Of a stretch of 40,723 nt of DNA, positions 1-40,723 are shown piece by piece (the stretch's first letter is position 1; each line of letters begins with the position of its first letter). Position numbers and translations under genes: made by a program. Under the pieces are notes generated by a model that saw nothing but the letters and a program-made list of their open reading frames with translations, was not told the DNA's origin and searched no databases. Source of the stretch: a virus. The stretch is from positions 1 through 40,723 of the IMG/VR virus record IMGVR_UViG_3300025010_000127; one strand, 5' to 3'.

Positions 1-1
1 C

Positions 2-79
2 TCTGTTCGTGAGTACATTATTGGCCTATTAAAAAAGGATACAGCGGCATGGCGGGACAAAGTGGCGACGGAAAAATAG
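2..79 (+). CDS. 3' end of an upstream gene (partial)
   Basis: An open frame runs in from the left edge and stops at a TAG at 77-79, giving a 25-residue tail rich in Lys, Ala and Trp. It overlaps the start of the next gene by about 30 bases, as other neighbours here do, so it may be the C-terminus of the preceding phage gene. There is too little sequence to name a product, and a chance open frame of this length cannot be excluded. Confidence 0.35.
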   Translation, partial: SVREYIIGLLKKDTAAWRDKVATEK

Positions 80-495
80 CGGAGGGGCTTTTTACAAAGC
101 ACCTCAAGGAGCTGATGAAAGACCCGCTCTGGTGGGGGCACCGATTCCCTGATGCCGGCGTCTGTATGGGCCGGGTACCTGCCCAGCCCGCCGATTACGA
201 AGTGATGTATGACGGCTCGGCGATGATGCTGTTGGAGTGTAAGGAGAGCAAGAGCGAGACCAGAGTGCCGGCATCCCGCTTCACCCAGACGCCGAAGATG
301 ACCAGGTTTGTTATGGCGGGGGGGTTGGCGGGGTTCTGTATCTACTTCCGTTACGCTAAGGCACCCTACTGGATCTTTGTTTCGCTCGAGGATGCCAAGA
401 AGGTCGACAAGAGCCTAAAAGTTACCGACGAGTATAAGAGGTATTCGGACATCAAAGACCTGATGCTGGACGTCAGAAAGGAGTTGGAAGGATGA
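49..495 (+). CDS. RecU-like Holliday junction resolvase / PD-(D/E)xK nuclease
   Basis: This 148-residue protein matches the RecU resolvase pattern. A 'PADY' segment (Asp49) is followed by a strand ending in 'LLECKES' (Glu63, Lys65), which together form a PD-(D/E)xK metal-binding core. A segment with 'FTQTPKMTRFVMAGGLAGF' and 'IYFR' then resembles the RecU region that precedes its last core strands. RecU enzymes cut four-way junctions during recombination and repair. The context of SbcCD, ligase and nucleotide enzymes downstream fits phage recombination. The start is ATG 49 with AAGGA about ten bases upstream, and the stop overlaps the next ATG as ATGA. A different PD-(D/E)xK nuclease role is possible. 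The family call is fairly sure; the exact substrate is inferred. Confidence 0.72.
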   Translation: MAGQSGDGKIAEGLFTKHLKELMKDPLWWGHRFPDAGVCMGRVPAQPADYEVMYDGSAMMLLECKESKSETRVPASRFTQTPKMTRFVMAGGLAGFCIYFRYAKAPYWIFVSLEDAKKVDKSLKVTDEYKRYSDIKDLMLDVRKELEG

Positions 496-1028
496 ATGAT
501 GCTATTATAACTGATTACCTAGAGTCTTTGGATAGAGAAGGCGGAAAAGGCACAGTCAACACCAAGCCATCAAACCCGAAAGACGCGATTGGTATAAAGA
601 AGCCACCTCAGTCTGTGCTGCCCCAAAATGTTATGGCCGAGGTAGGTGTGGCCATGCTTGAAGGGGCCCTCAAATATGGCAGGCACAATTTTAGAGTTAT
701 TGGAGTCAGGGGTTCGGTCTATTACGACGCCGCCCGCCGGCACATTGACTCCTGGTGGGAGGGAGAGGACATCGACCCGGACTCGGAGTTGAACCACATC
801 ACCAAAGCCATCACCTCCCTTGTTGTCCTCCGCGACGCCATGCTCAACGACAAATGGACGGACGACCGCCCACCAAAGAGCGACGTCGCCGGGCACCGGG
901 AGAGGATGGAGACTGCGGTCAGGCGGTTGTTTGAGAAGTACCCCGAGGCCAAGGAAGCGTATACGGAGTTGGGGGAGAGTCTGATAAGGCCGTGGATAGT
1001 GGAAGCAGATGTAGACACCAGAATTTAG
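492..1028 (+). CDS. dATP/dGTP diphosphohydrolase-family protein (MazG-like)
   Basis: This 178-residue protein carries the hallmark order of the phage dATP/dGTP diphosphohydrolase N-terminal family: 'SNPKDAIG' (27-34), 'LEGALKYGRHNFR' (56-68), 'YYDAARRHIDSWWEGEDIDP' (77-96) and 'HITKAITSLVVLRDA' (102-116), ending in 'DDRPP'. The acidic and His residues of the helices are those expected to bind metal. Family members hydrolyse purine dNTPs to dNMP and pyrophosphate. It is translationally coupled to the upstream resolvase (ATGA overlap, AAGGAG eight bases before the ATG) and is followed by a thymidylate-synthase-family gene, so both probably shape nucleotide pools. Relatives occur in phages with modified purines, but also widely in ordinary phages. 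Family is confident; the exact substrate is not. Confidence 0.78.
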   Translation: MNDAIITDYLESLDREGGKGTVNTKPSNPKDAIGIKKPPQSVLPQNVMAEVGVAMLEGALKYGRHNFRVIGVRGSVYYDAARRHIDSWWEGEDIDPDSELNHITKAITSLVVLRDAMLNDKWTDDRPPKSDVAGHRERMETAVRRLFEKYPEAKEAYTELGESLIRPWIVEADVDTRI

Positions 1029-1051
1029 GACCCAATCAAAGGAGCAAGTAA

Positions 1052-1786
1052 ATGATAAATGAAGAGTGCTGCTGCGTGAGGGCAGCAACGATCGACTCGG
1101 CCTGGCGGGAGGTAATGTGGCTGTGTGTCAAGAACGGCTATGATTTCCTGGTAAAGGGTGGGTCCTATGTCGGTCAGATCCGCAAGCAGCTGGAGGGGGT
1201 AAAGATCGTCATTGACCAACCGGGGACCCGCCCGCTTGCACCGATTTTGCCGCCTGGGGTGCCACCACCCACAAGCGACGAGAAGATCGAGGCCTACTTC
1301 CTGCGCTACATCGTTGGATCGGAAAAGAGCGACAACGAGGTCTACACTTACGGCGAATTCATTTCCAAGCAGTTGGTCAGAATTGTGGAGTTGCTTGTAT
1401 CGTCGAACGGCAATACCAACCAAGCGACGATCTGCATCGGTAACATTGAGACCACCTTTCTTGATGACCCTCCTTGTCTCCGATCTATATCATTCAAGGT
1501 GGTGAACGGGCGGTTGAATATGACCGTGTATTTCCGGTCCTGGGATCTGTACGCCGGCTTGCCTGAGAACCTCGGCGGCCTGCAGAGATTGAAAGAGATC
1601 GTGCTCGCGTACTTGCAAGCCGCTGAGATGCAGGTCGAAGACGGCAAGATCGTCGCGTTCTCGGATGGGCTCCACCTGTATGACCAGTATTTCCAGATCG
1701 TCGACACCTTGAACGTGGACAAGGTCCAGGTCGGTGCCCAAGCGTTGAGGGATAAAGCAATGTGGTTGACTGAGAAGGGCATTTAA
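1052..1786 (+). CDS. Thymidylate synthase-family enzyme (archaeal/phage-type)
   Basis: The C-terminal half of this 244-residue protein aligns with thymidylate synthase. The candidate catalytic Cys142 sits in 'DDPPCLRSISF', like E. coli Cys146. 'FRSWDLYAGLPENLGG' supplies Arg162, Asp165 and Asn173 (E. coli R166, D169, N177), and 'DGLHLYDQY' gives His208 and Tyr210 (H207, Y209). The conserved Asn points to dUMP rather than dCMP as substrate. The residue after the Cys is Leu instead of the usual His, and the protein is shorter than ThyA, like archaeal forms. It would make dTMP, or a modified uridylate if it is a dUMP hydroxymethylase relative. Start ATG 1052 has AAAGGAG eight bases upstream. The fold is well supported; which one-carbon product it makes is open. 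Confidence 0.72.
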   Translation: MINEECCCVRAATIDSAWREVMWLCVKNGYDFLVKGGSYVGQIRKQLEGVKIVIDQPGTRPLAPILPPGVPPPTSDEKIEAYFLRYIVGSEKSDNEVYTYGEFISKQLVRIVELLVSSNGNTNQATICIGNIETTFLDDPPCLRSISFKVVNGRLNMTVYFRSWDLYAGLPENLGGLQRLKEIVLAYLQAAEMQVEDGKIVAFSDGLHLYDQYFQIVDTLNVDKVQVGAQALRDKAMWLTEKGI

Positions 1787-1810
1787 CAACACATTTTAAA
1801 GGAGCGTACC

Positions 1811-2077
1811 ATGAAATTTACCGAAGCAGAAGTAAAAGAGTTGTTTGCCAAGCACACCACCTTGAAGGTTACTTTTGAGAAGAAAGACAAGTCCTTGCGG
1901 GAAATGGTCTGTACCAGGGACTTAGGGCTTGTCCCGGACGAACACCACCCCAAGAGCGACAAAGTCAAAGTCACCCCGCCGGGGCTTCTGAATGTTTACG
2001 AGATCGGCGTCGGCTGGCGGTCGTTTCATTGTGAGTCCGTCCAGGAGGTGGAGGCGGTATGTGGCGATACCGTGTGA
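1811..2077 (+). CDS. SH3 beta-barrel-like protein (DUF2693-like)
   Basis: This 88-residue protein has the layout of small T4- and cyanophage SH3-barrel proteins: a strand with 'VTFEKKDKSLREMVCTRD', a loop with 'VPDEHHPKSDKVK', and a last strand containing 'GWRSFHCESV'. The role of this family is unknown. AAAGGAG lies at 1798-1804, and the start is ATG 1811. The stop lies inside the next gene, whose ATG at 2059 uses the GGAGGTGGAGG run within this one. Family resemblance is by memory of the motif pattern; no function is claimed. Confidence 0.6.
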   Translation: MKFTEAEVKELFAKHTTLKVTFEKKDKSLREMVCTRDLGLVPDEHHPKSDKVKVTPPGLLNVYEIGVGWRSFHCESVQEVEAVCGDTV

Positions 2078-2397
2078 AGCTGGCAGCTTGGTGGGCCGGT
2101 CCGCATATAGCCGTCTTGGGTTTTCTCTTGTCGAGCTTGGCGGGAATGCTGACCACATACCAAATGATTCTCTGTCAGCTCGGTGTGGCACTCTGTCTGC
2201 TGGTGACTCTCCGTATCTGGGGGAAGCCGAAAAGGCCGGAAACTGTGTGGTGGGTAATAAGTCAGGGCACTTTCAGCTCAGTAACACTTAGCTCGGTGTG
2301 GTTCGACGACAAGGAAGAAGCTGAAATATATAGAACCAAGCTGGCAGCCAGAGCGCCGTATCTGCAGTTTTATCTAAAGGAGGAGATCAAGCAGTGA
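2059..2397 (+). CDS. Small membrane protein, unknown function
   Basis: This 112-residue protein has two hydrophobic stretches at about 7-29 and 33-52 ('LCQLGVALCLLVTL'), then a soluble tail rich in Trp and charged residues. It is probably an inner-membrane hairpin with a cytoplasmic C-terminus. It overlaps its neighbours on both sides (19 bases upstream, 4 bases downstream), which argues for real, coupled translation. No family is recognised. It sits in the DNA-metabolism operon, away from the lysis genes, so a holin role is not favoured. Confidence 0.6.
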   Translation: MWRYRVKLAAWWAGPHIAVLGFLLSSLAGMLTTYQMILCQLGVALCLLVTLRIWGKPKRPETVWWVISQGTFSSVTLSSVWFDDKEEAEIYRTKLAARAPYLQFYLKEEIKQ

Positions 2398-2873
2398 GCA
2401 AATGCACCAACCAACAGCTCACAGTGCTCGCGGCCGTTTCCGGGTGTTTGGCAGTGATGTCAATACCCGGAACGGTGTCGCGGGTTGACTGGAGAAAATT
2501 TATCGAGGACACCAAGGAGGTCGTGGACGACACCATCGCCGTATGGGAGGCCACGGGCGACGACATCAATAATTTCAAACGCCATATCCAGCCGGCGATT
2601 TTGAAATGGCACGACTTTTTAGAGGGCCAGCAGCGGATACGGTTGACACCTGTCAACTTGGCATGCATGTGTGCCAGAGTAGTTCAAGATCAATTGGACC
2701 GGGGATCCGACCGCCGCAAGAAATACCTGCTGGAGGAAATTGCCAAACGGATTGAAACGATCCACAACTACTTCGACCCTGAGGGCAGAAACTTTGTCGC
2801 TTACGACGAGTCAGGGGTGTTGATGGATTTTCTTTATGAACTTATTGGGTGGGAATTCGATTGGAGGAAATGA
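2394..2873 (+). CDS. Hypothetical protein, 159 residues
   Basis: The start is GTG 2394 preceded by AAAGGAGG at 2376-2383, and the stop overlaps the next gene region. The protein looks soluble apart from one short hydrophobic patch near residues 8-24 ('LTVLAAVSGCLAVMSIPG'), which could be a buried helix. The rest is a charged helical protein with several Trp residues and ends in 'GWEFDWRK'. No known domain is recognised. The coupled position between a membrane protein and an inserted endonuclease says little about function. Confidence 0.6.
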   Translation: MSKCTNQQLTVLAAVSGCLAVMSIPGTVSRVDWRKFIEDTKEVVDDTIAVWEATGDDINNFKRHIQPAILKWHDFLEGQQRIRLTPVNLACMCARVVQDQLDRGSDRRKKYLLEEIAKRIETIHNYFDPEGRNFVAYDESGVLMDFLYELIGWEFDWRK

Positions 2874-2875
2874 CC

Positions 2876-3580
2876 GTGGGCAAATTTATTAACCTAATCG
2901 GGGAGCAATACGGGAAACTAACTGTGTTAAGTCAGCTACCTAACAAAGGTAAACACACCATATGGTCTTGTAAGTGCTCCTGCGGCAATGTAGCTGCCGT
3001 GGCATCTACCCACTTAAGATCAGGTCACACACAGTCTTGTGGCTGCCACCGTGAGGAAGTGCGGGTATCAAGTAACACAACCCACGGAGTGTCAGACTCC
3101 CCAATATACCCTATTTGGTTGTTAATACTAAGACGGTGCTATTCTGAGAAAGATAGGCTGTACGCCCGATATGGTGGCAGAGGCATTAAGGTTTGGGATA
3201 AGTGGCTGGATAATCCTGCTGAGTTTGTCTCTTGGTGTCAGAATAACGGGTGGGTGAAAGGACTGGACATTGATCGAGAAGATAACAACGGGGACTACAC
3301 ACCAGATAACTGTAGGTTTGTGACCAGGTTGGTGAATAACCATAACAGAGAGTATGGCAGTAAAACTAGAAACTCTAAAACTGGGATTGCCGGCGTATCG
3401 CCCAGTGGTACTGGATTCCGAGCTTACATCGGCTCCAGAGTTTTTAGTGGAGCCCCGGAAGGTGCACCGGGTAGGCAGATAAATTTAGGTGTTTTTAGCA
3501 CTGTAGAAGCTGCACTTAAAAGTCGAAACAATTTTATTACAGAGCATAGTTTGCCTAATAGAATTCAGGAGGTAATATGA
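2876..3580 (+). CDS. HNH-type homing endonuclease with AP2-like DNA-binding domain
   Basis: A freestanding mobile endonuclease of about 234 residues. The N-terminus has a Cys cluster that could bind zinc ('CKCSCGN' at 32-38, 'TQSCGC' at 52-57). The centre has the pattern typical of phage HNH/AP2 proteins: 'ARYGGRGIKVWDKW' (97-110), 'GLDIDREDNNGDY' (129-141), 'NCRFVT' and 'NNHNR'. The C-terminus ('SKTGIAGVSPSGTGFRAYI' to 'NLGVFSTVEAAL') resembles an AP2 DNA-binding domain. GTG 2876 is chosen because GGAGG at 2863-2867 is eight bases away; ATG 2870 is too close to it and ATG 2849 lies before it. The gene is visibly more A+T-rich than its neighbours, and its end supplies the ribosome site for sbcD, both signs of insertion into the operon. 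Confidence 0.75.
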   Translation: MGKFINLIGEQYGKLTVLSQLPNKGKHTIWSCKCSCGNVAAVASTHLRSGHTQSCGCHREEVRVSSNTTHGVSDSPIYPIWLLILRRCYSEKDRLYARYGGRGIKVWDKWLDNPAEFVSWCQNNGWVKGLDIDREDNNGDYTPDNCRFVTRLVNNHNREYGSKTRNSKTGIAGVSPSGTGFRAYIGSRVFSGAPEGAPGRQINLGVFSTVEAALKSRNNFITEHSLPNRIQEVI

Positions 3581-4599
3581 TAAAGGCAATCAACGACATA
3601 CATCTTGATGTCAATCGAGTAGGCGGCACGACGGAGACATCGAGGGAGGCCTTGCAGCTCTACGCTGTCAATCAGTTCAAGAACCTCCTTGCCCGCAGCA
3701 AGGACGCGGACCACCTGCTCATCCTCGGGGACCTTTTCAACAAGGCCAAGGTAGAAGAGTGGGTGTTTCTTGAGGTGTACAAGGCCCTGGTGAGTTTTAT
3801 GGCCGACGCTCCAAATTGCGTCCTGATCCTGGTTAGAGGCAACCATGATTCACGTAGTAAGGACAGGCAGAACCTCTGCTCCCTTGAGCTACTCGCCAAC
3901 ATCAGCCAGGGCAACGTCGTGTTCGTCTTCGACGCCCCCTACCTGTTCGAGGACGACGGCAAGGTCCACTACGTAATCCCGCATATGTTCAACCAGGAGC
4001 AGTTCGACGCAGCCGTAAGCGCGGTCACGGACGAGGTCGACTTCCTGTACCTACATAGCAATGTTGATAATCCTTTTGCGGTAGGGGATCACAGTATCAA
4101 TATCTCGAAGGACCAGGTCAAGACCTTGCACGACAAGGGCGTCACGGTCATCTGCGGCCATGAGCACCAGCGCCGCCGACCGTTCCCGAACGTGCATGTG
4201 ATTGGTAATCAGTTCCCGACAAGTATCTCAGACTGCAAAGGCAACGACGAGAAGTTCCTGCTGAGAATTGAGAACGGGCAGATCGTTAAAGAGCGGACTT
4301 GGACCGCCGCCGGCAACTATTACGACGTGCCAGTAGAACTGTTGGACACCGTCCCGGACACAGCCCAGTTCGTCCGGGTCCACGGCGAGGTCGCAAAAGC
4401 GGATTTTGCCAAGGTCATTCAGGAGGTCGACAAGTTCCGCCGGAAGTCGTCGGCGTTTGTCGTCAGCAACGCCGTCTCGGTCGTGGTCGAGGGCAAAGTC
4501 CTGCAGGCGGAGGAGGTCACCAACATCAATGTGGTTGAGTTGCTGATCCAGGCCGTACCGGAGAAGTACCGGGAAAAGGTAGCGGCGTGTAGGGCATAA
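3577..4599 (+). CDS. sbcD: SbcD/Mre11-like nuclease (gp47-like)
   Basis: A 340-residue calcineurin-like phosphoesterase with all the expected metal-binding motifs: 'DIHLD' (7-11), 'GDLFN' (51-55), 'GNHDSR' (88-93), 'YLHSN' (His160) and 'GHEHQ' (194-198). With SbcC it forms a manganese-dependent exonuclease/endonuclease that opens hairpins and trims broken DNA ends; in T4 the gp46/47 pair starts recombination-dependent replication. The partner gene follows 20 bases downstream. Start ATG 3577 overlaps the end of the homing endonuclease by 4 bases and uses AGGAGG at 3567-3572. Confidence 0.88.
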   Translation: MIKAINDIHLDVNRVGGTTETSREALQLYAVNQFKNLLARSKDADHLLILGDLFNKAKVEEWVFLEVYKALVSFMADAPNCVLILVRGNHDSRSKDRQNLCSLELLANISQGNVVFVFDAPYLFEDDGKVHYVIPHMFNQEQFDAAVSAVTDEVDFLYLHSNVDNPFAVGDHSINISKDQVKTLHDKGVTVICGHEHQRRRPFPNVHVIGNQFPTSISDCKGNDEKFLLRIENGQIVKERTWTAAGNYYDVPVELLDTVPDTAQFVRVHGEVAKADFAKVIQEVDKFRRKSSAFVVSNAVSVVVEGKVLQAEEVTNINVVELLIQAVPEKYREKVAACRA

Positions 4600-4619
4600 C
4601 AAATTAAAGGAGCAAACAG

Positions 4620-7094
4620 ATGCCAACAATAGACAGCATTACCCTGACAAATTTTGGGATTCACAGAAAACGATTTTTCCAATTCGGCCCCGGATTTAAC
4701 GTCATCCGCGGCGCCAACGAGGCTGGCAAGACCACCATCCTGGAAGCGATCGCCATTGCCTTCTTTGGCAGCAGCGCCCTCCGGGGCGGCTGGGAGGATG
4801 TGGTCACGGAAGGCGAGAAGGTCGGCAGCCTGGCCATCAACCTGCGCTATGGCCAGTACACTGTTCATCGATCCAAGGCATCTGCTTCCGTTGTCAGCGA
4901 CGACGGCAAGGTCGAGGTCTCTGGCCACGGCGACGTCACGGACTTTTTCCTGCGCCACTTCGGCATCGAGAAGGGCACAGAGCGAAACGTCATGATTGCC
5001 CAGCAGGGCAAGATCCAGGGGATACTGGAGTCCGGCAACGCGGACGCTACCAAGTTCATTGAGAACCTCGCCAACTTTGACCAGATCGATCAGCTGGTCG
5101 AGCGGATGAAGGCCAAGTACCCAGTCATTGACCAACAGGCCCTGAATCAACAGATTGCAGCCCTCGAGGAAAAATTGACTGCGAAGGAAGCGGAAGGGCT
5201 GCCGGATCTGGCTGCTGACCAGAAAAGCCTGAAAGAGTGGGAGGTAAGAGTCGACGCCGCAAAGAACAAAGTCGCTGCTGCGGTCGACGTCCTGGCTCAG
5301 CAGAACACAGAGCTGGAAACTCTGCGGAGCCAAAAGCGGGAGTTCGACAGCGCGGTCAAGGCCGTAGCCGACCAGGAGCAAGCCGTAAGTGATTTGCAGG
5401 GTAGCCAGAAGAAGATAGCCGATCAGGTCAAAATTCTGGAGACGGAGATTAATTGCTCCAAGAGTCGGCTGGATGGCGCCCGGGCGTTCCTTGCCGATCT
5501 GGAGAAAAAGCAGACAGCCTACCACGATTACCGGCGGGTTGTCGACTTCGTCGGCTGCGATGATACGTGGGACGAAAGCCTGGAGGACCTCCACAAAGAA
5601 CTGGAGGGTACAAGGAAAGCGGCAGTAGTGCTGCAGGCGGAACTAAAGGCCAGTGAGAAGAAGGCGGCTACGCTTGAGGCCTCGCCGATAATAGACAAGC
5701 AAGTGGAGGCTCTGCAGGCAAAAGCAGCGGACATCTCCAAACAGAAGGCAGTGCTGAAAGCGATGACCGGAGACTCCGAGGAGGTGGCCAAGCTCAAACA
5801 AGAGATCGCTGACGTGGGCACCCGCATGGCTGTGGAGAAATCCAAGCTGATGGCCGAGACTACTTGTCCGACCTGTGGGACAGATCTCAGCGAGAAGGCT
5901 GCAGCTATCAACGACAGCGTCAACGACGAGCTGGTGCTCTTAAATGATACCAGGTTGGCCCTGGAGGCTAATCTCAAAGCTGCCTATCAAAAGCAGCGTG
6001 ATGCCCGTGCGCAGCAGGAAAAAGATCTGGAGAAGGAATTCGACCGCACCCTTAAGAAGACTGAGGAGTTGATCGTTATTCTGGAGCAGGCTCGGGCGAA
6101 GGGACTCGGACAGATCAACGAGAGTATTGGTAAATTGAGGGAAACCCTTACTGAAACAGAAGAGACTGTCAGGATACTGGAAGGTATCATCACGGTCCAG
6201 GACAAGGTCGTCGCCCTGTTGGAGACTGTTACATCTACTTCTCTATGGGTGAATAAGGACGTCTACCCCTGGAGCGTATCTTGGGGCGCAGACGCTCCGG
6301 AGAAAACCAACCAGCAGCAGATCGACAAGGCCAACAACGACGTGGTCTACTGCACGGGCTTGGCCACCCAGTTGGAGGGGAAGGCCAAGGAGTTTCATAA
6401 ATGCTGCGCGGAGTTGTCTGCGGCCGAGGTCAAGCTCACGGGCTTGCGGTCCCAGTCGGCCAAGCTCAAGGACCCATCCGAGCAAATTGAGGTGCTTGTA
6501 GTTTCAATATCCACTGGCAAGGTACAGTTGGTGGAGCTACAGACAAAGCTCAACGCCCAGATCGAGGGCGTGAATGCGGCTGCGACCAAACTTGCCCTCG
6601 ACCAGCAGACCGTCAAGAAACACGGCGAGGACGTGGCCGGGATCAAGGGCGACATCCCGGGCGTCAGAAACCAGATACTGAAGTCCGCGGAGAACAACGC
6701 CCTGCATAGGGCGGTCGCGGAGGCCCGCACGACCGTAATCGAAGGCGTCTGGAACACGCTCTTGACCGCGGCCAACGAGTGCTTCTCTTCTATTCGCGGC
6801 ACCGTTTCCGACATCACCAGGGAGGGCAAGGTCTTTAAAGTCAACGGCATTAAAACCGTCAGGCTGTCGGGGTCGACGCTGGACTCCCTCGGGTTGGCGA
6901 TGCGGGCCGCGATCAGGGCGGTGTTCTGTCCGGCCACGGATTTTGTTTTGTTAGATGAAATTGCAGCAGGGATGGACGTTGAGAGAACCGCAGCGGCCAT
7001 GGCCCAGGTAGCGTCCCTTGGAATTCCTCAAGTAATTCTGGTCACTCACGAAGAGGTCAGCGACGGATTGGCAGACAATATTGTGGAGGTGTGA
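4620..7094 (+). CDS. sbcC: SbcC/Rad50-like ATPase (gp46-like)
   Basis: An 824-residue SMC-like ATPase and partner of SbcD. It has Walker A 'GANEAGKTT' (31-39), a long coiled coil split by a zinc hook 'CPTCG' (Cys416, Cys419), a signature region 'RLSGSTLDSLGLAMR' near 750, Walker B 'FVLLDEIAAGMD' near 775 and an H-loop 'LVTHEE' near 807. All active elements are present, so the protein should be functional. The coiled-coil arms are shorter than in cellular SbcC (about 1050 residues), as is usual for phage gp46. AAAGGAG lies just before ATG 4620. It probably tethers and processes DNA ends for recombination-driven replication with the RecU-like resolvase and ligase. Confidence 0.9.
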   Translation: MPTIDSITLTNFGIHRKRFFQFGPGFNVIRGANEAGKTTILEAIAIAFFGSSALRGGWEDVVTEGEKVGSLAINLRYGQYTVHRSKASASVVSDDGKVEVSGHGDVTDFFLRHFGIEKGTERNVMIAQQGKIQGILESGNADATKFIENLANFDQIDQLVERMKAKYPVIDQQALNQQIAALEEKLTAKEAEGLPDLAADQKSLKEWEVRVDAAKNKVAAAVDVLAQQNTELETLRSQKREFDSAVKAVADQEQAVSDLQGSQKKIADQVKILETEINCSKSRLDGARAFLADLEKKQTAYHDYRRVVDFVGCDDTWDESLEDLHKELEGTRKAAVVLQAELKASEKKAATLEASPIIDKQVEALQAKAADISKQKAVLKAMTGDSEEVAKLKQEIADVGTRMAVEKSKLMAETTCPTCGTDLSEKAAAINDSVNDELVLLNDTRLALEANLKAAYQKQRDARAQQEKDLEKEFDRTLKKTEELIVILEQARAKGLGQINESIGKLRETLTETEETVRILEGIITVQDKVVALLETVTSTSLWVNKDVYPWSVSWGADAPEKTNQQQIDKANNDVVYCTGLATQLEGKAKEFHKCCAELSAAEVKLTGLRSQSAKLKDPSEQIEVLVVSISTGKVQLVELQTKLNAQIEGVNAAATKLALDQQTVKKHGEDVAGIKGDIPGVRNQILKSAENNALHRAVAEARTTVIEGVWNTLLTAANECFSSIRGTVSDITREGKVFKVNGIKTVRLSGSTLDSLGLAMRAAIRAVFCPATDFVLLDEIAAGMDVERTAAAMAQVASLGIPQVILVTHEEVSDGLADNIVEV

Positions 7095-7097
7095 AAG

Positions 7098-7349
7098 ATG
7101 AAAGAAACGAGAACGTATGAACTGGAACTCGACTCATTTATGGAATACTCCAAGGTGCCGATGCCGGTCAGAATGCGGCTGGCGCTAAACGCCTTGGGCA
7201 TGAAGTTTGCCGACGATGGCAGCCCGTCCGCAATTGTCAACCGTAATCCAGTGCCATTGGGCACCACCTCCTGGTGGGAAGATCCCGGGCACCCAAATAA
7301 ACGATTTTATAAACAAACTTTGGAGGTGCCTGATGCCGGTGACAAATGA
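7098..7349 (+). CDS. Hypothetical protein, 83 residues
   Basis: A small soluble protein starting at ATG 7098, four bases after the SbcC stop, with GGAGG in the end of sbcC. It has a short charged N-terminus, then 'MPVRMRLALNALGMKF' and a Trp/Pro-rich C-terminal part. It overlaps the next gene by 17 bases. No family is recognised. Confidence 0.55.
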   Translation: MKETRTYELELDSFMEYSKVPMPVRMRLALNALGMKFADDGSPSAIVNRNPVPLGTTSWWEDPGHPNKRFYKQTLEVPDAGDK

Positions 7350-7770
7350 AATGCAGGAACTGCTCAAGTCCGCAGCCCCGCTCAAGCCGCACCACAAGGC
7401 CTACATCGAGGCCGTGAGCGTCCTCTCCGGCTCCGTCGCCTTCGGGGTTGCCGGCGCCAACCCAGACAAGGATTACGTCCTGCGTCAGAAACAATTCGAC
7501 GGTATGGGCTTGGGCATGGATGTGCTCCGGTATGGCGCCGGCGAGCCCTACCGATTTGATGGTTACAGCTCCTGGTATGTGAAGTGTGAGAACGGCGAGG
7601 TTTTCAACCTGCTGGTGGCTGAAACAGAAGACGTCTACAATCAATACGTCTTTGCCACGGTATCGATAAAAGACAGGATGGCCATGGATGCGGAGTACGC
7701 CGAACGAATTAAGGACAAGGCGTTCAGAGTGTCGGAGTTCCAAAAATTTAAGAAGGAGTGTGTTGGATGA
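7333..7770 (+). CDS. Nucleotidyltransferase-fold protein
   Basis: A 145-residue protein with the minimal nucleotidyltransferase signature 'LSGSVAFGVAGANPDKDYVL' (31-50): Gly33-Ser34 followed by the Asp45-x-Asp47 pair that would bind metal. Start ATG 7333 is chosen because GGAGG at 7322-7326 is six bases upstream; a longer frame back to 7207 lacks such a site and overlaps the upstream gene more. It overlaps the DNA ligase by 4 bases, so the two are probably co-translated. Proteins of this fold transfer nucleotides to nucleic acid, protein or small molecules. The substrate here is unknown; DNA end repair with the ligase is inference from position. The third acidic residue of the fold was not identified with certainty. 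Confidence 0.6.
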   Translation: MPVTNEMQELLKSAAPLKPHHKAYIEAVSVLSGSVAFGVAGANPDKDYVLRQKQFDGMGLGMDVLRYGAGEPYRFDGYSSWYVKCENGEVFNLLVAETEDVYNQYVFATVSIKDRMAMDAEYAERIKDKAFRVSEFQKFKKECVG

Positions 7771-9167
7771 AAGAAATTCTAAGAAAAGCAGCAGAGATCA
7801 ACGCCGCGAACAAGGCAGGAAAACGTAAGCTCGTTCTTGACTATATGGGAGATCCGGCCTTCAGCCGCTTTATGGAATACTGCCTGGACGAATCTCTGAC
7901 GTTCAACGTCAGCAGGGTCGTAGCCACAGACCCGATCGAGGGCGACTTCTACGACCTGCTCGACGTCTTGAACGCCCAGGGGTCCGCCAGCAAGGCCCAG
8001 AAGGAACAGTTGGCAGGTCTCGGCAGCCAGTCCCCCGAACACTTGGAGGTCTTAAACAAGATCCTCCGAAAGAACCCGGATTGTGGATTCTCCGCGAAGT
8101 CACTGCACGAGATCCTGCCCGGGGAGATCCCGTATTTTGGTTATCAACGGTGCTCGACGGACGCCGAACTCGACCGCATCTTTTCAACACCGGTTGAAGG
8201 CACTAACTCTATTTATGGGATTTCAGAGCTTAAAGAAAACGGCCTCTTCATCAGGATCAAGATCCCGACCGGCGGCAAGCCGATATTTGAATCCAGGAAC
8301 GGCAAGGTGTTCGACTTCGGCGGCTACTTCGACGAGAACTTCCTCGCCCTCGACCCGGGCGTCGTTAACGTCGACGGCGTGGACGAGGACACGTTCGCCT
8401 CCGGAATCGTGTTCGAGGGCGAGGGCTTGGTCCTTTCCGGAGACGACAGCTTCCCTTGGCTGCCACGGACACTCGGCAACGCCACGATCAATAAATTCCA
8501 GGGCGGGTACGGCAGCCAGGAGGAGCTTAGCCGCATCAGTTTTTCCCTCTGGACCTGCCTACCCTACGACCATTATTTCGACGGCTACAGCCCACTCTCT
8601 GTCCAGCAACGGCGAGAGTGTGTCGCCCAAGTTATCGACGCCGCCACAATCGATTACGACATCATTCACCAGACAGAGACCCGGCTGGTGCGGACAAAAG
8701 AAGAAGCCTGGGATCACTACTACGAAGTGCGCTCCCGGCCAGTGCCGGAAGGCGAAGAACCTTACGAGGGCACCATCGTCAAGCACCCGGACGAGGTCTG
8801 GAAAGACGGCACCAGCTTGTACATGGCCAAACTCAAGGCCGTCAAGGAGTGTGAGGTCGAGATCTACGGCTGGGAGAAGGGCAAGGCCGGCGGCAAACAC
8901 GAACACAGATTGGGCTCGTTCCACATCAGAAGCTCCTGCGGCGGACTGGTAGGCAAATGCTCAGGCATGACCGACGCGATGCGTGACGAGGACCCTGAGA
9001 CGTTTATCGGCAAGATCTGCACGGTCAGGTTCAATGCCGTATCCAAGTCCAAGGATCCGGACAAGCCCAGGTCATTCGACCATGCTAGATTTGTCGAGAT
9101 CCGCCCAGACAAGAACGTGGCCGACGACCTTGAATACATCTTGAAAGTGAAGTCAAAGAAGAGATAA
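7767..9167 (+). CDS. ATP-dependent DNA ligase (T4 gp30-like)
   Basis: A 466-residue ligase with an N-terminal helical region, an adenylation domain and an OB-fold C-terminus. Motif I is 'ELKENGLFIR', with Lys156 as the AMP-accepting lysine; note K-x-N-G instead of the usual K-x-D-G. Later motifs are 'FESRNGKVF', 'GIVFEGEG' (motif III), 'EGTIVKHPD' (motif IV) and 'MAKLKAVKE' (motif V). It seals nicks using ATP. The start is ATG 7767: AAGGAG at 7753-7758 is eight bases upstream, whereas GTG 7758 lies inside the ribosome site. The stop of the nucleotidyltransferase overlaps it (ATGA). An RNA ligase is less likely given the length and the large C-terminal domain. Confidence 0.85.
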   Translation: MKEILRKAAEINAANKAGKRKLVLDYMGDPAFSRFMEYCLDESLTFNVSRVVATDPIEGDFYDLLDVLNAQGSASKAQKEQLAGLGSQSPEHLEVLNKILRKNPDCGFSAKSLHEILPGEIPYFGYQRCSTDAELDRIFSTPVEGTNSIYGISELKENGLFIRIKIPTGGKPIFESRNGKVFDFGGYFDENFLALDPGVVNVDGVDEDTFASGIVFEGEGLVLSGDDSFPWLPRTLGNATINKFQGGYGSQEELSRISFSLWTCLPYDHYFDGYSPLSVQQRRECVAQVIDAATIDYDIIHQTETRLVRTKEEAWDHYYEVRSRPVPEGEEPYEGTIVKHPDEVWKDGTSLYMAKLKAVKECEVEIYGWEKGKAGGKHEHRLGSFHIRSSCGGLVGKCSGMTDAMRDEDPETFIGKICTVRFNAVSKSKDPDKPRSFDHARFVEIRPDKNVADDLEYILKVKSKKR

Positions 9168-9188
9168 CTTCAAAACAAAGGAGACAGT

Positions 9189-9683
9189 ATGAATAGGATT
9201 GAATTGGGCGACATGGCCAAGGACAAACTCACGGGCTTTACCGGTTACGTTGGCGCCCGCTTCATCAAAGCTTTCAGTGTGGCCCGCTTTCGATTGGATC
9301 CAGTGAAATTAAAGGACGACGGAAGTGTACAGGCATCCAACTGGTTTGACGAAACCGTATTAGAGGTTGTTGAGAAGCAGTTCATAAAACCCGAGCCACC
9401 TGTACAACACACGTTTCAGTTGCTGGACAAAGTAAAAGATTCCGTCACCAACTTCTCTGGAAGTATCATTGGATTTATAGAGCACGCCAGCGGCTGTGTC
9501 ACCGCTATTGTGGTTCCTGCAGAACTCAAAGACGGCAAACCGCAAGACGAGTCGGATTTGCCCGTCCAACAACTGGTCTTGGTGGTGCCAAAGGCAGTGC
9601 CAAATGCAGCGCCAAATGCAGCGCCACAGGAGAAGACCTTTACTGGTGGCCCGCGAGTAAGCCAGAACATCCATGGCCGGTAG
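9189..9683 (+). CDS. Tandem SH3-like phage protein, two internal repeats
   Basis: A 164-residue protein made of two copies of one module. Copy 1 (about 5-60) has 'LGDMAKDKLTGFTGYVGA' and ends 'WFDETVLEVV'. Copy 2 (about 78-132) has 'LLDKVKDSVTNFSGSIIGF' and 'PAELKDGKPQDESDLP'. Single copies are common in phages as small proteins of unknown role with the GD-x-VxDxxTGFxG pattern. A Pro/Ala-rich tail contains a short tandem repeat (about 12 bases) at 9597-9628. AAAGGAG lies just upstream of ATG 9189. Confidence 0.65.
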   Translation: MNRIELGDMAKDKLTGFTGYVGARFIKAFSVARFRLDPVKLKDDGSVQASNWFDETVLEVVEKQFIKPEPPVQHTFQLLDKVKDSVTNFSGSIIGFIEHASGCVTAIVVPAELKDGKPQDESDLPVQQLVLVVPKAVPNAAPNAAPQEKTFTGGPRVSQNIHGR

Positions 9684-9888
9684 CACCGAGTGCCAGTGCC
9701 CGTACTGCGGAAGGGCTGCCTTGTGCAGCCCTTCCAAGGGCCTCTGGTGCGACAACTGTAAAAACGGCTTCTGGGAACAGGAGCGAAATGTCCATTCAAA
9801 GATGGGAGACCAATGTGACCAAGCCAAGAGTGCGCTTTTGCTGGGAGTGCGGGCGGCAGCTCCGAGGCAACCACCACGTCGAGGTTGA
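9673..9888 (+). CDS. Small zinc-ribbon protein
   Basis: A 71-residue frame starting at ATG 9673 within the end of the preceding gene. Residues 9-12 and 26-29 form two Cys pairs ('CPYCG', 'WCDNCKNGFW'), a four-Cys zinc ribbon. The C-terminal 30 residues look unlike a conserved domain and overlap the next zinc-knuckle gene by about 100 bases in another frame. The ribbon part is convincing; the tail may be non-conserved, or the two frames may be one gene split by an indel. Confidence 0.55.
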   Translation: MAGSTECQCPYCGRAALCSPSKGLWCDNCKNGFWEQERNVHSKMGDQCDQAKSALLLGVRAAAPRQPPRRG

Positions 9889-9997
9889 GGTCGACGGCCA
9901 CAACAGAATCCTGCACAAGGACTGCTATCAAAAACTATTTCCAGAGGAGGCGAAACGTGCCAAGAAAAGTAACAATGGAGGACTTCATCATCCCTGA
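9788..9997 (+). CDS. Small zinc-finger protein
   Basis: A 69-residue frame from ATG 9788 (GGAG just upstream), or a shorter form from GTG 9815. It has 'FCWECGRQL' and 'ILHKDCYQKLF', giving a Cys-x2-Cys ... His-x2-Cys set suited to one zinc ion. It overlaps the upstream zinc ribbon heavily and the next gene by about 40 bases. A DNA- or protein-binding role is possible, but no family is assigned. Confidence 0.5.
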   Translation: MSIQRWETNVTKPRVRFCWECGRQLRGNHHVEVEVDGHNRILHKDCYQKLFPEEAKRAKKSNNGGLHHP

Positions 9998-10208
9998 ATT
10001 TCGCGGAAAGGATCCTGAAGACTATGAGTTTCGTAGGGATGGTACTATTGTCCGCAAAGATAGATGGGAAAAGGGTATAATGGAAATAGCTTTCAGACTC
10101 ACTAACTCAGGACGGGTTGAGTTTGAAATTGACAACCTAGTCAAGGCTGTCGAGTGGCTGCTTGATCAGATACCTGATCGGCAGATCCCGGACGAAGACG
10201 AGGAGTGA
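9957..10208 (+). CDS. Hypothetical protein, 83 residues
   Basis: GTG 9957 is chosen because GGAGG at 9946-9950 is six bases upstream; ATG 9975 is an alternative. The acidic protein contains 'DYEFRRDGTIVRKDRWE', which looks like a short beta hairpin, then a helix 'DNLVKAVEWLLDQIP'. No known family is recognised. It is part of the run of small genes closing the + operon. Confidence 0.55.
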   Translation: MPRKVTMEDFIIPEFRGKDPEDYEFRRDGTIVRKDRWEKGIMEIAFRLTNSGRVEFEIDNLVKAVEWLLDQIPDRQIPDEDEE

Positions 10209-10211
10209 ACC

Positions 10212-10409
10212 GTGTTTGGAGACTACCAGTACAGCAGGCCGTACACCCGAAAGACCACCTACTTGACAGCACCAAATGGACCTGTAAAAGTGCAGGAGGT
10301 CCGGCTAATTGACTTACTTCACTTTGGCCAGACCGTAGGTACCTTTACTCTAGACCTTGAAGAACATGATGAGGATTCGGCCGCCAACAGAAGTCACCTC
10401 ACCCCATAA
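10212..10409 (+). CDS. Hypothetical protein, 65 residues; last gene of + operon
   Basis: A GTG start at 10212 with GAGGAG just before it inside the end of the previous gene. It encodes a small Tyr- and Thr-rich protein with no recognised domain. Its stop lies 11 bases inside the last gene of the opposing - operon, so the two transcripts converge and overlap. Confidence 0.5.
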   Translation: MFGDYQYSRPYTRKTTYLTAPNGPVKVQEVRLIDLLHFGQTVGTFTLDLEEHDEDSAANRSHLTP

Positions 10410-10602
10410 CCTCAAAACGAATGGCGTGCCGCTCGCACGCCTCTTTGGCCTTGCACAGACCGGTCCAGATCTCCGCGAACTCGGGGTCATCCTTGATGAC
10501 CATCGCGACCTTACCCCAGACTCCGAACAAGGGATACGCCGCAACACACGGCTCGGTACAGCCTCGACCGCATTTCAATGGATCAGCCGCTACTCTGTGC
10601 AT
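10399..10602 (-). CDS. Small Cys-rich ferredoxin-like protein (second of pair)
   Basis: A 67-residue protein with five Cys: C11-x3-C15-x3-C19, then Cys50 and Cys56 in 'CKAKEACERHAIRFE'. The ending 'CERHAI' mirrors 'CPEHAI' of its upstream neighbour and the C-P-x-x-A-I ending of bacterial ferredoxins, but the C-x3-C spacing differs from the standard C-x2-C-x2-C. It may bind an Fe-S cluster or zinc. Start ATG 10602 has GAGG six bases upstream, and the first 20 bases overlap the previous gene. It is the last gene of the late operon. Function unknown. Confidence 0.55.
   Translation of the reverse strand: MHRVAADPLKCGRGCTEPCVAAYPLFGVWGKVAMVIKDDPEFAEIWTGLCKAKEACERHAIRFEVMG
10423..10446 (+). terminator. 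Possible terminator closing the + operon
   Basis: A perfect 7-bp stem 'ggcgtgc' / 'gcacgcc' with a 5-base loop, followed by 'tcttt', lies 14 bases after the last + stop codon. The T tract is weak, and the same bases encode part of the second ferredoxin-like protein on the other strand, so the hairpin could be accidental. Confidence 0.3.
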
Positions 10603-10798
10603 CGGCTTCCTCTATATGGATGGCGTGTTCCGGGCAGGATTGCATCACAAACGCTATCTTCCATTTTGTCTCCGCGTCTCGTAGCACCCAATCGGCCAAG
10701 GGGAGCCTGCCTTCGCACTCAGACCGGAATCCTTTGAGCAGAATTTCACACATCCCGCAGTCTTGGCATTCTTGTTTGTCAGTGGTGAGGAAGTACAT
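10583..10798 (-). CDS. Small 4Fe-4S ferredoxin-like protein (first of pair)
   Basis: A 71-residue protein with the classic single-cluster pattern: 'CQDCGMC' (Cys11, 14, 17) and later 'SCPEHAI' (Cys55-Pro56), plus one extra Cys28. This is the C-x2-C-x2-C ... C-P signature of 4Fe-4S ferredoxins, with a longer than usual middle section (about 37 residues). It could carry electrons or stabilise a small fold. Start ATG 10798 lies just after the endolysin stop; its ribosome site is weak, so it may rely on coupling. A longer frame to ATG 10855 would overlap the endolysin by 55 bases and is less likely. Its position after the lysis genes is unusual. Confidence 0.6.
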   Translation of the reverse strand: MYFLTTDKQECQDCGMCEILLKGFRSECEGRLPLADWVLRDAETKWKIAFVMQSCPEHAIHIEEADAQSSG

Positions 10799-10800
10799 AA

Positions 10801-11280
10801 TCAGTCCGTGTCGGCGGCGCCGTAACGGAGGTTCTGCGCAATACGCTTCACCCATCCTCGGGCATTCGGCAGGAAGTTCTTACAGTCGGCCATGAAATCC
10901 AGGCGCTCAGCCAAGATCAACATCACCAGATCAGAATCTGAGGTGGAGGCAAGCTTTGCTCTGGTAACAGGTCCGACAACACCGTCATCTTTCAGCCCCA
11001 GGGCCTGCTGCAGCTGCTTGATCGCCGTCTTTGGCCCGGAGTTCACTCCAAAGTCGAAGAGCTGGAAGGCAAGTCCGGGCGTGTAGTATTTATCGAGCTG
11101 TAACGGTGTGATAAAATCGGCAATATAGATTGCTTCAGCCTGCTCGACCGTAAGAGATCTGATGTTGAGCTGAGGATACGCTCGTTGACTGATCCCCCAT
11201 TTAGTGGGTCCACCGACCGGATCGTCCCAGTATCCCCCCTCATGCCCCAGACAGCGTTTTAGCCACGTTTGAACATTCAT
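10801..11280 (-). CDS. Endolysin, GH108 N-acetylmuramidase with peptidoglycan-binding domain
   Basis: A 159-residue lysozyme of the glycoside hydrolase 108 family. The N-terminus has 'HEGGYWDDPVGGPTKWGIS', with Glu14 as the expected catalytic acid. The C-terminal half ('LFDFGVNSGPKTAIKQLQ', 'DGVVGPVTRAKL') is the peptidoglycan-binding domain normally fused to this family. It cuts the host wall at the end of infection. No signal peptide is seen, so export should depend on the holin. Start ATG 11280 has GAGGG about five bases upstream. The upstream neighbours encode membrane proteins of the lysis cassette. Confidence 0.88.
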   Translation of the reverse strand: MNVQTWLKRCLGHEGGYWDDPVGGPTKWGISQRAYPQLNIRSLTVEQAEAIYIADFITPLQLDKYYTPGLAFQLFDFGVNSGPKTAIKQLQQALGLKDDGVVGPVTRAKLASTSDSDLVMLILAERLDFMADCKNFLPNARGWVKRIAQNLRYGAADTD

Positions 11281-11428
11281 AATCCCTCACAATTTGTAAA
11301 CATTGCCGAAATGCCTCAATCTTTTTTGCCGCATCCTGATACTGAGGGATGTACACGCCTGCATCATCTTTTTGTTCAACCTGTTCCTCCATGCGGATCA
11401 ATGCCTCGATACGTTCGATTGCGTTCAT
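11240..11428 (-). CDS. Small helical protein in the lysis region
   Basis: A 62-residue, mostly charged helical protein with a start at ATG 11428 and GGAGG seven bases upstream. The N-terminal half looks like a coiled coil ('RIEALIRMEEQVEQKDDAG'). It overlaps the start of the endolysin gene by 41 bases. No family is recognised; a role in lysis timing is only suggested by position. Confidence 0.5.
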   Translation of the reverse strand: MNAIERIEALIRMEEQVEQKDDAGVYIPQYQDAAKKIEAFRQCLQIVRDYECSNVAKTLSGA

Positions 11429-11456
11429 AGACAGGCCTCCAGCCGGGAGAAATGCC

Positions 11457-11525
11457 TCATGCCGACCAACCGCAAAAAGGGCAGGTGCATTGGATTAGTT
11501 TGGCGCCACAGTCAGGACAGGTCAC
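11457..11525 (-). CDS. Micro-ORF: 22-residue zinc-knuckle peptide
   Basis: Reading leftwards from GTG 11525, a 22-residue frame encodes 'TCPDCGAKLIQCTCPFCGWS', two Cys-x2-Cys pairs about ten residues apart: a complete zinc ribbon in miniature. It ends at the TGA at 11457-11459. The start overlaps the end of the upstream gene, and GAGGG lies only three bases before it, which is closer than ideal. The Cys pattern is hard to get by chance, but expression is unproven. Confidence 0.4.
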   Translation of the reverse strand: MTCPDCGAKLIQCTCPFCGWSA

Positions 11526-11949
11526 GTTCCCTCGCCGGTTTGTTGTCGTGCCGCATTTTTACGGTTGCCAGGATCTCCAGTACACTATCCTGCCGCTCGG
11601 TGTTTTTTGCTACGGCTGTGTGGATGGTGGCATAATCGTCTCTGAGCAAACTGATGTCCTCACGCAATAACCGGAAATGATCATCGCCACGGGCAAGGCG
11701 CTCTGTCAAAAGCTTGTCACTGGCGATCAGCCGCTCTGTGATAATGTCCTGGCAGCTTTTCTGTGCGGGATGGCACATGTCTAAGGTGACAATACCCTTC
11801 TCTTCAAGACCTTTTCTCCACGACTTTAGTGAGCCAAGATCGTATTGGTTTTTTGATACAGCCACAATGCCAAGGACCATAGCGGATATCTCTTTCCAAT
11901 ACGTGTGCAGCCAAGTGAAAATTATTGGCTCGTCGGTCATTGATTTCAT
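11512..11949 (-). CDS. Membrane-anchored coiled-coil protein, lysis cassette
   Basis: A 145-residue protein with one hydrophobic segment near residues 13-31 ('WLHTYWKEISAMVLGIVAVS') and a long charged helical region at about 70-130 that should form a coiled coil. A spanin-like or holin-associated role is possible, but no lipobox is seen and no spanin family is recognised. ATG 11949 forms an ATGA overlap with the upstream holin-like gene; ATG 11940 has better spacing from AAAAGG and may be the true start. Confidence 0.55.
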   Translation of the reverse strand: MKSMTDEPIIFTWLHTYWKEISAMVLGIVAVSKNQYDLGSLKSWRKGLEEKGIVTLDMCHPAQKSCQDIITERLIASDKLLTERLARGDDHFRLLREDISLLRDDYATIHTAVAKNTERQDSVLEILATVKMRHDNKPARERDLS

Positions 11950-12476
11950 CCTTTTCCGGCAATCATGGTTTTCATTGAGGTGTACGCGCCCATACCTTTG
12001 CCGATTTCCCGCAGACCAGCATAAGTAAAAGGTAGAGCCAAAAGTAGGACGAGAATCTCTACACTTGGAGTTGTCGTGAAAGCGTAGAAAATGGCCGCAG
12101 CAAGCGCCGCTGTGGCATGTGTCGGACGAACGTACTTTATCCCGCCATCAGCTTTATCTCCAGCCCTGACAGTCTCCTGCGTCTCGTGGTGCTCTTTTTG
12201 CCTATCATCCAGTTCGAGCCGCGTCATTTCTTCCAAATGCAAGCGATTGGTAGCCTCGTTCTGATACCACAACTCTTTCAACTTAACAATGGCCTGTGGA
12301 TCACCCTGCAATACAGTCATCGCCTGATCAGGGTCATTGGTCCCTGTAACCGACGACACCATTGAAATACCAGCAGCAATTGCCCCAGGAACATTACCCG
12401 ATACAAGCGAACCGACAAGTGCCGCTCCTGGCCCTGCATTCTTTTTTAGCCATCCACCAATATCCTGCCAGCTCAT
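11946..12476 (-). CDS. Holin-like protein (3TM gene-transfer-release type)
   Basis: A 176-residue protein. The N-terminal part is Gly/Ala-rich ('LVGSLVSGNVPGAIAAG') with amphipathic character, the middle is a charged helix ('HLEEMTRLELDDRQKEHH'), and two hydrophobic segments lie near the C-terminus ('TAALAAAIFYAFTTTPSVEI', 'LVLLLALPFTYAGL'). This layout fits the phage holin family first noted in gene transfer agents. It should open the inner membrane for the endolysin. The start is ATG 12476, since GGAGG is six bases upstream; ATG 12482 touches the ribosome site. The previous small gene ends in TGATG. Confidence 0.6.
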   Translation of the reverse strand: MSWQDIGGWLKKNAGPGAALVGSLVSGNVPGAIAAGISMVSSVTGTNDPDQAMTVLQGDPQAIVKLKELWYQNEATNRLHLEEMTRLELDDRQKEHHETQETVRAGDKADGGIKYVRPTHATAALAAAIFYAFTTTPSVEILVLLLALPFTYAGLREIGKGMGAYTSMKTMIAGKG

Positions 12477-12592
12477 CAACATCCTCCTATATTCACAAAC
12501 CAAATACCCAGGCACATCACCAGGAGCACGATGGCTATGGCGAGATTCAATAGTGTGCTTGCAGTTCGTTGTTCTTGGTCTTTTGAGTTCAT
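12476..12592 (-). CDS. 38-residue single-span membrane peptide
   Basis: A short frame from ATG 12592 gives a charged N-terminus ('MNSKDQEQRTAS') and one hydrophobic span ('LLNLAIAIVLLVMCLGIWFV'), and ends in Cys. Its TGA shares bases with the next ATG (TGATG), and the GGAGG for the holin-like gene lies inside it, so coupling is likely. No strong ribosome site precedes it. It could be a small holin or antiholin-like peptide; this is inference. Confidence 0.5.
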   Translation of the reverse strand: MNSKDQEQRTASTLLNLAIAIVLLVMCLGIWFVNIGGC

Positions 12593-12620
12593 ATTTTGGT
12601 TAATTGTAGTTTTTTATCAA

Positions 12621-13403
12621 TCAAATATTTTTAAACATCTCAGTTCCCCAGAACAACCGTTTGGTGAGCAGCGGACGAGTCTTGAACCATTGAGAAGCAG
12701 CCAGCCTACCGGTAAGGCTGAACCGATCAGCTACCCACTTCTCTAATCGTTGAAGATCATAAACACCAGGGTCCGCAGTGCAGAAGAATGCCATCGCCAC
12801 AACCCCTGTGAAGTTCCTGGTGTTTTTGTAATGACATCCGAGGTTCATCCGGTTAAAGGTCTCTGGCTCATTATAAGCCCCACCGTTTGATATTACACCG
12901 TTCCTCATGAATGTGGAACCATTGGCACCACCACCACGGGAACTTACAAAATGCCACTGGCTATCGTTGAGATCCCCGGCTACACTGCCCAGGGAGACGC
13001 TCTCACCTGAGTAGGTTGAGGTGAATCCCCCGCCAGTTTCGATCCGAGAGAAAAACTTATCAGCCGGGTCAAAGTACCGAGTAAGTGCCGCAGGATTCTT
13101 CCACTCCTGCGCAGTGTTTGAATAACATAGACATCCGTAGGCAAAGCCGTTGCCTGAGATATCCCCGATATTCTTTGTCATCATCGAGGCATTGCTTGAG
13201 ATGTTAAACGCATTGCCGTTGATGCCGTTGATGAGAACTATAGTTGGCGTGGTACCATAATTCGCGAACGATCCCGAGCCATACTGAGCAACCCACGAGG
13301 ACGCAGATATGTTGGTTCCATCTACATAGATGTGCATTCCGGTCATCATCCCCGGATTCCACCCTGACCATGTGTTTATCGGTTTTGATACATTAGCTGC
13401 CAT
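12621..13403 (-). CDS. Lectin/LamG-fold tail adhesin (copy B)
   Basis: A 260-residue protein whose repeated strand pattern suggests a concanavalin A-like (LamG) sandwich; 'DSQWHFVSSRGGGANGSTF' and 'RNGVISNGG' are typical of that fold. It is a paralogue of the next gene upstream: both start 'MA-x-NVSK' and end with 'FLADKF' or 'WVADRF', then 'PL-x-K-x-LFWG-x-E-x-F'. This suggests a common attachment part and a diversified binding domain. It is probably a distal tail or fibre protein that binds host surface glycans. A purine-rich 'aggggggctga' run precedes ATG 13403. Confidence 0.6.
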   Translation of the reverse strand: MAANVSKPINTWSGWNPGMMTGMHIYVDGTNISASSWVAQYGSGSFANYGTTPTIVLINGINGNAFNISSNASMMTKNIGDISGNGFAYGCLCYSNTAQEWKNPAALTRYFDPADKFFSRIETGGGFTSTYSGESVSLGSVAGDLNDSQWHFVSSRGGGANGSTFMRNGVISNGGAYNEPETFNRMNLGCHYKNTRNFTGVVAMAFFCTADPGVYDLQRLEKWVADRFSLTGRLAASQWFKTRPLLTKRLFWGTEMFKNI

Positions 13404-13411
13404 TCAGCCCC

Positions 13412-14224
13412 CTATGCCGCTGAAGCAAAAGCTTCAGATCCCCAGAAGAGCATTTTTGATAGCGGCTTAATATTTTTGTGCCAATGGGTACTTGGCAATG
13501 TACCTTTTCTCCCAAACTTATCGGCCAAGAAGCCCTCTAACGCCACTCGGTTAGCCTCGCTCAATGTGGTGTTAAATACCATCATCTCATATATAGTTAG
13601 GTTGCCATAATATGTTGCCGCACTTTCCTTGCACATCTGCATGAGTGCAGTATTTGTTGCTGTCGGCGCTGTAGTATATGTTGCAGTACCTTGTGCATTA
13701 CCATCTTGATGATATGTCATGGTATTTGCGGCATCATTCCATACATACTCAAGCATAAAAGCAGTATCAACTCCAAGAGCACTGCTACTAGGGTCCATCC
13801 AAGCGACGCTAGCGTTAAGACCTCTCATTTTACCATCTGCCAGAGGACCATTTATAGCATAGGAAACACCAGAACCACTAGCTACACATAACATCCTCCC
13901 GTTGTTACCTGTGTGTACTGATGGAGTCCTAACAACGGCTATAACCGACGATGTGCTGTATATAGCACTGTTCTGTATTCCTGTTGTGAGCCAGTCATTA
14001 CTGCCGTCAAAGTACACCCCCTTATAGCCATTCAAAAGATTCGCACTAATGACCGGCTGGGAGGCCCCTGTTGCCTGAGTTGCATTAGTCCCCACGTTTG
14101 CTGTCCATGTAGCTACTGCACCGCTTGCCGGGAGTTCCTCCGGCCTGAAACGGGCTACTAACCCAGGAACAGTATTAGGGTTATAGTCATAAAATCCTGC
14201 CGCCTTACTTACATTATTCGCCAT
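13412..14224 (-). CDS. Lectin/LamG-fold tail adhesin (copy A)
   Basis: A 270-residue relative of the following gene. The LamG-like part contains 'LVARFRPEELP', 'YKGVYFDGSNDWL' and 'FMLEYVWNDAANTMTYHQDG', patterns seen in phage ConA-like tail proteins, and 'NLTIYEMMVFNTTLS', typical of the last strands. Its stop-proximal 45 residues match copy B. Start ATG 14224 overlaps the stop of the tail fibre gene (TAATG) with GGAGG 8 bases upstream. Likely host-receptor binding. Confidence 0.65.
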   Translation of the reverse strand: MANNVSKAAGFYDYNPNTVPGLVARFRPEELPASGAVATWTANVGTNATQATGASQPVISANLLNGYKGVYFDGSNDWLTTGIQNSAIYSTSSVIAVVRTPSVHTGNNGRMLCVASGSGVSYAINGPLADGKMRGLNASVAWMDPSSSALGVDTAFMLEYVWNDAANTMTYHQDGNAQGTATYTTAPTATNTALMQMCKESAATYYGNLTIYEMMVFNTTLSEANRVALEGFLADKFGRKGTLPSTHWHKNIKPLSKMLFWGSEAFASAA

Positions 14225-16137
14225 TATGCCACCTCCGCTAATACAAGTTTTGCGTCCGAAATCACCTTAGCGTTCACTTCGATGAAGCATTGGGCGGTTC
14301 TATTTGGCGCTATCCCTGTTACTGAGTAAACCATGAAGTTCAGTTCGGTACCTATCGTATCCCTGAACCTGAACCCTTCAGACTGGTAGGCTGCTGCGGG
14401 GAATACCAGTGATTGATTAGAAACATGGAATTGATAGCCTACGGAGTTCAGGGACTCACCTACGTTCAGTTCGATCAAATCACCGGCAGCCAGGTTCAGA
14501 GTCACGCCGTTTCTAACAACGCTGGTATTGATGGCTACTTCAATATTGAAAGCGGTCTTGAAATGCACAACAGCGCTTCTTTGTACCGGGATATGATCAG
14601 AGTTGAGATGATCCACGGTCAATAGGTAATCCGTAGCTCCTGAGAGTTTTTTCTCCGTGGGCACGGTATAGGACAGGCCATCAACCGTTTCATCTATAAC
14701 TGCCATATGGGTTTCAGCCCGGATAAGTCGAACCCTAGATTTTGCTATGTCGTAGTCCAACTTCTTACTGGTAACCTCCTCTATCGACATCCAAGTGCCG
14801 TCAGAACGCGCGGTAAATGTGCCGCCGCTTATGAAAGTACAACGCAGTTTAACTTGGGTATCCACGGCGGGAGTATAGATTGCTAAAGCCGTCCCCTCAA
14901 ATGCATACCCATTGGCATTACCAACAGAAACTAAATGACCTGCCCCTGAATTAGGTAAAGCAACGTTAGATGAGTTAACGAATTTATAGTTTATATCGGC
15001 AGCTACATCTGTAAAAGTCGCGCCAATGCCAGCAGACAGCCTATATGTAACTCCAGCCTTCAAGGTTACATAAGGCGACGTGAACCCTAGATTACCAGAC
15101 ATACTGTCAAAAGTGATATCTGAATTGGCCCCAAGGCCAGCCTGGCCGGTTGTTTTCAGACATACTAGATATCCTTGGGTCTCTCCCTTAGCACTCGTAA
15201 TCGTCGGCGTCAACGACTGCCCAACCGAGTTATCTGCCGGAGCCGTCACGTTGATCGCCGGAAAGATCAACTGCGTAGGAGTCAGGGCAATATGCTCCTC
15301 GGTGATCACATCAATCGCCCGCCACGGTAGAGTCTCGTCCTGGTTGGTATAAATTTTGAAGGTCTCAGCTGGATCAATCGTCTTAATCCACCAGGTCATT
15401 GCCTCGCCTTCAGGGTAATCGGCCTCATCTACATTGATGAAAAGTTCCTGCCGTTGGGTATATATAGACAAGTCTTCTGCATCCATATCGGCGGGAGTTT
15501 TCAATTTATCGTAGAATTTAATATCATCATAGAGTCCAGTTCCAGCAGTCTCGTCAGCCTCCAGAGCGGTAAGCTGGATGTTGCCATAGTATGCCCTGAC
15601 TCTGACACCGGCGTGGGCCTGCACTTCCGCAAGAGTCATCCCGAGGTGATAATAAATCCTTTGCAGTATGTACGTTACGGCAGGCACTGCCAGATATCGG
15701 TATGAACTGGTTTCAAGAAGGTGCGTGAAATCTTGCACCACCAACGGAGCAGCACCATCGACAGGTACTCCCCACGTACCATCAATCAGGCCGCTCTTGT
15801 CTCCAGCGTTGCCATGGGTAACAACCCGCTTTTCGAGCGGCCCCATTTTTGGCATGTAGACCGTGCCGTTGCCACCTGCAGTGGTCCATGGGGTTCCAGG
15901 AAGGATAGACTCGTATTCGTGGCCTGCAACTTGCACTGCAAGGTGATGACCTTTGAGCCGGATTTTGCCCACGCCGTGAAGGTCGAGGCCAGCAGATGGC
16001 AATAACGAACTCACAGCAACGCTTTTACTCGACCCCTCAGGCCCCATTGTGGTATCTGAAGGATCGATTACGTGCATTCGAGCGTTGGCTATTTTCGTCG
16101 CATCAGTTAATTCGGTATATTCTGATAATTTTGACAT
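14224..16137 (-). CDS. Tail fibre / tip protein with Ig-like domains
   Basis: A 637-residue protein rich in Thr, Ser, Gly and beta strands. It begins 'MSKLSEYTELTDATKIANAR', a start common in phage tail fibre proteins, and residues 295-320 ('VTAPADNSVGQSLTPTITSA') look like the start of a fibronectin/Ig-like domain. The remainder is a series of beta domains with no catalytic motif recognised. It sits directly before two lectin-like adhesins in a coupled operon, which suggests it is part of the host-recognition fibre. AAAGGAAT lies before ATG 16137. Confidence 0.65.
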   Translation of the reverse strand: MSKLSEYTELTDATKIANARMHVIDPSDTTMGPEGSSKSVAVSSLLPSAGLDLHGVGKIRLKGHHLAVQVAGHEYESILPGTPWTTAGGNGTVYMPKMGPLEKRVVTHGNAGDKSGLIDGTWGVPVDGAAPLVVQDFTHLLETSSYRYLAVPAVTYILQRIYYHLGMTLAEVQAHAGVRVRAYYGNIQLTALEADETAGTGLYDDIKFYDKLKTPADMDAEDLSIYTQRQELFINVDEADYPEGEAMTWWIKTIDPAETFKIYTNQDETLPWRAIDVITEEHIALTPTQLIFPAINVTAPADNSVGQSLTPTITSAKGETQGYLVCLKTTGQAGLGANSDITFDSMSGNLGFTSPYVTLKAGVTYRLSAGIGATFTDVAADINYKFVNSSNVALPNSGAGHLVSVGNANGYAFEGTALAIYTPAVDTQVKLRCTFISGGTFTARSDGTWMSIEEVTSKKLDYDIAKSRVRLIRAETHMAVIDETVDGLSYTVPTEKKLSGATDYLLTVDHLNSDHIPVQRSAVVHFKTAFNIEVAINTSVVRNGVTLNLAAGDLIELNVGESLNSVGYQFHVSNQSLVFPAAAYQSEGFRFRDTIGTELNFMVYSVTGIAPNRTAQCFIEVNAKVISDAKLVLAEVA

Positions 16138-16161
16138 TTATTTCATTCCTTTATTGAAAGG

Positions 16162-16911
16162 TTATAGTGTCCAATCACTGAACACTGAACCATCCTCAAA
16201 CTGATAAATTGATCCGTCCTCGAAACGGTTGGCAGTTGCCATAAACCCGTTCCAGATATCTACCTCTTTAACATACTGGAATGCTTTACTTATGATACTC
16301 TCTGGCGTATCGTAGACGTAAAGCAACAGCCTATCCTCTGATTCTGTCCCCAGCATTGACCAAGTATTTAACAGCGGGCTTGCCAATGCTAGGTCGATGG
16401 CGTCGGCGGTTGGCCTCAGTGTAATTTTGTCAATGAAAAATATCGGTCGTAAAGTAGGCTCTACACGGTCATAGTCCGCGACTGATAAGCCGATAACATC
16501 AACCCAGCCATCAGCAGCCAAAGCCAGAAACGCCAACCCCTCACCAACCAACCCATCAACTCCGCCAGTGCTCAATATCCACGGCACGGTCACGCCGTTA
16601 AATACAAGGTTGAAGGTCAGCACCACATCGGGTCCAGGTGAAGCCGTAGCCCGCACCTTGCACTTCTTCGACGCAGGCCAGACTCGATCACCAGCAGTCA
16701 GCCAGGTGGTGCCGTCAAACGACAACGCGGAGTTAGCCGGGATGGTGTAGTCCTGTCCTGCTGTAATTCTGGGATAAAACCAGCGGGATTCGACTTGTGC
16801 GAGGGGTTCGGCGTTGAGGCGGAGGCCAGGAGTGCGGTGGCGACCAGTATTAGGACGTTTAGTCGGAACTCCAGCTGTTCTACCTACTGGCGAGAAGGCG
16901 CCCATTGTCAC
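16162..16911 (-). CDS. Tail structural protein, unknown
   Basis: A 249-residue protein. The N-terminal 35 residues are basic and Pro/Arg-rich, and the rest is beta-rich. Near the C-terminus is a short direct repeat, 'FEDGSIYQFEDGSVF'. The start is GTG 16911 (overlaps the upstream stop as GTGA) or ATG 16905. No family is recognised; a distal tail location is inferred from its position between the baseplate-like genes and the tail fibre. Confidence 0.55.
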   Translation of the reverse strand: MTMGAFSPVGRTAGVPTKRPNTGRHRTPGLRLNAEPLAQVESRWFYPRITAGQDYTIPANSALSFDGTTWLTAGDRVWPASKKCKVRATASPGPDVVLTFNLVFNGVTVPWILSTGGVDGLVGEGLAFLALAADGWVDVIGLSVADYDRVEPTLRPIFFIDKITLRPTADAIDLALASPLLNTWSMLGTESEDRLLLYVYDTPESIISKAFQYVKEVDIWNGFMATANRFEDGSIYQFEDGSVFSDWTL

Positions 16912-17213
16912 ACCCCGGAGGTGACGACTCTAAGGCCGCAGTCTGCTGTCGTTTCTGATTTGTGTGGGCGGATATATGCAGGGGAGTAAAAGGTGACTTG
17001 GTCGTGGCCGAGGTATATCTTCAACGCTTCCCCGTCTATACTGGCGGTGCGCCAGCCGCCGACGGCGGCGGGGTCCTCGACCTCGAATACAATAGACTCT
17101 TCACCTTGTAAGGTGCCGATAATTTGGAAAGTAACCACACGGTCGCGGATAAGCATGGGGTCGAGGGCGACCTCGTCTTGGGTGGGGACAATCAAAGGGT
17201 CGGGCAAGCTCAT
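16908..17213 (-). CDS. Small tail-region protein, unknown
   Basis: A 101-residue, beta-rich acidic protein with no recognised domain. CCGGAGGT at 17219-17226 gives a strong ribosome site for ATG 17213. The 79 bases upstream form the largest gap in this part of the operon and are A+T-rich; no convincing promoter could be fixed there. Confidence 0.55.
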   Translation of the reverse strand: MSLPDPLIVPTQDEVALDPMLIRDRVVTFQIIGTLQGEESIVFEVEDPAAVGGWRTASIDGEALKIYLGHDQVTFYSPAYIRPHKSETTADCGLRVVTSGV

Positions 17214-17292
17214 AGAATACCTCCGGATAGTTGTTGCACAACGCTACCATAGTTAGGCTAACGAGTAAACTAATTGTTTTGTTATCAAAGGA

Positions 17293-17523
17293 TTAAACCT
17301 CGTAAACTCTCGGTTTACCCTCCCGTCCGCCTGCATGAACAACCTCCTTGTCACGAACAACCACGGGAGTACCAACAGGGTAGAAGTTGACCGACTCCGC
17401 ATAAGACACCTGGCCCGTGTCGTCTACCAGTTCGTAGCGGGTTGCCGATAGTCGTTTCGACACTATTAAATATTGGGTTCTCGGGGCCGTATTTTCAAAC
17501 AGCCTCTTCAACGCGTCTTTCAT
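17293..17523 (-). CDS. Small tail-region protein, unknown
   Basis: A 76-residue basic protein with alternating strand pattern ('QYLIVSKRLSATRYELVDD', 'GTPVVVRDKEVV') that could be a small beta barrel. Start ATG 17523 overlaps the upstream stop (ATGA) with GGAGAAGGA just before it. No family is recognised. Confidence 0.55.
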   Translation of the reverse strand: MKDALKRLFENTAPRTQYLIVSKRLSATRYELVDDTGQVSYAESVNFYPVGTPVVVRDKEVVHAGGREGKPRVYEV

Positions 17524-17831
17524 AGTTCCTTCTCCACAGTCAGGCGGGTATCCGCGGTGAAACGCTCTCCGCTGTCATCCACGGTCAGGGTTAGAGACCA
17601 GTAGCGTATTATCCCAGGCCAGCGGCGGTGGCTCTCAGTAATGCTGGCAAGGCTCCCCGTCGGCATGTATGTGTGGGCCGGGCACTGGCAAGCGATCAGG
17701 TCCCGGTCTGTGCCGTTGTAGTCGATCTCCCGCCGCGCTCGGGCTACGCCCGCCTGATCCGTCGTGAGCAACTCGTCGAGTATATCTGGCCCTTGGAAGT
17801 CGGCGGGCTGCCGCTGGACGGTAATCCGCAT
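17520..17831 (-). CDS. Small tail-region protein, unknown
   Basis: A 103-residue protein with beta-rich ends and a central part holding 'ACQCPAHTYMPTGS'. It begins at ATG 17831, overlapping the upstream stop as TAATG, with GGAG eight bases before it. The tight coupling with the 168- and 694-residue proteins suggests a joint role in the tail tip. No known domain. Confidence 0.55.
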   Translation of the reverse strand: MRITVQRQPADFQGPDILDELLTTDQAGVARARREIDYNGTDRDLIACQCPAHTYMPTGSLASITESHRRWPGIIRYWSLTLTVDDSGERFTADTRLTVEKEL

Positions 17832-18337
17832 TAGTTTATCTCCTCATACTCAATGACGATATCAGTCGGAAAGTCCTCCCCGTCCGTGATCGCTGCTACG
17901 GCCGGGCGGTGGGAGTACTGGACAAAGTTGACAGGATAGGATACCTCGCCCAGGCACGGAGCCAGATCAGCCTGAACCTGCCGGCCATCTAAGAAAAGGT
18001 TACTCGAGCGCCCGAACCATTCCGCGGATAACGCCCCGGCGGGAATGTAACCAAGGTCCAGAAGGTGGGCGGGGTGCTGGAAAGACAGCTCTTCCTTCCT
18101 AGTCCGTACCACGGGGCCTACCAACTGGATGTCGCCGTCGTCGGTAGCGCGTAGTCCGAGGACTCTTATTTTTGCTGGGTCGTAGTGCAGCAGGAAATAC
18201 ACGACATCCCCAGGCGCAAACGACGACCGCTCTTCTCCCTCGGCGTCAAGGTGCATCTGGCCGTCAATCTCAGTATGTAAGGAATCAGAAGAATTACCTT
18301 GACCAAAAGTATAGACGGATGTCAGGGTATCACTCAT
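17831..18337 (-). CDS. Tail-region protein, unknown
   Basis: A 168-residue beta-rich protein containing 'FAPGDVVYFLLHYDPAKIRV', 'YIPAGALSAEWFGRSSNLF' and 'PVNFVQYSHRPAV'. Its place directly after the large baseplate-like protein, with an ATGA-type overlap, points to a distal-tail accessory. No family is recognised. Confidence 0.55.
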   Translation of the reverse strand: MSDTLTSVYTFGQGNSSDSLHTEIDGQMHLDAEGEERSSFAPGDVVYFLLHYDPAKIRVLGLRATDDGDIQLVGPVVRTRKEELSFQHPAHLLDLGYIPAGALSAEWFGRSSNLFLDGRQVQADLAPCLGEVSYPVNFVQYSHRPAVAAITDGEDFPTDIVIEYEEIN

Positions 18338-20418
18338 AATAGAACCAACCTCGGAAAGAATTGTACGTCTTCAGCAGTGTAATCAAAAACAGAAAACCGC
18401 CAATATTTAGTCACATAGGTGAGGTACAACAAAGAGTTACCAGCCGTAGCCGTGGTCACGGTACCATCTTCCTTGACTGTGACTGCCCCTAAATCGGTCT
18501 CATTGTAGTCGTGGAAAACCTCCCCGTAATATGGCTTTGCGGTTTGTCCCGCGCCGCCGACAACCTCAATACGCTCAGACGTTATCGTTTCTTCCTTTAT
18601 ACCTTGGTCGATTACCATGACCCGGGCGGGGGCACCAGAGTGGTCGAGGGCAATTTTGTATCTCTCATCCCATGGCACCTGATAGACCTGGTACTCGCCC
18701 TCCCACGGGCCTATGGTCGACGACTCCATCCTCAACCCATCCCCAGACAGCTGCTGGTCGGACACCATGAAAATGTTGTAGCCAGGCCGCGATTCGGGAG
18801 CGCCATCGATCTGAAAAAAATCGTCCTGGTCAGTCAGGTGATAGTCGGGCTCCGCCTCGGCCCACTGGTTGACCGAGACCGGGTACTCCGGCTCACAGAC
18901 CAACATATTCTCCGGATCAGTTTGGATCACGCCGCCGACAGCCTCAACAATCCGGCGGATAACACCGATCGCGGCGTCGCCCTCGTTCACGGCCAGACGC
19001 CCGGGCGAAATAAACCAGTCGACCAGCCGCCAGGAAACAGTAAACGGCGCCGCCAGGGTCGCGACCAGGGCCGAGGCCATGCCGGACAATTCTCCCGCGG
19101 CCAGCCGGCTATGCGGCGTATCGAGCAGTTTGGTTCGACTCACTAGCGGCACCACATAGGTGGTCAACCCGGGCTGCCTGGTCTCCCGGGGCACCTCCGG
19201 CATCAGGTGACACTGCCAGCCATCGACGGTGAGCACCACCTCCGAGCTGTACTTCTTGTAGTCGAGGTACTCCGTCTCGTCATAGAGCTGTAGCTCTCCG
19301 GCAATAAAATATTGTCCGCGGTCCTGCTCAATATTGATGTTGGCGTAGTATGTATGGGCTTTGCCGTCGCACTTAACAGTGATATCAAATCTCTGCACCA
19401 AAGCCTCGCCGGCGGCGATGACATAAAGCATATCCAGGACCTGGCGGACCAGGTCTTTGTCCTGCAGGTCATTGAGCTGGTCGAGGACAGCCCGGACTTT
19501 GCCTTCGGATATCGAGTAATTTTGGTCCAGGGCTTGGCGTAGGCCGGCGTGCAGATTGTAGAGCTGGTTAAGGGCTGCGCGGTAGCGTGGGGTGTTGCCG
19601 TAGAGCTGGTCGAGGTTCCGGCGGATCTTGGCGGCGCCTGCATATCGTTGATCAAGGATTGCGCGGAGATTTGGAGCATCCCCATAATATTGAGTAAAAG
19701 CTGCCAATAACCGTAAACCGTAAATTTGATCAAGTTGTGCGACAAAACTAGACGTGAAGGCGTATTGTTGTTCGAGAATGGTTCTATTTATATTTAACAA
19801 CATACCGTATGGCATTTCCAAACAAGCCCTGACAGCACTGGTTGGCGGCGCTGGTGCATCAGACCACGGCACAAAATCCGTAGGTGCGGCATAAAGTTGA
19901 TTATCCGAACCAGATAGGATCTTGTATGCCATCGCAGTCTCTGATCCACTGACATACGGCATCGCCGCAACATGCAGTTCCCCCGCCGCCATGGTCATTA
20001 TCTGATTTATGCCGGCCGTTGGATCCCCGCTATTTGCCCAGGCACCCCCATTTTTCCTTCCCCATATTTTCCCTGTGTCAGCATCGACGGCAAAACCGAG
20101 GATATCTCCAGCTACCCACCCCCCTAAAGTGATAGCGATACCAGAAGGAAAAGCGTTACCACCACTGGCCCAACTGGCAGAACTCGAATCTCCTGCCTGG
20201 CCTGGAAAACTATCAGGGGATAATGCTGGAGTGGCAAAACCGATGACAGAATTAGAGTCAATGGCACCAATAGGCTGTATCTCGACATACCATTTTCCCG
20301 CGGAATGGCCCAGGGTAGATTGACTCGAACCTATGTCTGAGGCACTGTTCCACAAAATTAGACCGTCGAGACTCTTACGATGCGTCGATTTGCCAAGTGT
20401 CCACGTATCCAGTGTCAT
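18334..20418 (-). CDS. Baseplate/tail-tip protein with SPRY-like domain and 14-residue repeats
   Basis: A 694-residue protein in three parts. Residues about 5-165 resemble a SPRY domain ('GKWYVEIQPI', 'IGFATPALSPD', 'GDILGFAVDADTGKIWGRKN'). Residues about 210-338 hold roughly nine degenerate 14-residue repeats with consensus h-R-x-x-L-D-Q-x-Y. The rest is a beta-rich region with an acidic segment ('DYHLTDQDDFFQIDG'), as in phage tail-hub proteins. It probably forms part of the tail tip. The start is ATG 20418 with GGAG upstream, overlapping the zinc-ribbon gene by 4 bases. The hub assignment rests on position and layout; the SPRY call is moderately sure. Confidence 0.6.
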   Translation of the reverse strand: MTLDTWTLGKSTHRKSLDGLILWNSASDIGSSQSTLGHSAGKWYVEIQPIGAIDSNSVIGFATPALSPDSFPGQAGDSSSASWASGGNAFPSGIAITLGGWVAGDILGFAVDADTGKIWGRKNGGAWANSGDPTAGINQIMTMAAGELHVAAMPYVSGSETAMAYKILSGSDNQLYAAPTDFVPWSDAPAPPTSAVRACLEMPYGMLLNINRTILEQQYAFTSSFVAQLDQIYGLRLLAAFTQYYGDAPNLRAILDQRYAGAAKIRRNLDQLYGNTPRYRAALNQLYNLHAGLRQALDQNYSISEGKVRAVLDQLNDLQDKDLVRQVLDMLYVIAAGEALVQRFDITVKCDGKAHTYYANINIEQDRGQYFIAGELQLYDETEYLDYKKYSSEVVLTVDGWQCHLMPEVPRETRQPGLTTYVVPLVSRTKLLDTPHSRLAAGELSGMASALVATLAAPFTVSWRLVDWFISPGRLAVNEGDAAIGVIRRIVEAVGGVIQTDPENMLVCEPEYPVSVNQWAEAEPDYHLTDQDDFFQIDGAPESRPGYNIFMVSDQQLSGDGLRMESSTIGPWEGEYQVYQVPWDERYKIALDHSGAPARVMVIDQGIKEETITSERIEVVGGAGQTAKPYYGEVFHDYNETDLGAVTVKEDGTVTTATAGNSLLYLTYVTKYWRFSVFDYTAEDVQFFPRLVLL
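19399..19791 (-). repeat. About nine tandem 14-residue coding repeats
   Basis: Within the 694-residue tail protein, residues 210-338 repeat about every 14 residues with consensus x-R-x-x-L-D-Q-x-Y-x(5). Units include 'LRAILDQRYAGAAK', 'IRRNLDQLYGNTPR' and 'YRAALNQLYNLHAG'. The conserved L-D-Q-x-Y core suggests one helical turn set per unit. Copies have diverged at DNA level, so the array is old. Confidence 0.75.
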
Positions 20419-20783
20419 CTCTGCAGCTCCGTCACGGATTTAATGCTCAAGGAGGTGTACATGCAGGCACGGTTGCCGCATTCAAGTGAGGTTTTCCAAT
20501 TGCCGCCAATATTGGTGCAGCGGGAAATATTAACTGGTCGTAATATCAAGAGAGACCCACACTCATGGCATGTCAGAACTGGAGGTGCTTTCTTCCGGGG
20601 AGGGAGGGCGGTTTCGGTCAAATGAGCCCTGCTCTCAAAGTCTTTCTGCAATATGACCACTATATCATTCATATTCAGGCCGAAAGTGTCAGCCTCTATT
20701 GCCAAAGTGAGCAACATAACTTTTTGCTGCTCACTGAATGGTCGTAAAAAATCAGCCGCCAGTTTGTCTGGTTTATCGGTCAT
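20415..20783 (-). CDS. Zinc-ribbon protein in tail operon
   Basis: A 122-residue protein with a helical N-terminal half ('FSEQQKVMLLTLAIEADTFG') and a C-terminal Cys set ('CHECGS', then 'RCTN' and 'ECGNRACMYTSLS') that should bind zinc. ATG 20783 overlaps the previous stop (ATGA) and is chosen over GTG 20795. It resembles no structural protein; it may be a small regulator or assembly factor. Ogr/Delta-like activators share the C-terminal look, but this is weak. Confidence 0.6.
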   Translation of the reverse strand: MTDKPDKLAADFLRPFSEQQKVMLLTLAIEADTFGLNMNDIVVILQKDFESRAHLTETALPPRKKAPPVLTCHECGSLLILRPVNISRCTNIGGNWKTSLECGNRACMYTSLSIKSVTELQR

Positions 20784-22753
20784 GGGCACACCCACTCAGC
20801 TACAAATTGTAAAAATTCAGCCATCCCGATAGGATCGTTTCCTGGCCGCAGGCAGTATCCGTTTATTAGTTCGCCCACAAATGGATGATCACAGGGCTTG
20901 TGCAAACTGCCGTGGTCGGTGCCACATGGGCACATATCGCACGGTGCCGCCGGATTCAGCGTGGTGGTCCGCACGTCGGATATTATATCCAGCACATTCG
21001 TTAAGGTGCGATAAACAAATCTGTTATTATAGATCGACTGGTACACGAGGACGCTATTAGCCGTACTCCAGCCGGCCACCGGTGCGCACTCTTGACCAGC
21101 CTCGGGGCCCACCGTTTCCCATTTTCCTACCGTGATTTTTACCTGGCACGTTGCCACATCAGCGCAAGAGTCGCTGACCGCCACCGTAGCTTGGCCACAA
21201 GCATCCAGCGGCACATAAAACAAGCCCCCGCCGGCGTTAATCAGAGTGTCTGAGCTGTACGTATACGGCGCGACACCTCCGGTGTGGTAGACCACCACAT
21301 ACCCCCCAGGGGCCACGACCATCGACTCACAGTTTGTTATTTCTAAAGGGACAGCATCGCCACTTAACGGCATCGTCAGCACGCTGCAGCCGTCAGCCAA
21401 TCTCACCATGTTATTTGCACAGGCACCAGAAGCGGCAAACACCCACTGTTCCGCCCCCCCGCGAATAACATTACTGCCATTAACAAACCTAAGGGCAGCA
21501 CTTGCGGTCCAGACCCACGACCCAACCTTTGATCCATCCCCTCCAGATGTTTTCAGCAAAACTGAACCGCCTGCGGAAATAGATGTAGGATTGTCTGGAT
21601 GCGCTTCAAGGGGTGGTATATCATCACAACAGGCCTTACGATCGACTCGTAAATGATAATAAACAGTCCCGCAGCCTTCAGCACCACTAGGTGCCACAGG
21701 GTGAAATGACGTATTCGGATTAATAGCCAAATACTTATCTATCACCTCTTGCGGCAGACTTTTCCCGCCAGGGTTTGGCTCAGTCCACTCCAGGCAAGAT
21801 GGCGGGGGCGGTGTAGGGTCGTAATGGCAGCAAATAGCCTTATATGTTTCCTGTGAGGCCAACTTATCATCCCATCGTTGACAGCCATACTCCGGGGGCG
21901 GCGGAGGTTCCGGCAGGGGACCTTCGTCATCATCATCATCAGTAGTACCAACCCCACCGTCTTCCATATATCCACACAGCCGCAGTAGATAATCGGCAGT
22001 GATAGTGTCGTCTCCGGCCGGTGCCTGGCTGTCGCCTTGAAACACCATCATATGGTAAAACGCCAAAAGCTTAACATCCTGCGGCATCCCCAACTCCGAC
22101 CCCGGAGAGTTGGGGATGCCGGGAATTTCAAAGGTGATCAAATCGTACTGGGTGGCAAACTCAACCCTGATGGTTCCAGTAACCGATTCCGTCCAATACA
22201 GAGTATTGCCAGACCGCTTTATTTCCGGAGCCTCAACAATACCTGATGCGCCGATCACCAACCCGAGCCAGCCGGCGGCAAAGGGGCCGTCAACCGGATA
22301 TTCCAATTCAACAGACGTGTCGCCCTTGATGTCGATGTTGAGGCTGAGCTGCTCCGAGGCAACCACGGTCTGCACCACTTCACCAGCCGATAACACCAGC
22401 CGATAACCCTCTGCGGGATGGCTACGATACAGGCGGGCGGTCGCGGTGTAGTCGCCGGACAAGGCCCTGCGACAGGCCAGCAGACCATCGCCAAACACCT
22501 CCCTGGCGGCGCTGAGCAATTTCTCTTCGTCAGGCCCGGCCGCTGTTTCTTCCTCTGGTTCCGCGCTATTCTCATCTTCAATTACGATACAGGGATCAAT
22601 ATCATAGAGCGCGTCCGCCACCTCTGCCACGTCCCCGGTGGTGGCCAGGCCATCCTCCCGTTCCTGCTCTATCCGCAGCCAATACGACGGATTGACCGCA
22701 GAGTCCGGCACGTCAGAGGCGCGCTCGATGCGCAGCGACATAAACCCGCTCAT
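20780..22753 (-). CDS. Large Cys-rich tail protein (third of N-terminal signature trio)
   Basis: A 657-residue protein starting 'MSGFMSLRIERASDVPDS' and continuing to 'YWLRIEQER', the same signature as the two genes upstream. The middle has an acidic/proline linker (runs of Asp, then 'PLPEPPPPPEYG') and then a Cys-rich half with Ig-like stretches ('SISAGGSVLLKTSGGDGS', 'VVAPGGYVVVYHTGGVAPY'). It ends with several Cys/His residues. It is probably a virion surface or tail-tip protein. ATG 22753 has GAGGGGG five bases upstream and an ATGA overlap. Confidence 0.6.
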   Translation of the reverse strand: MSGFMSLRIERASDVPDSAVNPSYWLRIEQEREDGLATTGDVAEVADALYDIDPCIVIEDENSAEPEEETAAGPDEEKLLSAAREVFGDGLLACRRALSGDYTATARLYRSHPAEGYRLVLSAGEVVQTVVASEQLSLNIDIKGDTSVELEYPVDGPFAAGWLGLVIGASGIVEAPEIKRSGNTLYWTESVTGTIRVEFATQYDLITFEIPGIPNSPGSELGMPQDVKLLAFYHMMVFQGDSQAPAGDDTITADYLLRLCGYMEDGGVGTTDDDDDEGPLPEPPPPPEYGCQRWDDKLASQETYKAICCHYDPTPPPPSCLEWTEPNPGGKSLPQEVIDKYLAINPNTSFHPVAPSGAEGCGTVYYHLRVDRKACCDDIPPLEAHPDNPTSISAGGSVLLKTSGGDGSKVGSWVWTASAALRFVNGSNVIRGGAEQWVFAASGACANNMVRLADGCSVLTMPLSGDAVPLEITNCESMVVAPGGYVVVYHTGGVAPYTYSSDTLINAGGGLFYVPLDACGQATVAVSDSCADVATCQVKITVGKWETVGPEAGQECAPVAGWSTANSVLVYQSIYNNRFVYRTLTNVLDIISDVRTTTLNPAAPCDMCPCGTDHGSLHKPCDHPFVGELINGYCLRPGNDPIGMAEFLQFVAEWVCP

Positions 22754-23703
22754 AATAACCCCCTCAACCACGGACCAGGATCTTGCTGCAACTCAACCCG
22801 GGTGCAATACCGCTGCGGATCGAGACCGTTACAAACCTTCAGCACTTCCCCGGTACAGGTGGAGTAATACACCTGGGTGCTGCTCACCTCATGACACCAA
22901 TCCAAAACAAAAAGGGGATTGCCGGGACACCAGTTGAGTATATCCAGCACGCACTGCGGCACTTCCAGACGGAGTTGGTCCGTGTCGGTGTTATTGTTTT
23001 TTACCCCCAGCCAGAAGGCGGTAACAGTGGCCTCGATATTGGATATCTTATTACTGTTGGTGGTGTTTTCCGGCAGTTGGTTGATAAAGGTTTTGTCCCC
23101 CTGAACCTGCTCAGGAGCCGGCGCGTTCGGCTCATTCCACAGGCCCTTGTCAACCTCAACCGCCAGAACATGGTAACCGCCCACCGCTTTGCCGGAGATG
23201 CGCAACGCCCCGAAGATCTCATGGCTCAGCTTAAGATGGTTGCCCATGTTGACAACCTCCGGCTCCTCGATCTGCTCGCCGTATCGATCATAAACCGGTG
23301 TTTCCCACACCACCGTCACGTCCACCATATAGCATTCCAGGTCGATGATCGTGGCGTTATTCGCAAAAGCGGAAAACTCGCGGGGCAGCTCAACCAGTTG
23401 CTGCGGTCCGACCTGGCCGATAGTGGTGGTCAATTGGTACGGCAATTCTGGATCTGATGGCCAGGCATAAAAACCAAGGAAAAAACGGACAACTGTTCCG
23501 TCAAATTCAACAGGGCAACCTGACATCCTCACCCGACTTGCCGACTTTCCGGAGGCGGCATACATCCAAGAGCGGTATAGATCGGCCAGGCTTGCATAAC
23601 GCTGGGTTTTGGCCGGCACAATCTGTTCCAGCCGTACCCATAGATTGCCGGCAGTACCTTGGCCTGCAGATCTGGTGATGCGCAGAGATGCGTATTCGCT
23701 CAT
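22750..23703 (-). CDS. Tail protein (second of N-terminal signature trio)
   Basis: A 317-residue protein starting 'MSEYASLRITRSAGQG' and followed by 'LWVRLEQIV', matching its neighbours. The centre is beta-rich ('NATIIDLECYMVDVTVVWET') and the C-terminus is Cys-rich ('NWCPGNPLFVLDWCHEV', 'STCTGEVLKVC'). Start ATG 23703 overlaps the preceding stop (ATGA). No outside family is recognised; the shared N-terminus suggests a common docking site on the tail. Confidence 0.6.
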   Translation of the reverse strand: MSEYASLRITRSAGQGTAGNLWVRLEQIVPAKTQRYASLADLYRSWMYAASGKSASRVRMSGCPVEFDGTVVRFFLGFYAWPSDPELPYQLTTTIGQVGPQQLVELPREFSAFANNATIIDLECYMVDVTVVWETPVYDRYGEQIEEPEVVNMGNHLKLSHEIFGALRISGKAVGGYHVLAVEVDKGLWNEPNAPAPEQVQGDKTFINQLPENTTNSNKISNIEATVTAFWLGVKNNNTDTDQLRLEVPQCVLDILNWCPGNPLFVLDWCHEVSSTQVYYSTCTGEVLKVCNGLDPQRYCTRVELQQDPGPWLRGLL

Positions 23704-24464
23704 GATACCGTCCCGTCGCAATAGTCGACATCATAATGCAGATCCTCAGGTCGCACGGATGGCGGCCTGCAGCCATCCGGGCTGTCGATGTCCACATCGT
23801 CGCCGTTCAGGTTGCAGCGCCCGCCGTTCTCGACAGCCGGCGGCAGCTCATACGCACAATAGTTGGTACCGCCAGGCCATACGGCATAGATATAACTCTG
23901 GTACCTATTTTCAGCCGCCTCCGGCCGGGGAGAGATGGTCGCCGCATAGCTATGCCGAACAACTCGATATATAACCAGCATGGTGCCGTATACGGCCTGC
24001 GCAATCCGGACCCGGCCATCAGTAATACTCACTACCGGCCGGGGCAACGCTTCACCGTCAACGGCGAAGGCGTCGGTCACCCACTCCGCGGAAAGAATCT
24101 CCCTGGTAGGGTAGCGAAGCGCAGGCTCGGTTACGCCCTGAATCTGTAGCAGCTCGGCATAGACCAGGTCGGTGATAACCCTCGGCCCCAACACTCCGTG
24201 ACTGATCCCAAGGTGGTACCCGAGATCCGGAGGATCTGGATAGGCGAAGATATCGCTGGAGACATTGCCCTCCTCATCAACCCCACACCTTTTCTCAACT
24301 CCACTTTCCTCACCAAACAGCAACCCGTGCAAATAGGCGACCACACCCCCTTTGGTCAGCATCCCGATATACGGGTCCCAACGTTCCTGTTCGAGGAGGA
24401 TTCGATTCTTCGTCTCCGATCTAGCAAGACTTCGAGTTATGCGAAATGGCAAAAACTCTGACAT
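23700..24464 (-). CDS. Tail protein (first of N-terminal signature trio)
   Basis: A 254-residue protein starting 'MSEFLPFRITRSLARSE' and followed by 'RILLEQERW', like the next two genes. It is beta-rich and ends with a Cys-containing segment. ATG 24464 is chosen because it overlaps the upstream TAA (TAATG). The three relatives in a row suggest duplication followed by divergence beyond the N-terminal module. Confidence 0.6.
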   Translation of the reverse strand: MSEFLPFRITRSLARSETKNRILLEQERWDPYIGMLTKGGVVAYLHGLLFGEESGVEKRCGVDEEGNVSSDIFAYPDPPDLGYHLGISHGVLGPRVITDLVYAELLQIQGVTEPALRYPTREILSAEWVTDAFAVDGEALPRPVVSITDGRVRIAQAVYGTMLVIYRVVRHSYAATISPRPEAAENRYQSYIYAVWPGGTNYCAYELPPAVENGGRCNLNGDDVDIDSPDGCRPPSVRPEDLHYDVDYCDGTVS

Positions 24465-25492
24465 TAGCTTGCCGCCTCGCCAGCCAAAACTTGAGTGCAT
24501 TTGTTATTAGCGAGCGAGGCCGAACCTGCCGGGACAATCCGGCACTGCCCCTGCGGAATGCGGGCAGGGTGAGTGGTAAAGGTCACGGTGTCGCCTGCCT
24601 GCCAGGTGCCGCCCCAGAATCCCGCCTCGATAGTGAAATACGGCCTGGTGAAATCGGGATTAGACGGGGCAAAGTCCGTGCCGGTGTCTCCAGACCCCAA
24701 CGTGCCGGCAATGGAATCTCCGGTAGCAGTAAAATGTGTAGCATCGGTAAAAGTGAGGGCAATGTCCTCGTCAACCGTGCCCTGGTTGTCGAGGATGAGC
24801 GGATACGATCCGGCATCGATGGTCCCGGCGGTGGAGGTCTTGAACGGAGCGGTGTTGCTCGGCTGCACGTCGCCAGGCTCCAGCAACGAGCTGACCCGCA
24901 CCGAGGCCTGAGTGTACGGCGGCGTCGAGGCGGTAAAGGCGGTGACAAACTCCTCAGTAACAGTGATGGTTACATCCAGGCCGACATAGGTTGGCGTGCC
25001 GGAGATGGTTTTTACCTCCTCCGCGCCATTTGTCGCCGTGGCCGACGTATGGCTGCAGACCTTAATTTTATAGCCGTCCTTAAAGATGTCTTTCGCACCG
25101 CCGGGCAAGAGCGCGGCATTTTTCACCGTGACCACAAAGGTCAAAGCGCCGATGGCGATGTTGTTTTTCAGGTAGGCAGTCCCGACTAGGTCGGCCGTGG
25201 CTATCTCCGCCTCCAGCCCAGCCTCGGTGGTACGTTGTCCGGAGAGCCACTTCACCACATAATCGTCAGGTGAAATCGTCGGCGCGTCGTGGTAGTCTTC
25301 CGGATCGAGCAGGGGAAGGTTGTCGGTATTGGTCAAACCGGCAAAGGTTTTTTTATAGGTGTCTAACCCCGCCGCACGCTGGGCACTAGTGACATGGGGA
25401 AAAACGTTCTGCACCACTCCGGAGGTGATGACAGTTGCCCCGCACCGACCATTGGCCAGCGGACGAAACCATTTAATATCAGTTGATAGCAT
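24464..25492 (-). CDS. Tail protein sharing a segment with the tail tube protein
   Basis: A 342-residue beta-rich protein. Residues about 112-185 form a module with 'FKDGYKIKVCS' and 'LDVTITVTEEF', and residues near 281-300 ('RPYFTIEAGFWGGTW' and 'GDTVTF') strongly resemble 'NPYFTIPANHFTGTW' in the tail tube protein. This suggests it also packs onto the tail tube or distal tail ring. No catalytic motif. It follows the distal-tail-like gene by one base. Confidence 0.6.
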   Translation of the reverse strand: MLSTDIKWFRPLANGRCGATVITSGVVQNVFPHVTSAQRAAGLDTYKKTFAGLTNTDNLPLLDPEDYHDAPTISPDDYVVKWLSGQRTTEAGLEAEIATADLVGTAYLKNNIAIGALTFVVTVKNAALLPGGAKDIFKDGYKIKVCSHTSATATNGAEEVKTISGTPTYVGLDVTITVTEEFVTAFTASTPPYTQASVRVSSLLEPGDVQPSNTAPFKTSTAGTIDAGSYPLILDNQGTVDEDIALTFTDATHFTATGDSIAGTLGSGDTGTDFAPSNPDFTRPYFTIEAGFWGGTWQAGDTVTFTTHPARIPQGQCRIVPAGSASLANNKCTQVLAGEAAS

Positions 25493-25493
25493 G

Positions 25494-25883
25494 CTATACC
25501 TCTTTCAGGGTCAAGGTGCCGGCGCATATCTCATCGCCGGCAGGGGTTTTCGAGTATTGACGTAACGGCTCAATGCTGAGGCCGCCCAAGGGGATCATTA
25601 CGGAACGGGTTTCCGTATCGTAGGTAAGTGTGAGGATTGAACCATCATCCCGCCAGGCTGCGAGCTGTGCTACCTGAGACCACAGGAACCACCCTGACAG
25701 GCGGTTGCCATCGACCTTGGCTTCCAGGATAATATCCTGGTTTGTTGGGCCTGCCAGGCGCTGAACCACCAAACGGCCAAAAGTTGCCCGTTCACTACCC
25801 CGAGCCCTGTCTTGGCTGCGGTTGGTCCAAATGATGTGATGAAGATTTACGGTAACGATCCCATCAGTCAGCGGTATTATCAT
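25494..25883 (-). CDS. Distal tail-region protein
   Basis: A 129-residue beta-rich protein directly after the tape measure gene (its ATG overlaps that stop). In lambda-like order this site holds small tail-tip proteins (M or L position). It contains 'WTNRSQDRARGSERATFG' and 'LEAKVDGNRLSGWFLW'. No family is recognised with certainty. Confidence 0.55.
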   Translation of the reverse strand: MIIPLTDGIVTVNLHHIIWTNRSQDRARGSERATFGRLVVQRLAGPTNQDIILEAKVDGNRLSGWFLWSQVAQLAAWRDDGSILTLTYDTETRSVMIPLGGLSIEPLRQYSKTPAGDEICAGTLTLKEV

Positions 25884-28800
25884 GAGCGCCCTTTATGCAT
25901 CTTCATAAATTCATTCATGACCGACTTCGCCAAGGTTTTTGCTGAAGCCTGGGACGCTGCTCCAGAATAGCTGAAATGGAGCTGGTAGGTATCGCCGCCA
26001 GAAGTAGCGGAGGCCAGGGCATCAACCACTCGAGAAACCTGGTCCCCAATTCTGGCATCCAATGTACCTAAATTATTTAATGAAGACAATACATTTGTGT
26101 TTATCCCCGACTGCGCAGGCACCGGAATCGGCACTGCCCGGGAGGTGGGCCCCTTCAACACTGAATTCTTGAGGTACTGGCCTGCTTGGCTCATGGGCTT
26201 GTGGACCGCGTTCATAAACCAATCGCCCAAGTTTCTGGCCCAATATGTGGATTGCTCATCCGGTATCCACCACTCACCCGGCCGCGACAACACCTTCACC
26301 TTATCCTTCGGGGACTTCGTGCCCGGGATCCTGCCGCCGCCGGCCATCGCATAGGTCTGCCCGCCAGCAGCCTTACCCTGGGTAGTGGTTACCGGGATCT
26401 CAATTGTGTAACGGCGCTGTGCGTCCCGGACAAACTCGCGAATCATTTTCTCAGCTTTCGTGAAATCAAGAGACGGCTCCCCGGGGTATTTGTCTAGGGC
26501 CTCTCGAATACTATCCAGTAACGGCTCAACTTCCTTCTTGGTAGCCGGGCTTATAACCACACTCACCGGGGCACCCTCGAGATTCTCGGTTATATCGAAG
26601 TCCTTCATCTCCTGGGCGACGGCCTCGGTGGTGGCTTGACCCATGACCGCACCCTGTTCCCGTCCTTGCGCCTTCCATTCTTCAAGAGGCACCCCATCGA
26701 CCTTCACCCCGTCAAACAATCCCTCCCGGGTGCCGGCGGCAACCTGGTCGCTTACTGCCTTTTTGATCTCTTCCGCCGACATGGTAGTGCCGTCAGTAAC
26801 TCCCTTCTGGATGCCCTTGGCTGTGGCTATACCAACATCTCGCTCGTACTGCTCCCAATTAAAATCAGGAGAGATGCCGCCTCCGGAGTTGTCTGAACCG
26901 CCACTCGGCGCCGGGCTGTTGATCACAGCGGATTGCTGGTTGGCGATCGCCGCGGCCTTTTCCTTGAGCTTGGCGATCTCACTATCAATGTGCTGCATCT
27001 CAGCATTGTGCCGAGCCTGCTCTTTCGCCATAGCGGCTGCATAATAATTGTTAACAGCGTCAACCCGGGCTGTGAACCTGTCCTGGTTCTTCTTGAGAGC
27101 TTCGTCCTCTAACTTATTGATCTCGTTAATTTTGTCTCGATGAAGCGCTTTTTCCTTAGCCAGCTTACTCTGATTCTCAGCAAGCTCTACCTGCTCTTGG
27201 GCTTTCCTGGCCTCGATCAAGGCGTCTGTTACCTGCTGCAGACCAGAGATAGCGCTGGTTGGGTTCTCCAACTGGTCGTAGTAGCCGCCAGCTGACTCTA
27301 TAAGTTCTTTGGCCCGGTCTATAGCCTCCTTGTCGTTCTTGGCCTTGGCCTCGGCAAGCGCCTGCTGCCCGGCGGCGAGCCGCTCGGCAGCCGCGGATGC
27401 CAACGCGCTTTCCTTGGCTTGGCCCTCGAGACCCTTCATCCTGATATTAGTAATCTTGTCCTGAAGAGAGTCTTGCAGCCCGGTTATGTCTGCCGCCGCC
27501 GACCGCTCAATCTCTACCCTGGCCTTGACCAGCTCGGCTCTTTTATCCTCGTAATCCTTATCCGCCTCTATCCGCTTGTCCTTGGCGTCGCGAGCGATCT
27601 CGACAATCTTGGTAGTGGCCTCTTCCTCCAGCTCGACAAGTTCCTTTGACTGCTCTTCCCGAAAGTCCAGGACATCCTGGGCCACACTCTTGGCCATCAA
27701 ACCGGAGGCCTTCTCCAGGGCAGCCAGCTTGTCCGCTGTCCCTTTCCTATTTTCAAGCACCTTGTCGTCGTGCTTGGCCTCCTCGGCAATTCTCTTCTCC
27801 TGCCAAGACGAGAGCTTCTCTTCAATAGCAATACGTTTTTGCCCAAATACCTCCAGCTTCTGGAGCCTGACTTGGTTGGCCTTTTCAACTGCGGCGTTAA
27901 CCATGGTCTGTGCTTCTGTCTGCTGCTCCGGGGTCCCACCCGCATCCGCAGCCTTGACGTAAGCCTTGGCCACTTCAACCATCTCGTCGTAGGCTTTGAT
28001 TGTGGCATTGAGCTTTGTGAGTTCCGCTTCTTCATGGGCGACGGTGCCTTTGGCCTCAGCCACGGAAATAGCATAGAGTCTTTCAGCAAGCCCCTTTTCC
28101 AGTTTTTGGTTGGAAGATTTGAAGTCTATAGTGGCTATGGATTTGTCAAACTCCTCAGCCAGCTCTAAGCCATCGATTATACCGGCAGCGCCTGCCTTGC
28201 CTACTTTGACCATCGCCTGATACGCCGGGTCCTCCATCGACTTCAGCGCTGCTTCGAGGCCCGCGACCATCTTATCCACTTCATTGGAGGAGAGGAACTT
28301 ACCGCGCATGGCCTCCCGGAAAGAGGCAACTATCTGCTTATCCGTAAGCTTTTTTGCCTTACCGTCCCGGATGTACTGCTCGGTATATTTCGCGTTATTC
28401 TCACTGAACTGCTTCCGAGTCTCGTCCTCGGCGGCTTGAGACTGGATAAGTTCCCGGAGGCTCCACTCATATTTTGAAGCCGCCAAGCTGTTGTCGATCA
28501 GCAGTTTACTGGTGTTGGCCATCGCCTCACCCAACTTCTGCTGGAGGAGGGCTTCCTGTTCCTTCCGGATCTCGCCCAAGACTCTGGCCAGATCCTCCCC
28601 GTCGCCCATGGCAGTGCGTAGGGCGGTAGCGAATCTGGGGTAGTCAGCAATCAGTTTTTCCAGAGTTTCAGATTGGGCATTCTGGGTAGCTGTGTTTTTC
28701 TTAAATACCCGCTCAGCTGCATTCAGCTTTACTATCTGGTCCTCAACCTGTGAGGTGACGGCTCGGATCTCAACGGCGTTGTCCTTCAAAGCCTGGGTAT

Positions 28801-31456
28801 AGGTGGTCACTTCATAAATGACGTACCCGATCGCGGCAACAATCGCTGTAGGCAGAAAGGTCATGAAACCGGCCTTCAGGCTGTTCAGCGCCATAGTCAA
28901 AGCGATGGTACTGGTAGTCGTACTACCCATCGCCACTTGGACCGCAGCCAAGCCCAGGGATATTGAAGACAACGCTGAGGTAATAAAGGTGGCGCCTTTG
29001 AACCACTGAAAAGCCAGGACCAGGCCGTGGGCGGCGGCAGCGGCCAGTGTCGCCTGCACGGCAAATCTGACGACTCCATTACTGGCTAAGTCTGTAAGTA
29101 CGTCCACGGCGCCCCTGGCGACATTGACCATGGCCTTCAATACACCGGTGAGGCCGCCCTCGCCCATGGCGATCCACAGGTTTTTGACCTTATCCTGAAG
29201 GTTCTTGAACATCAACTGCAGACCCTGTAACTGGATCTGCGCCATCTCCGCCGCGGATCCCGATCGGCCTATGGAAGCGCCGAGTAGATCAAATTTATCA
29301 ACATCCTTGATCAGGGCGGTAACCGCAGCAGAGCCGTAAACCCCGAAGTCAGCGAAGGCCTCCTTGTTGGTGGTCACGACCTTGGATAAGTTGTGGAGTA
29401 CCCTGGAGATCCCTTGCGAGTTCACATCAAAATCAGCCAGAGTCAATCCGGCAGCCTTAACGTTTTTCTTAAAGCTCTCCGTCGGGATGGCCAGCTTGGC
29501 CAGGATCCGGCGGAAGCCCGTGGCCATGGAGCTGGCCTTCAAACCGTTGTCGCGCAAGACCATCATCACCCGGGCGGTTTCGTCCAAAGACATGCCGGCG
29601 TTGTGGGCCGCGGGAGCGATGTAGTTAAAGGCTGTCTTAATATCCTCGATCGTCAGCTTAGATTTATTGACGGCGTTGGCGAAGACGTCGGTGATGTAGC
29701 CGGTGTCCTTAGCGGCAAGGCCAAAAGCCCGCAAAGTAGTTGACGTCAGATCCACTACCGTAGCCAGATCCGTCATGGTACCGGTAGCAAGGTTGGTGAC
29801 CCCGGGGATTGCAGCTACGGTCTCCTTGGCATCCAGACCGGCCTGGCCAAGAAGCTTCATCCCTTCGGCAGTCTCTGCTGCCGAGAATTTGGTATCGGAG
29901 GCCACCTTTTTCATCGTGTCCGCCATCAACGTCAGATCGGCGTTTGTCGCTCCTGTAATGGCCTGGAGGTCCTTCAGGGACTGGTCGTAAGTGGCGACTG
30001 TCGACACCGCCGTCCTGATACCGGCGATAAAAGTGAAGATGGCTGACGAGGCTACGAGGTAGCCGGAGTAGGAACGAAGTTTGGTTATGACCAGGTTGAC
30101 AGCTCCGCCGAGTGTGGTGAACCCCCTCTCGGCTATTCTCTGCTGGCGCTGCAGGACCCCTAAAGCGGCCCCGGCCTTCCCTATCTCGATATTGTGGGCT
30201 CGGATGTTTCCGAGGATCTTGTTGGCGGCCTGGCCATACCGATCGGTGCTGAGGCGGAGGTCGGCGTATTGTTTCCTGAGGCGCTGGATACCCTCTGACT
30301 GCCTACTGTAATCCACGGAGGACTGGGCTTCTCTCTTCTTGGCCTCGTCCAGCCTTTTCAGGACATTGATCTGTTCTTGATAGGAGAGATTGGTTTTTTG
30401 AAGCGCGGCAATTTGTTTCCCGTACTGGGGGAACTTCGCATTCAAGCTCTGGAAGGCTGCAGCTGATTTGGTTGCTGCTGTCGTTACTTCCCCAAACTTT
30501 TTCTGAAGTTCAGCCAGCCGAGCTTTCAACTCCTCAATTTTCTTGCTGTCACTTGCTTGGGGTACAAACTGTGCAAAGAGATTTCTGGCGTTCGCTCCAG
30601 TAGCCCCCTTAGAGGCGAGTAGCCTACTGTAATCTCTCGCTAATTTGTTGACGCTTGCTGATGCTTTTTCGTTCAGAGCCGCCGTTTTAATTAACTCCTT
30701 ATTCGCCTGCCGTTGTTTCGCTTCTTCTTCTGCTCTTGCTGTCTTAAGTCTTTTCAGGACATTGATCTGTTCCTGATAGGAGAGATTGGTCTTGTCTAGG
30801 GCACGTATATGTTTCTCAAACCCGGGGAACTTTGCATTCAGGCTCTGGAAGGTAGCCGCGGATTTGGTTGCGACCGCTGTCGTCTCTCGATAGCTTGCCT
30901 GCAGCCGTTGCAACTGCACCTCCAGAATCTTTGTCTGCCCACCATCACTGATCTTGGGTAAGGTGGCCTCCCCGTTCTTACCCACTCCAGGGGTCAGAAA
31001 AGAAGACAGCAGCGTATTGGCGGATTTCCCTGCAGACCCGGGGGCGTTCAACACATCGTGGAACTTCGTCTTCAGCACGTCAAGCTGGGCTGCTGCCTTG
31101 GCAGATATCAGCGGTGTCTTTTCAAGTTCGGCATTGGCCTTCGCCAATTTAGATGCAGCCTTTTCCTGAGCGGCAGCGCCAGCCTCAACCACTGCCCGCC
31201 CCTCCACTTGGGCTTTCGACAGCATTTTCGTCGAGGCTACTTGCTTGTCCAGCCCGGAGGTGAGTTTATTGATGCTCTTGGCGGTGTCCTCAAAGATCTT
31301 GGCTGGCGCCTCCTGCCCAACTTTCCGCATTGCTGCGGCGGAGTCTGACATGGCCTTGGCGATCTGGCGGAACCCGTCGGCTATTGTAGAGAAGGCCTGT
31401 TTGGTGCCGGCTTCAATCTTCGACCCCAACCCTAATACTGCTGATTGCTCGCCCAT
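25880..31456 (-). CDS. Tape measure protein
   Basis: At 1858 residues this is the largest gene, placed just after the tail chaperones as in most siphophages. Residues about 490-660 match the phage minor tail/TMP core ('LKDLQAITGATNADLTLMAD', 'ETAEGMKLLGQAGLDAKE', 'AGMSLDETARVMMVLRDNG'). Two hydrophobic segments lie near 790-825 and 860-880, and a long Lys/Glu/Ala coiled coil spans about 1100-1500. Near the N-terminus a block of about 130 residues is repeated. The protein sets tail length and guides DNA entry. By the usual 1.5 angstrom per residue rule the tail would be roughly 250-290 nm, which is inference. Confidence 0.92.
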   Translation of the reverse strand: MGEQSAVLGLGSKIEAGTKQAFSTIADGFRQIAKAMSDSAAAMRKVGQEAPAKIFEDTAKSINKLTSGLDKQVASTKMLSKAQVEGRAVVEAGAAAQEKAASKLAKANAELEKTPLISAKAAAQLDVLKTKFHDVLNAPGSAGKSANTLLSSFLTPGVGKNGEATLPKISDGGQTKILEVQLQRLQASYRETTAVATKSAATFQSLNAKFPGFEKHIRALDKTNLSYQEQINVLKRLKTARAEEEAKQRQANKELIKTAALNEKASASVNKLARDYSRLLASKGATGANARNLFAQFVPQASDSKKIEELKARLAELQKKFGEVTTAATKSAAAFQSLNAKFPQYGKQIAALQKTNLSYQEQINVLKRLDEAKKREAQSSVDYSRQSEGIQRLRKQYADLRLSTDRYGQAANKILGNIRAHNIEIGKAGAALGVLQRQQRIAERGFTTLGGAVNLVITKLRSYSGYLVASSAIFTFIAGIRTAVSTVATYDQSLKDLQAITGATNADLTLMADTMKKVASDTKFSAAETAEGMKLLGQAGLDAKETVAAIPGVTNLATGTMTDLATVVDLTSTTLRAFGLAAKDTGYITDVFANAVNKSKLTIEDIKTAFNYIAPAAHNAGMSLDETARVMMVLRDNGLKASSMATGFRRILAKLAIPTESFKKNVKAAGLTLADFDVNSQGISRVLHNLSKVVTTNKEAFADFGVYGSAAVTALIKDVDKFDLLGASIGRSGSAAEMAQIQLQGLQLMFKNLQDKVKNLWIAMGEGGLTGVLKAMVNVARGAVDVLTDLASNGVVRFAVQATLAAAAAHGLVLAFQWFKGATFITSALSSISLGLAAVQVAMGSTTTSTIALTMALNSLKAGFMTFLPTAIVAAIGYVIYEVTTYTQALKDNAVEIRAVTSQVEDQIVKLNAAERVFKKNTATQNAQSETLEKLIADYPRFATALRTAMGDGEDLARVLGEIRKEQEALLQQKLGEAMANTSKLLIDNSLAASKYEWSLRELIQSQAAEDETRKQFSENNAKYTEQYIRDGKAKKLTDKQIVASFREAMRGKFLSSNEVDKMVAGLEAALKSMEDPAYQAMVKVGKAGAAGIIDGLELAEEFDKSIATIDFKSSNQKLEKGLAERLYAISVAEAKGTVAHEEAELTKLNATIKAYDEMVEVAKAYVKAADAGGTPEQQTEAQTMVNAAVEKANQVRLQKLEVFGQKRIAIEEKLSSWQEKRIAEEAKHDDKVLENRKGTADKLAALEKASGLMAKSVAQDVLDFREEQSKELVELEEEATTKIVEIARDAKDKRIEADKDYEDKRAELVKARVEIERSAAADITGLQDSLQDKITNIRMKGLEGQAKESALASAAAERLAAGQQALAEAKAKNDKEAIDRAKELIESAGGYYDQLENPTSAISGLQQVTDALIEARKAQEQVELAENQSKLAKEKALHRDKINEINKLEDEALKKNQDRFTARVDAVNNYYAAAMAKEQARHNAEMQHIDSEIAKLKEKAAAIANQQSAVINSPAPSGGSDNSGGGISPDFNWEQYERDVGIATAKGIQKGVTDGTTMSAEEIKKAVSDQVAAGTREGLFDGVKVDGVPLEEWKAQGREQGAVMGQATTEAVAQEMKDFDITENLEGAPVSVVISPATKKEVEPLLDSIREALDKYPGEPSLDFTKAEKMIREFVRDAQRRYTIEIPVTTTQGKAAGGQTYAMAGGGRIPGTKSPKDKVKVLSRPGEWWIPDEQSTYWARNLGDWFMNAVHKPMSQAGQYLKNSVLKGPTSRAVPIPVPAQSGINTNVLSSLNNLGTLDARIGDQVSRVVDALASATSGGDTYQLHFSYSGAASQASAKTLAKSVMNEFMKMHKGRS
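30355..30394 (-). repeat. Internal repeat copy 2 in tape measure gene
   Basis: These 40 bases differ at a single position from 30751-30790, 396 bases (132 codons) away and in frame. They encode 'TNLSYQEQINVLKR'. The surrounding residues on both sides are also similar ('TKSAA-x-FQSLNAKFP'), so the whole block is a tandem in-frame duplication. Confidence 0.85.
30751..30790 (-). repeat. Internal repeat copy 1 in tape measure gene
   Basis: This copy encodes 'TNLSYQEQINVLKR' and matches 30355-30394 with one mismatch. The near-identity of DNA here, against weaker similarity in flanking codons, suggests recent duplication or gene conversion between the copies. Confidence 0.85.
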
Positions 31457-31465
31457 GCGGATTCC

Positions 31466-31834
31466 TTAAGTGTGATACTCTGGTTTCTTCGGCTCCAACA
31501 TTTTACTCCCCAGCGGCTTCCAGTGTTTCAGCATATTCTGGGTCAACTCGGCACGTTCCTGTTCTGATAGGTGTGTATACTCCGCCGGATCTCCAAACAG
31601 CATCTTGGAGCCTGCTCTTTTGGTTGCAACCCGGGGAGGACCACCAACAGGTTTCTCTGCTGCTGGGGTGTCAATATCGATCCCGTGAATGGCGGCCATG
31701 AATCGGTTGCGCCCGTACAGTTGGTCGTCGGCGGCTTTATGGAGGAAAAGAAACTGCTCATAGGTCACGCCCCCCTCTCGATAGGACTTCGTGTAGAAGT
31801 CCTCTATCCGGTAAGCCGGGTAGCTCTGCAGCAC
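31466..31834 (-). CDS. Tail assembly chaperone T part (reached by -1 frameshift)
   Basis: This frame could start at GTG 31834 (122 residues), but no ribosome site precedes it. The frame is open further upstream to the slippery site at 31930-31936, with no stop between. A ribosome slipping back one base there would add about 154 residues to the first 125 of the chaperone, giving a fusion of about 279 residues, as lambda makes gpGT. The region has 'YPAYRIEDFYTKSYREGG' and 'YEQFLFLHKAADDQLYG', typical of such T domains. It probably helps load the tape measure. Confidence 0.75.
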   Translation of the reverse strand: MLQSYPAYRIEDFYTKSYREGGVTYEQFLFLHKAADDQLYGRNRFMAAIHGIDIDTPAAEKPVGGPPRVATKRAGSKMLFGDPAEYTHLSEQERAELTQNMLKHWKPLGSKMLEPKKPEYHT

Positions 31835-31839
31835 AAAAG

Positions 31840-32304
31840 CTACTGCGGTGTCAACTCCGGAATTGCTGGACCTGTCGCCGCTTTCTCCGGTCGAAACAGT
31901 TTCTTCACCCTCTGCGCCAGGTCCAAGGCCTTTCCCACGGCGCCCTCGTAGTTGACCTCAAATATTGCATCAACGATGTCGATGAACTGTTCGTTGGTGA
32001 GGTCGGCCATGGTGACCTTGTCCATACACTTCTCGAGGATGTAACCAATGTTCTTCACGATAAGGTCCATGATGATTTTTATTGTCGCCATGTCCTTGTC
32101 GTCACCTGGTTCACCTTTGCCTGAGAGGCTCTTGACTGTGGAAACAGCAAGATCTCCCGCATCTAGTTTCCCCATCTGAATAACGGCTTCAATGATCTGG
32201 TCCGGTAGGGCTAATTGATCTGCCATCGAAAGAGGATAAAGAATCTCTTCACGGACTTCTCGTACACCAACTTCAACTTTCCTGATTTTAGGACTTAAGG
32301 CCAT
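31840..32304 (-). CDS. Tail assembly chaperone G
   Basis: A 154-residue helical acidic protein between tail tube and tape measure, the standard site for tail chaperones. It contains 'LYPLSMADQLALPDQIIEAV' and 'LTNEQFIDIVDAIFEVN'. Codon 124-125 (Gly-Lys) sits on a GGGAAAG slippery heptamer, after which 29 more residues are read in the normal frame. The normal product plus the longer fusion would be made in a fixed ratio. Identity is by position and frameshift signature; sequence similarity to a named family is modest. Confidence 0.78.
   Translation of the reverse strand: MALSPKIRKVEVGVREVREEILYPLSMADQLALPDQIIEAVIQMGKLDAGDLAVSTVKSLSGKGEPGDDKDMATIKIIMDLIVKNIGYILEKCMDKVTMADLTNEQFIDIVDAIFEVNYEGAVGKALDLAQRVKKLFRPEKAATGPAIPELTPQ
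31930..31936 (-). other. Programmed -1 frameshift slippery site GGGAAAG
   Basis: On the - strand the heptamer reads G GGA AAG in the chaperone frame, an exact match to the lambda G-T slippery sequence. After a -1 slip the next codons (GGC CTT GGA) continue in an open frame to the stop at 31466. Confidence 0.8.
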
Positions 32305-32330
32305 TTTGGTCTCCTGTTGAGGTTAAAACT

Positions 32331-32363
32331 CAGGCCGCCTATCTGTATAAGATAGGCGGCCTG
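32331..32363 (-). terminator. Intrinsic terminator after tail tube gene
   Basis: A perfect 13-bp G+C-rich inverted repeat (32331-32343 with 32351-32363) and a 7-base loop. Reading on the - strand it is followed by 'agtttt'. It lies 21 bases after the tail tube stop and before the chaperone genes, so it should lower transcription past the most abundant tail protein. Confidence 0.75.
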
Positions 32364-32384
32364 ACTTGTTACTGCTCAATGCTA

Positions 32385-33284
32385 TCAGCCGCCAAGGAAC
32401 AGGATCTGGCCGTTCGGCATGTTGTTCCACGCGGCGTTGCCGCCAGTAGTATCCTCACTGGCGCCCATGGACTTAATTGTCATGGTGACCGCCGCCGCGT
32501 CTTCGGGCTGCTGATCGAGGTTCAAGCTCGAAGTGATATTCGCCCGAGGGAAAACAATTACCATCGAGTAGGCTGGGTTCGGGAAGGTGTATACAGCCTC
32601 GACCCTCAGGAATTTCGGCGCCGCCAGGGTGCCAAGAGGGATATTCCCGAGATGAGCGTTGGTGTAGGCGCTGGTTCCGGAAACAAAAGCTGTAGTGGCG
32701 AATACCTGTTCCTGGTCAGCTGCCCAGGTACCAGTAAAGTGGTTGGCAGGGATGGTGAAGTAGGGGTTACCACCATTGTCCGGAGCGAACGCGGAGGTAA
32801 TAGCAGAGGTGCCGACGTACCCCGTTATCCTGCCATAAACCTTGTAGTTGGCGGCGCCAGTAAAAACTATCGTCCAGATGTCGGTGATAACTCCACCAGC
32901 ATTGGTAACCGCGATATCATCAACGACGTGAACGCCGGCAATAGTTTTGGTGGAGAGGATCGTGGCAGCCGCGGCGATATCCGCGAAAGGGTCCATACCT
33001 CGGGAAATTGCCAGGCTCTTCGGAGTGATTTCCTTGAAGGCGCATTCCAGGGTGTTGGTCTCCCGCATCGGGAACGTCGCATCCAAAGACAGCGGAAAGC
33101 CCGACTCCAGATCGAAATATTCGGTCTCGGAGTTGAAGGCGGTAGAAGCCAAGGCACCAAGGGAATCCAGGGCTGTCAGCACCGGAGTCACTGTGGCGAT
33201 ATGCGACGCGGACTTACCGATCCGAATTTGGCTTAAGCCAAGCTGGACGGTTGAGGCGTCTCTCGTAATAGGTCCTGTTCTCAT
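32385..33284 (-). CDS. Major tail tube protein
   Basis: A 299-residue beta-rich protein between the head-tail joining genes and tail chaperones, followed at once by a terminator, the usual setting of the tail tube. The N-terminus ('VQLGLSQIRIGKSAS') and a core with 'LGALASTAFNSETEYFDLES' fit tube proteins of this group, and the C-terminus includes 'PNPAYSMVIVFPRANITSS'. Residues about 165-180 resemble a segment of the 342-residue tail protein. 'acggag' precedes ATG 33284. A 78-base gap upstream has no gene. Confidence 0.78.
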   Translation of the reverse strand: MRTGPITRDASTVQLGLSQIRIGKSASHIATVTPVLTALDSLGALASTAFNSETEYFDLESGFPLSLDATFPMRETNTLECAFKEITPKSLAISRGMDPFADIAAAATILSTKTIAGVHVVDDIAVTNAGGVITDIWTIVFTGAANYKVYGRITGYVGTSAITSAFAPDNGGNPYFTIPANHFTGTWAADQEQVFATTAFVSGTSAYTNAHLGNIPLGTLAAPKFLRVEAVYTFPNPAYSMVIVFPRANITSSLNLDQQPEDAAAVTMTIKSMGASEDTTGGNAAWNNMPNGQILFLGG

Positions 33285-33362
33285 AGTGGTTCTCCGTAAA
33301 GTTAATTAAGCCGAGGATACTATTCCTGCACAGCAGGACTGGTTGTACACTTTTGCCTATAG

Positions 33363-33566
33363 TTACCTTTTATTGGGGAAAAAATCAAATATATTAAGAT
33401 GTCTGCAACTCTTCCTCAGACACAACATCCTGACAGATCCGTGGATTTCAATGTCGACCACTGGCTCCTTCCTTGAGCCAAAACGGCCGAACTCAAACCG
33501 CCACAGCCCATTATCCTGCCGGACCAGCAGTCGTTTGCCACACTTCTCACAGTTCGCCTCGTACAT
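33363..33566 (-). CDS. Com-like small zinc-binding protein
   Basis: A 67-residue protein with 'NCEKCGKRLLV' and later 'MLCLRKSCRHLN', giving two Cys pairs with a beta hairpin between, similar to Com translation regulators of Mu-like phages. The ATG at 33566 has a weak ribosome site; a TTG at 33587 would add seven residues. The gene overlaps nothing important and sits just before the tail tube gene. Com-like function is inference from Cys pattern and size. Confidence 0.5.
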   Translation of the reverse strand: MYEANCEKCGKRLLVRQDNGLWRFEFGRFGSRKEPVVDIEIHGSVRMLCLRKSCRHLNIFDFFPNKR

Positions 33567-33573
33567 AAATTGC

Positions 33574-34050
33574 CTATATTGTAGCAAATTTTAAACGAAT
33601 TGGGATCAACCGATAAAGGGTGTTGTCGTCGGCTTCCTCTTCGTCCGAGGGCTCCCCCAAAGTCACCACCATCCTGGAGCACTCCACATTTGTTAAGTCC
33701 AACAAAGGGATAGCCTGAATACCATTCCCCGCTGGGTCAGTATTAACCAAATAGGCCATGAGCTTGTCCCTGGTCTGGGCCAGGAGATTGCCGGACGAGG
33801 CCGTAGCCGAGCCCCGGGAAAAGACGTAGGCCCCGACCTTCACCACGCTCAGGCCGCCAACAGGGTACGCTCCGCCAAAGAAAAACTTGACCCAGGTATC
33901 GTGCTCGATACCAGAAACACTGGCCTTGGGGGTCATGTAAATATGCGCGAAGTACACCGGCACCCCATCTACAGCCTTTAAGCCACTGTAGAAGTACTTC
34001 TTGATGGAGTACTGGATACATTCTTCACTTAAGGTCGGATGCAGCAACAT
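33574..34050 (-). CDS. Tail completion / tail terminator-like protein
   Basis: A 158-residue protein in the position of lambda gpU/tail terminator. It has a beta-rich core ('TWVKFFFGGAYPVGG', 'VVKVGAYVFSRG') and ends with an acidic loop and a final strand. AAAGGAG lies ten bases before ATG 34050, and the gene overlaps its upstream neighbour by 26 bases. No firm family match, so the role rests on gene order. Confidence 0.5.
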   Translation of the reverse strand: MLLHPTLSEECIQYSIKKYFYSGLKAVDGVPVYFAHIYMTPKASVSGIEHDTWVKFFFGGAYPVGGLSVVKVGAYVFSRGSATASSGNLLAQTRDKLMAYLVNTDPAGNGIQAIPLLDLTNVECSRMVVTLGEPSDEEEADDNTLYRLIPIRLKFATI

Positions 34051-34252
34051 TAGGCAGCAGCTCCTTTAGGGTGTCAGCAAGTTCAGGGTAGAAGCGCCCG
34101 TGCAGGTAGGCATTGGCCGCGACGTGGGCGGGGTTGTCCCCGTCCATGTTGAAGGTCATGTTGTCCATGATGATTTTGAGGTGCTTCAGATCGTCAAGGG
34201 AATACGCCACGATTATTCTGAACCCGACAGGAAGGACTTCCAATACTTGCAT
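34025..34252 (-). CDS. Small head-tail region protein, unknown
   Basis: A 75-residue acidic helical protein starting at ATG 34252 with AAGAGG six bases upstream. A longer frame back to 34300 would overlap the preceding gene and lacks a ribosome site. It contains 'YSLDDLKHLKIIMDNM'. No known family. Confidence 0.5.
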   Translation of the reverse strand: MQVLEVLPVGFRIIVAYSLDDLKHLKIIMDNMTFNMDGDNPAHVAANAYLHGRFYPELADTLKELLPNVAASDLK

Positions 34253-34262
34253 GTAATGCCTC

Positions 34263-35288
34263 TTAATCGTAGATGTACTCTCTTGGGATCCTACCACCAA
34301 AAGCTATCTCAACGATCTCTGCTATTTTATCAGAGTTGTAACCACTGCTGGCTAGCTCTTGAAAAAGAATAGGTTTCAATTGGGATTTCTGTGTCGGCGT
34401 AAGCGGTGCTGCCCTAGCTGTTTTGTAGACGAGATCGGCTGCTACCCTGGACACGGTCTTGGCTAAGTTGTCCAAGCGGTCAGCCTGACGGTTGATGTTG
34501 GCCAGAACATCTATCGCACTATTACCACTGGACGAGTCATCTTCATCATCCCTTGGTATAATGATATCGTCCGCCAGATCCTCTTTCCCACCACGATCAC
34601 GTTTCATCCAGACGATTTCTCGCATAAGCCGCTGAAAGGCTATACGCCAAGCATCCGATTGGGTTGCTATCCATCCAAGCATCGAGCCCGTAATTATCGG
34701 CCGGCCAGGGATTTTACCAGTTACACCCCCACTGCCATATTCATGGACATAGACATAATCTGATACCTTCACCCCCGGCACACCAGGAGCTGCTGAAGGG
34801 CCTACATAGTCTCCATTAACCGTGATCACGGTTTTGCCTCCCGCGCTTGTTCGAATACCAAGCGAGGCCAGCGTAGCCCCTGTTAACCGCATCAACGGGG
34901 CACCTCTAAAATAGGAGACCTTGTGCTTCCAATGTGCATACCCCCAACCAGGCCCAGCCTTAGTCCCCTCGCCGTCACTAAGTGGATCCATTGGTGGGCC
35001 TTTGTATCTGGGGTTGTTGCCTCCTGCCAGTAAAGATTTTTTAATGTAATCCAGGGCATGGACAGCCATCGCTGGGGTCAAGGTACCACCACCGCCGTAT
35101 TTTCCGCTTGGAACAAAGTAGTACATAGACCTACCCAGACCTTCAACTCCTCGTCCATATCTCGTAAGATTGCTGGTAAATCGGCCTATTGAATATTCTT
35201 GTTTTTTGCCCTCAAAGGTTTGCTCAAATAACATCAGGGCACCATACATTGCGCGACCTAACCGCTTTTCTACAATCTTTTTCGTCAT
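34263..35288 (-). CDS. Head-tail joining protein (HK97 gp10-like)
   Basis: A 341-residue protein. The segment 'YVYVHEYGSGGVTGKIPGRP' followed by a helix ('WRIAFQRLMREIV') is the core pattern of HK97 gp10-type tail completion proteins. The protein is about twice the usual family length, with extra N- and C-terminal parts; the latter has an acidic/Ser linker ('PRDDEDDSSSGNS') and a helical tail. ATG 35288 overlaps the upstream stop by 4 bases. It joins the head to the tail tube. Confidence 0.65.
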   Translation of the reverse strand: MTKKIVEKRLGRAMYGALMLFEQTFEGKKQEYSIGRFTSNLTRYGRGVEGLGRSMYYFVPSGKYGGGGTLTPAMAVHALDYIKKSLLAGGNNPRYKGPPMDPLSDGEGTKAGPGWGYAHWKHKVSYFRGAPLMRLTGATLASLGIRTSAGGKTVITVNGDYVGPSAAPGVPGVKVSDYVYVHEYGSGGVTGKIPGRPIITGSMLGWIATQSDAWRIAFQRLMREIVWMKRDRGGKEDLADDIIIPRDDEDDSSSGNSAIDVLANINRQADRLDNLAKTVSRVAADLVYKTARAAPLTPTQKSQLKPILFQELASSGYNSDKIAEIVEIAFGGRIPREYIYD

Positions 35289-35935
35289 GCCCTGGTGTCC
35301 TCCGTCAAAAACACGGACCTGATACCAATGAAATTGTTGTCCTCGATGTGGTCGACCTTGTACACCACACCCCCAACAGCAGAACGCCACTGCATACCCA
35401 TGGCGATGTCTGTAAAGTAGGAACTGATAAACAGTTGCAGACGTATCACTGACACATCCATGGACTCATTTGCGGCCGGCTTGGCCATTGAGCGGTACAT
35501 CTGGTCCATGACCGCGCCGTGGATCTCCACGCCTGGATAGAGCTGCACCCAGGCGGGCACCGGGTCGTATTTGTTGGCCTCGTTGGCTACGGCGTCTTGA
35601 TCGTATTTCCAGAAGGCCCCTTTGGCGTTGACCACATAGCCGGAGGCGATGTACTCGACAACCTCGTTCTCGAACATCTGCGGAGCAATGGCTGTGAGAA
35701 TGACCTCGGCTTGATGCGGATCACTCCCCCAGATCAAGGTGTCGCCCACTACAGCTGCGGTCGGCGCCTGCAGATTCAAGTCAAAAAAGAAGGCCCCGAT
35801 CATCGGGTTGGTGTGCTCGGTGTGGCTGTTGTCATCCAGGAACTCTCCGGTGACAAGAGTGCCGCCGGGTTTCCGGATGGTCATCTCGGATCCCACCTCC
35901 TGCAGTACCGCCCGAATTTCGTCAGCTATACTCAT
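35285..35935 (-). CDS. Head-tail connector / stopper-like protein
   Basis: A 216-residue beta-rich protein with an N-terminal helix ('IADEIRAVLQEVGSEM') and 'DTLIWGSDPHQAEVILTAIA', a layout shared with small connector or stopper proteins that cap the portal. It overlaps its neighbours on both sides. Role inferred from position and shape; no certain family. Confidence 0.55.
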   Translation of the reverse strand: MSIADEIRAVLQEVGSEMTIRKPGGTLVTGEFLDDNSHTEHTNPMIGAFFFDLNLQAPTAAVVGDTLIWGSDPHQAEVILTAIAPQMFENEVVEYIASGYVVNAKGAFWKYDQDAVANEANKYDPVPAWVQLYPGVEIHGAVMDQMYRSMAKPAANESMDVSVIRLQLFISSYFTDIAMGMQWRSAVGGVVYKVDHIEDNNFIGIRSVFLTEDTRA

Positions 35936-36371
35936 AGGTTACATCCTGGCCTATCTGGTCATAAACAAACCCGGCCGGATTGGCCATAAAGCCCTTGGCC
36001 AGCAGCTCACTCGTGGCATCATCCAGGGCGCTGATGTCCATCAGGGCGGGCTCTTCTTCCATGGCCTTGGCGAACTCCGCGTCCATGGCGCTGATTATCT
36101 TGAAGTAGTTGTCAAATTTTTGTTGTAATTTTATCTGCTTATATTGGAAACGCTCGGCCTGCAGCACCAGTGTGGTATACAAAGTATGGCGCTTACAACG
36201 CTCCACCATCCAATAGGCTTTCCTCGAGACCAAAATAGGAAACACCCAACCAAGCTCTTCGCCGGCCTGGGCAATAACCGCCGCCTGCGCGTCCGCGGAA
36301 AGGGTCGACCACGCAGACCCCATCAGGGCCGCCAGCCTCGCTGTCAATTCTGTTGTGTCTGCAATAGCCAT
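35922..36371 (-). CDS. Head-tail adaptor-like protein
   Basis: A 149-residue helical protein with a Leu/Ala-rich N-terminal half ('ELTARLAALMGSAWSTLSAD') and a C-terminal helix region, in the place of the adaptor that binds beneath the portal. The composition suits gp6-like adaptors. It overlaps the next gene by 14 bases. No sure family match. Confidence 0.5.
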   Translation of the reverse strand: MAIADTTELTARLAALMGSAWSTLSADAQAAVIAQAGEELGWVFPILVSRKAYWMVERCKRHTLYTTLVLQAERFQYKQIKLQQKFDNYFKIISAMDAEFAKAMEEEPALMDISALDDATSELLAKGFMANPAGFVYDQIGQDVTYEYS

Positions 36372-36382
36372 AGACCCCCCGG

Positions 36383-36664
36383 TTACTCAGCAGGCTCGTG
36401 AGATGATGCGGTCGGAGCTACCTTCTCTGGTTCCGGGTCGGCGGATGTAACTGCCTTCTTAGGGCGCCGTGCTTCTTTAACAGGATGTGCTTGGCGAGGT
36501 TTCTCGAACCTGGTCAGGACCTCCTCAACATGTGGGGAGCCAGCCTCATACTCCTGCTCCAACTGCGGCGGGATGTTGTCGCCCTCGTAGTCCCCCGGGG
36601 GGAGGGTGAGGGAGCTGCCAAAGGCCAGGGTTACTTTGGTGCGAAGAACTCTTTTTTCTTCCAT
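36383..36664 (-). CDS. Small head protein, FI-like position
   Basis: A 93-residue protein with a short beta part at the N-terminus ('LTLPPGDYEGDNIPPQ') and a long disordered, Lys/Pro/Glu-rich tail. It lies just after the capsid gene and its terminator, the slot of lambda gpFI. No family is recognised. Start ATG 36664. Confidence 0.5.
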   Translation of the reverse strand: MEEKRVLRTKVTLAFGSSLTLPPGDYEGDNIPPQLEQEYEAGSPHVEEVLTRFEKPRQAHPVKEARRPKKAVTSADPEPEKVAPTASSHEPAE

Positions 36665-36694
36665 AATATCCTCGATAGTTATCGACTAAATTAA

Positions 36695-36724
36695 AAGGCC
36701 CAACCCAGTGAAGGGCTGGGCCTT
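36695..36724 (-). terminator. Intrinsic terminator after major capsid gene
   Basis: A 12-bp inverted repeat with one mismatch (36695-36706 and 36713-36724) and a 6-base loop. On the - strand it is followed by 'ttttaattt'. It lies 27 bases after the capsid stop and would reduce expression of downstream genes relative to capsid. Confidence 0.75.
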
Positions 36725-36750
36725 AATACAGGAACTTTTGCTGTTTATGC

Positions 36751-37974
36751 TTAGAATACAGTCAGTACGTAGGAACAATCCGGATGGTAAACAACCGGCA
36801 GAGACTTGTTCTGGATACGGACGATAGTGCCTTCCGGATCGAACTCGTCCTTGGTATCCATGGTCACGCCATAGTTGCCACCGAGGCCAAAAGGCGCCAG
36901 GACGTTTTCCGCTATCTTCATACCATCGGCGTTGGTGTCAGACCACATAATAAACTTGTTGTCCTTGACGATCTTCTCCCGTACCCGCACAGACGACTTG
37001 CCCAGGGCGTAAGAGCCAACCAGAGCCACGGAGAGGGTTATGGTGCCGGCACTGGTGTCGACCGCAGAAACGACCTTGTCCTCCCAGGTATTGGGTTTGG
37101 TGTCGTCGTAAAAACGCACCTTGGCACCTACCGCCACATCCTCGGCATAGGTAACGTAGATAGCGGTGTCGCCGGCGGTGGCCGCGGCGGTAAGCACGAT
37201 GTCAACCTCATGGAAGTCATCAAAGACCTGCAGAGGCCCGACACCGAGCAAAGTGCCGATTACCCCCGCCGGGTTCTTGAAGAGATCCCCATCACCAAAG
37301 GCCGACTTGGCCAACAGTGCCTGGATGGTGGAATCCAACATCAAGGTCTTCAACAGGGTGCTGTTCAAGGTACAGAACTTGGCCTTGATGCCCGCGTCAT
37401 CCGCCAACACCTGGTTACCGGTAAGCACATCATCCAGAATATTTCTGGTCGAACCGCCGTTCCACTTGTAGTTGGTCGTGAGGGTAACCAAGTGGGTGGC
37501 CGGGATACCGTAGTTAACGGTGATCCTGGTGCCGCCTTTTTCAAGATAGGAGAAGCCACCATCAAGAACAGCTTTGGCGGTCATCCACTCACGGCGCCGG
37601 TCCATCCTGGCGCGGAGTTTCTGGATCAACCTGGCAACCTGGCGCTGTCCAGTCTCCTTGGTACGGTCTGTACCCACCGCCCGCAGGTTGTTCAGCACGG
37701 ACTCATCGAGGAACCCGGCCTCCTTCATATAGGCGACCTTGGCGGAGCCGTTGCCGATACCGTCACGGCCGACCTTGGGGGCGATGGCACCCGGGGCGAC
37801 GAACGGGGTCATGCCGGCTGAACCGTATTCGACCTCCCACTCGATCGAATCACTCTGTGCCCGGATTTCCGGAAACATATTGGTGAAGGTGAGAGTGGGC
37901 GCGGCCGGCAACTTCTGGACCAGCTTATTGAGTGTAGTGAGTTGGAGTTCGGGAATTCCCGCGGAACCTTTCAT
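36751..37974 (-). CDS. Major capsid protein (lambda gpE family)
   Basis: A 407-residue shell protein. The N-terminal half matches the gpE pattern: 'TFTNMFPEIRAQSDSIEWEV', 'TPFVAPGAIAPKV' and 'RMDRRREWMTAKAVLDGGF'. The C-terminus has the usual strand-rich end ('DPEGTIVRIQNKSLPVV'). Residues about 255-323 carry an inserted beta module ('GDTAIYVTYAEDVAVGAKVR', 'AGTITLSVAL') absent from minimal relatives and probably exposed on the capsid. The strong terminator after it fits high expression. Cleavage by the upstream protease is plausible, but no site was identified. Confidence 0.85.
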   Translation of the reverse strand: MKGSAGIPELQLTTLNKLVQKLPAAPTLTFTNMFPEIRAQSDSIEWEVEYGSAGMTPFVAPGAIAPKVGRDGIGNGSAKVAYMKEAGFLDESVLNNLRAVGTDRTKETGQRQVARLIQKLRARMDRRREWMTAKAVLDGGFSYLEKGGTRITVNYGIPATHLVTLTTNYKWNGGSTRNILDDVLTGNQVLADDAGIKAKFCTLNSTLLKTLMLDSTIQALLAKSAFGDGDLFKNPAGVIGTLLGVGPLQVFDDFHEVDIVLTAAATAGDTAIYVTYAEDVAVGAKVRFYDDTKPNTWEDKVVSAVDTSAGTITLSVALVGSYALGKSSVRVREKIVKDNKFIMWSDTNADGMKIAENVLAPFGLGGNYGVTMDTKDEFDPEGTIVRIQNKSLPVVYHPDCSYVLTVF

Positions 37975-37986
37975 ATTCGTTTCCCC

Positions 37987-38658
37987 TTATTTCAGAATGG
38001 TGAATTTGCCTCGGGAAACGGCGCCGAGGGCGGTAATAGCCGCCGCATCCATGCCCACCAAAGCGTTGGTGTACAGTACTGCGTTCGACAGAACGATCGA
38101 CACGTTGGCGCCGGCGGGGGCCGGGTAGTCAGAACTACCAGTATCTACCGCCTGATCGATTATACAGGTGGCCGCCGAGAACTTGCCGTTGGTCAAGGTC
38201 TTGTGGTAGACGTTGGCCAGCTTGGCCACGGTCGCGGTGATGTCGTTCGTCACCGTCACCTTGGTAAGCCCGGGGATCGCATCCACAACTATCGCGGTGA
38301 TCGGTCCGCCGTCGGTATAGGTGTTGTCGCTATCGGAGGAGCAGATGGTCTGACCCACTTTGAACTTCAGGGCCGCGGCGTTGGTCATGTACAAATCCGT
38401 GCCCGCTGTAACATCCGCAGCCAGGAAGGACCGTCCGACATCCGTAAGAGCAATTGTGGTCGGGATGTAGGGCACGGCGTATTCCCCATAGGTGGCCATG
38501 ACCGTGCCCGCCTTCAGGGGGCCAAAACCGCCCAGGATGGTCGCGGGCAGGATAAGTGCCTGCTCCCGGTAAGAGTAAAACAACGGCGCGATTCCGGGGG
38601 TCCGCCCGGATGCGTTGAACTGCGGAGTAGATCCGCCAAGTCCGTAAGGCTGATTCAT
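37987..38658 (-). CDS. Capsid decoration / head stabilising protein
   Basis: A 223-residue protein between protease and capsid, the lambda gpD slot. It has a Pro/Gly-rich N-terminus, a central beta module with 'GTDLYMTNAAALKFKVGQT' and 'LTKVTVTNDI', and a C-terminus ending 'AAAITALGAVSRGKFTILK'. The central module echoes the insert in the capsid protein. Longer than lambda gpD (110 residues), but the termini look like decoration proteins of other phages. Confidence 0.65.
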   Translation of the reverse strand: MNQPYGLGGSTPQFNASGRTPGIAPLFYSYREQALILPATILGGFGPLKAGTVMATYGEYAVPYIPTTIALTDVGRSFLAADVTAGTDLYMTNAAALKFKVGQTICSSDSDNTYTDGGPITAIVVDAIPGLTKVTVTNDITATVAKLANVYHKTLTNGKFSAATCIIDQAVDTGSSDYPAPAGANVSIVLSNAVLYTNALVGMDAAAITALGAVSRGKFTILK

Positions 38659-38691
38659 ATCAAATACCCTCCAAAGGATATAGTTAATCGA

Positions 38692-39246
38692 TTACACGGC
38701 GGCTGCGGGAGAGACAAATGCCAGCAAGGCGTCGACCGTAGCGTCGACCTTGGTCAGGTCGTCGGTGTCTTCGTTGCCCTTGGCGCCAAGACCCTTAAGC
38801 ACCGGCTCTTCTTCTGCCTTGGCCCCAAGTTCCTTAGCCCAATCGCCAATCTCAGCGCTGATAGAGGTTTTGTAACCCTCGGCATCAAACACGCCGTCCT
38901 TGGTAAAGGACTCGGAAGTGGCGCAGGTCCTGCGCACCTTGTCTTCAAGCCGGCCGGGGATACCCGAGGCCTTAAACACCTCGGAGAACACGCCCTCAGC
39001 CTGGACCTGGTTAGCTTTTTCCAAGGCAATCGCCTTATCCTTCTCCAGGGCTTTCAATCGAGCGTCGTTGGCGGCATTGACCTCAGCTGCCTTATCCAGC
39101 TGGCTTTTCAACTGGCTGTTATCCTGCTCAAGGAGCACGATCTTGGTGGTTGCCGAGGTCAGGTTCGCAGACACCTCCGCGGCCCCCTCGGCCCGGATCG
39201 CTTCATACTCTCCGGGAAATTTATCCTTATATTCAGCTTTCTTCAT
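38692..39246 (-). CDS. Nested scaffold protein (internal start)
   Basis: ATG 39246, in frame inside the protease gene, is preceded by GGAG eight bases upstream. It would make a 184-residue scaffold from 'MKKAEYKDKFPGEYEAIRAE' onward, the coiled-coil part alone. Lambda makes its Nu3 scaffold from an in-frame internal start in gene C in the same manner. The ribosome site and domain boundary coincide, which supports it. Confidence 0.65.
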   Translation of the reverse strand: MKKAEYKDKFPGEYEAIRAEGAAEVSANLTSATTKIVLLEQDNSQLKSQLDKAAEVNAANDARLKALEKDKAIALEKANQVQAEGVFSEVFKASGIPGRLEDKVRRTCATSESFTKDGVFDAEGYKTSISAEIGDWAKELGAKAEEEPVLKGLGAKGNEDTDDLTKVDATVDALLAFVSPAAAV

Positions 39247-40140
39247 CTGGTAATCTCCATACGATGAATATGATGTGGTCTCTTCCTTTTCCAATCGATC
39301 AAGGAGAGCCTCTAGGGTATCGACGCGATCCACCATGCCTGCCGCTACCGCGGCCTCACCGGTGATCATGCCTCCTTGGCCAAAACGCTCCAGTACCGTC
39401 TCAAGACTGACTTTTCGACCTGCGGCTACTTCCTTGGCAAACACCTCGGCGATACTGTTAACCATGGAAAGTATTTCGGTTTCGCCCTCTTTTGATTCAG
39501 GGTCCAACCTTTTCTTGGGACTGATGGAGCTTACAAACTGCAGTTCTTTCGGGTACTCTTCCGCACCCGCCTTCCGATACTTCGTCATCGACATCACCAC
39601 CCCGAGGCTGCCGACGGCGGACGTCGGGGAGATGCTGATCTGAGTCATCTGCGAGAGAATCCAGTACATGGCGGAGGCACCCATGCCGGAGACGTGTCCG
39701 TAAGTGGGTTTGGTCAACTGACGAAGCACAGCCCCAAACTCATCCACCCCGGTCACCACCCCGCCGGGGGAGTCCGACGGGAACACGATGTGCTTGACAT
39801 CCGGGTCCATCTCCGCGGCCAGGACATCTGCCGTCACCAACTCCAAGGAAGTGGCGCCACAGTACTTGGTCATCAGGTTTGCGCGGGGGAATATCGGGCC
39901 GCGGATAGGAATCACCGCCACTGGACCCCGGCGATACACGCCGCGGTGCAACCGGTAATTGGCGTCCTCATCCTCGTCCTCGTCTTTCTGGGGGATTCCT
40001 TTAAAAGCCAGGGAGTTAGCCAAAGCTCCATCGGTTTGATGGGCTCGGAAAATTGCATACATTTCCTGCAGCCACGACTCCTGGATGGCCCAGGGGCTGT
40101 CCAGGAGTACGGCGGCTATTCGGGTAAGAGATCTCGGCAT
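38692..40140 (-). CDS. Head maturation protease (S49/SppA-like) with C-terminal scaffold
   Basis: A 482-residue protein of lambda gpC type. The N-terminal part has the ClpP/SppA fold marks 'VAVIPIRGPI', 'DSPGGVVTG', 'GMGASAMYWILSQM' (Ser nucleophile in Ala-Ser-Ala) and 'AVGSLGVVMS'. The C-terminal third is a charged coiled coil ('NSQLKSQLDKAAEVNAANDA') typical of scaffolds. The protease trims scaffold and capsid proteins during head assembly. A second start inside this gene probably makes the scaffold alone. The gene starts at ATG 40140, 59 bases after the portal stop. Confidence 0.85.
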   Translation of the reverse strand: MPRSLTRIAAVLLDSPWAIQESWLQEMYAIFRAHQTDGALANSLAFKGIPQKDEDEDEDANYRLHRGVYRRGPVAVIPIRGPIFPRANLMTKYCGATSLELVTADVLAAEMDPDVKHIVFPSDSPGGVVTGVDEFGAVLRQLTKPTYGHVSGMGASAMYWILSQMTQISISPTSAVGSLGVVMSMTKYRKAGAEEYPKELQFVSSISPKKRLDPESKEGETEILSMVNSIAEVFAKEVAAGRKVSLETVLERFGQGGMITGEAAVAAGMVDRVDTLEALLDRLEKEETTSYSSYGDYQMKKAEYKDKFPGEYEAIRAEGAAEVSANLTSATTKIVLLEQDNSQLKSQLDKAAEVNAANDARLKALEKDKAIALEKANQVQAEGVFSEVFKASGIPGRLEDKVRRTCATSESFTKDGVFDAEGYKTSISAEIGDWAKELGAKAEEEPVLKGLGAKGNEDTDDLTKVDATVDALLAFVSPAAAV

Positions 40141-40199
40141 ATGGCTAAGTCCTTATATTTAATGAGTTAGGCGAACCATATAGGGCCAAACTCTCTTTG

Positions 40200-40723
40200 T
40201 CAAGAATTATCCATATCTTCTTGTTCTTCAGGAACTTTCTTTTGTTGTGGTGCTGCCCCTGGCTCAGCCACCTTTTCCGCCAACTGCTCGGCCTCAAGCT
40301 CGGTTATCAATTTGGGGTACAGTTTCTCCTCGGTCGCCAGCTTCAGCCTGCTTTTGTGGAGATTCTGGAAACCAATCCGCCGGGCAATATCCTCGCTGGC
40401 GATTCCCAAAGTCTGGTTCACGGCCCCATGCTTGACCCCGAGCAATGCCTTCACCTTGGACTCAAGGTCGCCTATTTCAGACAGCGGCCAGTTAATCGCT
40501 ATTGTCTCATGAGCCTCGATCGGTATCTTCTTAAACTTGGCCACCCCGTTCTCAAACTTGTAGGCCTTGTTTTCCGATACGGTCCAGGGCATATGTCCTG
40601 TTTTTGAGTGCAGGAACAAAGCCCCACGCCAGAAGGTGTAGATCATAAACCTCTCCAGGTCCGCGACCTGGTCCGCGACCCTGTCCGCGATTGGGCCCCG
40701 GCTCATTTTTACCCCGCCATAGG
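40200..40723 (-). CDS. Portal protein, C-terminal part (cut by window edge)
   Basis: The frame is open to the right edge. From ATG 40706 it would give a 168-residue protein, but codons upstream of that ATG are open too, so this is more likely the end of a longer gene. It has a helix ('ADLERFMIYTFWRGALFLH'), then 'IAINWPLSEIGDLESKVKAL', 'GIASEDIARRIGF' and a Glu/Gln-rich tail, as in the stem-to-crown part of portals. Position just before the protease also fits portal. Three imperfect 12-base units at about 40660-40693 encode 'RVADQVADLE'. Confidence 0.6.
   Translation of the reverse strand, partial: YGGVKMSRGPIADRVADQVADLERFMIYTFWRGALFLHSKTGHMPWTVSENKAYKFENGVAKFKKIPIEAHETIAINWPLSEIGDLESKVKALLGVKHGAVNQTLGIASEDIARRIGFQNLHKSRLKLATEEKLYPKLITELEAEQLAEKVAEPGAAPQQKKVPEEQEDMDNS

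Follow-up and report, generated by a model that had tools for sequence, protein, structure and literature searches.

A probable divergent [4Fe-4S] ferredoxin and a conserved orphan cysteine-rich protein encoded directly after the endolysin of a phage

Gene organization downstream of the endolysin

The DNA analyzed was a viral stretch of 40,723 nucleotides (IMG/VR record IMGVR_UViG_3300025010_000127, positions 1 to 40,723; hereafter the window), in which two small genes, ORF1 and ORF2, lie beside a GH108 endolysin gene. The features of this region are:

11946 to 12515, minus strand: phrog_1544 protein with hydrophobic segments at the C-terminus, candidate holin
11512 to 11949, minus strand: 145-aa protein with a hydrophobic segment at the N-terminus
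11428 to 11240, minus strand: 62-aa ORF between the 145-aa protein and the endolysin
10801 to 11280, minus strand: GH108 endolysin with peptidoglycan-binding domain (Glyco_hydro_108, E=1e-15; phrog_315, E=1.1e-39)
10798 to 10583, minus strand: ORF1, 71 aa, ATG at 10798, stop at 10583
10602 to 10399, minus strand: ORF2, 67 aa, ATG at 10602, stop at 10399
10423 to 10441, minus strand: GC-rich hairpin of 7 pairs followed by a T-rich tail (ATTCGTTTTG), within the ORF2 codons for ACERHAI
10212 to 10409, plus strand: final gene of the convergent early block, overlapping the ORF2 stop by 11 bases

The minus-strand genes run in the order candidate holin, 145-aa protein, 62-aa ORF, GH108 endolysin, ORF1 and ORF2. 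The endolysin was above the Pfam cut-off for Glyco_hydro_108 (58.5 bits versus 21.2). The product of 11946-12515 is a possible holin, and the 145-aa protein, for which the family search returned no matches, is possibly a spanin-like or lysis protein. Re-reading the positions on the sequence confirmed the coordinates, strand, order and overlap of the pair given in an earlier annotation made from the sequence alone (the sequence-only reading). It also confirmed that the pair directly follows the endolysin and, by gene order, is the last of the leftward late block, as all genes to the left of the pair are convergent plus-strand genes.

Only 2 bases separate the endolysin stop (10801) from the ORF1 ATG (10798), and the ORF1 and ORF2 frames share 20 bases, an arrangement which makes translational coupling from the endolysin through ORF1 to ORF2 likely. 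The poor ribosome-binding site of ORF1 is consistent with its being coupled to the endolysin. The ribosome-binding site of ORF2 is good, with AGAGGAAG before the ATG and AGAGGA inside the end of ORF1.

The hairpin at the end of ORF2 sits about 14 bases past the point where the convergent plus-strand gene stops. In the sister phage described below, the hairpin has a single difference, the closing G-C pair being G-T. It may act as a terminator for the two converging transcripts, which we treat as a lead only, since the count of terminator-like sites in the region was not above that in shuffled sequences. If it ends the late transcript, the ORF2 mRNA would be cut before its stop codon.

Several other features were observed on the plus strand of the window. 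SbcD-like and SbcC-like genes lie in tandem (3577-7094) and are followed by an ATP-dependent DNA ligase gene (7758-9167). The gene at 1052-1786, which adjoins that of a dATP/dGTP diphosphohydrolase (492-1028), matched thymidylate synthase only weakly and over part of its length (31.8 bits, residues 138-219). Two small ORFs with zinc-ribbon-like C-x2-C pairs (9673-9997) lie at the end of the early block.

Conservation of ORF1 and ORF2

Both genes are also carried by two other phages. The phage of IMGVR 3300025154_000201 is near-identical to the one studied here (99.97% over 10 kb) and was consequently not counted as independent. The sister phage, IMGVR 3300025011_000068, was the sole independent relative found, so that the comparisons below are of two independent sequences in all.

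ORF2 differs from its sister counterpart by 20 base changes, 19 of them at third positions and all synonymous (dN 0, dS 0.68), and the probability of all 19 changed codons being synonymous under random changes is about 7e-13. Other frames on both strands fared far worse, the best antisense frame having 15 changed codons that were synonymous and 5 that were not. Codons 1-48 hold 19 of the 20 base changes, all silent, which argues that the protein itself is under selection; the remaining change falls in the last 19 codons. ORF2 is under strong purifying selection.

ORF1 is 68% identical to its sister counterpart over 63 aligned residues (62% by full-length alignment), with 38 of the 60 base changes at third positions. 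The changes are unevenly placed: codons 1-26, which encode the cluster loop, contain 12 synonymous changed codons and 1 nonsynonymous, versus 12 and 19 in the remainder. In the comparison of positions 10586-10798 with 5001-5207 of L003, ORF1 evolved at two speeds: codons 1-26 encode a nearly unchanged stretch of protein and codons 27-63 one that has diverged strongly, whereas the ORF2 protein, despite the overlap, was unchanged. ORF1 and ORF2 are two real, conserved protein-coding genes, co-oriented with the endolysin.

Distribution of the gene pair

Among 29 IMG/VR loci whose GH108 endolysin is related to this one, the pair was present only in this phage and the one sister, and the general pairing with GH108 endolysins for which the sequence-only reading had proposed a search was not borne out. 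The same two phages were the only ones to show the pair when the near-identical record was searched together with records, many of them fragments, whose major capsid proteins were related (49-100% identity). A related record of 48 kb, whose capsid protein is 84% and ligase 77% identical, has other genes between the ligase and the tail genes; such an endolysin, ORF1 and ORF2 are all absent from that region. Taken with the count over the 29 loci, this record indicates that the pair accompanies this particular lysis module rather than GH108 endolysins in general.

Searches by tblastn of annotated phages and plasmids identified no relatives of ORF1 or ORF2, the weak matches being partial with E-values of 0.1 or worse. 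Nothing real was found in a scan of genome contigs for the ORF1 pattern, nor in HMM searches of cellular genomes (274 from a single class and 398 from the phylum containing it). These negative searches had no positive control, and the genomes for the HMM searches were centred on Noviherbaspirillum, a tentative choice made only from a 45% endolysin match. Two ORF2 matches with E=0.003 were rejected, as one was inside a long GGDEF-like enzyme and the other spanned a stop codon. These searches yielded no relatives of ORF2 beyond the two phages.

Other small cysteine-rich proteins were observed in related records. The related phage without the pair (L073) has, within what is presumably its lysis region, a gene of its own for a 63-aa Cys-rich protein (15639-15830, minus strand; C-x2-C ... 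HGICPDC). The protein had no Pfam matches, and its HGICPDC ending resembles a tail motif found in many PAS-type histidine kinases. In L022, a small protein with four cysteines (6057-6302) is encoded 600 bases downstream of a 42% identical GH108 endolysin and scored 21.8 bits against the high-potential iron-sulfur protein family (cut-off 22, E 2.4e-4); a weaker match to this family was seen in L023.

Relationship of ORF1 to single-cluster ferredoxins

The translations have the cysteine patterns that the sequence-only reading described, with cysteines at 11, 14, 17, 28 and 55 in ORF1 (C-x2-C-x2-C ... CPEHAI) and at 11, 15, 19, 50 and 56 in ORF2 (C-x3-C-x3-C ... C-x5-CERHAI). By residue shuffling over the 309 window ORFs of at least 40 aa, the ORF1 motif is expected in 0.01 ORFs per window, and the C-x3-C-x3-C...C motif in 0.20, versus the two present. 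The ORF1 motif is significant on its own and the ORF2 motif is not; ORF2 is counted as a gene because of its conservation across phages.

The putative ligands of ORF1 stood up to comparison with the sole independent relative, in which C11, C14, C17 and C55 with its following proline are all kept and C28 is replaced by Tyr. A cluster protein with four ligands would tolerate such an unconserved fifth cysteine.

When a two-sequence ORF1 profile was searched against all of the PDB, the top match was 2z8q, a ferredoxin which we take to be from Pyrococcus furiosus (E=0.0069), aligned end to end (positions 5-65 to 5-66), followed by 1siz, a second P. furiosus-type ferredoxin chain (E=0.32). With ORF1 alone (phmmer), 2z8q was matched at E=0.029 and another ferredoxin, 8amp, at E=0.22. 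The similarity to the solved ferredoxin therefore spans the whole domain (residues 4-65) at E-values of 0.0069-0.029. In the pairwise alignment, 20 of 62 columns are identical with a single 1-residue gap, and the score of 67 was reached by 0 of 2000 shuffles (mean 25, sd 4.6), although the PDB E-values are fairer than this shuffle figure as the pair had been chosen as the best match.

The weak Pfam matches of ORF1 were all to ferredoxin families (Fer4, Fer4_6, Fer4_13 and Fer4_15). ORF1 was under every curated Pfam and NCBIfam cut-off (e.g., Fer4_13, 12.2 bits versus 24.5; Fer4, 14.9 versus 21.1), and its sister counterpart had no Pfam matches. Such a cut-off is a bookkeeping threshold and not a biochemical feature, but because ORF1 falls short of it we file the protein only as a probable ferredoxin. 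The protein is acidic (pI 4.7), has no membrane segment, and carries the four-ligand C-x2-C-x2-C ... C-P pattern in a protein of roughly the 60-70 aa size class. AlphaFold models were of low confidence for both ORF1 (pLDDT 43.9, pTM 0.27) and ORF2 (pLDDT 59.2, pTM 0.41).

Single-cluster [4Fe-4S] ferredoxin of the archaeal type (P. furiosus Fd, 2z8q/1siz; Fer4_13/Fer4_15) shares with ORF1 its length, the C-x2-C-x2-C ... CP pattern, a near-gapless alignment and acidic charge. ORF1 differs in being only about 32% identical, in falling below the curated Pfam cut-offs, in being a phage gene in a lysis neighbourhood and in having no counterpart of the Cys-Pro that P. furiosus ferredoxin carries after its third ligand. 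ORF1 is a probable divergent single-cluster [4Fe-4S] ferredoxin, predicted to fold and work as a small soluble one, and it very probably binds a 4Fe-4S cluster, with C11, C14, C17 and C55 as the putative ligands.

ORF2 and alternative explanations for the pair

ORF2 is an orphan Cys-rich protein by sequence. It matched no Pfam or NCBIfam family and no PDB chain, and its best PHROG match was to one family of unknown function (E 0.06). It lacks the C-x2-C-x2-C ... C-P pattern of ferredoxins, having C-x3-C-x3-C ... C-E instead, and its similarity to ferredoxins was not significant, with 3-5% of shuffles scoring as well. The sequence-only reading had described both proteins as ferredoxin-like. That description was upheld for ORF1, by the end-to-end match to the P. 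furiosus ferredoxin and the four retained ligand cysteines, and did not extend to ORF2, which matched no family and whose likeness to ORF1 or to ferredoxins was within shuffle noise.

We consider it unlikely that both are ferredoxins, with ORF2 a drifted duplicate of ORF1 that gained one residue in each inter-cysteine loop (C-x3-C-x3-C) and lost the proline after the last cysteine. The two genes are alike in size and overlap in tandem, their ends are similar (CPEHAIHIE versus CERHAIRFE), and KAKEACERHAI in ORF2 resembles EAKESCPVEAI, the end of a cellular ferredoxin. ORF2 also has C-x3-Y-P after its third cysteine, a motif of single-cluster ferredoxins. However, homology between ORF1 and ORF2 was not significant, as their score was reached by 5.5% of shuffles (37% using the sister ORF1) and a profile comparison gave a probability of 1.3% in the wrong register, and a ferredoxin match for ORF2 was absent from Pfam, NCBIfam and the PDB. 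The likeness of CERHAI to a ferredoxin end is discounted further because its codons double as the hairpin, so that the RNA may dictate this wording. Many small Cys-rich proteins of phages bind zinc, and it is a tentative possibility that ORF2, and less likely ORF1, is a small zinc-binding regulator acting on the late phase or on host factors rather than an electron carrier. C-x3-C-x3-C is unusual as a cluster motif, and this phage has the two other small C-x2-C proteins noted above, but zinc-finger matches for ORF2 were likewise absent from the family searches, and the end-to-end ferredoxin match and CP ending of ORF1 oppose such a role for it.

The position of the overlapping frames directly after the endolysin, where spanin genes often overlap, raises the question of whether both proteins act in lysis proper, as a timing factor or a spanin pair. 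The pair also travels with this endolysin, and the next relative has a different lysis region with neither gene. Nevertheless, we judge this very improbable: neither protein has a membrane segment (top 19-residue hydropathy of 0.28 for ORF1, 1.02 for its sister and 1.45 for ORF2), no signal peptide or lipobox was seen by eye, and ferredoxin-like sequences have no known lysis role. A two-gene spanin formed by ORF1 and ORF2 was rejected, as neither has a hydrophobic segment and inspection by eye showed no signal sequence.

Proposed roles of the two proteins

The explanation that we favor, in which ORF1 is a [4Fe-4S] ferredoxin carrying electrons late in infection and ORF2 is its companion, is reasonably likely as a whole. 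ORF1 would be made together with the late proteins, and would receive electrons from a reductase or oxidoreductase of the host and hand them on to an acceptor enzyme of the host (or of the phage), helping to sustain the metabolism of the infected cell as is thought for other phage-carried ferredoxins. The window genes that were scanned included no recognisable reductase or enzyme that uses ferredoxin, and we lean only modestly toward ORF1 being an electron carrier. ORF2, made from the overlapping start, is probably not another ordinary ferredoxin but a dedicated companion of ORF1, such as an acceptor, a regulator or a metal-binding partner; that it binds a metal or cluster is slightly favored. 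It is quite improbable that the two proteins form a dedicated redox device, in which an ORF2 metal site of a new C-x3-C-x3-C type would exchange electrons with the ORF1 cluster and so alter host electron flow or report the redox state just before lysis. A link to lysis, or to redox sensing near lysis as the sequence-only reading suggested, is a possibility raised only by gene position.

The plant-type ferredoxins (PetF) of cyanophages are phage-borne electron carriers of the [2Fe-2S] type. They are comparable to ORF1, a probable ferredoxin, in being carried by phages, and differ from it in their cluster and in having another fold. The Lake Baikal Nitrospirota virus VP_99 carries a 4Fe-4S ferredoxin that is 86% identical to the host ferredoxin, indicating recent capture, and that was proposed to act on host metabolism (PMC7678222). 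VP_99 is like the phage studied here in being an uncultured phage with a 4Fe-4S ferredoxin gene, as proposed for ORF1, whereas for ORF1 the search of cellular genomes yielded no relative, and ORF2 accompanies it. Phage-borne 4Fe-4S ferredoxins have therefore been reported (PMC7678222); what is new is the divergence of ORF1 from cellular ferredoxins, the location in a lysis module, the pairing and the conserved orphan ORF2. The open-access literature held nothing closer on phage-encoded ferredoxins beside endolysins.

Strong selection thus maintains, beside the lysis genes of this phage, a very small ferredoxin-like protein and an orphan partner that is conserved even more closely. If the cluster of ORF1 is real, this would provide a simple model of how phages use iron-sulfur proteins late in infection, and the 67-aa ORF2, with zero amino-acid change at a dS of 0.68, would be a good target in the search for a new metal site.
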